Positions 1 to 64,000 of a DNA stretch of 64,000 nucleotides are shown piece by piece (the first letter of the stretch is position 1; every line of letters starts with the position of its first letter). Source of the stretch: Methylovirgula ligni (lineage in GTDB: Bacteria; Pseudomonadota; Alphaproteobacteria; Rhizobiales; Beijerinckiaceae); NCBI RefSeq assembly GCF_004135935.1, contig NZ_CP025086.1, forward strand, positions 1,426,001 to 1,490,000, given 5' to 3'. The notes under the pieces are model-generated. The model saw only the letters and a list, made by a program, of their open reading frames with translations, was not told the DNA's origin and did not search any database. Made by a program: the position numbers and the translations under genes.

Positions 1-1
1 A

Positions 2-364
2 TGTGCATGCGAGGTCGCGCATGCGGAGCATACGCAATCAGTCAAAGTCTCCAGCGTCCTCTTGTTTCGGTTTTCGGCTCTAACATTCAACGCCCATCGC
101 ATACACTATGATCGCGACTATGCGCGCGGTGCGGAAGGCTATCCGGATATTGTCGTGCACGGTCCATTGCAGGTGACTCTCTTGCTGCACTTCGCGGCGC
201 GTCTCGACGGTAGGCCGCCGCGGCGCATCATTCATCGAAGCATCGCGCCCTTGTTCGCAAGTTCTGATTTCACACTGAACGCGGCTGGAGGTCGAGGGGC
301 GCGCCAACTCTGGTGCGCTGATGCGGCAGACGGCCTCACGTCAAATGTCACGCATCTCGCCTGA
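2..364 (+). CDS. HTD2-type (MaoC-like hot-dog) hydratase, C-terminal part
   Basis: The reading frame is open from the first bases of the window, so this is the 3' end of a longer gene whose start lies upstream. The encoded segment contains LLFRFSALTFNAHRIHYDRD followed by YPDIVVHGPLQVTLLL. This is the hot-dog signature of the hydroxyacyl-thioester dehydratase HTD2 / mesaconyl- or itaconyl-CoA hydratase family. Members hydrate or dehydrate enoyl-CoA thioesters in the cytosol. The gene converges on the PaaG-like enoyl-CoA hydratase on the other strand. With the neighbouring acyl-CoA ligase it fits a short-chain or dicarboxylic acid CoA pathway. The family is fairly sure; the substrate is not determinable from this fragment. 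Confidence 0.75.
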   Translation, partial: CACEVAHAEHTQSVKVSSVLLFRFSALTFNAHRIHYDRDYARGAEGYPDIVVHGPLQVTLLLHFAARLDGRPPRRIIHRSIAPLFASSDFTLNAAGGRGARQLWCADAADGLTSNVTHLA

Positions 365-407
365 GGAAGACTTCCAGGTGAGAAGTTATGCGCGCGAGGG
401 GCGCCGC

Positions 408-1196
408 CTACCGCCCAACAAAGTTCGGCTTGCGCTTTTCCTTGAACGCGCTGACGCCTTCGCGATAGTCTTCTGTCCGTCCCAGCATACGCTGCAAGTC
501 GCGTTCGCGATCGAGCTGATCCGCGAGCGACGCGGTGCTGCTGGCTTTAATCGCATTCTTGATCGCCACCATCGCGCGCGTCGGGGCGACAGCGAGCCGT
601 CTGACGAGCGACTCGACGTGCTCTTCGAACGCCTCATCGTCGATCGCTTGCCAGATCATGCCCCAGTCCGCGGCCTGCGCTGCATTAAGGGGATCGCCCG
701 TCATCATCAGTGCCGTGGCACGCGCGGGCCCGATGAGGCGGGGCAGGATCCATGTTCCGGCGCTGTCCGGTAAAAGCCCAATGTTGGCGAAGGATTGAAT
801 GAATTGCGCCGATTTCCTCGCCACAACGATATCGCAGGCGAGCGCGATATTGACCCCTGCGCCGGCCGCCACGCCATTGACGGCGCAGACGACAGGCAAC
901 GGCAATTCGGTTAGGCGTTTAATCAAAGGGTTGTAGAATGCGTCGATATTGGCGCCGAGGTCCAGCGCTTCCGCAGACTCGGGATTGCGTTCGGAAAGGT
1001 CTTGGCCGGCGCAGAAACCGCGCCCCGAGCCAGTGAGCAAAAGCACGCGGGCGTCGTGGCCGTCGAGCAGAGAGTCGAGCGCCACGGCGACCTCGTGATG
1101 CATCGTAACGGTAAAAGCATTTAACCGCTGCGGTCGGTTGAGGACGAGACGGGCGACGCTCGCTTCAAGGGAAAATAAGATCGTCTCAAACTGCAT
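408..1196 (-). CDS. paaG: Enoyl-CoA hydratase/isomerase, PaaG-like
   Basis: This is a 262-residue crotonase-fold protein of the usual length. It has the oxyanion-hole segments GRGFCAGQDLSER and NGVAAGAGVNIALACDIVVA, the segment GLLPDSAGTWILPR, and the C-terminal DYREGVSAFKEKRKPNF. The AGQDL, FYNPLIKRL, PD-x-AGTW and WGMIWQ elements match PaaG (1,2-epoxyphenylacetyl-CoA isomerase) better than FadB-type hydratases. No other phenylacetate gene is in view, so it may act on a different enoyl-CoA. It lies 7 nt downstream of the acyl-CoA ligase on the same strand, so the two are very probably co-transcribed. The crotonase family is certain; the paaG name is tentative. Confidence 0.8.
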   Translation of the reverse strand: MQFETILFSLEASVARLVLNRPQRLNAFTVTMHHEVAVALDSLLDGHDARVLLLTGSGRGFCAGQDLSERNPESAEALDLGANIDAFYNPLIKRLTELPLPVVCAVNGVAAGAGVNIALACDIVVARKSAQFIQSFANIGLLPDSAGTWILPRLIGPARATALMMTGDPLNAAQAADWGMIWQAIDDEAFEEHVESLVRRLAVAPTRAMVAIKNAIKASSTASLADQLDRERDLQRMLGRTEDYREGVSAFKEKRKPNFVGR

Positions 1197-1203
1197 GATG
1201 GGA

Positions 1204-2775
1204 TTAGTCCGTTGCCGGCGCGCCGACAGTCGAGCGGCGCATGGTTTCGGCGCGCAGCATGGATTTCAGCACTTTGTTCGCGCCGCTGATCGGCAATTCC
1301 TCAAAGCGAATTTCGACCGACTTCGGGCATTTGTATGCCGCGATCTTGCTCCGGCAATAGGTAATGATCTCCGCCGCCGTGATGTTGAGGCCGGCCCGAG
1401 GAACCACGATGGCGTGAACCATTTCGCCCCACTTCTCGTGTGGCAGCCCAATCACCGCGCAGGACCATACGGCGTAATGGGTGCTGATCGCGTTTTCGAC
1501 TTCTTGCGAATAGACATTTTCTCCGCCGGAGATGATCACATCCTTTAGCCGGTCAACAACGAAAAGATATCCGTCTTCGTCAAGGTAGCCAATGTCGCCG
1601 GTATACATCCAGCCCTGCCGTAGCACTTTAGCTGTTGCTGCATCGTTGCGCCAATAACCGCGCATGACCATAGGGCCGCGAACGATGATCTCGCCGGTAG
1701 CTCCGATAGGCTGCGCATTCCCGTCACTATCGACGACACGGACCTCCGCCAAAAGCGCCGCGCGGCCAGCCGAGCGCAACCGCCCGGCGTTCGCTCCATC
1801 GACGATATGGTCGCGGTAGCCGAGCATGGTGGCGATCGGCGACGTCTCCGTCATGCCGTAGGATTGCACGAGCCGGACGTCAGGGAGGCGGCGCATCAGC
1901 TCGCGCACAAGCGCTTCGGAAATGGGGGCCGCTCCGTAGGTGATGTAGCGAAGGCTCGAAAGGTCGAAATCGTCGAGATCAGGCACGTCGAGAAGGGCGC
2001 GGATCATTGTCGGGACGAAGGTCGCGAGGGTGACGCGCTCGGCGGCGATGGTTTGGAGCACGTTGGCGACCACGAAACGCGGCAGGACCACATGCGTAGC
2101 GGCGGCCTGCGTCACGGAAAACAGGCGCGCAGCGGCAGCGACATGAAAGAGCGGCCCGCAATGGAGATGGACAGTTCGCTCGTCCATGCCGATATGGCTG
2201 ATGAAGTTGAGGGAGTTGGCGACCATATTTTCGTGGCTCAGCAGAACACCCTTAGGCTCGCCCGTTGTCCCGCCAGTGTAAAAGAGCAGCGCCCCGTCGT
2301 CCCCTTGTCGCTGCGTTTCTTCGCAGGTGTCCGCGGATGCGATGAGTGCCTCATACGAAAGGAAGGGCTCCGGTGCCGCAACGTCGTCGAATACGATAAT
2401 GGGAATGTCACGCGCGGCCGCGCGAACCTCGGCCGGCAAAGACAGAAATTCGGGACTGACGAAAAGAATATCAGGTTCAGAGTCGGCTATCTGCCCGGCG
2501 AGTTCCGCCCCAGACAGGCGATGGTTTAACGGGGCGAGGATCCCGCCCGCCCAAATCGTAGCGTAAAAGCATTCGAAAACGCGGTGGCTATTGACAGCGA
2601 GAATCGCGACGCGTTCGCCGTTTCTAATGCCATGGCTGCGCAATGCACCGGCTAAATGCTGGATACGATTGAAAAGTGTTTCCCACTGTAATCGATTTGG
2701 CCCGTCGATCAGGCCGATGTCTCGACGCCGGCTCTCGCGGGCGCGGATCAAAGACTGTGTCAATCGTAGCGCCAT
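1204..2775 (-). CDS. AMP-binding acyl-CoA synthetase (ligase)
   Basis: This is a 523-residue ANL-superfamily enzyme that activates a carboxylic acid to its CoA thioester through an acyl-adenylate. It has the P-loop-like FYTGGTTGEPKGV, the YGMTETSP adenine-binding motif, YTGDIGYLDEDGYLFVVDR, and the hinge/A8 region LKDVIISGGENVY. The catalytic lysine region near the C terminus (ISGANKVLK) is present. The length and motifs suit a medium- or short-chain acyl-CoA or aryl-acid ligase; the substrate is unknown. It is the first gene of a two-gene operon with the PaaG-like hydratase. A near-perfect palindromic site lies about 60 bp upstream of its ATG. Confidence 0.9.
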   Translation of the reverse strand: MALRLTQSLIRARESRRRDIGLIDGPNRLQWETLFNRIQHLAGALRSHGIRNGERVAILAVNSHRVFECFYATIWAGGILAPLNHRLSGAELAGQIADSEPDILFVSPEFLSLPAEVRAAARDIPIIVFDDVAAPEPFLSYEALIASADTCEETQRQGDDGALLFYTGGTTGEPKGVLLSHENMVANSLNFISHIGMDERTVHLHCGPLFHVAAAARLFSVTQAAATHVVLPRFVVANVLQTIAAERVTLATFVPTMIRALLDVPDLDDFDLSSLRYITYGAAPISEALVRELMRRLPDVRLVQSYGMTETSPIATMLGYRDHIVDGANAGRLRSAGRAALLAEVRVVDSDGNAQPIGATGEIIVRGPMVMRGYWRNDAATAKVLRQGWMYTGDIGYLDEDGYLFVVDRLKDVIISGGENVYSQEVENAISTHYAVWSCAVIGLPHEKWGEMVHAIVVPRAGLNITAAEIITYCRSKIAAYKCPKSVEIRFEELPISGANKVLKSMLRAETMRRSTVGAPATD

Positions 2776-2835
2776 TAGGGCGGCCCCAAATCAAGCAAGG
2801 CAGCGCAATCCGCTGCCCAGAATGAGGGTCAACCT

Positions 2836-2853
2836 AATATTGCATGTAATATT
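2836..2853. promoter_or_regulatory. Palindromic operator-like site upstream of the acyl-CoA ligase
   Basis: The 18-bp sequence AATATTGCATGTAATATT is palindromic apart from one base pair. It lies in the divergent region between the acyl-CoA ligase (minus) and the isochorismatase gene (plus). The TTGCATGYAAT core recurs in front of the leuCD-like genes and the MFS/porin genes. TNGTATRCNA-type palindromes are typical of FCD-subfamily GntR regulators; the assignment to that family is inference. Confidence 0.55.
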
Positions 2854-2990
2854 TTTGAAGCGAAAATTTATGAGGAACAGAAATGGCCCGATTATTTATC
2901 ACATAGACTACTGATTATGCTAGATATTTTGATGTTAATAACTATGATGTGCCGAACGACGGAGATGCTGCCACGCCAATTAGTTTTGCA

Positions 2991-3015
2991 ATTTTGCATG
3001 CGATATTGCATATCG
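2991..3015. promoter_or_regulatory. Two adjacent TTGCAT half-site elements before the isochorismatase gene
   Basis: Positions 2991-3006 read ATTTTGCATGCGATAT and positions 3002-3015 read GATATTGCATATCG. They overlap and carry the same TTGCATG/TTGCATA core as the 2836 site. They sit 55 to 80 bp before the chosen GTG start at 3070, a good place for a repressor site in the promoter or leader. Confidence 0.45.
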
Positions 3016-3069
3016 TTAGTCGATGGGGTCTTTCGAGATGGCCTTGCGGGAATGAAGTGGAGACAGTTT

Positions 3070-3642
3070 GTGAGCGAACGCCTTCTTGATCCAAAAACGA
3101 CATCGCTGGTTTCGATCGATCTTCAACATGGCATCGTGGGCTTGCCAGTTGGTCCGCACGCGGCCCCGGACGTCGTTCAGCGAACGGCGCAAATTGCCGA
3201 AAAGCTCCGTGCTGCTGGCGGTACGGTGATCTTCGTCAGGGTCGCGAATCTCCCCGACGGGTCCGATGCCCTCGCACCTTGCGTTGACATCAAGGTAAAG
3301 GCTCCCACTTCGCGACCAGCCGACTGGTCGGAGCTTGTGCCTGCGCTCAACCGAGAGCCAAACGACATCGTAATAACAAAGCGGCAATGGGGTGCATTTT
3401 ACGGCACCGACCTCGATCTGCATCTGCGACGGCGTCGAATACAAACATTGATCGTCACTGGTATCGCGACCAACATCGGCGTGGAATCGACCGCACGCGA
3501 TGCTTATGAACGCGGCTTTGATCAGATCTTTGTCGAGGACGCGATGTCGGCATTAGGCGACGGGCATGCCTATGCTGTCGCAAATATTTTTCCGCGCATA
3601 GGCAGGCTTCGCACGACTGCGGAATTGCTGGCCGTCATCTAG
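3070..3642 (+). CDS. Isochorismatase-family (YecD-like) cysteine hydrolase homologue lacking the cysteine
   Basis: The protein has about 190 residues. It has the isochorismatase fold signatures SIDLQHG (Asp17), KRQWGAFYGTDLDLHLRRR (Lys104) and TNIGVESTARDAYERGF. The catalytic-cysteine position is glycine (Gly137), as in E. coli YecD, which it resembles closely around KRQWGAFYGTDL. It therefore probably does not use a thiol nucleophile. The GTG at 3070 is preferred because GGAG lies 7 nt upstream; ATG 3052 and earlier starts would add a non-conserved leader. It precedes the LeuC/LeuD-like pair and shares operator-like sites with it. The reaction is unknown. Confidence 0.8.
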   Translation: MSERLLDPKTTSLVSIDLQHGIVGLPVGPHAAPDVVQRTAQIAEKLRAAGGTVIFVRVANLPDGSDALAPCVDIKVKAPTSRPADWSELVPALNREPNDIVITKRQWGAFYGTDLDLHLRRRRIQTLIVTGIATNIGVESTARDAYERGFDQIFVEDAMSALGDGHAYAVANIFPRIGRLRTTAELLAVI

Positions 3643-3702
3643 GCCTGATTTGGGATTGATAGGTGCGGAGTCGCGATCTTTGTGCGTCGGGCTTCGTCGT
3701 GG

Positions 3703-3769
3703 TGTTGTATGCAATATCCCTTTATGATTGCCCGAAATCGTCGTATGTGAAATATATTACATACAATAT
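3703..3769. promoter_or_regulatory. Two operator-like palindromes upstream of the leuC-like gene
   Basis: Positions 3703-3717 read TGTTGTATGCAATAT and positions 3754-3769 read ATATTACATACAATAT. They share the TTGYATGCAAT core found at 2836 and in the 7.4-7.8 kb region. They are about 51 bp apart, close to five helical turns. They lie 37 to 103 bp before the GTG start at 3806. A cooperative GntR-type repressor is the simplest explanation; this is inferred. Confidence 0.5.
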
Positions 3770-3805
3770 CGCTTCTGTGGGGAGACCTGGAGGAAGGATT
3801 CTGTC

Positions 3806-5218
3806 GTGCCTATGACCGTCGCTGAAAAGATCTGGCAACAACATAGCGTCGCCGAGCTCGGCGACGCGACGACCTTGCTTCACATTGACCGCTTGATGCT
3901 GCATGAGCGTTCAGGCGGCCGCATGCTGAAGGGTGTGCTGGATGCCGGCCGCACCGTCTATGACCCCTCGATGGTCGTGGGCACGCTTGATCACATCATC
4001 GACACGACGCCCGGTCGGGGCGACCGCACGCTCTTTGCAGGCGGCGCCGAGTTCATCAAGACTTTTCGTGATAGCGCAGCGCTTGCCGAGGTTCAGGTGT
4101 TTGACATCGGCGACGCGCGACAGGGAATCGTCCACGTTATGGCGCCCGAACTTGGCATCGTTTCTCCGGGCATGACGTTAGTTTGTGGCGACAGCCATAC
4201 GCCGACCGTTGGAGGCGTTGGCGCTCTCGCTTGGGGAATTGGCGTTACGCAGGGCGAGCATGTCCTGAGCACTCAATGTCTTGCTGTCCGCCGGCCAGGG
4301 CAGATGCGTGTATGCTTTGAAGGCCGCCTCGCGCCGTTCGTTACAGCTAAGGACATGGTCTTGTGGCTTATCGGCCGTTATGGCGCAAACGGCGGAAAGG
4401 GCCGTGTCGTCGAAATGGTTGGGCCGGTTATTCGCTCTCTCTCTGTCGAGGGCAGAATGACGCTTTGCAATATGATGGTCGAATTCGGCGCCTGGACTGC
4501 AATCGTTCCCCCCGACGATGTGACGATCGAATACATGGCGGGAAGGCCTTACCGCCCGACAGGAACTTGCTGGGATTCTGCCGAGATTTATTGGCGTAAT
4601 CTGGCGAGCGATGACGATGCAAAATTTGAAAGCGAGATCGTTGTTGACTGTGAGGACATCGAACCGCAGGTCTCCTGGGGAACGAGCACCGAGCACGTGA
4701 TGGGCATTACCGGTCAAGTACCAGACCCTGCGCAAGCTGGAAGCGATATCGCCCGCGCTTCGATGGAGAAGGCGCTCAAATACGCCGATCTCAGACCGGG
4801 TGATCCTCTGCTCGGACTCGGCATTGAGGCGGCTTTCATTGGCTCTTGCACGAATAGCCGTATCGAAGACCTGAGGCTCGCTGCTGGTATATTGACTGGC
4901 CGTAAAGTTGCCCCGGGTTTGAAAGCGATCTGCGTCCCGGGATCTACGCAGGTCAAGCATCAGGCGGAATCGGAAGGCCTGGACGACGTATTCAAGGCTG
5001 CTGGTTTCGAGTGGCGCGAGGCCGGCTGTTCGCTCTGCTTCTTCGCGGGGGGCGACAGTTTTGGAGCCGCCAAGCGGGTTATCACGACGACAAATAGAAA
5101 TTTTGAGAATCGGCAAGGCCCAAATGTCCGGTCGCACTTGGCGAGCCCTGTAACTGTTGCGGCTTCGGCCGTTAGGGGCGCGATCGCCGACCCGCGCGCA
5201 TTGGGTTTTAATCTGTGA
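3806..5218 (+). CDS. Aconitase-family hydro-lyase large subunit (LeuC-like)
   Basis: The protein has about 470 residues, the normal LeuC length. It begins VPMTVAEKIWQQHSV, which aligns with the LeuC N terminus. It has GDSHTPTVGGVGALAWGIG and three [4Fe-4S] cysteines, in FIGSCTNSR and in EAGCSLCFFAGGD. The GTG start at 3806 is favoured because AGGAAGG lies 8 nt upstream; ATG 3812 is also possible. The usual LeuC stretches (GDSHTATHGAFG, GCSMCLAMN) are altered, so it may not be the leucine enzyme. The LeuD-like subunit follows with a GTGA overlap. The catabolic context suggests hydration or isomerisation of a citraconate-, methylmalate- or dimethylmaleate-like acid. This is inference. Confidence 0.82.
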   Translation: MPMTVAEKIWQQHSVAELGDATTLLHIDRLMLHERSGGRMLKGVLDAGRTVYDPSMVVGTLDHIIDTTPGRGDRTLFAGGAEFIKTFRDSAALAEVQVFDIGDARQGIVHVMAPELGIVSPGMTLVCGDSHTPTVGGVGALAWGIGVTQGEHVLSTQCLAVRRPGQMRVCFEGRLAPFVTAKDMVLWLIGRYGANGGKGRVVEMVGPVIRSLSVEGRMTLCNMMVEFGAWTAIVPPDDVTIEYMAGRPYRPTGTCWDSAEIYWRNLASDDDAKFESEIVVDCEDIEPQVSWGTSTEHVMGITGQVPDPAQAGSDIARASMEKALKYADLRPGDPLLGLGIEAAFIGSCTNSRIEDLRLAAGILTGRKVAPGLKAICVPGSTQVKHQAESEGLDDVFKAAGFEWREAGCSLCFFAGGDSFGAAKRVITTTNRNFENRQGPNVRSHLASPVTVAASAVRGAIADPRALGFNL

Positions 5219-5862
5219 AGTCTTTTGTCAGTCTCCGCGGCATAGCGGCCCCTTTGCCAATCGACAATATCGATACCGACGCCATCATTCCATCGCGGGA
5301 AACTCAGTCCGTAGCGAGATTCGGTTATGGCGAGAAGCTCTTCGCAAACTGGCGATACCGTCCGGGCACCCGCGAAGTAAATCCAAATTTTATTTTAAAC
5401 CAGGCTCCATACGATCGCGCCGAGATTCTCGTCGCAGGACAGAATTTCGGTTGCGGTTCGTCGCGCGAGGCCGCGGTTTGGTCATTGGTTCAATTCGGCA
5501 TTCGCTGCGTCATCAGCGAAAGTTATGGCGCTATTTTCCGTAACAACGCGATACGAAATGGCCTGCTGCCAATTACCTTGGCAGAAAATGAAATAAAGAC
5601 GATTTTGGAAGAGATTAGCCAGTTGAATAGTGCAAATGCGACGCTTACGGCCGATTTGAAATCATGTTCGGTTATTACCTCAACCGGACTCGTGTTCGAC
5701 TTCCAAATAGCCGAACGTGACCGCGAGATGTTGCTGAGCGGAGCCGACGAAATTGAACTTACGCTCCTCCGGCAGGCAGAAATTGAGGCGTTTCGCGAGC
5801 AAGATCGCCGTGCGAGACCATGGGTCTATGACGCACTGTGGCTGTCAGGTAAATTTGAGTGA
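5215..5862 (+). CDS. Aconitase-family hydro-lyase small subunit (LeuD-like)
   Basis: This 215-residue swivelling-domain subunit starts at a GTG that overlaps the stop of the large subunit (GTGA), so translation is coupled. It shows NIDTDAIIPSRE, ILVAGQNFGCGSSREAAVWSL, FGIRCVISESYGAIFRNNAIRNGLLPI and a C-terminal RRARPWVYDALW. These are the LeuD substrate-recognition and swivel motifs. It forms the active site together with the iron-sulfur large subunit. The normal LeuD length is about 200, so the protein is complete. A strong hairpin follows the stop. The substrate is probably not isopropylmalate, given the catabolic neighbours, but this cannot be proved here. Confidence 0.85.
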   Translation: MKSFVSLRGIAAPLPIDNIDTDAIIPSRETQSVARFGYGEKLFANWRYRPGTREVNPNFILNQAPYDRAEILVAGQNFGCGSSREAAVWSLVQFGIRCVISESYGAIFRNNAIRNGLLPITLAENEIKTILEEISQLNSANATLTADLKSCSVITSTGLVFDFQIAERDREMLLSGADEIELTLLRQAEIEAFREQDRRARPWVYDALWLSGKFE

Positions 5863-5885
5863 AAATAAGATAGCTCGACGGGGTG

Positions 5886-5914
5886 AATTGGCCCGGCACG
5901 TGGCCGGGCCAATT
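5886..5914. terminator. Bidirectional hairpin terminator
   Basis: A perfect 12-bp inverted repeat (AATTGGCCCGGC / GCCGGGCCAATT, 5-nt loop) lies in the short gap between the convergent leuD-like and MFS genes. There is no long T-run, only AATT in the stem end on either side. The placement and stability suit a bidirectional terminator. Confidence 0.75.
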
Positions 5915-5923
5915 CTGCTGTCG

Positions 5924-7303
5924 TCAGGAGGAAACGTTGTGGGCCGATCCTGTCCGCGATGTGAAAGTCAAATCGGGCGCGACGATCTCTATTACGGGAT
6001 TCGCGTGAAGCACGCGCATGGCTTTGCAGACCCTCAAAAGCACTAGCCATATCAGGGGGAGCGTGGCGATTGTCATGACGATCAGCGACGAACCGATTCT
6101 CGCGCGGCCAAACCAATGATCGGTCATCCAGGCGGTCGCTGGCGGTCCGATGAGCGTTCCTATCAGCGTGATTATGGCGAGATAGAGCGCTGATACGCGG
6201 CCACGCAGATAGGAGGGAGTATAGAGCTGCAGCGCCGCTCCGGAACAGCCGACGAAGGTCCAGGTAAAACAATAGAAGACAGAACTCGCCGCGATGAACT
6301 CCCAAACGTTCGCGCGCGTCAGTGCAATAAGCATAAGCGGCAGCGAGACAGTCACCGCAAGCAAATGGAAGCGAACGTGCGCATCTCCCATTCCACGCGC
6401 GTAAAGCTTGTCGGTCAGGACTGCACTGACGATCTGCCCGACTACACCGGCGAAAACGGTCAAGAGTCCGAGCGCCATACCAGCTTGCGCCGCATTGAGG
6501 CCGTAGGTCCGCATGAGGAATGTCGGCATCCAAGCGTTGTACGATTGCACGAGAATGTTGGTGCAGCCAAATCCAACCGGCAACGCGAGATAGAGATCCC
6601 AGTGGCGCTTCAAAAGCGGGACGAATCCTACCCTTGTGTCACCTGTTGACACGCCGGCTTTTCCGGTAGCGCGCGGAGGCTCAGGGACGATGAAGATCAG
6701 CGGTGTGACCACAAGGGTTACGAGCCCGACGATGAGGAATACTAATTGCCACGGTCGTATGTCGCCGATCAGAGGCAACGAAATATGGCTATAGCTTTTG
6801 ACTAGATTGATGATCGCGCCGCCAGCGACGAGCGCAATACCCGCCCCAAGAACAGAACCGGTTGTAAATACCGAAACAGCGGTCGCCAGCATCTTTCGCG
6901 GAAAACTTTCGCCGATCATCGAATGCGCCGCAGGGGTGAGCGTGGACTCGCCTATGCCCACGCCGATCCTGCTCAGGAGCAATGAAGCGAAGCTGCCCGA
7001 AAGCCCGCAGAAGCTTGTTGCGGCGCCCCATAAAGCCACACCTGCGGCGGTAATGAGCCGCCGTGGGAAACGGTCAACGAGTGTGCCCGTGAATAGGCCG
7101 GCAAGAACATACAGAATTCCGAATGCTGGCCCGATCAGCAGACTCATCTGGAAATCGGTGATGTGCAGATCTTTTTCTATTGGGCCGATCATGATCGTGA
7201 TGACGGTCCGATCGACGAAAGAGACGACGTAGAAGATCAGCAGGATTCCGACGAGGAGCCAGGCTGTCCCTCGCTTGATGATTGGAGTCGCCGTCTCGTT
7301 CAT
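5924..7303 (-). CDS. MFS transporter
   Basis: This is a 459-residue, roughly 12-helix major facilitator protein. The first helix has the charged VSFVDRTVITIMIGPIEKDL segment. The cytoplasmic loop 2-3 motif appears as GTLVDRFPRRLI. A second set of helices follows a central loop (PRATGKAGVSTGDTRVG). The family resembles the Spns/anion:cation-symporter-like MFS carriers that take up organic acids. It faces the large operator-rich intergenic region shared with the OprB-like porin, so it is likely induced with the LeuCD-like genes and imports their substrate. The substrate is not known. Confidence 0.88.
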   Translation of the reverse strand: MNETATPIIKRGTAWLLVGILLIFYVVSFVDRTVITIMIGPIEKDLHITDFQMSLLIGPAFGILYVLAGLFTGTLVDRFPRRLITAAGVALWGAATSFCGLSGSFASLLLSRIGVGIGESTLTPAAHSMIGESFPRKMLATAVSVFTTGSVLGAGIALVAGGAIINLVKSYSHISLPLIGDIRPWQLVFLIVGLVTLVVTPLIFIVPEPPRATGKAGVSTGDTRVGFVPLLKRHWDLYLALPVGFGCTNILVQSYNAWMPTFLMRTYGLNAAQAGMALGLLTVFAGVVGQIVSAVLTDKLYARGMGDAHVRFHLLAVTVSLPLMLIALTRANVWEFIAASSVFYCFTWTFVGCSGAALQLYTPSYLRGRVSALYLAIITLIGTLIGPPATAWMTDHWFGRARIGSSLIVMTIATLPLIWLVLLRVCKAMRVLHANPVIEIVAPDLTFTSRTGSAHNVSS

Positions 7304-7982
7304 CGGCCGTACTCCGCGGAGATGCGAATTGTACGCTTGGCCGGCCGTTCGGCGGCGGGACGCACAGATGCCCTATTGATACGCACTATTCCTCCCGAGC
7401 TTGTTCAAGTTTCTTATTGCGCGAATGTTGCATACAATAATGTCGATTGCAACGCGACATATCAGTTATAATACACATTTTGCATGCATTCACGCCGTTC
7501 CGCGTTTTGCGACTGACCGGCAACTGGCGCCATTTGCATGCACTTTGGCAACGCGGGTTGGGCCGCATCGTGCCGAGGGGTGTGCGCCCCCGAAGGGATT
7601 GCGCAACTTCTATCCAGATAGCGGCTTGGCCACCTTGGCCTAGAGGAAGCATTGATGATCCGGTGGTGTGAAGGGTGGTGCGCTCGAGGCTTCGCGGATC
7701 ACTCGTAGTGCATGCAAATTTGCCACATTACATCGCATACGGCATGCGGCAGATGTCCATTATGCATGCAATCGTTGACATCGCGCATATTGGATGCAAT
7801 TCTTCACGCATTCCGGCTGCAGGGCCATCCTATGAATATGGCGGCTCCGTACTTGGGCTTGATATGTAACTAGTCTGAAACATCGAGTATTAAACGTAAT
7901 ATGCTCGGTAGTTATAATATAACGCGTGATAATTGCGCGTCGGTGGGAAGAAATGTCTGTCGAATAATAGGCGGGGGATGAT
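7304..7982. promoter_or_regulatory. Divergent promoter region with repeated TGCATGCA operators
   Basis: This 679-bp divergent intergenic region separates the MFS gene (minus) from the porin gene (plus) and has no convincing gene. It holds at least six copies of the same element: TGTTGCATACAATA at 7426, ATTTTGCATGCATT at 7477, CATTTGCATGCACTT at 7531, TAGTGCATGCAAATT at 7706, CATTATGCATGCAATCG around 7758, and ATATTGGATGCAATTC near 7787. The last ~100 bp before the porin gene are AT-rich and probably hold its promoter. Two copies near 7477 and 7531 are 54 bp apart, and the pair near 7706 and 7758 are about 52 bp apart. Confidence 0.5.
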
Positions 7983-9458
7983 ATGTTTGTAGCCTGGTCG
8001 AATAATTCCGCTAGAGGCGTGCATGATGTTGCGGGGTCTTCAAAAAAAGATGCTTGCGCGCGTCCATTACAACACCTTGCGTACGTCAAACCCTGCGGGC
8101 GAAAGGCAGCTTTGCTAGGGTCTGTGGCAGCTTGTTTCCTAGCGAGCGGGGCGATCGGTGGAATAAACTGCTCGCATGCAGCCGACCTCAGCGCCACGCC
8201 GCCGGTGCTTCAAACGCAAGCGCCGCCTCTAAACCTGGATTGGTATACGGAGCTGCGGGGCATCGACGAGCAATTGCCGGATCATAATGACCTTATAGAT
8301 CCAGATGTCGGGGGAGTTAGGTCCGCGCTGGCATCGGTCGGCATTGGCTATCTAGGCTACAGCTCGAACAGCTTCTATCTCAACATGCTCAATGTCGCCA
8401 GAACGACCGATGGGCATCAGGAATATTCCGGTCAGCGGCCGACGTTCTCGACAGTCGATGTGCTGAACACGACCTATGATACAAGCCGTTGGGGCATTCC
8501 CGACGGGCAAATTCTTCTCTCCGCGGTCGGAAATTTCTTCTCCTGGAAAGAGGCGGGGCCTACTCTCTGGGGCCTTTCGCAGGCAAGCTGGTATCAGACG
8601 TTGTTCAACCGCAAGGTCGAGCTGACGATCGGCTACATGAGCAATTTTCAGGAATACATCAACCCCTACGTGGGAGGCGCGATCACTTCCAGCGTCTTCG
8701 GTCTGGGTTCCGCGATCCAGATCCAAGGAGGTATGTCGTTCGCCGCGTTTCCGAAGCCGGCGACCACGGTTAAAGTCAACATCACGCCGAATATCTACAC
8801 GCTCGGAACGGTGCAGAGTTCGCTCAATCCGGACGGTCTTGCCGAGGAATTTTCGCAGAATCCGCACGGGATTGCGTGGCGGACGGATCATTCCGGCGTC
8901 CTTTTCGTCGACGAAACCGGCTACAAGAATGCCTCAGATCCGAACGTGATGGAGACTTGGGTTCGCGCTGGCGCCGCGTACAACACAAGCTCCTTCATCA
9001 GCAATGTCGATCCCAGCGAAAGGCGAAGCGGTAACTCGTTTTACTATGTCTTGGGCGACCGTCAGCTATGGCAGTCAAACCCGTCAGCCGGCGCCTACAG
9101 AGGTGTCTATGCCGGATTCTCAGCCATGTATGCGCCGCCGGACCTCAATCTGTTCACTCAATATTACGAACTGCGGCTTTACGCGTTGGGGGTTTTCGAC
9201 GCGAGGCCGACCGATTTGATCAGCCTCACGCTCTCTGACACGTTTTGGAGCACCTATCTCGTCGACAATCTGGCGTTGGCCGGCAACCTGGTCCATAACG
9301 ACAGCAAATCCGCTACGCTGGCGTACAACATCCACGTGATGCACGGCGTCTATGCGGGACTCGGAGTTTCCTACACCGATCACCCGTCGACCATCGCCTA
9401 TACCCCGACGACCGGCAGTTCACTCAACTTCCTGGCAAGCTTAAACGTCTTTTATTGA
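7983..9458 (+). CDS. OprB-family carbohydrate-selective-type porin
   Basis: This is a 491-residue outer-membrane protein with a long N-terminal leader. The hydrophobic signal stretch lies around residues 40-65 and ends in CSHAADL. The true start may be an internal codon closer to that signal. The mature part has the OprB hallmarks: GIGYLGYSSNSFYLN, YSGQRPTFST, YDTSRWGIPDGQILL, a WYQTLFNRKVELTIGYM segment, and a terminal aromatic residue (SLNVFY) typical of beta-barrels. The porin presumably lets a sugar or small acid across the outer membrane. It is divergent from the MFS gene and shares its operator array. Confidence 0.85.
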   Translation: MFVAWSNNSARGVHDVAGSSKKDACARPLQHLAYVKPCGRKAALLGSVAACFLASGAIGGINCSHAADLSATPPVLQTQAPPLNLDWYTELRGIDEQLPDHNDLIDPDVGGVRSALASVGIGYLGYSSNSFYLNMLNVARTTDGHQEYSGQRPTFSTVDVLNTTYDTSRWGIPDGQILLSAVGNFFSWKEAGPTLWGLSQASWYQTLFNRKVELTIGYMSNFQEYINPYVGGAITSSVFGLGSAIQIQGGMSFAAFPKPATTVKVNITPNIYTLGTVQSSLNPDGLAEEFSQNPHGIAWRTDHSGVLFVDETGYKNASDPNVMETWVRAGAAYNTSSFISNVDPSERRSGNSFYYVLGDRQLWQSNPSAGAYRGVYAGFSAMYAPPDLNLFTQYYELRLYALGVFDARPTDLISLTLSDTFWSTYLVDNLALAGNLVHNDSKSATLAYNIHVMHGVYAGLGVSYTDHPSTIAYTPTTGSSLNFLASLNVFY

Positions 9459-9463
9459 GATGG

Positions 9464-9500
9464 GGAAATCGGCGCTCCGCTTGCGCGCCGATTTCCTTTT
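9464..9500 (+). terminator. Rho-independent terminator of the porin gene
   Basis: GGAAATCGGCGC and GCGCCGATTTCC form a 12-bp perfect stem around a 9-nt loop, followed directly by TTTT. It begins 6 nt after the porin stop codon. This is one of the clearest intrinsic terminators in the window. Confidence 0.9.
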
Positions 9501-10152
9501 CAGACTAGACGACTGGCGGAACAAGCCATTCAAAGATTTTCTGGCGACGGACTTCCTGAGAAAAAATTCCTTAAACCTCCTCGCCGCTAGAGTGCCAAAA
9601 GGCCGCATCGATGAATTCATGGCCCCAAGAGTTTTTCCCGCAACAATGAATATAAGCAGCAGACCGCATCGGCTTCCAATCGCGCGTCAAGCGTTACGAC
9701 CATCGAAGTGCTTCCGTATTCTCGCGCAGCTAAATTGATACAGAAGTCATGGAGACGCCGGTTACAGCGACCGTCTGCGTTCCCATGGGGAACTCCCGAA
9801 AGCAGCCATTCTGCTTACCTCCAAATCCGGTCATCTGACGGATTTCCCAATGTTCTTTACTCGTGGCGCGGTCGTTAAACCATGGGACGACGCTCGGAAT
9901 GCCGTCTCTTGTTCCATCCTAGGCGATAACGATTGAATCCGCGAAGATGCCCATGGCTAAGAACCTGAGGAAATGAGGCAATACCTCATCAAGCCCAAAC
10001 GACAAGAAAAGTTGCAGGACGCCGGGCGCCTCACCCTTCACCGCGCGGTCGACACCGGGAGGGGTGAGCTCGTTTGCGGGTATCAATGCCCGCCGCGCCC
10101 TGGGCGAAGCGCGTGGATCGGCCTGCCGCCAGAATGAGAGCCGCGATTCGGC
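9501..10152. other. Gene-free stretch between porin terminator and coxI
   Basis: I see no supported coding sequence here on either strand. Possible short frames have no ribosome-binding site and no protein family signature. The composition is mixed, which fits decayed DNA, but nothing is recognisable enough to name. The stretch separates the catabolic region from the 3' end of the cox cluster. Confidence 0.4.
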
Positions 10153-11178
10153 TCACGCCGCTTCTTCAAAGCGCAAAGGCTTTTGCCGCTTCGATGCGAT
10201 CACTTCGGCAATGATCGCGATGGCGATTTCGCCCGCACTGGCGGCGCCTATGTCGAGCCCTATGGGCGCATGTATACGCGCAAGCGCGGCCTCTGGAATG
10301 TTCTGCCCTCGCAGACGATCCAACCGAGCTGCATTGGTTTTGCGCGATCCCAAAGCGCCAATGTAAAAGCAATCCGCAGCCAACGCTGCGGTGATGCCCG
10401 GGTCGTCGATGGCCGGAACGTGCGACAGAACGACCATCGCGGTATAGTGATCGAGTCCTTGATCGATGAAAACCCGCTCAGGCCATTCGGCTATTACATT
10501 GACGCCGGCAAATCTTTCCTGCGTAGCGAAAGCGCTGCGCGGATCGATCACCGTGACGTCGTAACCCGCAAGCTTTGCAATGGGCGCCAGCGCCTGCGCA
10601 ATGTGAACGGCACCGAGCACGATCATCCGAAGCCGCGGAACATTCACACGTAGAAAGAGCGACCTTCCGGTTGCTTCGATCAGCCCGCTTTTTCCGAGAC
10701 CCAAGTGCGCACGCAATTGTATCCCAAGCGGATCCTGTTCAAGTTCGCCATCGCTCACGATGCGCAGCGCGCCAGTCGCGATATCGATCACAAGCACAGA
10801 TGCGTGGCGCGCACGCTCAAGGGCGGAGAGTTCAGAGAGCGCGCGTGCCTGCATCAAATCGACCCGCTCAACGAAAATCTTGATCCGGCCACCGCATGAC
10901 AATCCGGCCCGCCACGCCGTTTCGTCGCTGACGCCGAACTCGCGCATACACGGCCGGCCGTCGGCAAGGACATCCAGCGCGTCAGCAATAACATCTGCCT
11001 CCACGCAGCCGCCCGAGACGGAACCGACAAAACGGCCATCGGCATCGATTACCAATTGGCTTCCAACGGGGCGCGGTGCCGATCCCCATGTTTCGATGAC
11101 CGTCGCGATCGCGACTTTGCTGCCGCGCGTATGCCAGTCAAGCGCGGTTTGGAGGATTTCTGCATCGGATACGAGCAT
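10153..11178 (-). CDS. coxI: CoxI, XdhC-family CO dehydrogenase maturation factor
   Basis: This is a 341-residue XdhC/CoxI protein. The N-terminal XdhC_CoxI domain has VIETWGSAPRPVGSQLVI and GSVSGGCVEADV, and GLSCGGRIKIFVE. The C-terminal Rossmann-like domain has RLRMIVLGAVHIAQALAPIA followed by DPRSAF. XdhC-like factors bind and load the molybdenum cofactor, including its sulfuration, into hydroxylases. The protein is the last gene of the cox cluster, 56 nt after the 4-TM protein gene. Its length is close to that of Oligotropha CoxI. No CoxK-like gene follows it. Confidence 0.82.
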   Translation of the reverse strand: MLVSDAEILQTALDWHTRGSKVAIATVIETWGSAPRPVGSQLVIDADGRFVGSVSGGCVEADVIADALDVLADGRPCMREFGVSDETAWRAGLSCGGRIKIFVERVDLMQARALSELSALERARHASVLVIDIATGALRIVSDGELEQDPLGIQLRAHLGLGKSGLIEATGRSLFLRVNVPRLRMIVLGAVHIAQALAPIAKLAGYDVTVIDPRSAFATQERFAGVNVIAEWPERVFIDQGLDHYTAMVVLSHVPAIDDPGITAALAADCFYIGALGSRKTNAARLDRLRGQNIPEAALARIHAPIGLDIGAASAGEIAIAIIAEVIASKRQKPLRFEEAA

Positions 11179-11234
11179 GGAAGAGCCTCACGAAAGTAAG
11201 CAGCGTTGTGGGCAGGTCTCAGAAGGAGTGCGTG

Positions 11235-11753
11235 TCACCCCGGCGAACGGATCCGGATTGCGTTCGCCGCGAGTGCGTCGAGCGCTGCCCACGAAGCCAT
11301 GCCGCCCGCCATGCCGACGGCCATCGCGCCGATCATCGTCGGAACGCTCCATGTCATCCCAAGATGACGCGCAACTTGCGGAGCGAACCATTCGCTCAGG
11401 AACATGCCAATTAGCATCGCGACACTGCAGCCGACGTAGGGCAACAGAAACAAGGCGCGTTGGCTCCAAGTTTCGCGATGACCGCAACTCGGCCAAGCTG
11501 AATAAAAAGCAGCGACGAGGCCGCTTACGAACATCAAAATGTTTGTCGTCGGTAATAGCACGGCATGCAAAGCGATACTGTCGCCGAGCGAATGCGGCCG
11601 TGTACAAAGTGCAACGATCGTCTGCGGCAATACTGATTGCAGGTCGATCGCCAGCCCGATCATCATGCCGCTAAAGCAGAGAACAAACATGACGGCCGGC
11701 CCGAGCCATTTGTCCTCCAGCCGTGGGGCGAGTGGTGTGGACATATCCGTCAT
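11235..11753 (-). CDS. Four-helix membrane protein of the cox cluster, unknown function
   Basis: The protein has about 172 residues with four hydrophobic helices: around WLGPAVMFVLCFSGMMIGLA, SIALHAVLLPTTNILMFVSG, ALFLLPYVGCSVAMLIGMFL and IGAMAVGMAGGMASW. The start at 11753 overlaps the stop of the mocA-like gene (ATGA), so translation is coupled. It could be a counterpart of CoxK-type membrane proteins of other cox clusters, but I do not recognise a named family. The position suggests a role in membrane attachment or assembly of CO dehydrogenase. Confidence 0.65.
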   Translation of the reverse strand: MTDMSTPLAPRLEDKWLGPAVMFVLCFSGMMIGLAIDLQSVLPQTIVALCTRPHSLGDSIALHAVLLPTTNILMFVSGLVAAFYSAWPSCGHRETWSQRALFLLPYVGCSVAMLIGMFLSEWFAPQVARHLGMTWSVPTMIGAMAVGMAGGMASWAALDALAANAIRIRSPG

Positions 11754-12412
11754 TGCATCTTCTCCAGACGGTGGAGGAGGCGCGCGTAATCTTCCGGCGT
11801 GTCGCAATCGAGTGCATAGACGTCGCTCTCCATCTCGGCGCGGTAGACGTCGCTTGTACGGGTCTCGATGAGTTTGCGACAGCCGATGTTCAGGCCGCCA
11901 CCGATGACCGCTGGTATATGCCGCGATGCAAATAGGATCGGATTGCCACGCTTGCTTTCGTAAAAAGGCACGAGGATCGATTCAAGTTCGAGGCGCGCAT
12001 AGAGCGAGGCGAGCCGCTCGATGTCGCTCGCGGTCACGAGCGGCTGATCGCCGAGCATGATCATCACCGCGTCGCAAACCTGGGTCAGCGCACGAACGCC
12101 GGCCGCGACCGAGGTCGGCTGGCCCTGCGCAAAATCGCGGTTAAAGATGCAGGACGCTGGCAAATCGGCCAGCACATTCGCGACATCCTCGGCGCGATGG
12201 CCGGTGACAATGACCGTCTCGGTCGGTGCGAAGGCCAGGACGTTTTGCGCGGTCCGGCGGATCATGGGAACGCCGCCGACATCGAGCAGCATCTTGGCGC
12301 TTCCGCCCATCCGGGCCGAAAGCCCCGCTGCGAGGACAACAGCGGAAATTCTCAGGCAGGGCGGCGCCAGGCCCGCGATCGCGGAGCCAAAGCTCGCCCG
12401 CTGCGCGTTCAC
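11750..12412 (-). CDS. mocA: MocA-like molybdenum cofactor cytidylyltransferase
   Basis: This is a 220-residue nucleotidyltransferase of the MobA/MocA family. The N-terminal VVLAAGLSARMG with a downstream Lys (AKMLLDVGG) is the LAAGxSxRMG nucleotide-binding motif of the MocA branch, unlike the LAGGxSRRMG of MobA. MLGDQPLV carries the metal-binding Asp. CO dehydrogenase uses molybdopterin cytosine dinucleotide, which MocA makes from CTP and Mo-molybdopterin, so its presence inside the cox cluster is sensible. The GTG start at 12412 overlaps the coxG stop (GTGA). An earlier ATG would run into coxG. Confidence 0.8.
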   Translation of the reverse strand: MNAQRASFGSAIAGLAPPCLRISAVVLAAGLSARMGGSAKMLLDVGGVPMIRRTAQNVLAFAPTETVIVTGHRAEDVANVLADLPASCIFNRDFAQGQPTSVAAGVRALTQVCDAVMIMLGDQPLVTASDIERLASLYARLELESILVPFYESKRGNPILFASRHIPAVIGGGLNIGCRKLIETRTSDVYRAEMESDVYALDCDTPEDYARLLHRLEKMQ

Positions 12413-13050
12413 GGTGAGACCTGCTTGCCGGTAAACAGGCCGGCAAAGAACGATTTGATGACCGCCCATAAAAACGCAAAGCCGTTAATGCTGGTTTGCG
12501 GCGCGGGCGCTGGCGCTTCGGATATTGATGCGGGAACCGGAGCGGCCGGGGCGCTTGGCGCCACCGTCGCGACAGATGCCACGGCCGGCGTCGGTTCCGC
12601 CTGAACCTTGGTCTGCAGGTTGGTGTAGAACTCTTTGATGATCTGATCGGAGGCACTGGTCAGGAGTCGCGCGCCCATCGACGCGGCCTTGCCATTGACG
12701 GTGACATTAGCCTTGCCACTGACGCGCGAGGACGCCGGACCCGTCTCAGTCACGGCTGCGGTCAATTCCATTTCGGCGACGGAGGTGCCGCCTTTGTCCG
12801 CGCCCTTGCCAGCGAGACTGATGGTTCGCGCCGCAGGATCGCGCGCGAGAATCTCGATCGCGCCCAGAAAGGTGAGATTGACCGGCCCGAGCCTTACCGA
12901 AACCGTGCCTCGGTAATGGGTCGGATCGATCTCTTGGGTGATCTTTGCGCCGGGGAGGCACGATGCCACTTTGTCGATCTGATCGAGAAAATTCCATGTC
13001 TGATCGGCGGAAACAGGCAGCTCAAGGCTGCGATCAATATCAAGCTTCAT
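12409..13050 (-). CDS. coxG: CoxG, SRPBCC-fold membrane anchor for CO dehydrogenase
   Basis: The protein has 213 residues. The N-terminal CoxG/SRPBCC domain starts MKLDIDRSLELPVSADQTW and shows CLPGAKI and RVSGKANVTVNGKAASMGARL. A Pro/Ala-rich linker follows, then a C-terminal hydrophobic segment (FAFLWAVIKSFFAGLFTG). In Oligotropha, CoxG recruits CO dehydrogenase to the cytoplasmic membrane; its SRPBCC relatives bind hydrophobic quinones. The start at 13050 overlaps the end of coxF by 11 nt. An upstream extension to 13191 would run inside coxF and is rejected. Confidence 0.87.
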   Translation of the reverse strand: MKLDIDRSLELPVSADQTWNFLDQIDKVASCLPGAKITQEIDPTHYRGTVSVRLGPVNLTFLGAIEILARDPAARTISLAGKGADKGGTSVAEMELTAAVTETGPASSRVSGKANVTVNGKAASMGARLLTSASDQIIKEFYTNLQTKVQAEPTPAVASVATVAPSAPAAPVPASISEAPAPAPQTSINGFAFLWAVIKSFFAGLFTGKQVSP

Positions 13051-13870
13051 GCGCGTGGCCTTTGAGTTGGGAGCGGCGGAAGGCGACGATTTCGGCGAGG
13101 ACGGAGAGCGCGATTTCTTCCGGCGTGACCGCATGAATATCGATGCCGGCAGGCGCTCTGAGCCGCCCAAGCTTATCTGCCGGCAGGCCACGTTCCTGCA
13201 ATTTCGCCTTCAAGGCCTCGGCCTTGCGGCTGCTGGCGATGAAAGCGACATAATCGGCGTCGACCGCAAGCGCGCCTTGCAATGCCGCGTCGTCGCCGCG
13301 GCCCTGCGTCGAGACGACGATGAAACGTTCGCCCGGCGATGTTGGCGGCAGTTCATAGCCCTCGATGCGCTTTTCGACTTCGGGAAAGGCTTCTTGATCG
13401 CTGGCGGGGACGCAGGCGGTCACGGCAAAGCCGAGCTTGGCTGCAAGTTCGGCTGTCGCCACCGCGACGGGGCTCGAGCCGCAAACGAACATTTCGGGAC
13501 GCGGCAGCATCGGCTCGACGAAAATGTCCATGCATCCACGACTGGGGCAGGAGTTTTTGGCATAATGCACGCCGTCGCGCTCTTCGCCTGGCGCAACGCC
13601 GCGCTTGGCAAGGAGATCGCCGGGCTCGACGGAGATCAGCCGCGATTGGCCGTCTTCCAATGCGTCCTTCGCGGCCTTCAAGACGGCGCCGCGGGTGCAG
13701 CCGCTGCCGATCCAGCCCTCGCTGAATGTGCCGTTAGGAAGGATGATCGCCTTGGCGCCCGGCTTGGCGCAGGTCGAGGCCAAAGCCCGTACGACCGTCG
13801 CTAGTACGAAGGGCGAGCCCTTCTCGCGCATGTTCTGCGCCAGCGAGAGAATATCTTCCGCGTAGCTCAT
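13040..13870 (-). CDS. coxF: CoxF, XdhC-family maturation protein
   Basis: This 276-residue protein begins MSYAEDILSLAQNMREKGSPFVLATVV. It has an XdhC-type N-terminal domain (GSGCTRGAVLKAAK, SRGCMDIFVEP) and a C-terminal Rossmann-like domain (MFVCGSSPVAVATAELA). In Oligotropha, CoxF, with CoxD and CoxE, is needed for assembly of the [CuSMoO2] site. The start is 1 nt after the coxE stop, and a longer frame to 13933 would overlap coxE. It is distinct from the longer coxI at the end of the cluster. Confidence 0.85.
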   Translation of the reverse strand: MSYAEDILSLAQNMREKGSPFVLATVVRALASTCAKPGAKAIILPNGTFSEGWIGSGCTRGAVLKAAKDALEDGQSRLISVEPGDLLAKRGVAPGEERDGVHYAKNSCPSRGCMDIFVEPMLPRPEMFVCGSSPVAVATAELAAKLGFAVTACVPASDQEAFPEVEKRIEGYELPPTSPGERFIVVSTQGRGDDAALQGALAVDADYVAFIASSRKAEALKAKLQERGLPADKLGRLRAPAGIDIHAVTPEEIALSVLAEIVAFRRSQLKGHAHEA

Positions 13871-13871
13871 G

Positions 13872-15059
13872 TCAGATCCTCGCCAGATAGGGTTCGAGCG
13901 CCGCGAGACTTTCGAGATTATGCGCGGGTGCAAAGAGATCGATGTGAGGCAGCGCCGCTTTCATGCCGCGCGCCTGCGGTGTGTAATCCCGCCAGCCGAG
14001 CAATGGATTGAGCCAGACGATGCGGCGGCAGCGGCGTCGCAATTGCCGCATCTCCGTGGCCAGCACCTCCGGCGTGCCGGCATCATAGCCGTCCGAGACG
14101 ATGATGACGGCGGTGCGCGAATGGATCATCCGGCGGGCATGCCAACGGTTGAAGTCGGCGAGGCTCTGGCCGATCTCGGTGCCGCCGCCGACACCCTGCG
14201 TCATCAGCGCAAGCCGCTCAACGGCGCGGGCAATATCGCGATCTTTCAGCGACGGCGAGATATGGACGAGCCGCGTGTGAAACAGAAACACGTCCGATTC
14301 GCGGAAGTTGCCGACAACGCCATGCAGAAAACGAACGAAGAAGGCTGTGTAGAGGCTCATCGAGCCGGAGGCGTCGAGCAATACGACAAGCCGTAGGGGC
14401 TTCAGCTTACGGCGCCGCCAGACAAGCTCGATCGGCGTGCCGCCATGCTCGACGCTGCGACGCAGCGTCCGCCGCAGATCGATCCGCGACCCACTCGCAC
14501 GGGCGCGGGCGCGACGTACAAGCCGCACGTGCATGCTGCGGGCTAGCCGTGCGGCGAGCGCATGAATCTTCTCAGTCTCGACCGGATCGATGACATGTCG
14601 GATGTCGGTCGCGGCGATGTTCTCCGCGCGGGACGCGCCTTCACGACGTCCCGATCCGGCCAAAGCAACGTCCGCGCCCTCGCGCCGCTCGACGTGATCG
14701 GCCATACCATGCGCGCCGTTACTGGTTCGCGGCGCGAGCTGGCGCTCCGGAAGAGCCTTCGGTGAAGTTACGCTGCCGCCCGCACGCTGCACGCTGCGCA
14801 CGCGCTGGCCCATCCAATAAGCGGCGAAGATCGCGTCGAACTTTTCCCAGTCGCCGTGATTGGCGCAGAAGAGCGCGCGAAGCGCCGGCTGCAATGTCGA
14901 ACGGCGAGTGGCCGCCGGCGAGGCCATTATGGCGAGCGCGTCGCGCGCCTCCGCATGGCCGACGGCGAAGCCGTTCTCTCGTAATGTCCGCGCGAAGCCC
15001 GCCAGCCGCAACCGGATGCCGTCGCCGAGAGGTGAGATTTTTTCTGCTGCGCTCATCAA
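13872..15059 (-). CDS. coxE: CoxE, VWA-domain CO dehydrogenase maturation protein
   Basis: This is a 395-residue protein. The C-terminal von Willebrand factor A domain carries an intact MIDAS motif, VVLLDASGSMSLYTAFF (DASGS), and VIIVSDGYDAG. The N-terminal half is helical and Arg-rich. CoxE works with the CoxD AAA+ ATPase in copper and sulfur insertion into the active site. The start overlaps the coxD stop (ATGA at 15056-15059), so the two are translationally coupled. The MIDAS motif suggests that the Mg-dependent interaction with CoxD is preserved. Confidence 0.88.
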   Translation of the reverse strand: MMSAAEKISPLGDGIRLRLAGFARTLRENGFAVGHAEARDALAIMASPAATRRSTLQPALRALFCANHGDWEKFDAIFAAYWMGQRVRSVQRAGGSVTSPKALPERQLAPRTSNGAHGMADHVERREGADVALAGSGRREGASRAENIAATDIRHVIDPVETEKIHALAARLARSMHVRLVRRARARASGSRIDLRRTLRRSVEHGGTPIELVWRRRKLKPLRLVVLLDASGSMSLYTAFFVRFLHGVVGNFRESDVFLFHTRLVHISPSLKDRDIARAVERLALMTQGVGGGTEIGQSLADFNRWHARRMIHSRTAVIIVSDGYDAGTPEVLATEMRQLRRRCRRIVWLNPLLGWRDYTPQARGMKAALPHIDLFAPAHNLESLAALEPYLARI

Positions 15060-15931
15060 GCCACCTTGCCGAGCAGGCGGTCGCTCACGTCGCGCGTGAG
15101 TCCGGCGCGGTCCTCATTCGTCTTGAGCAAACAGATCATCGTGTCATAGACGGCTTCCGGCTCCTGACGCAGGTCATGCACGCCGAGGCCGGCGAGCGTC
15201 GTGGCCCAGTCAAGCGTTTCGGCGACGCCGGGGATCTTGCGCAAATCCTCTTTGCGGATGGCCGCGATCATCCGCGCGATTTGAAGCGCAAACGCCGTGT
15301 CGATGCCGGGAATGCGGGCGAGGATGATGCGCGCCTCGCGATCGACATCGGGGAAATCAAGATAATGATAGAGGCAGCGCCGTCGCAGAGCGTCGGAGAG
15401 TTCGCGCGTACCGTTCGATGTCAGTACGACGCGCGGAATCGAGGTCGCCTTGATCGTGCCGAGCTCCGGGATGCTGACTTGGAAATCGGAAAGCAATTCA
15501 AGAAGAAAAGCCTCGAATTCCTCATCGGCGCGATCAATCTCGTCGATGAGCAGAACCGGTGGTTTCTCGCGCCTTATCGCAGCGAGCAGTGGCCGTTCGA
15601 GAAGATATTTTTCGGAGAAAATATGCTCCTCAACCTCCTCGGCATTTGACCCTTCGTGTGCCTTGATCGCGAGCAATTGCCGCTGGTAGTTCCATTCGTA
15701 AAGTGCCGCGCTCTGATCCAGGCCCTCGTAGCATTGCAGGCGGATAAGTTCAGCGCCATGCAGCGCCGCGAGCGCCTTGCCGATCTCCGTCTTGCCGACG
15801 CCCGCTTCCCCCTCGAGCAGCAGGGGCCGCTGCAAGAAATCCATCAGCCAAAGCGCGGTCGCGAGCTCGCGGGCGGCGATGTAGCCGGTCTCTGCAAGCC
15901 GCATGGCGATTGTATCGCGATCAATCTGCAT
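15056..15931 (-). CDS. coxD: CoxD, MoxR-type AAA+ ATPase for CO dehydrogenase maturation
   Basis: This is a 291-residue MoxR-family AAA+ protein. The Walker A motif is GEAGVGKTEIGKAL and the Walker B motif is PVLLIDEIDRADEEFEAFL. Sensor 1 is VVLTSNGTREL, and an arginine-rich RRRCLYHYLDFP follows. CoxD is a chaperone-like ATPase that partially unfolds apo-CO dehydrogenase for sulfuration and copper loading. The chosen start (MQIDRDTIAMRLAETGYIAA) lies 19 nt after the coxL stop. A longer frame to 15988 would run into coxL and has no support. Confidence 0.9.
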   Translation of the reverse strand: MQIDRDTIAMRLAETGYIAARELATALWLMDFLQRPLLLEGEAGVGKTEIGKALAALHGAELIRLQCYEGLDQSAALYEWNYQRQLLAIKAHEGSNAEEVEEHIFSEKYLLERPLLAAIRREKPPVLLIDEIDRADEEFEAFLLELLSDFQVSIPELGTIKATSIPRVVLTSNGTRELSDALRRRCLYHYLDFPDVDREARIILARIPGIDTAFALQIARMIAAIRKEDLRKIPGVAETLDWATTLAGLGVHDLRQEPEAVYDTMICLLKTNEDRAGLTRDVSDRLLGKVA

Positions 15932-15950
15932 GACAGAATCTGTGTCGCCG

Positions 15951-18395
15951 CTATTCGGCGGCGACGGTAGCCTCCGCGTGAAGGCCAAGTTTCTCGGCCA
16001 CCGTCCAAATGCGCCAAGCGTCGTGCGGCATCTGGATATGAGTCGAGCCGAGAAACTTGAACGCGTCGTTCACCGCATTGGAAAAACACGGCACGCCGCC
16101 GACATTCGGGCTTTCGCCGACGCCCTTAGCGCCGATTGGATGGTGTGGCGAGGGCGTCGTCGTCCAGTCCGTCTCCCAATGCGGCGTCTCGACTGAGGTC
16201 GGAATGAAATAGTCCTGAAACGAAGCGGTCAGCACATTGCCGTCTTCGTCGTAGGCGATCTCCTGGCCCATTGCGATGCCGAAGGCCTCCGTTAGGCCGC
16301 CGTGAATCTGACCTTCGATGATCATCGGATTGATTCGCGTGCCGCAATCGTCGAGCGCATAGAAGCGGCGGATTTTCACCTCGCCCGTATCGACATCGAC
16401 GTCGCAGACGCAGATATAAGCGCCGAACGGATAGGTCATGTTCGGCGGGTCGTAATAGCTCACCGCCTCAAGCCCCGGCTCCATGCCAGGCGGGGGGCTG
16501 TTGTAAGCTGCCCAGGCGATCTCCGTCATGGTCTTAGATCGCTCCGGATTGCCTTTGACGCGAAAGCGGTCGATGTCCCATTCAAGATCGTCGTCGTGGA
16601 CTTCGAGAAGATGCGCGGCGATCATCTGCGCCTTGGCCTTGATCTTCCGCGCCGCCACAGCGGTCGCGGCGCCGGAGACCGGCGTCGAGCGCGAGCCGTA
16701 TGTGCCAAGGCCATAGGGCGCGGTGTCGGTATTGCCCTCCTCGATGGTGATGAGTTCGGACGGAATGCCGAGTTCCGTTGCGATGATCTGGCCATAGGTC
16801 GTCTCGTGGCCCTGACCCTGCGATTTGGTGCCGAGCCGGGCGATGATCGAGCCCGTCGGATGAATGCGGATTTCGGCCGAGTCGAACATGGCGATGCCCA
16901 GAATGTCGCAATTGCGCGACGGGCCGGCGCCGACGATCTCGGTGAAATGGATGACGCCGATTCCCATCAATTCGCGCGTTTCGCCGCGCCTGAAAGCTTC
17001 CTGTTTCGCTTTCTGCTCCTCGCGCAATTGCTTATAGCCGACGGCGTCGAGCACCTTCTGCATGGCGGTATGGTAATCGCCGGAATCGTATTCCCAACCG
17101 AGCGCGGAATGATAAGGGAACTGCTCGCGCTTGATGAAATTCCTCATCCTGAATTCGGCAGGATCCATGCCGAGCTTCTGCGCCATGATATCCATGGCGC
17201 GCTCGATGCAATAGGCGGCTTCCGTCACGCGGAACGAGCAGCGGTAGGCGACGCCGCCCGACGCCTTGTTGGTATAGACGCCATCGACCGCGCAATGCGC
17301 GACCGGGAAGTCATATGAGCCGGTGACGATGTTGAAGAATCCGGCCGGCCATTTCATCGGGTCCGCGCAGGCATCGAAGGCGCCGTGGTCGGCGAGCACA
17401 TGCACGCGCAGCCCGGTGACGCGGCCATCCTTGGTTGCGGCGATCTCGGTGGTCATATGATAATCGCGTGCGAAAGATGTGCTCGAAAGATTCTCGACCC
17501 GGTCCTCGACCCATTTCACCGGCAGGCCGGTGACGATTGAGGCGACGATCGAACAGACATAGCCCGGATAGACGCCGACCTTGTTGCCGAACCCACCCCC
17601 GATGTCCGGCGCAATGACATGAATTTTGTGTTCGGGAATTTTCGAGAGAAGCGACACCACGGTTCGCACGACATGCGGCGCCTGGAACGTTCCCCAAACG
17701 GTCAGCTCGCCCTTGATCTTGTCGAAGGAGGCAAGGCATTGGCAGGTTTCGAGCGGCGAAGGATGGACACGGTGATAGGTGATCAGTTCCTTGATCGTCA
17801 CCTCGGCGTTCTCAAAGGCAACATCGGTCGCGGTCTGGTCCCCAACCTCCCAGGTGAAGATGTGATTGTAATGTTTGCGCGGCCCGTGCGCGCCATCCAT
17901 CTTGTCCTTGATGTCTTCACGCAGCAGCGGCGCATCCGGGTCCATCGACTTGAAGGGATCGACGAGCACGGGAAGCTGGTCGTATTCGACCTGCACGAGT
18001 TCGATAGCATCGGCGGCGATATAGCGATCGGTCGCGATGACGAAGGCGACCTCTTGATTCTGGAAGAGAACTTTCTCATCGGCGAGAACCGCCTGGACGT
18101 CGCCGGCAAGTGTCGGCATGTAATGCAGGTTGAGCGGTTTCAGATCGGCAGCGGTCAACACCGCAACGACGCCGGGCAACGCCTTGGCCCGCGACGTGTC
18201 GATCGATTTGATCCGCGCGTGCGCGAAAGGCGAGCGCACGAAATCGCCGAACAGCATGCCGGGCAGTTTCACGTCGTCGACGTAATTGCCCCTGCCCTGG
18301 GTGAAGCGGATGTCTTCGACGCGCTTGCGCTTGCAGCCCATTCCTTGAAGCTTTTCCGCGCGCTCGTTGGCTGAGGGAATCGCCATGTCGTTCAT
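15951..18395 (-). CDS. coxL: CoxL, form I aerobic carbon monoxide dehydrogenase large (Mo) subunit
   Basis: This is an 814-residue molybdenum hydroxylase subunit. The active-site loop reads AYRCSFR with Cys386, the form I signature; the equivalent cysteine of Oligotropha (Cys388) binds the copper of the CuSMoO2 cluster. The catalytic-glutamate motif near the C terminus is [11 protein letters not shown]. The enzyme oxidises CO with water to CO2 and feeds electrons to the respiratory chain. The start at 18395 ([15 protein letters not shown]) has AAGGAGG 7 nt upstream and overlaps the coxS stop by 4 nt. An upstream extension would lie inside coxS. Form I identity is strong. Confidence 0.97.
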
Positions 18396-18892
18396 TCCGC
18401 GGCCTCCTTGAAGGTGCGGCCAGCGAGCTTCGCGGCGGCGTATTGGATCGCGCTGACGATGTTCTGATAGCCCGTGCACCGGCAGAGATTGCCGGCAATG
18501 CCGTAACGGATCTCGTCCTCCGTCGGATCGGGATTTTCCTGCAGCAGGCGCCAGGCGCGGGTGATCATGCCGGGCGTGCAGAAGCCGCATTGCAGGCCGT
18601 GCAATTCGCGAAAACCTTCCTGTAGCGCGTGCAGCGTTCCGTCGGGCGCAGCGATCCCTTCAATGGTGACGATCTCGGCGCCGTCGGCCTGGACCGCGAA
18701 GACGGTGCAGGATTTTACCGACCTGCCGTTGAGATCGACGGTGCAGGCGCCACAATGGGTCGTGTCGCAGCCGATGTGCGGGCCGGTCAGGTTCTGCTGC
18801 TCGCGCAGGAAATGGATCAGAAGCGTACGCGGCTCGACCAGTGCCTCGATGTCCGCGCCGTTGATCTTGAACGTAACGTGCGATTTGCCCAT
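18392..18892 (-). CDS. coxS: CoxS, CO dehydrogenase small [2Fe-2S] subunit
   Basis: This 166-residue protein has an N-terminal plant-type [2Fe-2S] domain ([15 protein letters not shown]) and a C-terminal helical [2Fe-2S] domain ([11 protein letters not shown] and CRCTGYQNI). These are the two clusters that carry electrons from the Mo-Cu site to FAD in CoxM. The start begins [19 protein letters not shown]. It lies 5 nt after coxM and overlaps coxL, giving the M-S-L order characteristic of form I CO dehydrogenases. Confidence 0.96.
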
Positions 18893-18897
18893 GCGCG

Positions 18898-19770
18898 TTA
18901 TCCTCGGTCTGCGGCACGGACTTTGGCCCGCGCGAGTGCGCGCGCGACCATGACGCCGGCCATTTTCTTGCGATATTCGACGGGGCCGTGATTGTCCGCG
19001 GCGGGAGTCGCGATGTCTTCGGCCGCAGCCGCGGCGCGTTTGATCGCGCTAGCGTCGATCTCTGTGCCGAGAACGAGCCGTGAGGCCTCTTCGGCATAAA
19101 GCGCGTGATCCGCCACATTGGTCAGCGTGATTGCGCAACTCGCGACCTTGCCACCCGAAAGAGTCAACATCACCGCGGCCGCTGCGGTGGCGTAATCGCC
19201 GATCTTGCGCTTCAGCTTGTTGTAGGCATAGCCGTGGCCTTTGGCCGGCACGGGGATATTGATCGCGGTGATCATCTCGCCCGGTTCGAGCGCCGTGTAA
19301 TAGAGTCCCTTGTAGAAGTCGCGCGCCGGGACTTGCCGCGTACCCGTCTTGCTCGCCAACGTATAGATGGCACCGAGCGCCATCATGATCGCCGGCATAT
19401 CGTTGCCGGGGTCGCCGTTGGCGGCATTGCCGCCGACTGTGCCCATATAGCGGACCTGCGGATCGGCAACGAGACCAGCGGCTTCGCGCATCAGCGGCAC
19501 TTTGTCGGCCATTAGATCCGAACCGATCATCTCATATTGCGTCGTCATCGCACCGAGGACGATGTCGCTGCCTACAACGCGGATGCCTTTTAGGTCGCTG
19601 ATCGCGCTGAGATCGATCAGGTTGGCAGGCGTTGCCATCCGGAACTTCATCAGCGGGATGAGGCTTTGGCCGCCAGCGAGGGGGCGGGCGTCGTCGCCTA
19701 AGTCCGCTAGCAAAGCCAACGCCTCAGGCAGTGATTTCGGACGATGATAGGTGAAGGAACCTGGGATCAT
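18898..19770 (-). CDS. coxM: CoxM, CO dehydrogenase FAD-binding medium subunit
   Basis: This is a 290-residue FAD-binding subunit. The N-terminal FAD motif is [20 protein letters not shown] and the second is [17 protein letters not shown]. The protein starts [21 protein letters not shown]. It passes electrons from CoxS to the quinone pool. It is the first structural gene of the cox operon, and its promoter region carries a pair of direct repeats. The length matches Oligotropha CoxM. Confidence 0.95.
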
Positions 19771-19808
19771 CTGTGTCCTCCCGGCGCAGTTTGCATCGCC
19801 CGCGCTCC

Positions 19809-19868
19809 TAATTATCGCTGTCGCAAATAGCTACATTTTTGATTCCAATAATTATGGTTCTGTCGCAA
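19809..19868. promoter_or_regulatory. Paired direct repeats upstream of coxM
   Basis: TAATTAT-N2-CTGTCGCAA (19809-19826) is repeated as TAATTAT-N4-CTGTCGCAA (19849-19868). The CTGTCGCAA copies are exactly 42 bp apart, about four helical turns. They lie 39 to 98 bp before the coxM ATG, in the gap after coxC. LytTR proteins bind short direct repeats, so these are candidate sites for the adjacent CoxC-like regulator. That is inference. Confidence 0.5.
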
Positions 19869-19985
19869 GCGAGATTGCACGAAGCCCGGGCGGGAAGCAC
19901 CGGCTGCGGCGCTCTTCATGAGCTGCGGTAGGCTTTTTAAATCAGGTATTTATGTCGATACTGGCTCGACGCTGCAAAGCAGCAA

Positions 19986-21179
19986 TCAGCCTGCGGCCTG
20001 ACGGCTTTTGAGGCCGAGCTTTGACTTGAGCCAAGCCGCGCGGCTGCGGCTCACAGGCACGAAATAGGGGTCTACGCCGGCCAGCTCGATCTGGCAGGCA
20101 TCGCCGACGCTCTTCAATGCAACGACCCTATCCATATTGACGATATGGCTGCGGTGAACCCGAACGAAATGGTGGGAGCGCAGCCGCGCTTCGACTTCGC
20201 CGATCGACAAAGCGCAGAAATAATTCGTCTGGCCGTCGAAGACGTAAGTGTAATGCGCATTAGCGCGCACTGCGGCAATGTCGCCGATCGGCAGAAAATA
20301 GGTTCCACGATCGCGCTCCACCGGAAGGAAGGGGCTTTGTGCGGTCTCCGGAGCGGCAAGCGGGGCGGCCAGAGGCGTGACATCCGGCGCGGCTTCAGCC
20401 GCGCACTCGGGGATCGGCGAAGGCTCAGGCGCTACCGCGGGCGGCTCTATCCCGGCACGCGATTCCTTTTGCAGCATGCGCCGGTCTGGCACCAAAACCA
20501 GGAGAAAGAGGCCTGAGACGATGAAAGCCACCACCGCAACGACGATGGCGAGAAGATCGGGCGACAGCGCCGGCGCGAGCGCGGTCGGAAGCGCGTGCGG
20601 AAATATGCGCATCCCGGCCATGGCAGAATAATGCATGCCTGAAACGGCGATGCCGAAGACGATCGCCGAAAGGAACAGCGGCTGGCGCGGTTGCGTTCCG
20701 GCGGCGAGATGAAGTGCGAGGCCGGACGCGGCGATGGCGATCAAGATGCTTGCTATGACAAGCAGAGGATCGTGCACCATATGGGCGCTCGCGTGCAGGG
20801 CCGTCATGCCGATATAGTGCATGGAGGCGATGCCAAGGCCCATGAACATGGCCGAAGCTGCGAGCCGCCGTCCCGTCAGCGGGCCGGCCGTCGCGGCGAA
20901 GACGCCGATTCCGGTCACCAGCACGCTTACCAGGAACGAGAGCAAGGTCGGGAAGACCAGATAATCGACTGGGAACGAAAGCCGCGCGGCCAGCATACCA
21001 ATGAAATGCATCGACCAGATCGCGACGCCGAGTGTGATCGACGAGGCCGCAAGCAGCGTGCGCTGCCGCGTGCCCGCGGCAAGGCGGCTTTGCAGCGCGA
21101 GCCCCAGGCCGACATAAGCGCCTTGAATCGCCACGATAACCGACAGCACCACGATCAAGGGATCGTGCGAAATATGCAC
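19986..21179 (-). CDS. coxC: CoxC-like MHYT-LytTR transcription regulator
   Basis: The protein has about 397 residues. The N-terminal integral membrane MHYT domain (7 helices) shows three motif copies: SMHFIGM, SMHYIGM and GMHYSAM. Then comes a Pro/Ala-rich linker (residues ~260-300) and a C-terminal LytTR DNA-binding domain (NAHYTYVFDGQ, FVRVHRSHIVNMDRV). This is the architecture of CoxC and CoxH of Oligotropha. The MHYT domain is proposed to sense CO, NO or O2 through a metal. It lies directly upstream of coxM on the same strand. The GTG start at 21179 is chosen for GGAGG 7 nt upstream; the ATG at 21353 would add a non-conserved leader. Confidence 0.82.
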   Translation of the reverse strand: MHISHDPLIVVLSVIVAIQGAYVGLGLALQSRLAAGTRQRTLLAASSITLGVAIWSMHFIGMLAARLSFPVDYLVFPTLLSFLVSVLVTGIGVFAATAGPLTGRRLAASAMFMGLGIASMHYIGMTALHASAHMVHDPLLVIASILIAIAASGLALHLAAGTQPRQPLFLSAIVFGIAVSGMHYSAMAGMRIFPHALPTALAPALSPDLLAIVVAVVAFIVSGLFLLVLVPDRRMLQKESRAGIEPPAVAPEPSPIPECAAEAAPDVTPLAAPLAAPETAQSPFLPVERDRGTYFLPIGDIAAVRANAHYTYVFDGQTNYFCALSIGEVEARLRSHHFVRVHRSHIVNMDRVVALKSVGDACQIELAGVDPYFVPVSRSRAAWLKSKLGLKSRQAAG

Positions 21180-22212
21180 CGGCTTTCCTCCGCCGCCGGA
21201 GCGGAGACGAAGAGCGGCTCCGCCCTTAACGTCGACTCCACCCTGGCTTTCGAGTCGTATGCACGCTCTTTGCGATAACCATAGACCAGCTGCACACGCG
21301 CGGTAAGCCGGAAATCGAATTTTGATCGGCAGAGCTTTGAAATCACTAAGCAATATCTTAGTCGATACAGCTCTGGCGATTTGTCAGCCAACCGACGGGC
21401 CGGCCGTGATCACGTGGGCATTGATACTGTTCCGTCTTCCTTTCATTTCTGCTCGAGTAGACCGTTGAGGCAAATTAACGTCAGCTTTTGCATTTTGATG
21501 ATTCAAAACAGGCGTTCCGCTTTCGGCCCGCTCTGGTCATCCGAGGTGTTTGCTCAGATGATCTCGCTGGAGAAGGCCGGCCGTTCGACCGCGAGGCGGC
21601 CGGCAGCCGCGATGAGTTCGGAGGAGCGCAGCCGCGTGGCATGATCGGAGACATCGTAGACGATCATGAGTTCGTCGGGTCGGCGGGTGCAAAGAAAGCC
21701 TGCAATTCGATCACGTTCTACGGAAAATGATCGGCCGCCTCAGGCGGCTGCCGATCCGCTGCGCGCGCTCCTCGATCTCATCGTCGAACGGCTGCGCCGA
21801 TCGAAGGCGGTTCTCAGCGAGTTACGCTTGGGTAAAGCTGAAAAAGATTGATCGGTGTGCCCGCAAATCACATTCACCAGCGAGGTTGTTCCGGATGATC
21901 GCCTAGGAACCGCGAAGGCACCGGCGCCGCTCGCCAAACACGTTCTATCTGCTGCGTACTTATTGGTCGACCCAATCGGCCATCGTGATCCCGCTTTTCA
22001 TCGGTGATGTCCTGGCGTAGGCGTACTTCTCTCTCTGTGGCGACAGCATGAGTCGATTGGAGATAGACAATCAGATTGACAAAAGAAGGTCCGCTAGATC
22101 ATCCTTGCGCACGAAGGCACATTGCTTGACCGTTAGCCGCCCTTCGTGACTCACGCCTTTCGAGGAAAGGCTGACAGTGTAACGATGAACCGGCCCCTTT
22201 CAGGAGATTTAC
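21180..22212. other. Gene-poor stretch upstream of coxC
   Basis: No gene of adequate length or with a convincing start is visible over about 1 kb. On the minus strand around 21555-21740 a short open stretch reads like protein (DELMIVYDVSDHATRLRSSE and onward to a stop), but it has no start codon with a ribosome-binding site and is preceded in frame by a stop. It may be a remnant of a decayed gene. A plus-strand frame ending at 21851 is equally unproven. Confidence 0.35.
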
Positions 22213-22482
22213 GTGAAGAAAGCTCTATTGATCGTTCTCCTGCTGTGCCAAACATCCACTTTTGCCCAAGCCAGAGCGGGCGAATGCACGCCGATAGGAC
22301 AAACGGCAGACGGCAAGCTTATCTATTCGCTCAAATGTAAAAAACTGCCTGGCCAGGCATCGGTGGCGGTGCCGCCCAGCCAAACTGAGGCGCCTTCGAC
22401 ACAAAGGCAGGGCCTCTTCGGTCTTTCATTTGGTTCTACAGATGTAGAGCCGAACTCACCTAACCCACCATCGCCGAACTGA
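22213..22482 (+). CDS. Small secreted protein, unknown function
   Basis: This 89-residue protein starts with GTG behind a good GGAGA sequence 5 nt upstream. The N terminus is a classic signal peptide (MKKALLIVLLLCQTSTFAQARA) with a cleavage site after ARA. The mature ~67 residues contain two cysteines (GECTPIG and LKCKKLPG), which could form a disulfide, and a Pro/Ser-rich tail (NSPNPPSPN). It has no recognisable domain. It stands alone between two gene-poor stretches. The combination of ribosome-binding site and signal peptide makes it likely real. Confidence 0.6.
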   Translation: MKKALLIVLLLCQTSTFAQARAGECTPIGQTADGKLIYSLKCKKLPGQASVAVPPSQTEAPSTQRQGLFGLSFGSTDVEPNSPNPPSPN

Positions 22483-23398
22483 CAGGGTATCGAGGCGCAG
22501 CGACATCGCGTTTGGCGTTCGTGAGCGCCCACATCCCGGCAAGGATTCGGGAAACTGCCTCCATTCAATTGCATTGATCTCTGGCTGACAAGAAAGCAGC
22601 CGGATGGTGGATATCGCGGCAACGCCGTATGCTTCCATTGTGTTTTTGACAGTCAAAAGATTATCCTGCCGCTCAAATTTTTAGCATCAACGCATAAAAA
22701 ATCATCTGCATTTGTTTGGTCCCGAGAACCTCGGCTTTCTATCAGCAGAATCGGCTTAGACGCGCTTGAAGTTGACGACGCGGGGCGCCGGGCATCATGA
22801 CCGGCGCTGAGTGCAACGCCCATACGAATTCGACGGCTGGAGCGCCAGGCGATGCAGACTGCGCGCGCAGCAACAGCACGGGCGAACAGGCTGAAGATCG
22901 GTTAACCCGGCTTTCAATCCTGTCCGCCTTGTGCGGCGGTCCCCGTTTCTTGGAGGGGATGTCTCCAGCGTCGGCTTTTCGAATGTGATGTCTGGAACCG
23001 CTTGTGAAGCTTGGCACCCGCCGTTCGAATTCATTCTTCTCCGCCGACAACTCTTTGTCGCCTTTCATCCTGACCGCGAGCCCAAGCCCGCGATGCAAAT
23101 ATAGAACTCCCCAATCGGAGAACGGCGACGCGCGTGCGTGTACCTACATCGCGCGATCGCTTTGTCGCCGTATGAGCCGCCGACAAACCGCTCAGTTGCG
23201 CCATGATTGACTGTTGCTAATTCGGCAACGCTTGTTTCAACATACTGTCAGTAAAGACCAAAAAGTATGCAAAATTCCATGCATAGCGATCTTTCTGCTG
23301 TTGCAACACGGGCATTTATCGATTGAATCCGATTTGAAATGCTGCCAGCTTTCGCGCGTTCAATTCGGAATTGAACATGACATCGAAGGAGACTGAGC
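22483..23398. other. Gene-poor stretch before the ABC importer
   Basis: Nothing over this stretch shows a convincing gene; frames on both strands lack ribosome-binding sites and family motifs. The last part before 23399 is AT-rich and contains AAGTATGCAAAATT and CCATGCATAG near 23264-23286. These resemble half-sites of the TGCATGCA operators of the 3-8 kb region. It probably carries the promoter of the substrate-binding protein gene. Confidence 0.35.
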
Positions 23399-24397
23399 AT
23401 GCGTGCGCGTAATGTTGGGGCGGTATTGTTCGTCGCCCTTATGATGTTGAGCGGTAGAGCCTCCGCGGCGGATACCGTCCGCTATGTGCTTGATTGGTTT
23501 CCTTCGGGAGAAGAAACCTACGCTTACGTCGCCTTGAAGGAAGGGTTCTTTGCTGAGGAAGGTCTCGACGTAAAACTGTCCGTGGCGCGCGGTTCAGTCG
23601 ATGCGATCACGCGCGTCGCGAGCGGCACGGCCGACTTCACGGGCGCCTCGCTCGGCACCTTGATGGCAGTGGCGGCCCAAAGCAATGTGCCGGTGAAGGC
23701 GCTAATGTCGATCTACAGCAAGCCGCCGGATGCAATTTTCACGGTGAAGGGCAGCGGCATTAAATCAATTAAGGATCTTATCGGACGATCGCTGGTGACA
23801 GGCACGTTCACATCGTCGAACCAGTTGTGGCCCATCCTAGCCAAGATGAATGGCGTAGATCCAGCAAAGGTGAGCTTGGTCAAGGTCGACCCCAACACGA
23901 TCGCGCCACTACTGGCAGCCGGCAAGTTCGATGCCTCGATCAACTGGATCTCTGCAGCCGCGGGTTCTGGCGCGGTGCTGAAGAAGGCCGGCAAGGAACT
24001 GGTCGTGTTGCCTTGGTCAGAATTCGGCCTCAAAGGGTATGGCTTTTCATTGATGGCATCGGACGAGATCATCAAAGAACGTCCCGACGTCGTCAGGCGC
24101 TTCGTCCGTGCCTTCTACAAGGCCGTTCTCTTCAACCTGAAAAATCCGGATCAAGCGGCCAAGGACCTTGGTTCGATAGTCGCCGGTATCGATGTTGCAT
24201 CGGCTGCGGGCGACGTCCGTTCCACGATACCGCTCATCAAGAACGAGGTAAGCGCGGAATACGGCGTTGGTACCTTTGATCCGGCGCTCGTCAAAACGAC
24301 TTGGGAATGGATCGCCAAAACGCGGGGCTACCCGCTGGATAAGCTCGATCCGAACACGGTCATTAATCGCTCGTTCTTTATCGCAAATCACGGTTGA
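23399..24397 (+). CDS. ABC transporter substrate-binding protein (NMT1/SsuA-like)
   Basis: This 332-residue periplasmic protein has a signal peptide (hydrophobic stretch ending ASAAD at about residue 24). The NMT1/SsuA-like ligand-binding fold starts TVRYVLDWFPSGEETYAYVALKEGFFAEEGLDV and has RVASGTADFTGASLGTLM. This family binds nitrate, sulfonates, taurine, thiamine precursors or small aromatic acids. AAGGAG upstream supports the start. The ATPase and permease follow at once, so the three form one importer operon. The position next to the Rieske oxygenase and amidase genes suggests uptake of their substrate; the actual ligand is unknown. Confidence 0.88.
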   Translation: MRARNVGAVLFVALMMLSGRASAADTVRYVLDWFPSGEETYAYVALKEGFFAEEGLDVKLSVARGSVDAITRVASGTADFTGASLGTLMAVAAQSNVPVKALMSIYSKPPDAIFTVKGSGIKSIKDLIGRSLVTGTFTSSNQLWPILAKMNGVDPAKVSLVKVDPNTIAPLLAAGKFDASINWISAAAGSGAVLKKAGKELVVLPWSEFGLKGYGFSLMASDEIIKERPDVVRRFVRAFYKAVLFNLKNPDQAAKDLGSIVAGIDVASAAGDVRSTIPLIKNEVSAEYGVGTFDPALVKTTWEWIAKTRGYPLDKLDPNTVINRSFFIANHG

Positions 24398-24486
24398 TCG
24401 CCAATCGAGGAGAATTTAGCGGCCTTGTTCCATCGAAGCTTAGCCTTGAACTGTAGATGGCGTACTGTCTTGACGAGCGACCGGCG

Positions 24487-25308
24487 ATGAATACCCATGT
24501 ACTGGCGAATGCATCCCCGGTTTTGCCCGTGATCCATCCCGCAATTGAGTTCGACAACGTGTCGCGCATTTTCGGAACCCGGTCGCGTGGCCAGGTCACG
24601 GCTCTGCGCGACATTTCCTTCGTGATTGATCGAAACGAGTTCGTTGCTTTCGTCGGCCCATCCGGTTGCGGCAAATCAACGATCTTGCGGCTGTTCGCCG
24701 GCCTGATCCCGCCGAGCACGGGCATGATTTCCGCTAACGGCGCGCCTGTGGTTAAGCCGCTCGACAAGGTAGGCATCGTCTTTCAGAAGCCCACTTTGCT
24801 GCCCTGGCTCGATATCGAGTCGAATGTCGTCTTTTTGATGAGGCATAAATACGGACGCGTTACCGAACAGGACCGTCGGGCCGCGCGGGAGTTGCTGGCG
24901 CTCGTCGGCTTGAGCGACTTCGCCCGAAGCCGGCCAAGCGAACTGTCGGGCGGTATGCAGCAGCGCGTGGCCATCGCGCGCGCTCTGCTGATGGACCCAC
25001 AGTTCCTGCTTATGGACGAACCATTCTCAGCGCTCGACGCCTTAAGTCGGGAAGAGATGAGTTACGAGTTGCAACGAATCTGGAGCGAGCGGCCCAAAAC
25101 AGTGTTGTTTATCACCCATTCGATTTCGGAGGCCGTTCTTCTTGCCGACCGTATTGTCGTAATGACTCCGCGCCCCGGGTCGATCGCGGCCATTCTGGAC
25201 GTGCCGTTGCCACGACCGCGCGGTGCTCACTCTCAGGAAAATCCGCTATTCAGCGAGATCTCGGCGTGCATCCGCAGCCTCATCTTCGGGGGCGCAAATG
25301 CGAGATAG
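24487..25308 (+). CDS. ABC transporter ATPase (SsuB/TauB-like)
   Basis: The protein has about 273 residues. Walker A is GPSGCGKST, the Q-loop FQKPTLLPWLD, the signature LSGGMQQRVAIARAL, Walker B FLLMDEPFSALDALSRE, and the H-loop FITHSISEAVLLADRI. It energises the importer from the cytoplasmic face. The ATG at 24487 starts MNTHVLANASP; ATG 24457 is an alternative with little difference. The end overlaps the permease start by 11 nt. It is intact in every motif. Confidence 0.92.
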   Translation: MNTHVLANASPVLPVIHPAIEFDNVSRIFGTRSRGQVTALRDISFVIDRNEFVAFVGPSGCGKSTILRLFAGLIPPSTGMISANGAPVVKPLDKVGIVFQKPTLLPWLDIESNVVFLMRHKYGRVTEQDRRAARELLALVGLSDFARSRPSELSGGMQQRVAIARALLMDPQFLLMDEPFSALDALSREEMSYELQRIWSERPKTVLFITHSISEAVLLADRIVVMTPRPGSIAAILDVPLPRPRGAHSQENPLFSEISACIRSLIFGGANAR

Positions 25309-26089
25309 ACTGGCCGTGGACTTGCGTCAGTATCTTGAATGGCTCGCGCCTGTGCTCGCGATGGTCACCATCATTGTTTTGTGGGAAATCATCTGCCGTG
25401 TCTTTGTGATTCCGGAATTCATCCTGCCGTCGCCGAGCGAAGTCGTCACCGCCGGGCTGAACCAATCGGCGAGCCAATGGGCCGACAATATTACGAATAC
25501 GTTGACTGTCGCGGTGGCCGGCTATCTCGTCGCCATCGTTGTCAGTATTCCGCTTGCCGTGGCTTTAGGGCTGTCGCCGCTTCTGTCTAGGACGATCTTC
25601 CCTATTCTCGTCGTCATCCATTCGACGCCGGTTGTTGCTATAGCGCCAATCATCGTCGTGACGATGGGAACAGGCGCATTACCGCGTGTGTTCATCACGT
25701 TTTTGATCTCGTTCTTCCCGATCATCATTTCGACCGTTACCGGCATTCTTGAGACACCCGAGGAGCTTCTGGAAATGTCGCGGTCGCTGCGAGCGCCACG
25801 TATCCGGGAGATCGTGCAGATTAGACTTCCATCGGCCATCCCATATATCTTCAGCGCGTTGAAAGTGTCGGTTACGCTGGCGGTAATTGGCGCTGTCGTA
25901 GCCGAGTTCGTCGCCTCCGAGACAGGTCTCGGCTACGCGATTCTGTTCTCGACGTCGTCGTTTAATGTGCCAGCGGCTTTTGCCAATTTAGCGGTGCTTG
26001 TGGTGCTGTCGCTTATATTGTTCAAGATCGTCTCGATCGTGCAAGTGATCTTCTTCAGTTGGAGCTTGGAGACGACAAAGAAAAAATAG
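25298..26089 (+). CDS. ABC transporter permease (SsuC/TauC-like)
   Basis: This 263-residue integral membrane protein has six predicted helices. The EAA-type coupling loop region is seen around ETPEELLEMSRSLRAPRIREIVQIRLPSAIPYIF. The start at 25298 lies 11 nt inside the ATPase gene, so translation is coupled; an upstream in-frame start at 25223 lies fully inside the ATPase and is not preferred. It forms the channel of the importer. The gene ends 15 nt from the convergent acetamidase gene. Confidence 0.9.
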   Translation: MRDRLAVDLRQYLEWLAPVLAMVTIIVLWEIICRVFVIPEFILPSPSEVVTAGLNQSASQWADNITNTLTVAVAGYLVAIVVSIPLAVALGLSPLLSRTIFPILVVIHSTPVVAIAPIIVVTMGTGALPRVFITFLISFFPIIISTVTGILETPEELLEMSRSLRAPRIREIVQIRLPSAIPYIFSALKVSVTLAVIGAVVAEFVASETGLGYAILFSTSSFNVPAAFANLAVLVVLSLILFKIVSIVQVIFFSWSLETTKKK

Positions 26090-26104
26090 CAGCGGGCGGC
26101 TTGT

Positions 26105-27061
26105 TCAGGAACTCGCCTTTTGTAGCAGCTTCTTTTCGAGCATTATGTGAATGCCCTTGTTGCCGTTGACCACCTGGGTCACCCGCAGATCGGCGGCAAG
26201 GCTACACAGCATGTAGGCGTCCTCGCGGGAAATGCCGGTGCGCTCACAAATCAGTTTGATCATGTCACGTAGCGCGATCACCGCGCAATCATCAAGATCG
26301 GGATCAAAGGCCATCGTGATTACATGAGTTGGCGTCTCGGCCGTGGGCCATTCGAGGTTCATGTCTTTGCGCAGGATGAGCTGGAAGGTTCCGATCAGCC
26401 CGGTCTCGATCGCAGTGAGGCAAACTTCGCCATCGCCCTGCGCCCCATGACCATCGCCGCAGGAGAACAAAGCACCTTCGGTGTGGATTGGCAGATATAG
26501 CGTGGAGCCGGCGACAAGTTCTTTATTGTCAATATTCCCGCCATTCTTTCGCGGAGGTATTGAACTGACCATTCCCCACGCGACGGGCGGTGCGACGCCC
26601 ATGATGCCGAAAAACGGGTTGAGTTCGAGTTCGAGACCCCACGGCAATCTGCTAACCATGCGCTGCTTGTCGATGGGAATATGAATGCGACGCCCTATAT
26701 CGAAGTCGTCGGGCAGCCCACCAGCCTGCGGCCGGATGGTGTTATAACCCCAGTCCTGGTTGAGTTCGATCGACTTGATACGGACCTCGAGAACATCTCC
26801 CGGCTTAGCGCCGCGCACTGCCACCGGACCCGTGAGGATATGTGGACCTCCGAGCTTCGGCTGCAGGGTTTGGTGTATCGCCTGCAACGCTGGCAACACA
26901 GTTAAACCGGTCTCGGCCGTCGGCAGATGTCCCGGCGCGCCGGAGACGGTGGAAATAATGATGGTGTCCCCGGAGTCGATTGTCACATGCGGCTGCAAAT
27001 TGGCGTCGAAATAGCCCCAATGCACAGTTTCTGGTGCGGCATCCAAAAGATACGTCGTCAT
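26105..27061 (-). CDS. Acetamidase/formamidase family protein
   Basis: This 318-residue protein starts MTTYLLDAAPETVHWGYFD behind AAGGAAAAGT. It has HLPTAETGLTVLP, VRGAKPGDVLEVRI and ALFSCGDGHGAQGDGEVC, which match FmdA/AmdA, hydrolases of formamide and short amides to ammonia and the acid. The HGAQGDGE metal-binding segment is intact. An upstream start at 27124 would add a poorly conserved leader. The gene is divergent from the LysR gene, which probably regulates it. In the island it could release ammonia from an amide intermediate. Confidence 0.85.
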   Translation of the reverse strand: MTTYLLDAAPETVHWGYFDANLQPHVTIDSGDTIIISTVSGAPGHLPTAETGLTVLPALQAIHQTLQPKLGGPHILTGPVAVRGAKPGDVLEVRIKSIELNQDWGYNTIRPQAGGLPDDFDIGRRIHIPIDKQRMVSRLPWGLELELNPFFGIMGVAPPVAWGMVSSIPPRKNGGNIDNKELVAGSTLYLPIHTEGALFSCGDGHGAQGDGEVCLTAIETGLIGTFQLILRKDMNLEWPTAETPTHVITMAFDPDLDDCAVIALRDMIKLICERTGISREDAYMLCSLAADLRVTQVVNGNKGIHIMLEKKLLQKASS

Positions 27062-27220
27062 ACTTTTCCTTGACGGGTTCAAACCTTGCGGAGCGAAAGT
27101 TCGTTTGGAAATACAGAAATCCATTCGGGGACGCGAATGAAAGCCGCAACCGAGTTCGCCAATGCGCTTGTCGTGCGTCCGAGATTTGATTGCGACGCTT
27201 CATTACTATAACTTTCACAC

Positions 27221-28153
27221 ATGAGCGATTTATTTCTTGGAAAGTCCAACCGCCAAATTCCACGCGGCACTCTGAATTATTTTGGGGAAGTTGCCCGTTG
27301 CGGTTCGGTTCGTCTGGCTGCAGACCGTCTTTACGTCGCTGCCTCCGCCGTGAGTCGTCAACTTGCCAAGCTCGAGCGGTTCATAGGCACACCACTTTTT
27401 GAGCGCCGCGCCGATGGCATGTACCTGACCGACGCCGGCACGCTTCTCGCCGATTATCTAAGTCGCAATGATCGCGAGCTGGATCGCACCTTGTCGGCCA
27501 TAGACGACTTGCGGGGTTTAAAGACCGGCGAGGTATCGATTAATACCGTTGAGGGTATGATCGATGAGTTTTTGCCCAACGTAATTGTAAAGTTCCGCGA
27601 ACGTTATCCTGGTATATCTCTCCGCGTGCGCATTGAAAGCGCGCTCGGGGTGATCGAGGCCGTTGCTGGCGACCGGGCCGACATCGGTGTCAGTTTCAAC
27701 GTGCCGCCGCGAAAGAACCTTTCGATTGTCGCGCGACATGCGCAGCCGATCCTTGTGATATGTGGGCCATCTCACCCGTTGGCGAGATATCGTAAGATTT
27801 CTTTGAATTCCATGGCCGGCCATTCACTGGCATTGCCGGATGCTAGCTTTGGCATTCGCCGTCTTGTCGATGATGCGTTTGGCCAGGCGCGTCTGCCTCC
27901 GCAACCCTTTCTGGTGACTAACTCGCTGCTGATGCTGAAGTCACTGGCGATGCAGGGACCTATCGTCACGCTGCTGCCTAATTATGCCGTGCGTACCGAG
28001 GTGCAACGCGGTTCGCTCGTCGCGGTACGAACCGACAGCACAATATTAAACGCCGCGCATCTCGATCTTTGCGTTCATAGTGCAAAGCGTCAGTCGTCGT
28101 CGTCAGCGGAGTTTTTGTCGTTGATCAAAAACGAGCTTAATACGCTGGCCTAG
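27221..28153 (+). CDS. LysR-family transcription regulator
   Basis: This 310-residue regulator has an N-terminal winged helix-turn-helix (TLNYFGEVARCGSVRLAADRL, SAVSRQLAKLERFIGTPLFERR) and a C-terminal substrate-binding domain (residues ~100-300). LysR proteins bind a co-inducer, usually an intermediate of the pathway they control. It is divergent from the acetamidase gene, with a 159-bp gap, and precedes the Rieske oxygenase genes on its own strand. It is the best candidate local regulator of the island, but the target promoters are not proven. Confidence 0.88.
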   Translation: MSDLFLGKSNRQIPRGTLNYFGEVARCGSVRLAADRLYVAASAVSRQLAKLERFIGTPLFERRADGMYLTDAGTLLADYLSRNDRELDRTLSAIDDLRGLKTGEVSINTVEGMIDEFLPNVIVKFRERYPGISLRVRIESALGVIEAVAGDRADIGVSFNVPPRKNLSIVARHAQPILVICGPSHPLARYRKISLNSMAGHSLALPDASFGIRRLVDDAFGQARLPPQPFLVTNSLLMLKSLAMQGPIVTLLPNYAVRTEVQRGSLVAVRTDSTILNAAHLDLCVHSAKRQSSSSAEFLSLIKNELNTLA

Positions 28154-28429
28154 GTGTTGCCTTTACGGCAACCAAACGTTTTCATCTAGATAGCAGACGC
28201 AGCGCCCATTATTTGCTAGTGGCTGAGTAGAGAGGTCATATCGGAGTGGAAGGACATGAATGCCGGAGGATGCTGCAGGCTGATCTTACCTCGCTGCCGG
28301 GACGCGATCTTGTCCAAGCAACTTTCTGAGAAACTCTGTGCAACACCGACGAGCATCGAGACAGCGATTTCAGTGCAAACGAGATCGCAGGATTCCGCGT
28401 CGGCTTTTTGATTAAATGGGGCGATTGTT
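28154..28429. promoter_or_regulatory. Intergenic region before the Rieske oxygenase operon
   Basis: This 276-bp gap separates the LysR gene from the oxygenase alpha gene. It has no gene. It must hold the promoter of the oxygenase operon, but I cannot assign -35/-10 boxes or a LysR box with confidence. Confidence 0.3.
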
Positions 28430-29599
28430 ATGGATGCAGATATCGGCGATCTAATCCGCAAGGACGCCGTGCATCGGTCGGTCTATACCGACCCGAAGGT
28501 ATTCGATCTGGAGATGGAGCGCATCTTCGATCGAACTTGGGTGTATCTCGGCCATTTTAGCGAAATCAAAGAGCGAAACGACTATAAGACGACGCTCATC
28601 GGACGTCATCCGGTGATCGTCTCGCATTTGAGCGACGGCACGATCGCCGCAGTGATTAACCGTTGCCGGCATCGCGGCGCGACGGTGTGTCAGCATGAAT
28701 TTGGCAATAGTCGCGTTTTCCGCTGCGCTTATCACGCCTGGACCTACGGCAACACGGGCAAACTCATAGGTGTGCCTCACCCAGAAGGTTACGGCAAAGA
28801 TTTTTCGCGCGAGCAACTCGGTCTTGTCAAATTGCCACGCATCGCGATGCATCGAGGGTTTATCTTTGGCAGCATGGCAGCGGATGGGCCGAGTCTGGAC
28901 GAGCATCTTGGGGGTACCAAGCAGCTCATCGACGAATTCTGCGACATTTCACCCACCGGCGAGATCGAGGTGTTTCGAGGCCTTCAGAAATGTGCCTATT
29001 CCGGCAACTGGAAATTCCAGCTCGAGAACGGTGTGGACCCTTATCACGTCGAGTTCCTACATCGCAGCACCTTCAGTCGCGAGACGCTGAAGATCTACAA
29101 CGAATCGAGCGGCACCGTTATCGATATGGATGGACACGGCGTTACAGACCATCGAGACATCGGACCGATGCGGCGCGACGGCTTACCAAACGGGGGGTTC
29201 AACGTTGTGATCTTCCCGAATCTCATCCTGCTGCGGACGCAAATACGCATCGTACGCCCGATCTCCGTCAACCGGACGGAAATCTATACCAATGTTGTAA
29301 AGCTACCGGGCCTCGATGAGGCCACCAACAAATTCCGTTTGCGCACACAGGAGTTCGAGTTTGGTCCGTCAGGCGTGGTGTTCGCCGACGACCTCGAAAT
29401 CTTTGAGCGTGCTCAGGCGGGCTTGCAAAGCTCGGCTGTCGAATGGTTACTTGTTTCGCGCGGTATTGATCGCGATCGGATGCAAAATGGCTATCTTTCT
29501 GGGGAAATGATGGACGAAACACAGCACCGCGCGATGTATCGCCGTTGGAAAGAGATGATGACCTCGCGCGCGCCGGCGCCGAGTGAAAGTGCCGCATGA
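28430..29599 (+). CDS. Rieske non-heme iron ring-hydroxylating oxygenase, alpha subunit
   Basis: This 389-residue subunit has an intact Rieske [2Fe-2S] site (Cys79, His81, Cys99, His102 in CRHRGATVC and FRCAYHAWTYG). It has an intact mononuclear iron site Asn200-x2-Asp203-x2-His206-x4-His211 (ENGVDPYHVEFLH). These are the hallmarks of benzoate/anthranilate-type dioxygenase alpha subunits. It activates O2 to hydroxylate an aromatic or heteroaromatic ring. It overlaps the beta subunit gene by 4 nt. No ferredoxin or reductase gene is found in the window, so electrons must come from elsewhere. The substrate is unknown. Confidence 0.92.
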   Translation: MDADIGDLIRKDAVHRSVYTDPKVFDLEMERIFDRTWVYLGHFSEIKERNDYKTTLIGRHPVIVSHLSDGTIAAVINRCRHRGATVCQHEFGNSRVFRCAYHAWTYGNTGKLIGVPHPEGYGKDFSREQLGLVKLPRIAMHRGFIFGSMAADGPSLDEHLGGTKQLIDEFCDISPTGEIEVFRGLQKCAYSGNWKFQLENGVDPYHVEFLHRSTFSRETLKIYNESSGTVIDMDGHGVTDHRDIGPMRRDGLPNGGFNVVIFPNLILLRTQIRIVRPISVNRTEIYTNVVKLPGLDEATNKFRLRTQEFEFGPSGVVFADDLEIFERAQAGLQSSAVEWLLVSRGIDRDRMQNGYLSGEMMDETQHRAMYRRWKEMMTSRAPAPSESAA

Positions 29600-30069
29600 T
29601 GAAGCAATACAACGCGATCGAGAGGCTTCTATATCGTGAGGCGCGCTTTCTTGACGAGCATCGGTTTGATGAATGGCTTGATCTGTACTCGTCCGATGCG
29701 ATCTACTGGATTCCGGCGGGCCATTTCGACATAGATCCGGAAGAGCATGTCTCCATCATTTACGATACGCGTGTGGAGATGGAGCGCCGTGTTGCGCGCC
29801 TGAAGTCCGGATTCGCCTATGCCGAAGATCCGCCCGCTCGAACCCATCGCGCTGTCTCGAACGTTGAGATTGATGTCACCGAGCCCGACATTGTTGTTTC
29901 AAGCGTCCTAATGCTGTTTGCGTTGTCGAAACACAAATACACAATCCATTCGGCGCGCTGCGAATTCGTCTTGAAGCCTGGCGATAACGACGATTTCAAG
30001 ATCGCGCGCAAAAAGATCGGATTGTTGCGAAACGACGAAGCCCTCGACCACATACCGTATCTTCTGTAG
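29596..30069 (+). CDS. Ring-hydroxylating oxygenase, beta subunit
   Basis: This 157-residue SnoaL/NTF2-fold subunit has the conserved IERLLYREARFLDEHRFDEWLDLYSSDAIYWIPAG opening and the RLKSGFAYAEDPPARTHRAVSNV segment. The beta subunit packs against alpha in the alpha3beta3 hexamer and has a structural role. The start overlaps the alpha stop (ATGA at 29596). The length is normal for the family. With alpha it forms a complete terminal oxygenase. Confidence 0.9.
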   Translation: MMKQYNAIERLLYREARFLDEHRFDEWLDLYSSDAIYWIPAGHFDIDPEEHVSIIYDTRVEMERRVARLKSGFAYAEDPPARTHRAVSNVEIDVTEPDIVVSSVLMLFALSKHKYTIHSARCEFVLKPGDNDDFKIARKKIGLLRNDEALDHIPYLL

Positions 30070-30075
30070 GTCCCA

Positions 30076-30345
30076 ATGACGACGGCCGGTAACGAGAATG
30101 GTTCGAGCGAGTGGATACTGGCCAACGAGTTCGCGCAAGTTCGCCTCGCAATCGACCGCAAAGGCAACAGTCCCCGCGTGTGCATCGAAGACCTACAAAG
30201 CGGCTTCTCGATCTGTCTCGATGCCATGACGCTTGCGAGCCTTGTCTGGGCCTCCGATGAGATGCTCGCCGCACATTCAGACCCTCGCCTGCCTTTTGAC
30301 GCGCTGCAGAAAGGTTTCACCACGCATATCGCCGATTCCGACTAG
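30076..30345 (+). CDS. Small protein of the Rieske oxygenase operon
   Basis: This 89-residue protein lies 6 nt after the beta subunit. It shows LANEFAQVRLAIDRKGNSPRV, then IEDLQSGFSICLDAMTLASLVWA. Small proteins of this type often accompany Rieske oxygenase alpha/beta genes and are sometimes loosely named dihydrodiol dehydrogenase, which this size cannot support. It has no signal peptide or cofactor motif. It may be an assembly or accessory factor. Function is unknown; the gene is probably real because of its tight spacing. Confidence 0.65.
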   Translation: MTTAGNENGSSEWILANEFAQVRLAIDRKGNSPRVCIEDLQSGFSICLDAMTLASLVWASDEMLAAHSDPRLPFDALQKGFTTHIADSD

Positions 30346-30369
30346 TTTTGGATTGAAAGTCACTGCACC

Positions 30370-31200
30370 ATGCCCTCATTCGTCTGCACCACTTGCGGCA
30401 CGCAATATCCTCCGAGCGACAAACCGCCGACAGAATGCATCATCTGCTCCGATGAACGCCAATACGTCACGGCGGCGGGCCAAGGCTGGACGACGCTTGA
30501 AAACTTGCGTCATCGTCACATGAACGCTATTCGCGAGCTTGAGCCAAATTTGATTTCAATCACGACATTTCCCGCTTTCGGAATCAACCAGCGGACGCAT
30601 CTTTTGCGGACCCCGCACGGCAACATCCTGTGGGATTGTATTGCCCTCGTCGATAACGCAACGGTGGAAATGATTAAGGCGATGGGCGGCATCAAGGCCA
30701 TCGCCATTTCGCATCCACATTACTACACGACCATGCTCGAGTGGAGCAATGCGTTTGACGGCGTGCCCATTTATTTGCACGAGGCCGACCGTAACTGGGT
30801 TCAACGTGACGGCCCAGCGATCGTATTCTGGAGTGGGTCCAGCAAGGAATTGCTGCCGGGTGTGACGCTTATCTGCGCTGGTGGCCACTATCCCGGAGGT
30901 TCGGTACTGCATTGGGCGGATGGCGCCGAAGGCAGGGGGACGCTTTTATCAGGCGATATCGTCCATGTTGTCCATGATCGCAAATCCGTGAGCTTCATGT
31001 GGAGCTTCCCGAACTTCATCCCCCTGTCCGCGCCGCGTGTCGAAGGAGTAGTCAATGCCATCAAACCTTATAAGTTCGACCGAATTCATGGTGCCTTCAC
31101 GGACCGCACCATCTGGTCAGGTGCGCAGGACGCGGTCAAACGCTCCACGGAACGTTATCTCAACATCATTCTCGGCGATGGCAGTTATGAATTGCAGTGA
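30370..31200 (+). CDS. MBL-fold protein with an N-terminal zinc-ribbon and HPHYY motif
   Basis: This 276-residue protein starts with a CxxC-x13-CxxC element (Cys6, Cys9, Cys23, Cys26), a rubredoxin-like zinc ribbon. A metallo-beta-lactamase fold follows. In place of the usual HxHxDH it has ISHPHYYTTMLEWS, so the Asp and third His of metal site 2 are replaced by tyrosines, although the later CAGGHYPGGS and SGDIVHV segments are kept. Such HPHYY proteins form a recognisable subfamily. A hydrolase or oxidoreductase role on a pathway intermediate is possible; no function is established. It is co-directional with the oxygenase operon. Confidence 0.75.
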   Translation: MPSFVCTTCGTQYPPSDKPPTECIICSDERQYVTAAGQGWTTLENLRHRHMNAIRELEPNLISITTFPAFGINQRTHLLRTPHGNILWDCIALVDNATVEMIKAMGGIKAIAISHPHYYTTMLEWSNAFDGVPIYLHEADRNWVQRDGPAIVFWSGSSKELLPGVTLICAGGHYPGGSVLHWADGAEGRGTLLSGDIVHVVHDRKSVSFMWSFPNFIPLSAPRVEGVVNAIKPYKFDRIHGAFTDRTIWSGAQDAVKRSTERYLNIILGDGSYELQ

Positions 31201-31377
31201 AACACGCGTGCTGCCGACATCGTTCGCCGCGGCGCGGGGTGCGTCGTTTCTAAGTGGCTTACGACCTGCGCGGCCCCGGTTCTGGCGCTGCCGCGCGCCG
31301 CAGAAAAGGCTTTGACGGCCACTGTCGAACTGATGCTGTTCGCTCAATCGCCTTCCGAGTTATGGGTCCGATCAACA

Positions 31378-31845
31378 ATGTCTTTGGAAATCACAGGCCA
31401 GCCGTCACATACAAAAAAAAAAATTATCTCGGTGGCTGCGCTCGAGACCGGCGCGCCCTATAATCTTTGTGTGCGCTTCGGAAATCTTCTCTTCATCTCC
31501 GGCCTGCCGCCGTTCGATGAGGAATTTAGTACCAAGCTCCGCGAAGCGCGCGCCAACGGCACGCCCACGCCGCCATTTCCGAACTTATCCTTTGAGCGTC
31601 AGGTCGAGATCGTGTTGGCCAATCTAAAAGCGCTTGTGGAAGCAGCTGACTCCAATGTCGATTGCCTATTGAGCATTAAGGTCTGGCTGAAGGACCAAAG
31701 CCGGCAGGAGCTGTTCGACCGGATTTACCGCGACTTTTTCTCCGGTCGCGAAGCGCTGCCGACGCGTACGCGTTTGCAGGCGGGCCGACTGCCAATGGAT
31801 TGCGACGTCGAGATCGAAGCAATCGGCTATGTGCCGAACGGCTAG
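31378..31845 (+). CDS. RidA/YjgF-family protein
   Basis: The protein has about 155 residues. The family pattern is seen in LETGAPYNLCVRFGNLLFISGLPP, FERQVEIVLANLKALVEAADSNVDCLLSIKVWL and the C-terminal LPTRTRLQAGRLPMDCDVEIEAIGYV (Arg contributing to the active site). RidA proteins deaminate reactive enamine/imine intermediates or, in catabolic clusters, hydrolyse aminoacrylate-type products. The ATG at 31378 is chosen; the upstream TTG/ATG options would add an unrelated leader. An 11-adenine run occurs at codons ~12-16. It lies just before the MmgE/PrpD gene. Confidence 0.8.
   Translation: MSLEITGQPSHTKKKIISVAALETGAPYNLCVRFGNLLFISGLPPFDEEFSTKLREARANGTPTPPFPNLSFERQVEIVLANLKALVEAADSNVDCLLSIKVWLKDQSRQELFDRIYRDFFSGREALPTRTRLQAGRLPMDCDVEIEAIGYVPNG
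31413..31423 (+). repeat. A11 homopolymer near the start of the RidA-like gene
   Basis: Eleven adenines in a row encode three lysines within the first 20 codons of the RidA-like gene. Runs this long are prone to replication slippage or transcriptional slippage, which would shift the frame early in the protein. It could also be a chance or assembly-prone run. Confidence 0.9.
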
Positions 31846-31846
31846 C

Positions 31847-33241
31847 ATGGGTACGGCATTATTCCCATCGCGAGCCTATGCTGAATATGCGGCAGGGCTG
31901 CAGTTTTCCGATCTTCCATCGGACGTGGTCGAGTTCTGCAAATTAATTCTATTAGACAGCATCGGCACGGCTGCTGCCGCTAGCGGCGTAATTAGTCGAA
32001 GCAACAAGATCGTGTCCTATGCGGGCCATGCGCTTGGCGCTGGCGAAAGTGCCCTATGGGGATATTCAGATTTGGTTAGTCCGATGGCCGCCGCCTTTGC
32101 AAATGGCGCGCTGGCGCATGCGCTCAACTACGATGTTCTTGGCGCCGGCTATGCCGGGCTTATTCCATCGGCCGTTCTCGCGGCAGCCGATTGCGCAAAC
32201 GAACCCACGTCAGGACGTGATGTGGTGACCGCCTTGGCAGTAGGCATTGAACTCGGCGCCCGCATACAGGATGCGGTGTCGCATATTGCTAAGACCTACG
32301 ACCGAATCATTGATGGGCAGTTACAGACCTATTTTAGCTGCGCCGTTGCCGCGGCCAAGGTAATGCGATTACCGGCCGATTTGATCGACAATGCGCTCGG
32401 GCTGGCGCTCATGCAGGCCGCAGGTTCCATGCAAGTCACGCTCGATGGAGATCCTGAAGCTAAGGCGTACTACGGCGGGTTTCCAAATCAGGCCGGCCTG
32501 CAGTCCGCCTTGCTGGCGCGTGGAGAATTGCAAGCGGCATGTAATGCGTTCTCCGGCAAGGCGGGTTTGTTCCCGCTCTTTTACGATACTCAGATGGCAG
32601 ATGACGCACTTCTCTCGGGACTCGCTGATCGGTACCTCTTACGGCGCGTGCGCTTCAAGCGATGGCCGTGTAGCGCCGCATTCTCCGAGCTCATGACCGT
32701 CGCCTACGACATCAAAAGGATGACGCGCCTCAGGCCCGACGATATCGCGCGGATCGAAATTGTCACCAGTCCCGCGATGCGCGTTTGGTTTGAACCATCC
32801 AGCTTACGCCGTGCGCCACAGAACGCAGCCGCCGCCGGCAACAGCGCGCCTTTTACTATCGCAACGATTCTGGCCAATGGTGATTTTACGCTTAGCGATT
32901 TGACTCAAGACGGCTTAATGCAGCCATCAGTTCTGCAGATTGCCAGCAGGATTGAAGTCCGATTTCACGGTGACTTGAACGAATCGTCAAAATTAATCGT
33001 CACGACGACGCAGGGCGTTGTCATCGAGCGCGATATTGAGGCGTCCTCGCATTCGAAGTTGCCGTGGCTGAACGCTGAAGGCGCTAGAATCAAGTTCAAA
33101 CAGTGTCTCGATCGCGCGCATGATAAAAGTTTAATTGAGCGCGCGAACGAGATCGCCGATCTAATCGAGAGTCTGGACGAGCTAGCAGACTTCCGGCAAT
33201 TGAACCGTGTTTTAGCTGGGAGCGTTTGGGAAACCCGATGA
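31847..33241 (+). CDS. MmgE/PrpD-family protein
   Basis: This 464-residue protein has the family layout: an N-terminal all-helical domain (LILLDSIGTAAAASG, FANGALAHALNYDVLG) and a C-terminal lid domain. Family members include 2-methylcitrate dehydratase, cis-aconitate decarboxylase and iminodisuccinate epimerase. The start at 31847 is 1 nt after the RidA stop; an upstream frame at 31829 lies inside RidA. Its stop overlaps the AtzG start (ATGA at 33238), so amidase translation is coupled to it. MmgE/PrpD genes are common in amidase and catabolic clusters; the reaction here is unknown. Confidence 0.85.
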   Translation: MGTALFPSRAYAEYAAGLQFSDLPSDVVEFCKLILLDSIGTAAAASGVISRSNKIVSYAGHALGAGESALWGYSDLVSPMAAAFANGALAHALNYDVLGAGYAGLIPSAVLAAADCANEPTSGRDVVTALAVGIELGARIQDAVSHIAKTYDRIIDGQLQTYFSCAVAAAKVMRLPADLIDNALGLALMQAAGSMQVTLDGDPEAKAYYGGFPNQAGLQSALLARGELQAACNAFSGKAGLFPLFYDTQMADDALLSGLADRYLLRRVRFKRWPCSAAFSELMTVAYDIKRMTRLRPDDIARIEIVTSPAMRVWFEPSSLRRAPQNAAAAGNSAPFTIATILANGDFTLSDLTQDGLMQPSVLQIASRIEVRFHGDLNESSKLIVTTTQGVVIERDIEASSHSKLPWLNAEGARIKFKQCLDRAHDKSLIERANEIADLIESLDELADFRQLNRVLAGSVWETR

Positions 33242-33426
33242 CTGTATTGGATGGCCATCTCGCGGCTTGGTGCGATGCACTGGCGGCGTTGCTCGAATTG
33301 CCGATCGAGCGCGGCGACCGTGCTGAAATCGTCGCCAATCTGCGTCTCATCGCGCGGCAGATCGAGCTCGTCTTCGAGGTCGCGCTCGACGATCTCGCCG
33401 AGCCCGCGCCGGTCTTTCGGGCCTGA
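33238..33426 (+). CDS. AtzG-like small amidase subunit (DUF4089, GatC-like)
   Basis: This 62-residue protein (MTVLDGHLAAWCDALAALLE, LRLIARQIELVFEVALDD) matches AtzG/HpxX, the small partner that stabilises the AtzE-type amidase, as GatC does for GatA. The ATG overlaps the MmgE/PrpD stop by 4 nt, and the amidase follows after 3 nt. It therefore belongs to a tightly coupled operon. Its presence separates this amidase from generic amidases. Confidence 0.78.
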   Translation: MTVLDGHLAAWCDALAALLELPIERGDRAEIVANLRLIARQIELVFEVALDDLAEPAPVFRA

Positions 33427-33429
33427 GCC

Positions 33430-34812
33430 ATGACGCTTGACGTCTTGCGCGCTTTAGCCGGCGAAATCGCCATCGCTGTTTCAAGCGGGCAAGTTTCCGC
33501 GCGTGCCGTCACCGACGCGGCGCTTGCACGGATCGCCACACGCAATCCGCAGCTCAACGCCTTCACCGATGTCACGCGCGACCGCGCCTTGGCCAAAGCC
33601 GCCGTGCTCGATGCCGGCGCGGCGAAAGGCCCGCTCGCAGGCGTGCCCTTCGCGGTGAAAAATCTCTATGACATCGCCGGTCTCGTCACCCGCGCAGGCT
33701 CCAAGATCAATCGCGACAATGCCGCCGCCGGCGACGATGCCCTGGTTGTCGAAAAGCTCGATGCCGCGGGCGCTGTCCTTCTCGGTGCGCTCGACATGGA
33801 CGAATACGCTTACGGCTTCACCGGTGAGAATGTGCATGACGGCAATTCGCTGAACCCGCACGATCCAAGCCGCATGACCGGCGGTTCGTCCGGCGGCTCG
33901 GCTGCCGCGGTGGCGTCGGGCATGGTCGCTTTCGCGCTCGGCTCGGATACCAATGGCTCGATTCGCGTGCCGGCCTCGCTCTGCGGTCTCTTCGGCCTGA
34001 AGCCGACTTATGGGCGGCTTTCCCGAAGCGGCGTTTTCCCTTTCGTTGCGAGTTTCGATCATGTCGGCGTGTTGGCGCGCGCCGCCGCCGATCTCGCCTC
34101 GGTCTACGATGCGATGCAGGGCAGGGACGTGGCCGATCCGGCGCAAGCGCCGCGCGCCGCCGAGCGGGTCTTACCTTTGCTTGGCCAAGGCGCCTCCGGC
34201 CTGCGCATCGCCGTGGCCGGCGATTATTTTCGCCGCGGCGGGCGGCCTGAATGTTTCGCCGCCGTCGATGCGGTCGCCGCGGCGCTCGGCGCAACGCGCG
34301 AGGTTGTATTGCCCGCGGCGGCCGCGGCGCGGGCGGCGGCTTTCGTTATCACCGCGGCAGAAGGCGCCGCCTTCCACCTTCCACGATTGCGCGAGAGACC
34401 GCAGGATTTCGACGCGGCGGTGCGCGACCGCCTTTTTGCCGGCGCGATGATCCCGGCTGAAAGCCTGCTACGGGCGCAGAAATTGCGCGCATGGTTTCAT
34501 CGCCGTGTCGCCGCGCTGTTCGAGGAGGTCGATATCATTCTCACCCCGGCAACGCCGTGCCGGGCGCCGCTTTCGGGGCAGAAGACGATCGAGATCGAAG
34601 GCACGGAGGTTACGGTGCGCGCCAATCTCGGAATTTATACGCAGCCGATTTCCTTCATCGGTCTGCCGGCCGTGACGGTGCCGCTCTGGACTGAGGGCGA
34701 GACGTTGCCGATTGGCGTTCAGATCATCGGACCGCCGTGGCGCGAGGACCTTGTGCTGCGCGTGGCATATGAGCTGGAAAGAAAAGGCGTCGCGCGGGCG
34801 CCGGTGGCGTAA
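33430..34812 (+). CDS. AtzE-family amidase (1-carboxybiuret/oxalurate-type hydrolase)
   Basis: This 460-residue amidase-signature enzyme has the catalytic Lys in PFAVKNLYDIAG, the cis-Ser in GGSSGGSAAAVASG and the nucleophile Ser in GSDTNGSIRVPASLCGLFG. With the AtzG-like subunit in front it matches the AtzE/HpxY group, which hydrolyses carboxybiuret or related urea derivatives in s-triazine and oxalurate pathways. The DNA is visibly more GC-rich at codon third positions than the preceding MmgE gene. The AtzH-like gene lies 1 kb away on the other strand. The exact substrate is not proven. Confidence 0.82.
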   Translation: MTLDVLRALAGEIAIAVSSGQVSARAVTDAALARIATRNPQLNAFTDVTRDRALAKAAVLDAGAAKGPLAGVPFAVKNLYDIAGLVTRAGSKINRDNAAAGDDALVVEKLDAAGAVLLGALDMDEYAYGFTGENVHDGNSLNPHDPSRMTGGSSGGSAAAVASGMVAFALGSDTNGSIRVPASLCGLFGLKPTYGRLSRSGVFPFVASFDHVGVLARAAADLASVYDAMQGRDVADPAQAPRAAERVLPLLGQGASGLRIAVAGDYFRRGGRPECFAAVDAVAAALGATREVVLPAAAAARAAAFVITAAEGAAFHLPRLRERPQDFDAAVRDRLFAGAMIPAESLLRAQKLRAWFHRRVAALFEEVDIILTPATPCRAPLSGQKTIEIEGTEVTVRANLGIYTQPISFIGLPAVTVPLWTEGETLPIGVQIIGPPWREDLVLRVAYELERKGVARAPVA

Positions 34813-34886
34813 AGCATAACTTTCAGCAAAGCGTGCTCTAAATCGTCGACTCTGCCAGATCATGAGAACGAGGGTCGACCCAAACT

Positions 34887-35798
34887 CTACCGAGGGTTCT
34901 CAATGAATTGCCGAATAGCGTGGCCGAGCGTATCTTCGGCCGTGTTGATATGGGCCACAATTGATGAATGATTGTGGCCGCGCAACCAGACGACGGGCGG
35001 TGTTCTCTTTTTCGCGGCAGACAGTTTGAACACCAATTCGGCGCAGTGAACATCTATCAGCGGGTTCTCGTACTCGGCCCATGCAACAAATGTCGGAACG
35101 CTGGAGGAATCCACATGGCTGACCGGAGAAAGGTCGTTGAGTTTTGCCGCGTCTGACGTCCCGTAATAAGCGACGACCTTTTCGGCGCGCGGATTTTCTG
35201 GACTCGTTTCTGCACGCATACGACCACTGATAACAATTAGTCCCGCGATACCTGGGCCGCCGGCAGGCTGCAGCCGCTTATCGTAGGCATAGCTCCCAGC
35301 ATGAGTGGCGCCCGCCGAATGTCCCATCAGAAATATGCGCGTCGGATCGACCCCGATCTCACCGGCGTGATCACGCGCCCATTTCACGGCAGCTGCGATG
35401 TCCTCGGTTCCGCCAGGGTAGGGCGCATCACCAGCTAGTCGGTATCCGACATTAATGCCAACAATGCCATGACGTGCGAAGTACGTCAGCACGTTCCCGA
35501 ACATCTCGTCGCTGCGATTGCGATTGCCGTCTGTGAAGGCGCCGCCATGGACATACAGCACCGCCGCGCGTTGCGTTTGACCATCATTGGGAAGATAGAC
35601 ATCGACCATCTGCCGGGAGTGATCGCCGTAGGGACAATCGCGGCGGACCGTCACACCGTCTTTGGGCGAATACTTGAGTACGGCGCTAAAGCGCTCGATC
35701 ATTTGTTTTATATGAACGGAGGGAACCCATTGGGGCCCGATCTCGGCCATGAAAGCACGAAGGTCAGGTGGAATTTCCGGTAACTGGGAGATCATCAT
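34887..35798 (-). CDS. Alpha/beta hydrolase (carboxylesterase, HSL-like)
   Basis: This 303-residue alpha/beta hydrolase has the oxyanion HGG motif (LYVHGGAFTDGNRNR) and the nucleophile elbow GHSAGATHAG. The catalytic His is probably in GHNHSSIVA. No signal peptide is visible, so it is cytosolic. It resembles acetylesterases and the hormone-sensitive-lipase group. It precedes the AtzH-like gene on the left and runs antiparallel to the amidase; it shares a short gap (26 nt) with the AtzH-like gene and may be co-transcribed with it. Confidence 0.85.
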   Translation of the reverse strand: MMISQLPEIPPDLRAFMAEIGPQWVPSVHIKQMIERFSAVLKYSPKDGVTVRRDCPYGDHSRQMVDVYLPNDGQTQRAAVLYVHGGAFTDGNRNRSDEMFGNVLTYFARHGIVGINVGYRLAGDAPYPGGTEDIAAAVKWARDHAGEIGVDPTRIFLMGHSAGATHAGSYAYDKRLQPAGGPGIAGLIVISGRMRAETSPENPRAEKVVAYYGTSDAAKLNDLSPVSHVDSSSVPTFVAWAEYENPLIDVHCAELVFKLSAAKKRTPPVVWLRGHNHSSIVAHINTAEDTLGHAIRQFIENPR

Positions 35799-35824
35799 CT
35801 TACCTTATATTCTGTTCAACAAGG

Positions 35825-36205
35825 CTATCGCTTGTCGACGAGGCTGACGTGTGCGGAAACGACACGCCAGCCGTCGCCGAATTTAATCCAGGTCTGTGAC
35901 TGGCGACCGATCTTGTTGACATTCTCGCGACTGAAAATGGCGTTGGCCACGGCGATATTGTCGCCATAGGTTGTGATCTCGTATCGCTCGAGATTACGCT
36001 GAAGGCCTGCGGTGTTCCTGCTGCGCCGAAACGCCTTGATCTCTTCATGCGACCATAATTCTTCGGTCATGCCGAAACGCACCGTATATGTGCTTTCGAG
36101 GAATGCGGCGTCGAGAATCTCGATGTCATTGTCATTGATGGCTTGCTCGTACTCCAAAAACTTCTTTGTCACTTCGGCCACAACGTCGGGACGATTGATT
36201 TCCAT
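35825..36205 (-). CDS. AtzH/HpxZ-like protein (NTF2-fold, DUF3225)
   Basis: This 126-residue NTF2-like protein has EINRPDVVAEVTKKFLEYEQ, then FGMTEELWSHEEIKAFR and the C-terminal TWIKFGDGWRVVSAHVS. It matches AtzH/HpxZ, which occurs beside AtzG-AtzE amidases. AtzH was shown to be an amide-bond hydrolase for dicarboxylated biuret-type products; HpxZ belongs to oxalurate catabolism. It supports the AtzE assignment of the amidase 1 kb away. It is first in a two-gene unit with the alpha/beta hydrolase. Confidence 0.75.
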   Translation of the reverse strand: MEINRPDVVAEVTKKFLEYEQAINDNDIEILDAAFLESTYTVRFGMTEELWSHEEIKAFRRSRNTAGLQRNLERYEITTYGDNIAVANAIFSRENVNKIGRQSQTWIKFGDGWRVVSAHVSLVDKR

Positions 36206-36538
36206 CGCTTCAGTACTCCGTCATAACTGATGGGCACATTTGCACGCGCAAATGTGGATCATCGAACTTCGACATCGGAGATGAATCAGATGCATGGCAA
36301 GCAGAAAAAGACGGAGTGTTGCCTTTTGTGTTGCGCTCTGTTGAGCAGGGGCTAACAGAAGCCTTTCGCAACTAGCTGATTTTGCTTGTGAATGAATAAT
36401 ATTAGGCACCACGTGCCAAGTTTTTAATCATCCTAAGCCCTTGATCAATATGCCGAATTTCCGGGAGTGTGCAGAGCCGCGTGTTTGCAACTGCTGCGAT
36501 GCACGTGCGGAAGATCTGTAATCTTGGGGGTGCCGGCA
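36206..36538. promoter_or_regulatory. Divergent intergenic region, AtzH-like / outer-membrane protein
   Basis: This 333-bp region between the AtzH-like gene (minus) and the outer-membrane protein gene (plus) has no gene. An AT-rich stretch at about 36380-36440 (AATAATATTAGGC, TTTTTAATC) is a likely promoter zone. I see no clear operator. Confidence 0.35.
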
Positions 36539-37666
36539 ATGATAAATTTAAAGCGACTGCTTGGGGTGGTGGCACTGATGTACGCAGCGCTGCTGACGCT
36601 ATCGACGGTATCGAAGGCAGCTGATCTGGACACGGATAAAGACAAGCCCAAACCCACGTTCGTCCAGCCTTCCTTCGGGACGCTCGTCCTGCCTTCTTTC
36701 ACTTATTCTGATAATCGGCTAACGTATGCGCATGTTTTCGGCGCCATCGACGCCGGTTTCTTTAGCCCCAAACCCGGCGGTGGTTACAACGGCAAGACCG
36801 ACATGGACGTGCTTGCCTATAGCCATTTTGACGCATGGACTTACGGAACTAACTTCTTGCTGGTCGGCCTCTCTAAATCTGGTCTTAACGATCCGGCGGG
36901 GCCGTGCACCAACGCCGGCGTAATTCAGGATAGGGAAGGATCGGTAAGCGCCGACTGTGCTGGCGCAACTGACATCTATGGCTTGATCCGCAGCACCATC
37001 GGTTTCAACGAAATTTTTAATACGCACAAGTTCACATGGGGCCCGCTACATGACGTGTCACTCGAAGTAGGTGGCGATGCCGATTCAGGCAATACCTACT
37101 TTGATTCTGCCAAACGTCAATTTGTTGCCGGCTTGCAATTCGCGTTTGATCTTCCTTACAGGGGCTACCTCGATATCGCGCCGTTATGGAAGAACGAGTT
37201 GGGACATAATGCCTACACGCAGTGTGGCAGTATCTTCGCTCACCCAGCTCCTGCCTGTAACATCGATGGCAATGCCCACTACCAAGATACGTGGGCACTC
37301 GAAATCAATTATTATATGGATCTAGGCTTCCTGCCGCAGTCCATACAATATTTTTCGATCAGCGGGCGTGCGGGGATTTACGGGCCAAAAGGTCCTTTCC
37401 AAGGTATCGGTGGGCAAGAGTCGACTAAAACGGAAATAAATACCGAACCGGTCCGTATAACGTTCGACGCCGGTAAGGCTTTGCTCGGAAAGGCGAGCGC
37501 GCACGAGGTCGATTTATGGGCTGCCTATCGTTACTGGCAGAATCAATACGGCGAGGACGCGGACTCCGCTCCGTATAACTGCACGGTGACCACCAACGGC
37601 GTGAAGGTCAGCACAAACAGCTGTACTGCAAGCTCGCTCGCCACTGGCGTGACTGTTAAATTCTGA
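36539..37666 (+). CDS. Outer-membrane beta-barrel protein (possibly Tsx-like)
   Basis: This 375-residue protein has a signal peptide (hydrophobic stretch LGVVALMYAALLTLSTVSKAAD) cut near residue 24. The mature part has alternating aromatic beta strands (SFTYSDNRLTYAHVFGAIDA, YSHFDAWTYGTNFLLVGL, HEVDLWAAYRYWQNQYG) and ends in a terminal Phe (TVKF). FDAWTYGTN and WAAYRYWQNQYG recall the nucleoside-channel Tsx family, but the match is by eye and weak. The start is supported by GGGGG 8 nt upstream. It precedes the split Rieske pair and may take up their substrate. Confidence 0.65.
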   Translation: MINLKRLLGVVALMYAALLTLSTVSKAADLDTDKDKPKPTFVQPSFGTLVLPSFTYSDNRLTYAHVFGAIDAGFFSPKPGGGYNGKTDMDVLAYSHFDAWTYGTNFLLVGLSKSGLNDPAGPCTNAGVIQDREGSVSADCAGATDIYGLIRSTIGFNEIFNTHKFTWGPLHDVSLEVGGDADSGNTYFDSAKRQFVAGLQFAFDLPYRGYLDIAPLWKNELGHNAYTQCGSIFAHPAPACNIDGNAHYQDTWALEINYYMDLGFLPQSIQYFSISGRAGIYGPKGPFQGIGGQESTKTEINTEPVRITFDAGKALLGKASAHEVDLWAAYRYWQNQYGEDADSAPYNCTVTTNGVKVSTNSCTASSLATGVTVKF

Positions 37667-37676
37667 CCAATCCCAG

Positions 37677-37703
37677 CATCTCAAGAATTCAAGGCTTGAG
37701 ATG
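37677..37703. terminator. Hairpin between the outer-membrane protein and the Rieske pair
   Basis: CATCTCAAG and CTTGAGATG form a 9-bp stem around a 9-nt loop 11 nt after the outer-membrane protein stop. It has no T-run. CTTGAGATGA recurs just after, at the Rieske gene start. It may be an attenuator or mRNA-stabilising hairpin rather than a full terminator. Confidence 0.4.
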
Positions 37704-37726
37704 AGGTCCTGGCTAAGGAGCTTGAG

Positions 37727-38563
37727 ATGAATGAGCCGATCGCAAGGCTGAGCGCGCGCAACCCCTGGTCCTGGTACCCGGTGGTTGCGTCGAAAGACCT
37801 CAAGGCTGGCAAGGTCATACCGGTGGTGCTTAATGGTGGTCACTTTGTTGTTTGGCGCTCGGAGAGCGGCCGGGCTAATGCTTGGAGCGACCGGTGTCCC
37901 CATCGGGGCATGCGTCTTTCCTTCGGCGCCACCCAGAAAGAAGAGTTGATCTGCCCCTATCATGGTTGGACGTTCGGAACCGACGGGCACTGCATCCGAA
38001 TCCCAGCACACCCCGGTTTCGAACCGTCACGTGCTGCTCGGACGCGGCTTTATCCATCGATCGAAACGAGCGGTTATGTATGGGTCTGCATAGGAGAGCC
38101 TTCGTCGGAGACCCCCGAGGCAGGAAGTTCTTGGCCGACGGTTCGAAGCATGCATCTGCCGGTTGACGTTCCGGAAGCGACAGCCGCTCTTTTCATGGTT
38201 CCCCTCGACGCAAATGACGCCGACTTTGCTCCGATCGATATAAGTGCAATCAACTGGTCGGGCGCCGGCGCGATGTCGGTGATACTGCCTAATGAACGAA
38301 TCTTCAGTGCTTCCTTAACAAAGGCAGGCGCGTTGAGCGCATTCTGCCAGGGACCACGCGGGACGGCGCGTTATGAAATCCGGTTTCAGCCGGCCGCGCA
38401 TGACGCGTGCGTGGTGCATTTAGCCTCCGCGAATGATCCGGTGGCCATGAACCGGGCACTCGTAGCGTTTCGTCACACGCTTCTTCACCAAATCGACGCC
38501 AAAAAGCTGTCCGCTGTTCGTGCCGCCTTGGCCGAACGTCTGCCCGATCAAGTTAGCAATTAA
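37727..38563 (+). CDS. Rieske protein with a degenerate oxygenase domain (no mononuclear Fe site)
   Basis: This 278-residue protein has an intact Rieske domain: Cys57-x-His59 in RCPHRGMRLSF and Cys76-x2-His79 in CPYHGWTFG. After it, about 170 residues follow where a Rieske oxygenase alpha subunit normally carries its catalytic domain. No Asn-x2-Asp-x2-His-x4-His motif is seen; the matching region reads VPLDANDADFAPIDISAINW and has no His. The start is set by AAGGAG 6 nt upstream. It is followed 15 nt later by a partner that lacks the Rieske site but keeps the iron site. I infer it is the electron-transfer half of a split oxygenase. Confidence 0.8.
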   Translation: MNEPIARLSARNPWSWYPVVASKDLKAGKVIPVVLNGGHFVVWRSESGRANAWSDRCPHRGMRLSFGATQKEELICPYHGWTFGTDGHCIRIPAHPGFEPSRAARTRLYPSIETSGYVWVCIGEPSSETPEAGSSWPTVRSMHLPVDVPEATAALFMVPLDANDADFAPIDISAINWSGAGAMSVILPNERIFSASLTKAGALSAFCQGPRGTARYEIRFQPAAHDACVVHLASANDPVAMNRALVAFRHTLLHQIDAKKLSAVRAALAERLPDQVSN

Positions 38564-38578
38564 ATACCGGGAGCCTTT

Positions 38579-39451
38579 ATGACTGTCACATCCGACCCCG
38601 TAGCCTTGAATGACTGGTATGTTGTCACATTTGAAGACGAGATTGCGCCCGGTGCAACTCAGACGACGCGCTTACTGGGCCAGGATATTCTCGTAGTCCG
38701 AGACTTAGAGAGAGAGTTCCATTGCTTTCTCGTCGAGGAAGACGGTTCGAAAACGCCGGTTCCGCAACTGAAGCGGCGCTACGGTTTCGTCTGGATCACG
38801 CTTGGTGCCCCAACTCACGACATCATCGACATTCCGCAATTCAAAGAGGAGGGCAGAACGTTTTTCCACCGCGGCCGTATCGGCGTCCCGAGTTCAGGGC
38901 AGCGAGTGATCGAGAATTTCTTCGACCTCGCTCACTTCTCGTTCGTGCATACCGGCACACTCGGCGGCTACGAATCCGCGGAAGTACAGCGTTACTCCGT
39001 TCAACTACGTGAAGAGGGTCGCGAACTCTGGGCTGTCGGATGTAGTTTCTACCAACCGAAGCCGTCCGTAGCCGCGAGCACCAGCGCTACGATTTATACG
39101 GACTACCGGATCCCCTCCCCATTTATCACGATTCTTTATAAGGATAGCCTTATAAAGCCTGGCCAAAAGGATTTGATCGGCCTGTTCGTCCAACCCCACG
39201 ACGAAGAGCATTGCACTGTTCAATCCTTCGCCTTGCTTTTCGATACAGGCAACAGCATCACGCATCTGCTGCATTTTTATCATGAGATATTCATGCAGGA
39301 CCGAGCCATACTTATTCAACAGATGCCAAAGAAGCTGCCAGTCCACGCACGGCGCGAGATTCCGACGATCTCGGATGCGAGCTCGGTCGCCTATCGTCGC
39401 TGGCTGGATCGGTCCGGCCTGGAATTTGGTCTCGATAGGACCGCAGAATGA
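38579..39451 (+). CDS. Rieske-less non-heme iron oxygenase (NdmC-like)
   Basis: This 290-residue protein has an oxygenase catalytic domain with an intact mononuclear iron motif, Asn113-x2-Asp116-x2-His119-x4-His124 (VIENFFDLAHFSFVHTG). A probable third ligand is Asp241 in MQDRAILIQQMP. The N terminus (NDWYVVTFEDEIAPG, LGQDILVVRD, RRYGFVWITLG) aligns with the edges of a Rieske domain, but both cluster-binding loops are deleted, with no Cys-x-His. The best-known protein of this kind is NdmC of methylxanthine N-demethylation, which relies on another protein's Rieske centre. The substrate here is unknown. It overlaps the GST-like gene. Confidence 0.8.
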   Translation: MTVTSDPVALNDWYVVTFEDEIAPGATQTTRLLGQDILVVRDLEREFHCFLVEEDGSKTPVPQLKRRYGFVWITLGAPTHDIIDIPQFKEEGRTFFHRGRIGVPSSGQRVIENFFDLAHFSFVHTGTLGGYESAEVQRYSVQLREEGRELWAVGCSFYQPKPSVAASTSATIYTDYRIPSPFITILYKDSLIKPGQKDLIGLFVQPHDEEHCTVQSFALLFDTGNSITHLLHFYHEIFMQDRAILIQQMPKKLPVHARREIPTISDASSVAYRRWLDRSGLEFGLDRTAE

Positions 39452-40086
39452 TGATTTTGCACGATTACATCCTGTCGTCTGATTGCTACAAGGTGCGGCT
39501 GTTGATCGCTATGCTCGGCCTCAAAGTCGAGCTTCGGAAGATCAATGTGTTTCCCGGTCACGAATTGGACTCGCTCGCATTTCGGCTGCTAAACCCGCTC
39601 GGTCGTATTCCGGTACTCGAAGATGATGAGCTTGTCTTGCGGGAGCCAGGAGCCATCCTGACCTACCTATCGTTGCGTCATGGGCCGCCCAACACATGGC
39701 TACCTGACGACCCGGCTCGGCATGCCGAAGTGGTGCTGTGGCTCGAGTTTGCGTCTCGCGAGCTGGAGCCGGTGTCGCGGCTGCGATTTGACGCTATCAC
39801 TGGCGTGGGACCGGCCCCGGCTGGCGATGTCGAGAAAACTCATGCCGCGCTAGCTGTACTGGAGGATCACTTAGCAGCTCTCGAAATTACGGGCGCAGAC
39901 TGGCTTGTAGGGAATGCGCCCACGCTTGCGGATCTCGCGGTCTTTGCGCCTGTAGCGCTCGCCCCCGACGCCGAAATCCCACTTGATACATATCCCGCTA
40001 TTTGGCGCTGGATAGGTCGGGTGAAAACGCTCCCTGGCTTCATTGTAATGCCCGGGGTTATGCCGAGCCTCGTAGGCGTTGTCTAA
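39448..40086 (+). CDS. GST-like protein (NdmE-like scaffold candidate)
   Basis: This 212-residue protein has a thioredoxin-like N-terminal domain (ILHDYILSSDCYKVRLLIAML, NPLGRIPVLEDDELVLREPGAILTYLS) and an alpha-helical C-terminal domain (WLVGNAPTLADLAVFAPVALAPDA). The ATG overlaps the Rieske-less oxygenase stop (ATGA at 39448), so they are translationally coupled. In the NdmCDE complex, a GST-like protein, NdmE, holds the Rieske-less oxygenase with its Rieske partner. I infer a similar role. A normal glutathione transferase role in detoxification remains possible. Confidence 0.8.
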   Translation: MMILHDYILSSDCYKVRLLIAMLGLKVELRKINVFPGHELDSLAFRLLNPLGRIPVLEDDELVLREPGAILTYLSLRHGPPNTWLPDDPARHAEVVLWLEFASRELEPVSRLRFDAITGVGPAPAGDVEKTHAALAVLEDHLAALEITGADWLVGNAPTLADLAVFAPVALAPDAEIPLDTYPAIWRWIGRVKTLPGFIVMPGVMPSLVGVV

Positions 40087-40114
40087 AACAGCCCGATGGC
40101 GCTTTTGGGCGCAA

Positions 40115-40156
40115 ACCGGACCGCTTCGGGCGCTGGCCCGAAGCGGGGTTCCGGTG
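40115..40156. terminator. Large GC-rich hairpin after the GST-like gene
   Basis: CCGCTTCGGGC and GCCCGAAGCGG form a perfect 11-bp stem with a GCTG loop (40121-40146). Outer ACCGGA/TCCGGT arms extend it. It lies 29 nt after the GST-like stop. It lacks a T-run but is likely the end of the split oxygenase transcript. Confidence 0.6.
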
Positions 40157-40492
40157 TGCAGAAGGAACCGCCTGTCCACCAGTTCGAGCCTCACTCCGGC
40201 AACCATCGAAGGTCCCCGACGGGTCGGCAGTTACCGAAATGCCTGCTGACAGCAACGTCCGGTTAGTCAGGTTCGGCGCTCAGAAGCAGACTGATGGCTT
40301 CCACCCATTCGAGCCGCATCGGCGGCCGACGGCCGCCGAGAACATCATCATTTGATCTGACATAGGCCAAAGCCGTGAACGCCCAAGGTCGGCCTGTCGC
40401 ACTAAGGCGTGCGGGGCGCGGGGCGGGGCGGTTGTCGAAGGTCGGGGCGGGTCTGCGGGCCAGCTCAGCGGGATCGCCGAGGCCCATCCCGT
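40157..40492. other. Gene-free stretch between the split oxygenase genes and the yqjI-like operon
   Basis: This stretch of about 336 bp has no supported gene on either strand. It is GC-rich in the second half (for example GGCGGGTCTGCGGGCC). It ends at the operator-like repeats in front of the PadR gene. Confidence 0.4.
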
Positions 40493-40529
40493 TATATCTT
40501 GATTTACGATATATCTGGACGTATATCTA
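40493..40529. promoter_or_regulatory. TATATC repeats overlapping the yqjI-like start region
   Basis: Three TATATCT-type elements occur: TTATATCTT (40492-40500), the palindrome GATATATC (40508-40515) and GTATATCTAGAT (40521-40532), just before the ATG at 40534. No clear Shine-Dalgarno is present. Autoregulation by the encoded PadR-like protein at its own promoter is likely; the operator identity is inferred. Confidence 0.5.
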
Positions 40530-40533
40530 GATC

Positions 40534-41103
40534 ATGAAGTACAGAGACAGGGACGATCCGGGCCGTCATTTCGCGTCCGCGGATGATCCGCCGGACCACA
40601 ATCATCATCGCGGCGGACATCACCGGCACCATCACGGGCGTCGTGGCCGGCTTTTCGATTATGGGGAACTTCGCCTTCTTTTCCTGGCGATGATCGCCGA
40701 GCGCCCGCGTCATGGCTACGAACTCATCAAGGCAATCGAGGAGCGTTTTGGCGGCAGCTACACCCCAAGCCCTGGCGTGATTTATCCGACGCTCGCCTGG
40801 CTCGACGACATGGGCTATGCGGCGATCGACGTAGAGGAATCTGGCCGCAAGCGTTATCGCCTCACGGCCGAAGGTGAGGCCTTTCTCGTCGCCAATCGCG
40901 CGGCTGCGGACGAACTGTTGTCGCGCCTCGGTCCGCAGGAGGCTGGTGGTCCGGCGTCCGTACCGGCGCCGGTCATTCGGGCTATGGAGAACTTCAAGCT
41001 CGCCATGCGTCTTCGCCTGAAGCGGGGATCTATCGATCAAGCCGCCGCGGAAAGCATCGCCGCCGCGCTCGACGCCGCGGCACATACCGTGGAGCGCAGT
41101 TGA
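40534..41103 (+). CDS. YqjI-like PadR-family metal-responsive regulator
   Basis: This 189-residue protein begins with a His-rich segment (DHNHHRGGHHRHHHG) and a PadR winged helix (GELRLLFLAMIAERPRHGYE, SYTPSPGVIYPTLAWLDDMGY, ESGRKRYRLTAEGEAFL). This is the layout of E. coli YqjI, a Ni/Fe-responsive repressor of the yqjH ferric reductase. A YqjH-like gene lies two genes downstream, in the same operon. The His-rich tail likely binds Ni2+ or another divalent metal. The ATGs and repeats upstream suggest autoregulation. Confidence 0.83.
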   Translation: MKYRDRDDPGRHFASADDPPDHNHHRGGHHRHHHGRRGRLFDYGELRLLFLAMIAERPRHGYELIKAIEERFGGSYTPSPGVIYPTLAWLDDMGYAAIDVEESGRKRYRLTAEGEAFLVANRAAADELLSRLGPQEAGGPASVPAPVIRAMENFKLAMRLRLKRGSIDQAAAESIAAALDAAAHTVERS

Positions 41104-41141
41104 CGCGCCGCCACAGCGCTTCATCCGACAGGAACCATCGC

Positions 41142-41744
41142 ATGGACGAGAAGATCACAGCGGTACTCGACGCCTATCACGAATTGATCCGCGAGGAACG
41201 CGGCCAGCCGCGGGAGATACTGCCGGGCGGTCAAGATCGCCGCCTGCGCGCCGTCGGGCCGGACACGGGGCAGCTCATCAACATCCTAGCGAAGAGTCTT
41301 AAGGCGCCGACCATCCTCGAACTCGGCACCTCCTTCGGCTATTCGGGTATTTGGCTCGCGGAAGCGGCGCGGACAAGCGGCGGCCGGCTGATCACGATGG
41401 AGCTGCACGATTACAAATCGGTCTTCGCGCGCGATATGGCAGTCAAGGCCGGGCTTGCCGATTACATCGACTTCAGGGTTGGCGACGCCGTGCAGATGAT
41501 TGGCGAGCTGCAGATCGGCGTGGACTTCGTGCTCGTCGATCTCTGGAAAGATCTCTACGTTCCGTGCCTTGACGCTTTTTATCCCAAGCTCAATCCGGGC
41601 GCGATCCTTGTCGCCGACAACATGCTGGGACTGGACCCGAACGTAAAGGTCTACGGGAAGGCCGTGCGCGCCAAACCCGGAATCGCCAGTGTGCTGCTGC
41701 CTGTCGGCTCGGGGATCGAGGTCAGCCGCTTCGAGCCGGTCTGA
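41142..41744 (+). CDS. Class I SAM-dependent O-methyltransferase
   Basis: The protein has about 200 residues. It has the O-methyltransferase type 3 fold: the SAM motif ILELGTSFGYSGIWLAEAA, then GGRLITMELHDYK, VDFVLVDLWKDLY and GAILVADNML. The Asp in VDLW matches the catechol-OMT metal-ligand position. The start at 41142 has AGGAA upstream; the TTG at 41100 is inside the PadR gene end. It sits between the regulator and the siderophore-interacting protein. It may methylate a catechol or siderophore-like compound. The substrate is unknown. Confidence 0.83.
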   Translation: MDEKITAVLDAYHELIREERGQPREILPGGQDRRLRAVGPDTGQLINILAKSLKAPTILELGTSFGYSGIWLAEAARTSGGRLITMELHDYKSVFARDMAVKAGLADYIDFRVGDAVQMIGELQIGVDFVLVDLWKDLYVPCLDAFYPKLNPGAILVADNMLGLDPNVKVYGKAVRAKPGIASVLLPVGSGIEVSRFEPV

Positions 41745-41771
41745 CATCGAGAATTTTCTTCGGAGTTTGTC

Positions 41772-42581
41772 ATGGAGCATCAAATCATCCGGCATCGGCT
41801 GGAGCCGAGGCATCGAAGCCTGACGGTCAAGGAGAAGACCCGCATCACGCCCGGCATGATCCGCATTCTGTTCGCGGGAAGCGATCTCGAAGACTTCGTC
41901 AGTTTGGCGCCCGACGACCATGTGAAACTGTTCATTCCGACTCAAACTGGTGAGGTCGAACGTCGAGACTATACGCCGCGACGTTTCGATCGGGCCGCGC
42001 GCACGCTGGCGATCGATTTCGCAGTGCACGACGCAGGTCCGGCCACACGTTGGGCGATTGGAGCTGCACTAGGTGATCGGCTCGACATTGGTGGTCCGCG
42101 CGGCTCGGCCGTCGTGTCACCGACCTTCGACTGGTGGCTGATGATCGGCGACGAAACGGCGCTTCCCGCGATCGGCCGCCGCATCGAGGAGATGCCGGAC
42201 GGGACGCGCGTCGTCAGCATCGTCTCCGTGAGGGCCAAGGTGGAGGAGCAGACCTTCGCTACCGGTGCACGCCACGAAGCTCTCTGGGTCCATCGGCCGC
42301 TGGATCACGCCGATGACCCGGCCTCTCTGCTTTCGACCCTCCAAACGATCTCGCTTCCGGATGGCGACGGCTTTGTCTGGATCGCGGCCGAGGCGCGCGT
42401 CGCCCGTGCCCTGCGCGACTACGTCGTCAAATCTTGCGGGCATCCGTTGGCCTGGACAAAGGCCGCCGGCTACTGGCGGAAGGGTGTCGCCGACGCCACG
42501 ACAAGCTGGAAGATTGAATGTTCAACTCAGGCGGAGGCAATCTTTTGGGCCAGTTCATCAACCGTTTCGCAACACCGCTGA
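41772..42581 (+). CDS. Siderophore-interacting protein (YqjH/ViuB-like ferric reductase)
   Basis: This 269-residue FAD-binding protein has RRDYTPRRFD (flavin binding), FAVHDAGPATRWAIGAALGD and PRGSAVVSPTFDWWLMIGDETALPAIGRRIEEMP, followed by FVWIAAEARVARALRDYV and GYWRKGVADA. These are the YqjH/ViuB signatures of ferric-chelate reductases, which use NAD(P)H to release iron from siderophores. Its C terminus overlaps the next gene by 64 nt. It fits the YqjI-type metal control of the first gene. Confidence 0.88.
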   Translation: MEHQIIRHRLEPRHRSLTVKEKTRITPGMIRILFAGSDLEDFVSLAPDDHVKLFIPTQTGEVERRDYTPRRFDRAARTLAIDFAVHDAGPATRWAIGAALGDRLDIGGPRGSAVVSPTFDWWLMIGDETALPAIGRRIEEMPDGTRVVSIVSVRAKVEEQTFATGARHEALWVHRPLDHADDPASLLSTLQTISLPDGDGFVWIAAEARVARALRDYVVKSCGHPLAWTKAAGYWRKGVADATTSWKIECSTQAEAIFWASSSTVSQHR

Positions 42582-43045
42582 TAACCGGGTTCTTCGTCGT
42601 CTCCGCGGTTTCCGGTGTCGCCCTGTTCTTCCATTGGGTTCCGGGCGCTTTCCACGCGATGCACGTCTGGCTCAGCATGGTCCTTCTACTGCCGTTCCTT
42701 CTGCACATCTGGAAGAACTGGCGACCACTGCTGGCCTACGCCAAGCGGGGAACTCTCGTCGTGCCGCTCCTCGCGTGCCTGGCGGTGGCGGTGCCGTTCG
42801 CCGTGTCCGGCCTGAGCGGCGGCGGGCGCGGCGGCAATCCCGCCTTCAGGACCGTCGCGCTGATGACGCAGGCGCGCATCTCTGAAGTCGCGCCGGTGCT
42901 AAAGACCACGCCGGATGCTTTGCTCGCCGCCCTCAAGCAACGCGGCTACCAGGCCCGATCCGCCGACGAGACGCTCGACGCGATCGCCGCGGCTTCCGGC
43001 AAACCGGCGTCCGAAGTGTTGCTCGCCGTGATACCGGCGCATTGA
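42518..43045 (+). CDS. DUF4405-type membrane protein
   Basis: This 175-residue protein has three hydrophobic helices. The first is FATPLITGFFVVSAVSGVALFF with a following HWVPGAFHAMHVWLSMV; the His pairs (FHAMH, LLHIWKNW) fit heme-binding DUF4405 (cytochrome b561-like) proteins. A helical C terminus (LLAALKQRGYQARSADETLDAIA) follows. The start has GGAAG 5 nt upstream, but it overlaps the SIP gene by 64 nt. Role in electron transfer is likely but unproven. Confidence 0.75.
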   Translation: MFNSGGGNLLGQFINRFATPLITGFFVVSAVSGVALFFHWVPGAFHAMHVWLSMVLLLPFLLHIWKNWRPLLAYAKRGTLVVPLLACLAVAVPFAVSGLSGGGRGGNPAFRTVALMTQARISEVAPVLKTTPDALLAALKQRGYQARSADETLDAIAAASGKPASEVLLAVIPAH

Positions 43046-43094
43046 GTGGCGCCAAGCGCAGATCGGTGGTCTGCCAATCGTACGGGGAAGAGAG

Positions 43095-44336
43095 ATGTGT
43101 GAAATAAATGGAACGCCGCGCCGGACGCGGTGGGCGGCCATGCTGTCACGCCGAGCAATGAGGACGCTGCCCATGCTTCTCGCCTTGGGCTCCGCCCTGA
43201 CCATCGCGGCGTTGTGCGGCGGCGTCGGCGGGGCGGGTACGCGACCGGGAATCGGGACCGACGCCGCCACGGATTCCCAGACGCAGGCGATCGTCGCGGC
43301 CGCGACGGACTTCCTGAACGCGCTCAATGCCGATCAGCGCGGGAAGGTTCTGTTCGCCTTCACACCTCAGAAGACGGCCACGGCGGCCAGGTTCCGCAGA
43401 AGCGGCAGCGGCGGTCCGGGCGATCATCGTCAAGGCCCCGGCGGCGGTCCTGGCATGGGGCCCCCCGGCGGGTTTGTCGGCGAGAAATATGGCTCGGCGG
43501 TCTGGTCGAACTTCCCGGTCAGCGACGTGCCGCGCCCCGGTCTACAACTCGGCGGCCTGAACGCCGTGCAGCGCGCTGCCGCCATGCATGTGCTCCGGGT
43601 GATGCTGAGCCCGGAAGGCTATCAAAAGGTGCTCGACATCATGGGCTCCGATCAGGCTCTTTCGGATCGCGGCACGCCCTTCGCCTCCGGCAGAGCCGTC
43701 TATACCATCGGCATCTTCGGAACGCCGAGCATCAGCACCCCCTGGATGGTACAATTCGGCGGCCATCATCTCGGGCTCAACGTCGTGATCGCAAGCAATC
43801 ACGACGTACTCGCGCCCACACTGACCGGCGCCCAGCCCTCCGTCTACACGTCGAATGGCAGCACGGTGCGCGTGCTCGCGGGTGAGAACGACAAGGCTTT
43901 TGCCTTGTTGGACGCGCTCGACGATACCCAGCGCAAGCAGGCCATTCTGAATTACCGCGTGAATGATCTGGTCCTCGGGCCCGGCCACGACGGGGAGACG
44001 ATCGTGCCGGAGGGGCTGAAAGCCTCAGCAATGACCGCACAGCAGCGGGTGCTGCTGCTCGATCTGATTTCGGAATGGGCCGGCATCATCAACGATGCCT
44101 ACGCCAAGCCGCGGATGGAAGAGATCGAGGCCGGGCTGGACGATACCTATTTCGCCTGGAGCGGCCCGACCACCCATAAGCCGGGCAGGAACGGCTCGTC
44201 CTACTACCGCATCCAGGGGCCAAAACTGATCATCGAATTCTCGCCGCAAGGCGTGGGCGGTGATCCGACCATGCACGTGCATACGATCTACCGCGATCCG
44301 ACGAATGACTACGGCCGGGCGTTCACCAGCCAATGA
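43095..44336 (+). CDS. DUF3500-domain secreted protein
   Basis: This 413-residue protein has an N-terminal signal (SRRAMRTLPMLLALGSALTIAALCGG) and the DUF3500 body (ATDFLNALNADQRGKVLFAF, GLNAVQRAAAMHVLRVML, HLGLNVVI, YRIQGPKLIIEFSPQGVGGD). A Gly-rich insertion (GPGDHRQGPGGGPGMGPPGG) occurs near residue 110. Function is unknown. The start has GGGGAAGAGAG upstream. The HupE gene overlaps its stop by 4 nt, so a periplasmic role connected with the metal transport is a guess. Confidence 0.82.
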   Translation: MCEINGTPRRTRWAAMLSRRAMRTLPMLLALGSALTIAALCGGVGGAGTRPGIGTDAATDSQTQAIVAAATDFLNALNADQRGKVLFAFTPQKTATAARFRRSGSGGPGDHRQGPGGGPGMGPPGGFVGEKYGSAVWSNFPVSDVPRPGLQLGGLNAVQRAAAMHVLRVMLSPEGYQKVLDIMGSDQALSDRGTPFASGRAVYTIGIFGTPSISTPWMVQFGGHHLGLNVVIASNHDVLAPTLTGAQPSVYTSNGSTVRVLAGENDKAFALLDALDDTQRKQAILNYRVNDLVLGPGHDGETIVPEGLKASAMTAQQRVLLLDLISEWAGIINDAYAKPRMEEIEAGLDDTYFAWSGPTTHKPGRNGSSYYRIQGPKLIIEFSPQGVGGDPTMHVHTIYRDPTNDYGRAFTSQ

Positions 44337-45526
44337 GCGTGCGACGGGCCATCCTCATCATCGCTTTTCTGTTGCAGGCGCCGCCCGTCTCCGCCCATAG
44401 GCTGAACGAATATCTTCAGGCGACGACGATTGCTTTCGAAAAGGACCATGTCGAGCTGCGGCTTCGTCTGACCCCCGGCGTCGACGTCGCCCAAAAGGTA
44501 CTCGCCGATATCGATGCCAACGGCGACGGGACCATCTCGAAAGCCGAGCAACGGGCCTATGCGGAGCAGGTCATCGATGACGTATCGCTGGCGATCGACG
44601 GCCACGCCGCGCGGCTCCGGCTGGTATCCTCGTTCTTCCCAACGGTCGAGGAGATGAAGCAGGGGATGGGCGATATCGCGCTCGCATTCGAGGCGGTCAT
44701 GCCGCCCGGCAGCACAACTCACAGGCTGACATTTGAGAACCATCACCGCAGCGACATCGCCGTCTATCTGGTGAACTGCCTGCAGCCGCGCGATCCGGCC
44801 ATTCATATCGTCGGCCAGGATCGGAATTACGATCAATCGTCCTATCAACTGGATTTCGCGTTGGGCGCACCTCCGACCTCGCAGGCACCTGTCGGAGCAT
44901 CCGCCGCGCAACAGGGGCTGGAACGGCCGGAGGCCCTACCTCTCATCGTCACCTTTTTCTGGCACGGCGTCCGCCACATCGTTACCGGCTACGACCACCT
45001 GCTGTTCATCGCAGCCCTGGTGCTTGGGGCGGCCACGCTCTGGGATCTGGTCAAGGTCGTCACGGCTTTCACGCTGGCACACTCGATTACTCTGACGCTT
45101 GCGGCCCTGAACCTTGTCCATGCTCCCGAAGGTGTCGTCGAGCCGCTTATTTCCGCCAGCATCGTCTTCGTGGCGGTGCAGAATATCGTGGCGCCGGACC
45201 ATTCCCGGGGATGGAGCCGGCTTGCCGTGGCGTTTTTCTTCGGTCTGTTCCACGGGCTAGGCTTCGCCGGCGGCCTGCTGGACATCCTGCACCAGATGCC
45301 GAGGGAGACGATCCTTCTGGCGATCCTCGGCTTCAGCTTCGGCATCGAGGCGGGAAATCAGATGGTGCTGCTGCCGTTGGTCGGATTACTGGCGGCGGTT
45401 CGCCGCTCACGACCGGATGCCGCTGGGCGAACGCGCCTTTCGTTGGCGATCCAGCGGATAGGGTCCGCCAGCGTCTCGATGGCCGGAATGTACTATCTTT
45501 GCATCGCACTCGCAGCCAATTCCTGA
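44333..45526 (+). CDS. HupE/UreJ-family permease with a periplasmic EF-hand domain
   Basis: This 397-residue protein has a signal sequence and an N-terminal periplasmic domain of about 200 residues with a complete EF-hand loop (residues 61-72, DANGDGTISKAE). The C-terminal HupE/UreJ membrane domain has FWHGVRHIVTGYDHLLFIAALVL, HSITLTLAAL and FHGLGFAGGL (His motifs that bind Ni/Co). The ATG overlaps the DUF3500 stop (ATGA). HupE proteins import nickel or cobalt. With the YqjI-like regulator at the operon start it suggests Ni homeostasis. Confidence 0.87.
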   Translation: MSVRRAILIIAFLLQAPPVSAHRLNEYLQATTIAFEKDHVELRLRLTPGVDVAQKVLADIDANGDGTISKAEQRAYAEQVIDDVSLAIDGHAARLRLVSSFFPTVEEMKQGMGDIALAFEAVMPPGSTTHRLTFENHHRSDIAVYLVNCLQPRDPAIHIVGQDRNYDQSSYQLDFALGAPPTSQAPVGASAAQQGLERPEALPLIVTFFWHGVRHIVTGYDHLLFIAALVLGAATLWDLVKVVTAFTLAHSITLTLAALNLVHAPEGVVEPLISASIVFVAVQNIVAPDHSRGWSRLAVAFFFGLFHGLGFAGGLLDILHQMPRETILLAILGFSFGIEAGNQMVLLPLVGLLAAVRRSRPDAAGRTRLSLAIQRIGSASVSMAGMYYLCIALAANS

Positions 45527-45702
45527 GCGAACAAGCATCCGCAGACCACAAGCCGGGTGCGAAAATGTTATGAAGATTAATTTCCAGAGGAATTTGTAAG
45601 TTTCGTCGTGCGTTCCGAAGTTCTCTAGGCGTGAAGGCAAGCTCAGGGCAATTCTCGCCCGTGTATAAGCGATTTAAAATCTCCGGCTTAGGAAATCTGC
45701 TC

Positions 45703-46182
45703 ATGCCCTCTGTCCCTGGCACTGGCTCGGTATCTACGCAGGCCTTTCTCTCATTGCAGCGCCAGATGGCTGAAAATACAGGTCCGACTGCAAGCCAAAA
45801 CTCGGGGACCTCATCGGCTGGCACCGATGTTTTATCGGGGGCTGTTGCCACGAACACTTCGGGATATGCGGGAGTGAGCCAAGCCGTTACGACCTATCTT
45901 CTGAATCAGGAGGAAGTGTCGTCAGCATCTGCCGCACCCACGTCCACCAGGGCAACAACCTCCGCATCATCCACGTCTACGGGCACGGACAGCATAAGTT
46001 TGGAAAAGACGTCGGGCGACGCAGCCCGCGCACCGGCTACAGGAGGCGGTGGTTCTTCATCGGGTTCATCCACAAAGACGGTGACGGTGACCGAGGCGAA
46101 TGGTTCGGTAGTCCAACTCACCGAAGACGACAGGGGCGTGGTCATCAGCGAAAAAGTCATCAAGGCTGCGTCGCAGAATTGA
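45703..46182 (+). CDS. Ser/Thr-rich hypothetical protein
   Basis: The protein has about 159 residues and starts MPSVPGTGSVSTQAFLSLQR behind AGGA. It is rich in Ser, Thr and Ala (STRATTSASSTSTGTDS) with a Gly/Ser run, and ends with a more structured segment (TVTVTEANGSVVQL, VVISEKVIKAASQN). It has no signal peptide, TM helix or domain. Upstream in-frame ATG/GTG codons to 45631 are possible. It looks like a low-complexity, possibly unfolded or adhesin-like protein. Function unknown. Confidence 0.55.
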   Translation: MPSVPGTGSVSTQAFLSLQRQMAENTGPTASQNSGTSSAGTDVLSGAVATNTSGYAGVSQAVTTYLLNQEEVSSASAAPTSTRATTSASSTSTGTDSISLEKTSGDAARAPATGGGGSSSGSSTKTVTVTEANGSVVQLTEDDRGVVISEKVIKAASQN

Positions 46183-46251
46183 CCGCAAAGATGCTGTATC
46201 CTTATTGCTTAATCGATCGGTCGTAGGGCGGGATGTACCAACAAAGCCCCG

Positions 46252-47424
46252 TTACCGCCTGCCACCACCTCCACCACCTCCACCGGGCCCACCGGGGCCG
46301 AACGAGCCGGGCCCACCCGGCGGCCCGGGAAATTCTGGCGGAAGATTGGGGACGCCGGGGCCACCCATTCCACCGGCACGATCCGGAGCTCTCGGCATGC
46401 CATCCCTAGAGCCGGCTCCGCCCGGCTCGGACTGATCTCCGCGGTCATGGGGATTTGCAGGATGTTCGGGTATATCGTCATCGCGATCGTTGCCGGACGG
46501 CTCGATACGCAGCGAGTTGAGATGCAACGTCCCGTCATCTTTGAACGTCGCTGAAATCACCGCGCGCACGGCTTTGCGCGGCGACCGCTGCGTGCTGCTG
46601 AGACCCGCAATTGCAAATCCAGAACCCGCGTAGAGGCCGCCCTCATTATATTCGATGTAGGACTCGACGAGGAGCCTGCTCACTTGCGAACGCAGGACGC
46701 CAAGTTCGGAATGACTCTCGGCGACCGCAAAGGCGCCATCGACGAGCTTGCCAGTCAACAGCGCGCGTTGTCCGATCATTGCGGCATCAACGCCCATGAG
46801 TTTTAGATCACCGATTCTCAGGCTGCCATCGGACGCCTGGACGATCGGTCCCGCGACCTGATCCGGGGTGTCGGACCGGGGCTCGATGAGACTCGCGACG
46901 ATTACGCCATCCGGGCGGCGCAGGCCGCTGACGGCAATATGGTCTCCCGCCGCCCAATGATGACTTCTCGAGAGATTCGCAGTCGAGACGGTCTGGCCGA
47001 GCACGACCAGATGATTGCCTGAGACGCCATCCACGTCGCCAACGACTTCGCTGACGACATCTATGGCATGCGTTGAGTAAATGCCGCCACGTTGATTCGC
47101 GATCACCCGGACCACCTGACCGATCCGCAATTGTGAGGTAGAGGCTTCGCGGCCGTCGATCCGGACCGGAATATTCTTCGCATAGGTGATCCGTAATCCG
47201 TTGACCACGATGCTTCCGAATTTGCGGACGGTGCCGATGACTCCCGTGCCGCCGATTCCGCGATCAGGATTTTCTTGTTCGGCGGCGCCGGGTGTGCCGG
47301 TCCCGCCAATGCCGCGATCGGTGGCCTGTCCGAACGCATCGCGACCGGACAAGGCGAAAGCACTCACGCTCGTGGCGAGCAATCGCAGGAACGTCCGGCG
47401 AACCAGAAGTAGCGGATCACTCAC
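46252..47424 (-). CDS. DUF5666-domain exported protein
   Basis: This 390-residue protein has a Tat-like signal (VRRTFLRLLATSVSAFALSG). Two copies of DRGIGGTG follow (ATDRGIGGTG and NPDRGIGGTG), then repeated DUF5666 beta-domains (FGSIVVNGLRITYAKNIPV, VSGNHLVVLGQTV, DGSLRIGDLKLMG). It ends in a Gly/Pro-rich tail (PGGPGSFGPGGPGGGGG). Function is unknown. The ATG overlaps the stop of the DUF6502 gene (47421), so they are co-translated. Confidence 0.82.
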   Translation of the reverse strand: MSDPLLLVRRTFLRLLATSVSAFALSGRDAFGQATDRGIGGTGTPGAAEQENPDRGIGGTGVIGTVRKFGSIVVNGLRITYAKNIPVRIDGREASTSQLRIGQVVRVIANQRGGIYSTHAIDVVSEVVGDVDGVSGNHLVVLGQTVSTANLSRSHHWAAGDHIAVSGLRRPDGVIVASLIEPRSDTPDQVAGPIVQASDGSLRIGDLKLMGVDAAMIGQRALLTGKLVDGAFAVAESHSELGVLRSQVSRLLVESYIEYNEGGLYAGSGFAIAGLSSTQRSPRKAVRAVISATFKDDGTLHLNSLRIEPSGNDRDDDIPEHPANPHDRGDQSEPGGAGSRDGMPRAPDRAGGMGGPGVPNLPPEFPGPPGGPGSFGPGGPGGGGGGGGRR

Positions 47425-48308
47425 GAGCCGGCCTCCGGCGCGTCATCGTCGGCCGAGAAAGGCCGCGCGGTTTCGTCTGCTGCCGCTTCGCGGTAGATGT
47501 AAATGCCCAAAGTCCAGCGCCAGCCACCACCGCCATCGGTCTCGGATGCAGCATGCGCTTCGCGATTGGCTTCGCGAAGAACTTCTGTGCCGAGTTCACG
47601 CGAGCGTTGCTCAAGTTTCCGCGCTAATTCCTCGGAAAGCCCGTCATAGTGGACGGCACGCTCCATAAATTGTGGTTCAGCGCTCAGAATGTTCGCAACG
47701 GCCGCTGCGGCGTGATCGTGAAGGTTGCGGCCAAAATAATAAAGCTGCTGCTCGCTTCCCCCAGAGGGAATGACAGCTGTTTCCGCCAGCACGATACGAT
47801 CATCGGCGTCGATCGTCACAATCCGGCGATCCAGCCATTCGTCCAGAACTGCGCGCGGGCGAACATCGCGGGTCACCGAGACTACAAGCGATTCAAAAGA
47901 CGGCAGCGACGGTTGATCTGCCGTGCGTGGCAAAGGAAGCGGCCGGCCGTTTGCATCCGTGAATTCCGGCGCCGCCAGCCATCGCGACAAGATGCGGCTG
48001 GTGCGTGAAAGAGAGGCCGGCACGGTGCTGACCGGCGCGCCGGCGCCACGCAAACGCCGGACCTCCTTGCGGTGGATGCCGGTGAGGAGGCTGACGCGAC
48101 TATCCGTCTGCTCTTTGCCAGAAAGCGCGAAATCATATTCTGCGACGTTCACATAAAGCTCGCGCAATATGTTCGTGACCGCGGGAAAGGTGATTCCGCT
48201 TCGGATCAGAAGCCGCACGAGCGGACGCAAAAGCCGTGCGACCGGCGCTTGCAGACGTTCGGGATTTGGCGGCGTGGGCTCGCGCGGGCTCGGCATTTTC
48301 AGCACCAT
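47421..48308 (-). CDS. DUF6502-family protein
   Basis: This protein of about 295 residues shows LRPLVRLLIRSGITFPAVTNILRELYVNVAEYDF, then SRVSLLTGIHRKEVRRLRG, which looks like a winged-helix or helix-turn-helix (SLLTGIHRKEVRRL), and a C-terminal domain. DUF6502 proteins usually sit beside DUF5666 genes, as here. The ATG at 48308 is preferred because a palindrome lies between it and the upstream TTG. It is likely a DNA-binding regulator that controls its own operon; this is inference. Confidence 0.75.
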   Translation of the reverse strand: MVLKMPSPREPTPPNPERLQAPVARLLRPLVRLLIRSGITFPAVTNILRELYVNVAEYDFALSGKEQTDSRVSLLTGIHRKEVRRLRGAGAPVSTVPASLSRTSRILSRWLAAPEFTDANGRPLPLPRTADQPSLPSFESLVVSVTRDVRPRAVLDEWLDRRIVTIDADDRIVLAETAVIPSGGSEQQLYYFGRNLHDHAAAAVANILSAEPQFMERAVHYDGLSEELARKLEQRSRELGTEVLREANREAHAASETDGGGGWRWTLGIYIYREAAADETARPFSADDDAPEAGS

Positions 48309-48320
48309 ATCCAAACTATC

Positions 48321-48389
48321 GTGGGAAACAATCCCACTTGACTGCAAGGCCTGATTGGCCTAACAAAATGACGTGGGAAAAATACCCAC
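48321..48389. promoter_or_regulatory. Paired GTGGGAAnnATnCCCAC palindromes
   Basis: GTGGGA-AACAA-TCCCAC (48321-48337) and GTGGG-AAAAATA-CCCAC (48373-48389) are near-identical 17-bp palindromes, 52 bp (5 helical turns) apart. They flank the promoter region of the DUF6502-DUF5666 operon and lie 159 to 227 bp before the glycosyltransferase gene. The DUF6502 protein may be the ligand. This is inference. Confidence 0.6.
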
Positions 48390-48547
48390 ATAATAAAAAT
48401 TAGATAGTTACTAGGTGTCTCCCGGCGTTTGGGACCGGCCGGATTTGAAATGGGTCGGCGCCTTAATCACCCAAGAGGGCTTCTGCGCGGGGCTGGCGCG
48501 GGGGATCTGGGGGGCCTCGATCGAGCGCATCATGAGGGATGTTCGAG

Positions 48548-49930
48548 ATGTCTTCCACCGATCTGAAGCTTCGTCCAGCCGCTTCCTTGGGGTCCGCATC
48601 GTCCAAAATCTATATCGATTTGTCCGATATTGTCGCGCATTCCCTTTGGCACACGTCCTGCGCCGGAATTCCACGTGTGCAGCTTGAAGTCGCCGCGATG
48701 CTTACACGTAGCAGCATCGATGTTCTGCCGTTCAGTCTCTATGGCGGCATATGGCGCAATCTGCGCCCGCTGATAGAAGAAGCAGATGATAATTGGGATT
48801 TAATATTCCACAGGCTTCGGTCCAAGTTCCCTTATGTCGGCGTATATCCATCATGGCGTAGACCGATTCAGACCCTGCTGCTTGCAAAGGCGCGACTGGC
48901 GATCTTGGTCGAACGGATTTTCTCACGAACACCCAAGATGACGGCGCAAAGCACGCTCTTTGTCGGTGGGGCCTTTTGGACAAGCTCGCAGGCCATGGAC
49001 CTCTGCGCGCGAGCGGTTGAAGCCGGTGCGAATATTGTCGTGCTCGTTCATGATCTCATTCCGATTACGCATCCCGAGTTCACAGGACACGACTTCGCAA
49101 ACGAATTTCGACAGATTTTGGGTCTGCCGGCACACTTCATCGCTACGACCGAATACAACGCCGAATCACTCAGACAGGTGAGGGCGGAGCTTGGCGTTCG
49201 CGGGGAGACCCAAGTGTCGGTCGTGCACTTGGCTCACGAATTTTCCGGAACGGAGCGGAATGCCCCGGCCGCCCAGCCGCCGACGGAGCGTGTCCGACCT
49301 TTGGGGGCTTTGGATTTCGCCCTGTGTGTCGGGACCGTTGAGATTCGCAAGAACCATATGATGCTGTTTTCCGTATGGGACGAACTCGTCGCCGAGTATG
49401 GGGATAATCTGCCGCTGCTCGTTGTTGCAGGCAGTCGGGGATGGAAGGCTGATGCGGCTCTGAATAGGCTCGACGAACTTTTCGAGTCCGGCCGAATCGT
49501 CTTCATCGAGGCACCGAACGACGAAGAGCTACGCTGGCTTTATGCCGCTTGTTCATTCACGGTTTTTCCAAGCCAATTCGAAGGATGGGGTTTGCCGGTT
49601 GGCGAAAGCCTCTGGTTCGGCAAGCCCTGCGCTGCGTCCGATACGAGTTCCATTCCTTACGTTGGCGGTGATCTCTGCGCCTACTTTTCCCCATTTCACG
49701 CCACTACCATGAAGGACGCTATTCGCTCATTGCTGGAACCAAACATCCGAGACATCTATCGCGAGAGAATTGCGCACGCCCCGTTGCGAACCTGGGCCGA
49801 TGTCGTGACAGAGATTGGAAGTGTCATCGTCCAGCAAAGATCTGAAAGTCGTCAAGTATCCGACGGCAGCGCACGTTGTAACCGGGGTCCTTTACAATTC
49901 CGGGGACCGTCCGCCACGATGAATCGCTGA
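48548..49930 (+). CDS. Glycosyltransferase family 4 (group 1) protein
   Basis: The protein has about 460 residues. The GT-B fold is shown by VVLVHDLIPITHPEFTG and FIATTEYNAESLRQV in the first half. The second half has the donor-site signature FALCVGTVEIRKNHMML and the E-x7-E-type FPSQFEGWGLPVGESLWFGKP. It transfers a sugar from a nucleotide-sugar to a polysaccharide or lipid carrier. The ATG at 48548 is chosen because GAGGG lies 9 nt upstream; ATG 48539 is the alternative. It is followed by a second glycosyltransferase. Confidence 0.87.
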   Translation: MSSTDLKLRPAASLGSASSKIYIDLSDIVAHSLWHTSCAGIPRVQLEVAAMLTRSSIDVLPFSLYGGIWRNLRPLIEEADDNWDLIFHRLRSKFPYVGVYPSWRRPIQTLLLAKARLAILVERIFSRTPKMTAQSTLFVGGAFWTSSQAMDLCARAVEAGANIVVLVHDLIPITHPEFTGHDFANEFRQILGLPAHFIATTEYNAESLRQVRAELGVRGETQVSVVHLAHEFSGTERNAPAAQPPTERVRPLGALDFALCVGTVEIRKNHMMLFSVWDELVAEYGDNLPLLVVAGSRGWKADAALNRLDELFESGRIVFIEAPNDEELRWLYAACSFTVFPSQFEGWGLPVGESLWFGKPCAASDTSSIPYVGGDLCAYFSPFHATTMKDAIRSLLEPNIRDIYRERIAHAPLRTWADVVTEIGSVIVQQRSESRQVSDGSARCNRGPLQFRGPSATMNR

Positions 49931-50047
49931 TCGCAACCTTAATTATTGCTGCATGCCCGGATCGTAGAGTTCGGGTGGCGTTAAGAAATTATCGTCGCAG
50001 AGTAGAAAACTTTATCGGACATTTTCGTGGGATAGTTGAGAGGGGAA

Positions 50048-51037
50048 ATGAATCGGCGGGGATTGGTCATTGCAATTCTGAGTTTCAACCGTCCTCATTA
50101 CTTGAAGCAGGTTCTGGATTCACTCGCGCCCCAATTGTTGCCTGCCGACACCTGCTACCTATTCCAAGACGGCGGTTGGAATCCGATCAGCAGAATTCAA
50201 AAAGCATCCGAAAGCGTGATATTAGAATGCACGGACACTTTCTCGCGATTGATCCCCGACGGAAGAGCGTTTGTCTCAAGCGTAAATCTCGGGATCGCCG
50301 CAAATTATCGACGCGCAGAAGAGTTTGTATTTGAGGCACTCAAGGCGCAAGAAGCTTTGTTTTTGGAAGACGACCTGGTTCTTTCGCCACATTATCTGGA
50401 AGTTACTTCAGACCTTCTGGAAATCGCCGCCGCGCAGCCGTGCATTGGTTATGTTTCAGCATATGGAGATCTCTGGGCCTCCTTGCAGGAGCAGGTTTCG
50501 AAAGAAGGTCTACTTCAGCTCATGCATGAAAATTGGGGATCGGCTTTGACCAGGGCTTCTTGGCTGAAGCAGAGGCCCGTTAGAGAGATGTACTGGCTCC
50601 TCATCAAATCTCAAGATTATAGGCACCGTGATCACGATAAGATCCGAGAGCTTTTTCGCGAATTAGGTTACGACATCCATCATTCCAGCCAAGATGCATC
50701 TCGATGGATCGCCTGTGCAGACAAGAATTTGTTACGTCTTACAACGCGAACGTGCCACGCGCGATACATTGGTGAGGTCGGTGAGCATGAAGCGAAACAA
50801 AGATATAAGGAATATCGATTTTCGGAGTCGGTGTGGTATCCGAAACGACCCAAACTCACCATGCCAACCGTGGCGCAACTGGAGGCATGGTGCGATGAAT
50901 TTAAAAGGCAACTGATTAGCGGCTACAGCCATTCTTATGAGTTGCGGCATAATGATGTGAGGGCCAGGAGACGTCGAAATCGTTACTCGGTTCTCGGGTG
51001 GTGTAAACGACCTCCGCCCGCACCATTGGAGACGTGA
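50048..51037 (+). CDS. Glycosyltransferase family 2-like protein
   Basis: This 329-residue protein starts LVIAILSFNRPHYLKQVLDS, the GT-A nucleotide-binding start. It has ALFLEDDLVLSPHYLEV, a DxD-type metal motif (EDD), and a C-terminal region rich in Arg/His. The ATG is preceded by GAGAGGGG. It lies 117 nt downstream of the GT4 gene and probably belongs to the same operon. The acceptor is unknown. Confidence 0.83.
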   Translation: MNRRGLVIAILSFNRPHYLKQVLDSLAPQLLPADTCYLFQDGGWNPISRIQKASESVILECTDTFSRLIPDGRAFVSSVNLGIAANYRRAEEFVFEALKAQEALFLEDDLVLSPHYLEVTSDLLEIAAAQPCIGYVSAYGDLWASLQEQVSKEGLLQLMHENWGSALTRASWLKQRPVREMYWLLIKSQDYRHRDHDKIRELFRELGYDIHHSSQDASRWIACADKNLLRLTTRTCHARYIGEVGEHEAKQRYKEYRFSESVWYPKRPKLTMPTVAQLEAWCDEFKRQLISGYSHSYELRHNDVRARRRRNRYSVLGWCKRPPPAPLET

Positions 51038-51426
51038 TCTACGTTGACGTCAGTTTTTGAGTTTCCGCTCTTATCCTTCTTTTGGTGAGAGGGCTACGCC
51101 GCGCTGCGCGATATCGCCTCGGTTAGTTACGCTTCTCAATAGTACTCCTATCGTAGGCTCGAACTACCTCATGATCTTGTAAGCGCCGTTCTAACTATGG
51201 GAGCTTTCAGGCACTCCGGACGCACGTTCTTGCGCAGCGAGCGCTCCCAAGGGTGCGGCATTAGCCGCGTTCGGTAGATTTTCGATATATGGTTGCCGCT
51301 CGTTCCTCATAAGGCAAGGGGCATTTCACGCTGCGGCGGCTGACCATAGTAGACGCGCTTGTATCGGTTCGCTCGCGGCGTATCCGTCATCGAGAGCCTA
51401 GGAGACATCTCGTCGATGACAATCGG
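51038..51426. other. Gene-free stretch between GT2 and the ABC exporter
   Basis: No gene or clear signal is visible in this 389-bp stretch between the convergent GT2-like gene and the ABC exporter gene. A terminator is expected here but I see no strong hairpin with a T-run. Confidence 0.35.
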
Positions 51427-53196
51427 TTAGGCATCCAAGGCATAAGGATAGCGTGCCTCGTCTCTCTTTCGTTGAAGAGGATCCCGATAGCGGCCGTTGG
51501 CATCAATGAGCTCGCTCGGCGAGCCCTCCTCCGCAAGCCGGCCATCCCTCAGAACCAGGATGCGGTCGAAACTCCGTAGCGTTGTCAAGCGATGCGCGAT
51601 TGCTACAACGGTACGCCCGCGCATCAACCGCATAGATGCCTCCCGGATCGCTTCCTCTGATTCATGATCAAGCGCTGACGTTGCCTCGTCGAGAAGAAGA
51701 ATCGGTGCGTCCTTCAAAAAAGCACGCGCGAGCGCAATGCGTTGTCGCTGGCCACCCGACAATTTCAGCCCGCGATTTCCGACAATCGTTTCGAAGCCAT
51801 CCGGCAGCGTCTTGATGAAATCGCAATGTGCCGTCGCCGCAGCTTTCATCACCTCTTCGTCAGAAGCCTCCGGGCGCCCATAGCGAATATTTTCGATCAG
51901 CGAACGATGAAACAAGTTGATGTCCTGCGGGACGATCGCAATGGCGGCTTGCAGGCTCTCCTGCGTGATCAGAGATATGTCCTGGGAGTCTATATATATG
52001 TGACCGTCCTGGACGTCATACATTCGTTGCAGAAGCGCTAGCAGAGTTGACTTTCCACCGCCGGAAGGGCCGACAAGACCAACTCGCTCGCCTGGTTTGA
52101 TGTGTAAGCTGAGACGCTTGATCACTTGCTGACCGCCCGGATAGTGAAAAGAGATATTTTGAAAGACGATGCCGGCTCCCGCCCGGTGAAGTGGAACGGC
52201 CTTGGGATGATCGGCAAGCTCGTTCGGCACAAGCAGCGTGGACAGCGCCTCGGCCAGGCGTGCCATGTGTTGCGTGATATCAACAAGTGCCACGGCAAGA
52301 TCGCGCGTTGCAGCGAGTACTGAGATGCCGAGCGTGCAGACCAGCACAACTGAGCCCGTACTCGCCGTGCCGTGCTGCCAAAGTAAGATCGCCCAGGCTA
52401 AAAGGCCGCTTACAAGCAACGCTGTCGTGGCCGCGTGAAACAACCGCACCTTTTCGAGATAGCGCAGGCTGCGCTGTCGCGCTGTCATTTCTTGCTTGAC
52501 CTGGCTGGCAAACCGGCGGCGTTCGAGCGCAAAACCGCCGAACGCCTTTACAAGTAAAACATTGCTGACAACGTCAGTCATCTCGCCATCGACCGCCGCA
52601 GCCCTTTCGGCAAAATCCCGGTGGACGGCCCTGCCATTCGCTGCGATACGGAAGATGATCGTCGCGACGAATGCCGCAACAAGGCTGAGAACTGCAGCCA
52701 TCCCAAGATTGACCGTCGCGACGAGGCAGATCGAAACAAGGGTTGCAACGCATGGCGGCAACACGTTCCAGATGAACATATTCTCAATCGTGAAGGCAGC
52801 ATTGGATGTTGCTGTCACCCGGCTCGTGAGCGTGCCCGGCAATCGATTGGTGAAATAGCTCGGAGAATGCCCCATCAACTGGCGAAACAGCTCCCGCCGC
52901 ATGTCGCCCGTCACAGTGACAAAGGCTCGCGCCGCAATCCATCCGGCGACACGCCAGAGCAAATTGTCTGCCGCGATCAAACTGCATAAAAGCGCGAACG
53001 CAACCCAAGGGCTCGCGTGGGCCGCGCCGCGCGAAAGACAGTCAACCAAGACCTTGACGCCATATTGTGTGCCAACGGAACACCCAACCGCAGCAAGTAC
53101 GGACGTCAGAATAACGAAGTGCGCGACAGGCTGAAGCTTGACGTAACGTGCGATAAAGGCAATGGGCCTTTCCGCGCACCGGCAAAGATCATCCAT
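51427..53196 (-). CDS. ABC exporter, fused permease-ATPase (MsbA-like)
   Basis: This 589-residue protein has an N-terminal six-helix transmembrane domain (residues ~20-310) and a C-terminal nucleotide-binding domain. Walker A is VGPSGGGKSTLLALL, the Q-loop IVPQDINLFHRSL, the signature LSGGQRQRIALARAFL, Walker B ILLLDEATSALD, and the H-loop AIAHRLTTL. It forms a homodimer that exports lipids, glycans or drugs. It lies within the polysaccharide region, so it may flip a lipid-linked or polysaccharide precursor. Confidence 0.9.
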   Translation of the reverse strand: MDDLCRCAERPIAFIARYVKLQPVAHFVILTSVLAAVGCSVGTQYGVKVLVDCLSRGAAHASPWVAFALLCSLIAADNLLWRVAGWIAARAFVTVTGDMRRELFRQLMGHSPSYFTNRLPGTLTSRVTATSNAAFTIENMFIWNVLPPCVATLVSICLVATVNLGMAAVLSLVAAFVATIIFRIAANGRAVHRDFAERAAAVDGEMTDVVSNVLLVKAFGGFALERRRFASQVKQEMTARQRSLRYLEKVRLFHAATTALLVSGLLAWAILLWQHGTASTGSVVLVCTLGISVLAATRDLAVALVDITQHMARLAEALSTLLVPNELADHPKAVPLHRAGAGIVFQNISFHYPGGQQVIKRLSLHIKPGERVGLVGPSGGGKSTLLALLQRMYDVQDGHIYIDSQDISLITQESLQAAIAIVPQDINLFHRSLIENIRYGRPEASDEEVMKAAATAHCDFIKTLPDGFETIVGNRGLKLSGGQRQRIALARAFLKDAPILLLDEATSALDHESEEAIREASMRLMRGRTVVAIAHRLTTLRSFDRILVLRDGRLAEEGSPSELIDANGRYRDPLQRKRDEARYPYALDA

Positions 53197-53453
53197 ACGG
53201 ACCTTCCCCCGCAGTCGAAATGCTCGTCGAGATAGATATCGGCGTGCGTGAGCTCATTGACGCAAACACGCCGTCAACAACTCCTAACGATGAAATAGAC
53301 GGTGAGTTCCGACGCGGCGGCCTGCCGCGGCCTCGCACCTTTGAGGTTGGCAACAATAACAACGACGCCTTGCCTTTGCGTTTTACCGCGACAGATTTGC
53401 AAATGAGTTCGGCCCAGACGGGTCGGGAGAAACCGGCAAAAGGACATTGTTCA

Positions 53454-54515
53454 ATGCGTATTGCGCAGGTCGCACCGCTGTATGAGGCTGTTCCGCCGCG
53501 CCTTTATGGCGGAACCGAACGAATTGTTTCCTGGCTGACGGAGGAGCTGGTTGCGCTCGGCCATGACGTCACGCTGTTTGCGAGCGGCGATTCTCGAACG
53601 ACGGCCAAGCTTGTCCCGATGTGGCCTTGCGCCGTGCGCCTCGATGGATCGGTCCGCGAACCCAGCGCTCTTCATATCGCAATGCTGGAAGAAATCTGCA
53701 AACGCTCACACGAATTTGATCTCATTCACTTTCACCTCGACTATTTCCCCTTTTCACTATTCTCTCGACAGGCGACGCCCTTCGTCACCACTCTTCACGG
53801 CCGCCTCGATCTCCCGGAGCTTCAGCCGGTCTTCAAGGCGTTTGCATCGCTGCCGCTCGTATCGATCTCAGATTCACAGCGCCGACCCATTCCGAACGCC
53901 AGATGGGTTCGAACGATTCATCACGGGATGCCGGAGAACCTTCTGACGCCCAAACCGATCGAACCGAGCTATCTGGCGTTTCTTGGACGAATTTCTCCTG
54001 AAAAGCGTGTCGATCGAGCCATCGCCATCGCGGCGCGCTGTGGCATCCCACTGAAAATCGCTGCCAAAGTCGATCCCGCAGATCGCGATTATTTTGAGGA
54101 GCAGATCCGGCCTCTTCTCAAGAGCGAATATGTCGAATTCATCGGTGAGATTGGCGATGCGCAGAAATCAGCGTTCCTCAGCGGCGCTCTGGCTCTGATC
54201 GTCCCAATCGATTGGCCGGAGCCGTTTGGTATCGTCATGATCGAGGCTATGGCCTGTGGCACGCCTGTCGTCGCCTTCAATCGCGGCTCCGTGCCTGAAG
54301 TGATTGAAGACGGCGTCACTGGCTTCGTCGTCGAGGACGAGACGGGTGCGGTCGGCGCCGTACGCCGCCTTTCCCAATTGTCACGCCCGCGAATTCGCAA
54401 ATATTTCGAGGAGCGGTTTGTGGCGCGCCGCATGGCCAATGACTATCTCGATGTCTACCGAGAGCTGACAAAGGCGGTAACGCCGATGCCACGGCTGGCT
54501 GCCAATCGCGACTAG
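53454..54515 (+). CDS. Glycosyltransferase family 4 protein
   Basis: This 353-residue GT-B enzyme starts MRIAQVAPLYEAVPPRLYGGTERIVSWL, the GT4 donor-side start. It has FLGRISPEKRVDRAIAIAAR and PIDWPEPFGIVMIEAMACGTPVVA, the EPFG-E motif of GT4, and IEDGVTGFVV. An earlier frame to 53220 adds an unconserved leader; ATG 53454 has AGGAC upstream. It is convergent with the MFS gene, overlapping by 4 nt. It is likely part of surface glycan synthesis. Confidence 0.87.
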   Translation: MRIAQVAPLYEAVPPRLYGGTERIVSWLTEELVALGHDVTLFASGDSRTTAKLVPMWPCAVRLDGSVREPSALHIAMLEEICKRSHEFDLIHFHLDYFPFSLFSRQATPFVTTLHGRLDLPELQPVFKAFASLPLVSISDSQRRPIPNARWVRTIHHGMPENLLTPKPIEPSYLAFLGRISPEKRVDRAIAIAARCGIPLKIAAKVDPADRDYFEEQIRPLLKSEYVEFIGEIGDAQKSAFLSGALALIVPIDWPEPFGIVMIEAMACGTPVVAFNRGSVPEVIEDGVTGFVVEDETGAVGAVRRLSQLSRPRIRKYFEERFVARRMANDYLDVYRELTKAVTPMPRLAANRD

Positions 54516-55723
54516 CGCGACCGGGTTTCCGGCATAATAATAAGGACAAAGAAAACGCCGCACGTCGCGATGGCAGCGAGGTCAAGAAAGGCAACGCGAT
54601 TACTATATTGATCGCTGATATATCCGGCGAAGGATGTGCTGAGCGCCGCGCCAATTCCAACGGCCGTTCCAACCACGCCCTGCGCGAAGTTAAAACGGCC
54701 GGTTTCCTGCGCAATATCGGAGATAATGAGCGGGACCAGTACTCCGAGCACGGCTGCAGAAAGTCCGTCCAGAATTTGCTCGAAGACGACAAGGACGGGA
54801 TCTGAAGCATAAGCAAATAAAAGACAACGCAGCGGCAGCGCACCGAAGCCGAGCAGCAGAAGCGGGCGGCGCCCCCAAGAGTCCGCGCGGCGGCCAACCC
54901 ACGGCGAGATCAGCGCAACGACGAGCTGCGGCACGATAATGCACGCGGCGATAAGTACTGTCGCCCAGTTGGCCGAACGCATCGTCAGGATGCTCCCCAT
55001 CAACGGAAGCATGGCGGCATTGGCGAGCTGAAAGAGTGCGTTGGCGGCTGCGAAGGCCAGCAAGGGGCGGTACAGGAGGAGCTGCAAAATGCTTCGATCC
55101 GACCCCTCAGCGGGCACGACGCCCGCGTGTGCGCGGACCGGATCTACTTCCGCCGCACGTATCTGCGCGAGCGCTATCAATGTCGGGAAAAGAAGTAAGG
55201 CCGTAATGACGAACACGCCGCGGCTTGAAAAGAAATAGCCGACAACACCCATGCTTGCGGCGGCCACCCCTGTTCCGAGTGACGCGAAGCGGGCGTTGCG
55301 ACCGAGACGCGGACCAACCGCGGCATGCCCAACCAGCCCGAGGCTAATGGCCGCGATCGCAGGCGTCAGCACGCAGCCGGCGGCCGCATTGAGAATGGTC
55401 GCGAGCAGAACCGCCGCAAACATGGGCCAAGCCGCCAGAAGTAGGGCACTCAAACCTACGCAGACCACGGCCGCCATCGCCGCGTCGCGCTCCGAGCGCG
55501 CGGCATCAACGATGGCGCCGCCCGGAACGCGTCCTACCAGATTGATTATGCCGGCAACGGAGAGAATGAGGCCTACGTCTTCCTGCGTCCAATGGGCCGC
55601 AGTCAGATAGACCGCGACAAAGGGACCAAAACCCGTCTGTACGTCAGCGAGGAAGAAGGTGAACCAGTCAAGCCCCGCCAAACTCCGACGCGAAGGATGA
55701 GGGCGGGACGCGTCGGCTTGCAT
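54512..55723 (-). CDS. MFS transporter
   Basis: This 403-residue protein has about 12 hydrophobic helices and starts MQADASRPHPSRRSLAGLDWF. It shows GLILSVAGIINLVGRVPGGAIVD and the second-half motif SPWVGRRADSWGRRPLLLLGF (loop 8-9 motif). Similar carriers export drugs or sugars. The upstream extension to 55762 is not favoured. The stop lies within 4 nt of the GT4 gene stop on the other strand. Substrate unknown. Confidence 0.85.
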   Translation of the reverse strand: MQADASRPHPSRRSLAGLDWFTFFLADVQTGFGPFVAVYLTAAHWTQEDVGLILSVAGIINLVGRVPGGAIVDAARSERDAAMAAVVCVGLSALLLAAWPMFAAVLLATILNAAAGCVLTPAIAAISLGLVGHAAVGPRLGRNARFASLGTGVAAASMGVVGYFFSSRGVFVITALLLFPTLIALAQIRAAEVDPVRAHAGVVPAEGSDRSILQLLLYRPLLAFAAANALFQLANAAMLPLMGSILTMRSANWATVLIAACIIVPQLVVALISPWVGRRADSWGRRPLLLLGFGALPLRCLLFAYASDPVLVVFEQILDGLSAAVLGVLVPLIISDIAQETGRFNFAQGVVGTAVGIGAALSTSFAGYISDQYSNRVAFLDLAAIATCGVFFVLIIMPETRSR

Positions 55724-55813
55724 TTGGGGGTGTGGTCTCACTGCTCTGCCTGCTCGAAACACAACGACAACGTTCGTTGTGAGAAGTCCCCCGTTGAAAA
55801 TGCAGTCGACGAA

Positions 55814-56380
55814 TTATTTGACCGGCGGAGATGCTTCAGGCTTTAGCTGCGGAGGCGCCTTTGCGTGAGGCGGTGCGAACGATCCCGGACCCAGAATGAC
55901 AATCGGTTCTCCCTCCTTGTATTCCGGCGCGACGCGGACTTGGTCACGGATCAGGGACGTGGTCGCGCGGTCTTGATCGAATCGAAGCGCGTGCCAATCG
56001 ACGGCAATTTTGCGAGTACCAACGCCGAGGAAACCCCCGAAGTCTATGATCGCTGCGCGGACGTTCGCTTTATGATCAACGAGAATATCAACGATCCGGC
56101 CCATGTCCTCGCCGTTACCACCATAGATCTCCTGGCCCAGAACGCTTTCCAAATCCTTGTCATCGATGACAACTGCCGCCACGGCATCTTTGGCTACAGG
56201 ATGTGCCTGTGTCGTCGGCGGATTGGCCGGCGTGGCAATTGACGCTTTTGACTGGTCGGCTTCCGCCGAGCCGGGGGCGCCAAATCCGCAAGCTGCAACA
56301 ATACTCAGGCCGAACACGGCCACGAGGTGTGAGGTAAGTCCGACGACGTTCTGCCGTATTTCGCGCGCGCAACAGCCCAT
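55814..56380 (-). CDS. Exported PRC-barrel domain protein
   Basis: The protein has about 188 residues. An N-terminal hydrophobic segment (VVGLTSHLVAVFGLSIVAACGFGA) may be a lipoprotein-like or secretion signal. A PRC-barrel follows (LESVLGQEIYGGNGEDMGRIVDILVDHKANVRAAIIDFGGFLGVGTRKIAVDW), and it ends in a Pro-rich tail. The start at 56380 has GAGG 6 nt upstream; a start at 56455 would add an unlikely leader. PRC-barrels are small beta-barrels seen in stress and RNA-processing proteins. Function unknown. Confidence 0.78.
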   Translation of the reverse strand: MGCCAREIRQNVVGLTSHLVAVFGLSIVAACGFGAPGSAEADQSKASIATPANPPTTQAHPVAKDAVAAVVIDDKDLESVLGQEIYGGNGEDMGRIVDILVDHKANVRAAIIDFGGFLGVGTRKIAVDWHALRFDQDRATTSLIRDQVRVAPEYKEGEPIVILGPGSFAPPHAKAPPQLKPEASPPVK

Positions 56381-56451
56381 GGAGGTCCTCGCCCCTTGAT
56401 TCAGCCAAGAGGATAATCGAGTTGCCGGCGCGAAATGCAAGAACCAGAAAT

Positions 56452-56920
56452 TCACGGCTGTCCATTGCCGCCGGCGGAACCGTAGACTTGACCAGTTGCG
56501 TAACTGGCGTCTTCTGCCGCAAGCTGGACATAAATGGACGCAAGCTCTGCTGGCTGGCCCGCTCTGCCAAGCGCTGTGTGGCGGCCAAATTGTTCAAGAT
56601 GATCCATCGTTGCGCCACCGGAAACTTGGAGCGGCGTCCGGAAAATAGTTGATCGCCACATCGCAGCCCCCCCGCGCGTAGGCAATCGCTGCGGCGCGGC
56701 CCATACCGGAATCTCCACCGGTAATGAGCGTCTTCCGGCCTGAAAGTCGTCCGGAGCCGACGTAACTCATCTCACCATGATCGGGACGCGGCTCCATCCT
56801 GGCCGCCAAGCCGAGCCAAGGTTGCGATTGCCTCTTGTAGGGTGGCCTCGGGTATTTGCCATCAGGATCGTGCAAGGGCGAGCTTTGCCGCGCTCGCAAA
56901 TTTGTATGCTCGTTCATCGA
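56452..56920 (-). pseudogene. SDR-family oxidoreductase pseudogene with internal deletion
   Basis: The N-terminal part reads [20 protein letters not shown] (Rossmann motif) to DVAINYFPD. The C-terminal part reads [18 protein letters not shown] to the terminal YVQLAAEDASYATGQVYG. Both belong to one YghA-like SDR of about 290 residues. They are in different frames and meet at about 56629-56642, so the central portion with the catalytic Tyr-x3-Lys is missing. The join falls at a GC-rich spot (CCGGACGCCGCT). The gene cannot make an active dehydrogenase. It lies next to the PRC-barrel gene, as SDRs and stress proteins often do. Confidence 0.85.
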
Positions 56921-57219
56921 CGCTTCCTCCAGGCCGCAACATCCGAGTGACGCATCCGGCACGAACCCGTCCTCAATGTCTTTGTTCCATTTTCATGCGA
57001 CAACAAAGGTCGTCATCGACGTAAGGGCGGAAGGCTGCCTCCGCCTGCGAAAACTGCTGCAGAGTCCGCTTCCCCTATCATCAGCGCTTAACGCATTGCT
57101 CAGGCGCCGCCGCGTTCCGGCTTTAATTACTCCTTCGCCGGGAACGGTTCGCGAGACAATCCGTTGTGCGGCAAGCCTGCCGGGAGTTTATCACTCAGCC
57201 ATAATGAAGGAGAAACGAC
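56921..57219. promoter_or_regulatory. Divergent region between SDR pseudogene and DUF892 gene
   Basis: This 299-bp stretch holds no gene. It should contain the promoter of the DUF892 stress gene and, facing the other way, that of the broken SDR gene. I cannot assign the boxes. Confidence 0.35.
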
Positions 57220-57723
57220 ATGGGTCTCTTCACGAAAGATATCAAGGATATGAACGATCTGTTCGTTCATCAGCTTAAGGACATCTATTACGCTGAGAAT
57301 CGCATCGCGGCGACGCTGCCGAAGATGATCCAAAAGGCTTCGACACCTGAGCTGAAGCAAGGATTTGAGAAGCATCTCGGAGAGACGAAGGTACAAATTC
57401 AGCGACTCGATAAAGTGTTCGAGCTTCACGGTCTCGAGCCGGAGTCGGTCAAATGTCCTGCAATCGATGGGATCATCAAGGAAGCGGACGAGGTCGCCGG
57501 CGAAATCAATGATAAGAGCGTGCTCGACGCGGCCTTGATCGCCGCCGCTCAAGCCGTCGAGCACTATGAGATCACGCGCTACGGCACTCTCATCGCTTGG
57601 GCGAAGGAACTCGGCGCCGACGAATGTGCAACGATCCTTCAAAAAACTCTTGAGGAAGAGTGCGAGACAGATCGCAAGCTGACAGCATTGGCTGAAAGCG
57701 AGATCAATAGCGCGGCGGCGTAA
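57220..57723 (+). CDS. DUF892/YciE-YciF ferritin-like stress protein
   Basis: This 167-residue all-helical protein starts MGLFTKDIKDMNDLFVHQLKDIYYAENRIAATLPKM. It has the four-helix ferritin-like carboxylates in ELKQGFEKHLGETKVQIQRL and QAVEHYEITRYGTLIAWAKELG, with EEECETDRKLTALAE near the end. YciE/YciF proteins bind two metal ions and are induced by stress through general stress regulators. AAGGAG precedes the start. A strong terminator follows the stop. Confidence 0.9.
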   Translation: MGLFTKDIKDMNDLFVHQLKDIYYAENRIAATLPKMIQKASTPELKQGFEKHLGETKVQIQRLDKVFELHGLEPESVKCPAIDGIIKEADEVAGEINDKSVLDAALIAAAQAVEHYEITRYGTLIAWAKELGADECATILQKTLEEECETDRKLTALAESEINSAAA

Positions 57724-57741
57724 GCTGAACCGAAGAGTGTC

Positions 57742-57775
57742 GCAAGAGCCCGGGCCTCGCCCGGGCTCTTGCTTT
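57742..57775 (+). terminator. Rho-independent terminator of the DUF892 gene
   Basis: GCAAGAGCCCGGGC and GCCCGGGCTCTTGC form a 14-bp perfect stem around the loop CTC, followed by TTT. It begins 18 nt after the DUF892 stop codon. Confidence 0.9.
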
Positions 57776-57919
57776 GCGGAGATGCCGACCATGCTCGCGA
57801 ATAAGAAAACGCCTTCCGCCTGGTAAGACATACCTCTTTGGCTGGTCAGAAATCGCGTGCGAAATCGTGAGATGAAAACATCTGGTAGGCCGGCGCTGGT
57901 GTTATCGGCGCGAGATGGC

Positions 57920-59092
57920 TCATTGGCCTCGCGCAGCCGACAGATCGTAAACAACACCCGTGGCACCGCGCGCGATCTGGAAGAATTTGCTGAGCTGTGC
58001 GCCCGTCGCATTGGTGACGAGGACAATGTCCTTGTCGCGTATCTGTATGTTCTGCGCGTAAAAGTAACCGCCCGGCTCGCCGAGATCGATTTTGTATAGA
58101 ATACGCTCATAGGGCGCCGAAGGATCGAGCTTCGACAGATTCGCCGGATTGGACGCCGCAACGACGGCCCGAGCAGTTTGCGCGGGCTCCACACGAATAA
58201 GATAAGTGCCGGTCGGGTCGCCGTTCTGATCGACGGAGCCGCCGGCGCGCGCGACGGCTTCCGCAAGGGTGACATGCGGCGTGTCGAAACCATATTGCGC
58301 GACGCGGGTCGTCGCACCCAGAACCGTGAAGCTCTTTGGATCGTGAATAAGAATGATCTGATCGTCGGGCCGGACGTAAATGTTCTGGCTCGGGTCATCA
58401 ACGATGCTTTGCATCGATACGGTCGAACTGTTGCGGCCGCGTACAATCCGGACATCTGTGTCAAAAATCGGAAAGCGGGGTCCGCCGGCGAGAGATATGG
58501 CGTCGAGAAGCCTTTCGCCCCGCAGCGTGAGATTAACCGGCTGAGAATGATTTACTTCGCCGTTTACGCTCGCCATGCTCGCAGCCTTGGTCTGGACCGA
58601 GACGATAACTTGCGGCTGGTTCATCTGACCGGCAAGCTTGTCCGCAATGAGCTTCGAAAGCTGAACGGGCGATCGGCCGCGTACATAGAGCTTGCCGACG
58701 AACGGGACCATCATTCCACCGTCGCTCTCGATCGTTTCAGGCGGAAGCGTGAGCGCTGAAGGAATTTGACTCGCGGGAGCCGGCGGCGAGCCCGGCGCAG
58801 AGGAGGAAATGCCCGAACCCGCTTCAAAGATACTGACGACAATCACATCGCCTGGCTCAAGCCCGAGATTTGGGCGATATGCACTTTCCCGCATTACATC
58901 GGGGAAGCCGTTATAGGCAGGATGCACCAGATATGGCATCACCCCGTCGCTGACCTTAACGAGGGTGAAGTCTGACGACATCTGCGCAGAGCCCTCTACG
59001 AGCTCGTCGGTCGGTGCCGCAGCGGGCAGCATCGCGCAGCCGGTAAGCAGGGGGAGCAGAACGAACGCAGAAGGAAAAAACGCAAAACGCAT
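57920..59092 (-). CDS. Outer-membrane polysaccharide export lipoprotein (OPX, Wza-like)
   Basis: This 390-residue protein begins with a lipoprotein signal and lipobox (LLPLLTGCAML, Cys19). It has the polysaccharide export domain (YRPNLGLEPGDVIVVSIFEAG, MVPFVGKLYVRGRSPVQLSKLI) and SLBB-like domains (SVNGEVNHSQPVNLTLRGERLLDAISLAGG, FTVLGATTRVAQYGFDTPHVTLAEAVARAGG). OPX proteins form the outer-membrane exit channel for capsule or exopolysaccharide. It is near the glycosyltransferases and ABC exporter, supporting a surface-glycan locus. An overlapping long frame over 57127-58464 on the same strand is rejected. Confidence 0.9.
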   Translation of the reverse strand: MRFAFFPSAFVLLPLLTGCAMLPAAAPTDELVEGSAQMSSDFTLVKVSDGVMPYLVHPAYNGFPDVMRESAYRPNLGLEPGDVIVVSIFEAGSGISSSAPGSPPAPASQIPSALTLPPETIESDGGMMVPFVGKLYVRGRSPVQLSKLIADKLAGQMNQPQVIVSVQTKAASMASVNGEVNHSQPVNLTLRGERLLDAISLAGGPRFPIFDTDVRIVRGRNSSTVSMQSIVDDPSQNIYVRPDDQIILIHDPKSFTVLGATTRVAQYGFDTPHVTLAEAVARAGGSVDQNGDPTGTYLIRVEPAQTARAVVAASNPANLSKLDPSAPYERILYKIDLGEPGGYFYAQNIQIRDKDIVLVTNATGAQLSKFFQIARGATGVVYDLSAARGQ

Positions 59093-59319
59093 GAGATGGA
59101 ATCATCACGAAGGGGCTAACACACACATCATCGCATAGAGCATCAAAGTTATTGGGGCGAAGTTGTGTATTCGCATTGAAATTTTCGGGTTGTTGTCACG
59201 CCGCAACAGAAAAAAATTCGCGGTCTTGTCTGATGCAGTCTCCAGTCAAGCGTTACGCATCTCTCTCGCGTCGGCGGATGAAGGTCGAATATCTTGAGAC
59301 CAGGTACGGTGTGCAATCT
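59093..59319. promoter_or_regulatory. Short gap between the OPX gene and the ACP gene
   Basis: This 227-bp gap has no gene. It likely carries the promoter of the OPX gene, which reads leftwards, and the end of the ACP gene. An AT-rich segment (AACAGAAAAAAATTCGCGG) lies at about 59204-59222. Confidence 0.35.
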
Positions 59320-59580
59320 TCAGGAAGGGTGTACCTGATCGGCGATCTCCCTTTGCACGATGTCCGCGAGGTCGCCGACGTTTGCCGCGAGATAGGTCTT
59401 CGAAATATCGATATTGGCATGAAGGCGTACGCCAACGTTCAAGATGATGCGGACATGGGCAAGCGAATCCCAGCCGGGCACTTCCAGCGCTGTGGTCCTC
59501 GGCCCAATGTCCAGCCCAGGCTCGTCCGTTTCCTCACGCACCGCATCCGCGATCACCGCTATGATTTCGTCTCTTGTCAT
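59320..59580 (-). CDS. Acyl carrier protein
   Basis: This 86-residue protein has the ACP fold and the phosphopantetheine-attachment motif GWDSLAHVRII, where the Ser accepts the 4'-phosphopantetheine arm. It is the last gene of a unit with the AMP-binding ligase, whose stop overlaps its start (ATGA at 59577-59580). This suggests that the ligase loads an acyl group onto this ACP. The final acceptor is unknown. Confidence 0.85.
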   Translation of the reverse strand: MTRDEIIAVIADAVREETDEPGLDIGPRTTALEVPGWDSLAHVRIILNVGVRLHANIDISKTYLAANVGDLADIVQREIADQVHPS

Positions 59581-61346
59581 GCCGGCACGCCCTTCGTTTC
59601 AGACCTGAATTTCTTCAAATTCTCGGTCCTGCTGATCTTCCCGCTCGTCGTCTTGATCAGCCATCCTTCATCGACGATGCGGACTTTTCTGGGCAGGACA
59701 TTAAAGACCGACTGGACGATACGCAGGACGTCGGCCTGGATCGCCGAATCCAGACGCTCTGACTCGCGCCTGCGTTCCGCCATAACGATCAGAACTTCGC
59801 TGCCGACCCGCTCGTCGAAGACGGGAACGGCAACGCTTCGGCCGGGCTTCAATCCCTCTACCTCGGAAATCGCGGCCTCAACCTGATGCGCATAGATATT
59901 GCGACCGTTGACGATGATCAGATCATCCGTGCGCCCCAGCACATAAAGCTTTTCGTTATGGACAAAGCCGAGATCGCCGGTTCGATAGACACCGTCACGG
60001 AGACGCTTTGCGGTTCGCTCGGGATCCTTGTAATAGCCCGAAAAGACAAATGGGGCGGATAATGCGACCTCACCGACCGTATCTTCGGGCAAAGGCATCG
60101 CTTTCTCATCGAGGATCGAGACTTCCATGTCCCTGATTGGCGTGCCGGTTTCCAGAAGTTCGATGCCGCCGTTGTCGATGCGTCTGATCGTTTCGCCTCG
60201 TTCAAGAGAAGAAGATTCCACGCGAATGCGCTCGGGAGGTCTAACCAAGGGCGTTTGCGAAACTGCGAAAACCGTCTCGGCCATCGCGTAGCAGCAGTGA
60301 AGCTGTCTTGGCGCGACACCGGATGGCGCGAAAGTGTCTTCGAAGCGATGGAACGCACGAGGCTTGCATGTTTCGGAGCAGTTGATGAAAGCGCGCATGG
60401 AAGAAAGGTCGTATGAAGCGGCAGCGCTGCCGCAGATGTTGACGAGATGTTCGAATGCGAAATTTGGCATCCAGGTCAATGTGCCCCGGTGCTTCGCAAT
60501 TGCTTCGAGAAGCAGTCCCGGCTGGCTGACCCAATGCAGCGGATCGATATGGACGGTCGGTACACCCAGATAGGCGGGAAGAACCGCGCAGGCGATTAGG
60601 CCCATATCATGGTAGAGCGGCAGCCAATGCACGATGCGGTCGGTTTCGCTGATCTCCAACGCGGCGGCATATCTCTCGATTTGATCCGCCACGGCACGGA
60701 ATGAAAGGGCGACGCCCTTCTTGAGCCCGGTTGTCCCGGAACTGTGCTGGAGCAAGGCAATGTTGTCTTCGTCCCGCACGACCAGTGCAAGATCGGCGGG
60801 AGCAACGCTCTCCGTCTCGATCAGGGCCGTGTCATCGAATAACAGACCGCTCGCCTGCATATCCGCAAAAGTGTCCCGTGCGGCGACGATCGCAGCAGGA
60901 CGAATCCTGCGTAGAAGTTCGGCGTGCGAGCTCCAGTAAAGTTTTGGATCCTGCCGCGCCGAGACGCAGGGCATAAACGAGGGAATGACGCCGCTCAGCA
61001 TGGCACCGAAAAAGGAGCCGTAGAGGTCCGGCACATGCTTCAAGAAAATGAGCACGAGGTCGTTCTGTCTTAAATCCGCCTCGCGATAGGCTTTGCCATA
61101 ACCGCCGGCGGCCTGCGCGACGTCTCTGCGGGTGAGATGGATTTCGCCCCCGGCTCCGATCAGGCGGCAATAGGTTTGGTCGTCTGATTCCGTAAGATTA
61201 CGATAAAGATTTGCGAGATAGCGGTTCTTACGAAATATCGCCACATAACTCTCCAGTACCATCTCGAATAGCACCGCAGCACAAAGCATCACGGAAATTG
61301 GACGATGCCAGCAGACTTCGCTCTGAACAAGCGTAGCAAGAGTCAT
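59577..61346 (-). CDS. AMP-binding fatty acyl-AMP ligase-like enzyme (FAAL-like)
   Basis: This enzyme of up to 589 residues has LLQHSSGTTGLKKGVALSF (P-loop), HWLPLYHDMGLI, YAMAETVFAVSQ, YRTGDLGFVHNEKLYVLGRTDDLIIVNGRNIY and the C-terminal KTTSGKISRTENLKKF with the catalytic Lys. The HWLPLYHDMGLI pattern is typical of FAAL enzymes, which activate fatty acids and pass them to an ACP, not to CoA. The start is uncertain: 61346, 61289 and 61259 are options, and 61259 gives the most family-like N terminus. It overlaps the ACP gene. Confidence 0.85.
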   Translation of the reverse strand: MTLATLVQSEVCWHRPISVMLCAAVLFEMVLESYVAIFRKNRYLANLYRNLTESDDQTYCRLIGAGGEIHLTRRDVAQAAGGYGKAYREADLRQNDLVLIFLKHVPDLYGSFFGAMLSGVIPSFMPCVSARQDPKLYWSSHAELLRRIRPAAIVAARDTFADMQASGLLFDDTALIETESVAPADLALVVRDEDNIALLQHSSGTTGLKKGVALSFRAVADQIERYAAALEISETDRIVHWLPLYHDMGLIACAVLPAYLGVPTVHIDPLHWVSQPGLLLEAIAKHRGTLTWMPNFAFEHLVNICGSAAASYDLSSMRAFINCSETCKPRAFHRFEDTFAPSGVAPRQLHCCYAMAETVFAVSQTPLVRPPERIRVESSSLERGETIRRIDNGGIELLETGTPIRDMEVSILDEKAMPLPEDTVGEVALSAPFVFSGYYKDPERTAKRLRDGVYRTGDLGFVHNEKLYVLGRTDDLIIVNGRNIYAHQVEAAISEVEGLKPGRSVAVPVFDERVGSEVLIVMAERRRESERLDSAIQADVLRIVQSVFNVLPRKVRIVDEGWLIKTTSGKISRTENLKKFRSETKGVPA

Positions 61347-61470
61347 CGAGGGGCTTCGTCAGGCCGCGAAGCGCCCGTGTCTTGCGAAGCCGGTGACGAA
61401 ATATTTCGTATAAAAAAGAGTACATTCGCTTAACGCAGACATAGGCAACAACTCAAACATCAAGATCAGG

Positions 61471-63066
61471 CTAGACGCCCGCAAGCTGAGCTTTTTGTCG
61501 CGAGAGCGCGACTGCATTCTTCGAAGCAAACAACAGGCCGTCGCCGACTTCCGATAAATGAGCAAAGCCGATGCCCCGTAATTCATCACGCAGGTCAGCT
61601 TGATCAACGGCGTTTCGATGCCAGAGGAACGTGCGCGGCTCGATCAGCAACGCATCGAATTGCGCGAGTTGATCAAGCACGCGCTCGCGCTCAAGCTCGG
61701 CGCCCCGCGATACATAGCCGACGGCGACGCATAAGGTCGGTCCATCCCCCGCTGTTTCAGGCAGAAGGCCGATCTCGACGCGTACCTTTCCGACGACGTT
61801 CTTGCGTGTCACAGCTATCGCGCTTATGCCCGCGTTGATCGCCTCGACGCGCGGTCCGCTCACTTCAAGCGCGGTACTCTTCAGGCCCTCGAGCGCGAGC
61901 AACAACGGGACGACGCCAAGTCCCGCCTTGAGCACAGTATAATTTGCATAAAGAGGCAGTTCGTCGGCGAGGAGACGGCCCACCTCGATATCACGCGGGC
62001 GAACAACCTGCCCGGCCTCCAGCAATGTCTTGAAATGATCGTGCAGGCCGCTGTTTTTCAGACCGAGATTTTTGAGCCGATCATTGTGGAGCCTTACGAG
62101 GAGCTTGTTGATGCGTTCCGCCGCTTGTTCGATTCCGCCTGACTTGGGATCGGGCTGCGCACGCGGGGACGTCAGCCTTGGTGTTTGCGAATCGCCCGGC
62201 AGGGGGGGGAGCGTCAGGTCGGCGCCCACACCCTGCCGGACGATGTTCAATATGATTTCGCCGACAATTGGAATAAAATCCCAGTCATATTCATAGATAT
62301 CGGTGCCGCCACCCCGAAGCACCTTTTCGCGTCCATAATGCGCCAGGAGGCGCGAAGGGTTGAAGAATTCTGCGCCGACTGCGTCGGCGGCATCTTGAAC
62401 GTAGGTCGCCAGCCGGCGACGATCTTCCATGATCGCGCCGTGATTGTCGTCGACGATGAAATGCGACAGGAAGATCCAGCGTTTCGAACGGTCTGCGGCC
62501 AGGCTCTTCGCATCTTCAATCACTTTGTTGCGGTCCGGCATTTCAAGGCGCGCATTGCAGAGAATGTCCTCCGCGGCACCGGTCGCGACTCCTGATGAAC
62601 GCAGCTTCTCCAGGGTGGTTTCGATGAGTTCGTTCGAAATCTCCTTGCCCTTGGAAAACGCCCGGTACCACTCAAGAAGCTCGGCGGCATGCTTCTGAAC
62701 GAATTGCCGTGAAAAATAATTGCTCTGGAAAACCCATTCGTCTTTCCGGATCTGGCGCGAGTCGCACATCTCGACCAAAACGGTATCGATCCCGTCCAAA
62801 ATCTTTCGCGGATATCTTTCCGGGGTAGGGGAAGTGTCGGTCTCGAATATGTAGGGCGCGAAGATATCCGGCACGCGCGCTTCACCCCAAGCGTGGCGCA
62901 TATTCTGCCGGCCTTCGAGGAAGCTATGAGTCAAGGCGGGCTGATTAATGGAAAGCTCAAGCTCGCCGAAGGATTTGAGTGTAAGGATCGGTGTCCGGAC
63001 GCGGCAGCTACCGATGATTGCAACGCGATGCGTTTTATTCGAATGCGGTAAATCGAAAACAATCAT
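61471..63066 (-). CDS. Two-domain protein: SGNH-like N terminus and methyltransferase-like C terminus
   Basis: This 531-residue protein starts MIVFDLPHSNKTHRVAIIGSCRVRTP. The GSCR motif and the later WIFLSHFIVDDNHGAIMEDRRR and NPSRLLAHYG look like an SGNH/GSCFA-type hydrolase fold. A linker at about residues 290-315 (PPLPGDSQTPRLTSPRAQPD) is followed by a C-terminal region (NYTVLKAGLGVVPLLLALEGLKSTALEVSG, DALLIEPRTFLWHRN) that reads like a SAM-methyltransferase-type fold. I do not recognise a named family. Its place beside the FAAL-like/ACP genes suggests acyl or glycan modification. Confidence 0.65.
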   Translation of the reverse strand: MIVFDLPHSNKTHRVAIIGSCRVRTPILTLKSFGELELSINQPALTHSFLEGRQNMRHAWGEARVPDIFAPYIFETDTSPTPERYPRKILDGIDTVLVEMCDSRQIRKDEWVFQSNYFSRQFVQKHAAELLEWYRAFSKGKEISNELIETTLEKLRSSGVATGAAEDILCNARLEMPDRNKVIEDAKSLAADRSKRWIFLSHFIVDDNHGAIMEDRRRLATYVQDAADAVGAEFFNPSRLLAHYGREKVLRGGGTDIYEYDWDFIPIVGEIILNIVRQGVGADLTLPPLPGDSQTPRLTSPRAQPDPKSGGIEQAAERINKLLVRLHNDRLKNLGLKNSGLHDHFKTLLEAGQVVRPRDIEVGRLLADELPLYANYTVLKAGLGVVPLLLALEGLKSTALEVSGPRVEAINAGISAIAVTRKNVVGKVRVEIGLLPETAGDGPTLCVAVGYVSRGAELERERVLDQLAQFDALLIEPRTFLWHRNAVDQADLRDELRGIGFAHLSEVGDGLLFASKNAVALSRQKAQLAGV

Positions 63067-63336
63067 CTGCTCTCGTCCCTCCGCGCGTCACATCGGCCCA
63101 TGTGTTTGCCGACGTTCGCCCGATTCGTCCAGGCGGCGTTCCGCGTCTTGCAAATTATGAAACCAAGCTCGTCAGGCGTCGACGCCTCATTTGGCTTTGC
63201 GGGCATCAATGCATCCTGCGAAGGTTGTTCAAACATATAGACTCCACGAGCCTTGGAAGGTTGCACACGGCAGACCGGAAAACCGAGGAGCCCTCTCGCC
63301 GATGCGCTGCTAGCTCAAGCGGCACCGACAAATCTC

Positions 63337-64000
63337 CTAGGGGGCGGGGGCCGATCGCAGTGATGTCCATTTAGCTTCGATGTTGCTGATTATCATACCT
63401 TTGCTTGCGTCTCCGATTGGACGGAGTGCCTGATCTTCGGCAGTAAAGAGATCTATTCTGATCTGCCCATCGTTCGCCTGGCTCGGGATACCGGAAGCTT
63501 CGCAGCGATAGAACCCGCCATCGAGAGCGTCCAGACTTGCTTTGGCCTCTGCAAGCGGATTGCGCCGCGGCGTGCGCGCCGCCGCCATACTGCAAAGAGC
63601 TAGGATCCGAGCCCGCGGATCTGATGGACTCATAATTGAAATAGCCAAGCTTCGATTGCCGATCGGTTTGAATGTGACGTTGACGAACCATCGCGCATTG
63701 CTGGGCCCATTGAAGAACTTCAGGATGCCATGCGGCTTGGCCGAGTCGGCGATCTCCCTAATGGTGATTGTCCGATCTCCTGCTTGAGCATCTGCGGTCA
63801 TTGTTGCGGCAGATGCCGATTCAAGACGCCAATCGTCGCGCGGCGCTGGCCGGCTGGCGCGCGTTTCTACCGTCGTCGGGCATTTATCAATGACGTCCGG
63901 CGTATCGTCACGCGTGTTCCCCGCCTCGCGTCTTATCTGGGTCGCAAGATCCAGGCTCGGCTTCTCATAGGACGAGCAATAAGAGGGCACGGGAACCTTC
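63337..64000 (-). CDS. Hypothetical protein, N terminus beyond the window
   Basis: The reading frame is open to the right edge of the window, so the start lies outside. The visible about 220 residues include DRTITIREIADSAKPHGILKFFNG, WFVNVTFKPIGNRSLAISIMSP and a C-terminal FYRCEASGIPSQANDGQIRIDLF. No domain is recognised. The N-terminal visible part is rich in charged residues and looks disordered. It is the first gene upstream of the acyl-modification unit on the same strand, with a 270-bp gap. Confidence 0.5.
   Translation of the reverse strand, partial: KVPVPSYCSSYEKPSLDLATQIRREAGNTRDDTPDVIDKCPTTVETRASRPAPRDDWRLESASAATMTADAQAGDRTITIREIADSAKPHGILKFFNGPSNARWFVNVTFKPIGNRSLAISIMSPSDPRARILALCSMAAARTPRRNPLAEAKASLDALDGGFYRCEASGIPSQANDGQIRIDLFTAEDQALRPIGDASKGMIISNIEAKWTSLRSAPAP

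Follow-up and report, generated by a model that had tools for sequence, protein, structure and literature searches.

The window analysed here is a stretch of 64,000 nt from Methylovirgula ligni (NZ_CP025086.1 of assembly GCF_004135935.1, positions 1,426,001 to 1,490,000). At 37,727 to 40,086, it contains three neighbouring genes, the products of which are designated P1, P2, and P3. The initial annotation described them as a split Rieske oxygenase accompanied by a GST-like protein. The open reading frame coordinates and the translations agree with the places and the residues that it quoted, and with the coupling of the P2 and P3 genes by ATGA (the start of P3 at 39448 overlaps the end of P2 at 39451). 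The features of the locus are as follows.

37727 to 38563, + strand: P1, a stand-alone, alpha-like Rieske subunit with a truncated catalytic domain and without the iron site (278 aa)
37895 to 37903, + strand: first Rieske ligand pair of P1, C57-P-H59 (from the translation; kept in 89/89)
37952 to 37963, + strand: second Rieske ligand pair of P1, C76-x2-H79 (from the translation; kept in 89/89)
38579 to 39451, + strand: P2, an oxygenase subunit resembling NdmC, in which a mononuclear iron site is combined with an empty Rieske fold (290 aa)
38915 to 38950, + strand: iron-site motif of P2, N113-x2-D116-x2-H119-x4-H124 (from the translation; kept in 146/146)
39299 to 39301, + strand: third iron-site carboxylate of P2, D241 (kept in 146/146)
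39448 to 40086, + strand: P3, a GST-like (NdmE-like) protein with GST_N and GST_C domains, overlapping P2 by ATGA (212 aa)

Comparison with Pfam revealed a Rieske domain (E = 5.3e-24) and no catalytic domain in P1, whereas P2 matched VanA_C (E = 1.4e-17) and gave a sub-threshold Rieske match limited to residues 12 to 50. Both the N- and the C-terminal GST domains were found in P3. Unlike a Rieske oxygenase alpha subunit, neither P1 nor P2 carries the Rieske centre and the mononuclear iron on one chain. Alignment of relatives led to the same partition. The Rieske ligands C57, H59, C76, and H79 are invariant in the 89 aligned P1-type proteins. The five iron-site residues, including D241, which had been proposed as a probable ligand, are invariant in the 146 aligned P2-type proteins, none of which displays the Rieske pattern CxH...CxxH. 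Pfam domains and ligand alignments thus agree on the complementary loss that had been deduced from the window alone. The set of 89 P1-type proteins had been pre-filtered for the absence of the iron motif; with the filter removed, the motif was missing in 140 of the 144 open reading frames scoring above 75 bits with P1 (a number in which fused forms, duplicates of the window's gene, and genomes represented more than once are counted), the other four being the single-chain oxygenases of loci L188 to L191. The text pattern used for the iron motif overlooks 3 of the 17 full-length oxygenases scoring below 75 bits (L002, L004, and L044), and it is therefore a guide rather than a proof for any single protein. 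A looser pattern matches 2 of the 89 P1-type proteins (L104 and L052). Sequencing errors or frameshifts, which had been considered as a source of the missing loops, do not account for losses that are common to relatives in many genera.

Each of the three proteins has its homologue in ndm-type clusters, which specify NdmCDE, the 7-methylxanthine N7-demethylase of Pseudomonas putida CBB5. According to two publications, NdmCDE is a complex whose Rieske centre lies on a protein other than the oxygenase and for which the GST-like protein is needed (PMC4408171, PMC13237722). The 2015 review presents it as the first example of an oxygenase separated from its Rieske domain, which is fused instead to the reductase, and reports clusters homologous to that of NdmCDE in 18 further organisms (PMC4408171). 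P2 shares with this system an iron site without a Rieske centre, a Rieske centre on a partner protein, and a GST-like third protein encoded with the oxygenase (P3, by the ATGA overlap). There are two differences: the Rieske centre of NdmD is fused to a reductase whereas P1 is a separate protein of 278 aa without a reductase domain, and the neighbouring genes of the window do not form an ndm cluster. The comparison with NdmC, NdmD, and NdmE made in the initial annotation was right and could be sharpened, since residues 8 to 252 of P1 align with residues 4 to 233 of an NdmD-type protein, indicating that P1 corresponds to the front part of NdmD without the reductase and is more than a Rieske domain. 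At locus L043, on a plasmid of Paraburkholderia caffeinilytica, P2-, NdmD-, and GST-type genes lie beside oxygenases matching NdmA and NdmB (PDB, E < 1e-190), which identifies this cluster as ndm. The main text of a 2025 review of the Rieske oxygenase family contains neither "NdmC" nor any word beginning with "split," and we found no description of a stand-alone Rieske partner in the literature searched; the primary NdmCDE paper, which lay outside that scope, may mention homologues of this stand-alone kind. The assignment of the trio to the NdmCDE kind of split oxygenase, as an unfused version, is well supported, and we regard it as a real feature of the genome.

A search of genomes for the conserved three-gene set recovered it widely. 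Among the 53 other split loci of the order, P1 stands alone in 35 and is fused to a reductase, as in NdmD, in 18, and a GST-like gene is present in 52. The split arrangement is not unique to the window but common. P1 and the GST-like gene adjoin wherever P2 does not lie between them, as judged from the listed gene orders of two overlapping locus sets. Separate VanB-type reductase genes were detected in the stretches of 3 of the 35 stand-alone loci (L135, L136, and L186), that is, 3 of all 53. The absence of a reductase gene from view was confirmed for the window: none lies near the trio, and the two strong VanB-type reductases and the weak third one of the M. ligni genome are all encoded outside the window. 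In a Herminiimonas metagenome-assembled genome (MAG) (L091:2059-5378), a VanB-type reductase gene is located directly upstream of a stand-alone P1, possibly representing a stage before fusion, though the gene order differs. The pSymA megaplasmid of Sinorhizobium meliloti (L046:8989-13249) harbours two adjoining P2-type genes and, with them, a single NdmD-type and a single GST-like gene, and the same set occurs at L159, L178, L179, L182, L184, and L185; these loci look as if one electron module served two oxygenases. On a plasmid of Rhizobium tumorigenes (L040:9001-11233), a P2-type gene is directly followed by a gene annotated as guanine deaminase, and P1 and GST-like genes are found about 5.5 kb from P2 on the other strand. 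A diverged second cassette is present upstream of a complete trio at L041:4996-7929, L093:2903-5929, and L111:2994-5927, with genes for P2-like, Rieske-like, and GST-like proteins followed by a VanB-type reductase gene; its Rieske-like protein fails the full CxH...CxxH pattern, the second cysteine apparently being missing. Among the 24 fused NdmD-type proteins, one row of the alignment does not show three of the four Rieske ligands, its long open frame probably having been truncated ahead of the domain.

Genes of the P2 type and of the P1 type (stand-alone or fused) were found in the same 54 of the 347 genomes of the order, including that of the window, at cut-offs of at least 170 bits for P2 and at least 188 bits for P1 that were chosen after inspection of the score gap. 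The phylum-wide sample gave 15 of 398 genomes for each type, again identical genomes, at cut-offs of 327 and 178 bits set in the same manner; 9 of these 15 genomes are also in the order sample and 6 are new. Without these cut-offs, at the limits set in the searches, the counts rise to 60 and 122 of the 347 genomes and to 23 and 22 of the 398; the genes below the score gap belong to single-chain oxygenases (in 4 and 8 genomes) and to further oxygenases. The scoring of P1 in the 347 genomes and both phylum-wide scorings considered at most 6 or 7 candidates per genome, so that a gene may have been missed. A scan of contigs provided at least 535 relatives, and 24 of the best 80 loci were without a P1- or NdmD-type gene in the fetched stretch (L054, in which P1 has a long open frame, is not one of them). 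A P1-type gene was present elsewhere in 21 of the 21 genomes holding these 24 loci. Solitary homologues with the missing motif present, which would speak against a split enzyme, were thus not encountered among close homologues.

For P1 and P2 alike, the closest solved structures, by sequence and by fold, are SxtT and GxtA, the latter designated SxtDIOX in the PDB (102.1 and 89.1 bits), although in these alpha3 enzymes both metal sites belong to one chain. The match of P1 covers their Rieske half, and that of P2 covers residues 2 to 44 and 106 to 333 of SxtT, nearly all but the cluster-binding part. The next closest solved structures to P2 are NdmA and NdmB, an alpha3alpha'3 hetero-oligomer of two alpha subunits (PMC12445004), which differ by the presence of both metal sites in each subunit. 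Both P1 and P2 model as a whole alpha subunit with the two-domain fold present. In the P1 model, residues 161 to 210 are of low confidence and the superposition on GxtA by Foldseek (TM, 0.65; rmsd, 5.0) is looser than the Z score suggests; by sequence alone (HHalign), the remnant of the catalytic domain is detected weakly (21 columns, P = 0.0006).

On the basis of the complementary loss, its conservation, the co-occurrence, the modelled folds, and the kinship to NdmC, NdmD, and NdmE, we consider it likely that P1, P2, and P3 constitute one Rieske non-haem iron oxygenase, distributed over two alpha-like subunits and a GST-like scaffold and operating as follows. P1 would carry the [2Fe-2S] cluster on an alpha-subunit fold of which the catalytic half has shrunk and lost its iron, and P2 would carry the iron on a similar fold of which the Rieske half has lost the cluster loops. 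P1 would receive electrons from an NADH reductase of the VanB type whose gene lies elsewhere in the genome. It would dock against P2 in the way that adjoining subunits meet in ordinary Rieske oxygenases and pass the electrons to the iron of P2 near D116 for the activation of O2. P3 would hold the uneven pair together, and the enzyme would probably act on an N-heterocycle, by hydroxylating it or by demethylating it oxidatively. Electron transfer in ordinary Rieske oxygenases takes place between subunits, from the Rieske centre of one to the iron of its neighbour about 12 Å away (PMC12445004), and P1 positioned beside P2 would therefore supply the normal path. These oxygenases are C3 assemblies with a Rieske and a catalytic domain in each alpha subunit (PMC12445004). 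Two kinds of subunit cannot alternate around a three-membered ring, so that the normal trimer is not simply rebuilt and the split must entail a different assembly, for which the GST-like protein is the obvious candidate to compensate.

The model of a joined P1-P2 chain (pTM, 0.58), based on an alignment with only 3 rows in the P1 half, fixes no orientation and lends no support to a particular docking. Richer mixed alignments were set aside, as the P1-only rows ran into the P2 half in one case, the rows of a second appeared misplaced to judge from its summary, and plasmid rows were included in another. The lack of a fixed orientation is what would be expected if P1 were not a stable subunit but a free electron carrier visiting P2 briefly, in the manner of a Rieske ferredoxin; so are the separate gene of P1 and the finding that in 11 of the 54 genomes, judged by scores, a single P1 or NdmD gene goes with a pair of P2 genes. 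The Rieske ferredoxins of three-component systems, which we take to consist of the Rieske domain alone (about 100 aa; 103 aa in structure 2qpz), differ from P1, which has 278 aa and a second, modelled domain. We consider the carrier reading unlikely and retain P1 as a subunit of the split oxygenase.

The role of P3 was approached through a sister family of unsplit oxygenases represented by 12 loci (L188 to L191 and L219 to L226; families f39, f86, and f87). These proteins, which score closest to P1 and P2 among the single-chain oxygenases, differ from the trio by the combination of both motifs in one chain and by the absence of a GST-like gene within the fetched stretches. GST-like genes were present in the stretches of 58 of 59 split loci (52/53 in the order and 6/6 in the phylum sample; the exception is L181) versus 0 of 12 unsplit loci, a difference for which Fisher's test, with the window left out, gives a P value of 1.0e-12 that overstates independence since the loci are related by descent. 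Locus L189 is a weaker test of absence, being only 5.8 kb long. BMP, ABC, and permease genes are located beside 10 of the 12 unsplit loci (L189 has a BMP fragment only, at the contig end, and L226 has none), and genes of the same kind accompany many split cassettes. P3 could, instead of a scaffold, be an active enzyme of the pathway, either a glutathione transferase or an isomerase, as its two GST domains and its best match to a curated model, maleylacetoacetate isomerase, would suggest, even though this match is below the cut-off (68.1 versus 171.05 bits). Two observations speak against such an enzymatic role, which we consider improbable. The GST-like gene follows the split and not the transporter neighbourhood, and position 10, which we presume from related GSTs to be that of the catalytic Ser, is not conserved (112 relatives, with S in 65 and D in 43; P3 itself has Ser). 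We therefore favour the scaffold.

Several genes in the vicinity bear on the substrate and on possible electron donors.

28430 to 30069: dioxygenase alpha and beta pair (alpha subunit at 28430 to 29599); best NCBIfam matches, benzoate and phenylpropionate dioxygenase, below cut-off
30370 to 31200: protein of 276 aa, rubredoxin-like by eye, with two N-terminal CxxC pairs (four Cys); no Pfam or NCBIfam match at E 0.001
33430 to 34812: AtzE-family amidohydrolase, over the curated cut-off
35825 to 36205: HpxZ (oxalurate catabolism), over the curated cut-off
36467 to 37666: predicted protein directly upstream of P1, outer-membrane-like by eye; no Pfam or NCBIfam match at E 0.001

The AtzE-family and HpxZ genes, both upstream of the trio, are on opposite strands, and genes for a Rid-family protein (below cut-off) and an MmgE/PrpD protein are also found upstream. 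By phmmer, the protein encoded at 36467 to 37666 is weakly similar to one protein of the ndm cluster L043 (54 bits) and to one of L223 (36 bits). In Acuticoccus, the trio is accompanied by genes for a dioxygenase alpha subunit, an MmgE/PrpD protein, an amidase, and a VanB-type reductase. Many relatives have purine-type neighbourhoods (guanine deaminase, BMP transporter), unlike the clade of the window, and the substrate of this clade is therefore probably a different, still nitrogen-rich one. The dioxygenase pair, 8 kb from the trio, might be thought to lend its Rieske centre to P2 (the alpha subunit at 28430 to 29599 being an example of such a foreign donor) while P1 does something else. This is very improbable, as every counted genome with a split P2 has a P1-type gene, whatever the neighbours, and P1 accordingly remains the expected donor.

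The history of the system was examined in trees of both domains. The careful tree of the catalytic domain comprised 55 rows, of which 36 were split P2 (every second dereplicated row, that of the window, and its three nearest; the diverged L041:4996 protein was left out). All 36 fell on one side of a branch with a support of 100/99, with the unsplit chains nearest; the corresponding support was 84 in a quick tree of 85 rows. This topology indicates that the Rieske centre was probably lost once from the P2 lineage. A decaying or misread copy of an ordinary oxygenase would also lack one of the two metal sites in each gene, but invariant ligands, losses shared across many genera, open and overlapping frames, and this single branch leave that explanation practically no room. 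The careful Rieske tree (59 rows, including 26 P1 and 14 NdmD) had its root placed on NdmA/B-type oxygenases. It unites P1 and NdmD in a clade (95/78, not starred), inside which the NdmD rows group with the stand-alone P1 of Herminiimonas (L091) and of genome G704 (L229) (97/81, starred). L228, a further stand-alone P1 on a long branch, is placed among the NdmD rows, and a single NdmD clade was not rejected (P = 0.29). A quick Rieske tree with fewer unsplit rows left the deep forks open and, unlike the careful tree, placed the f39 chains with other oxygenases (85, not starred). On these trees, the simplest reading is that the free Rieske subunit would be older and the NdmD fusion derived. The P2 and P1 of the window group with those of genome G226 (L135, taken for Acuticoccus mangrovi) and of a Xanthobacteraceae MAG (100/99 for P2 and 100/98 for P1). 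P2 was found in none of the 15 listed genomes of the host's family, which would fit acquisition by transfer; with a G+C content of 54 to 59% versus 58% in the window, the base composition of the trio bears no mark of foreign origin.

The split form is widespread and apparently little noticed. A broader scenario, which we put forward as possible but doubtful, is that a large class of Rieske oxygenases abandoned the C3 homotrimer: one duplication followed by complementary loss would have produced Rieske-only and iron-only alpha subunits, a GST-like protein would have been recruited once, at the same time, to replace the lost symmetry, perhaps in the third place of a 1:1:1 pseudo-trimer, the free Rieske-GST pair would then have become a shared electron module for several oxygenases, and NdmD would be a late fusion. 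The results suggest that the split is a stable enzyme design of which only the fused cousin, from caffeine-eating bacteria, has been studied so far. Since the two sites are on different proteins across a broad family, each centre can be purified, reduced, mutated, and swapped alone, making the inter-subunit electron step of Rieske oxygenases directly testable. The tie between the split and the GST-like gene likewise provides a testable function for NdmE, an otherwise puzzling subunit.
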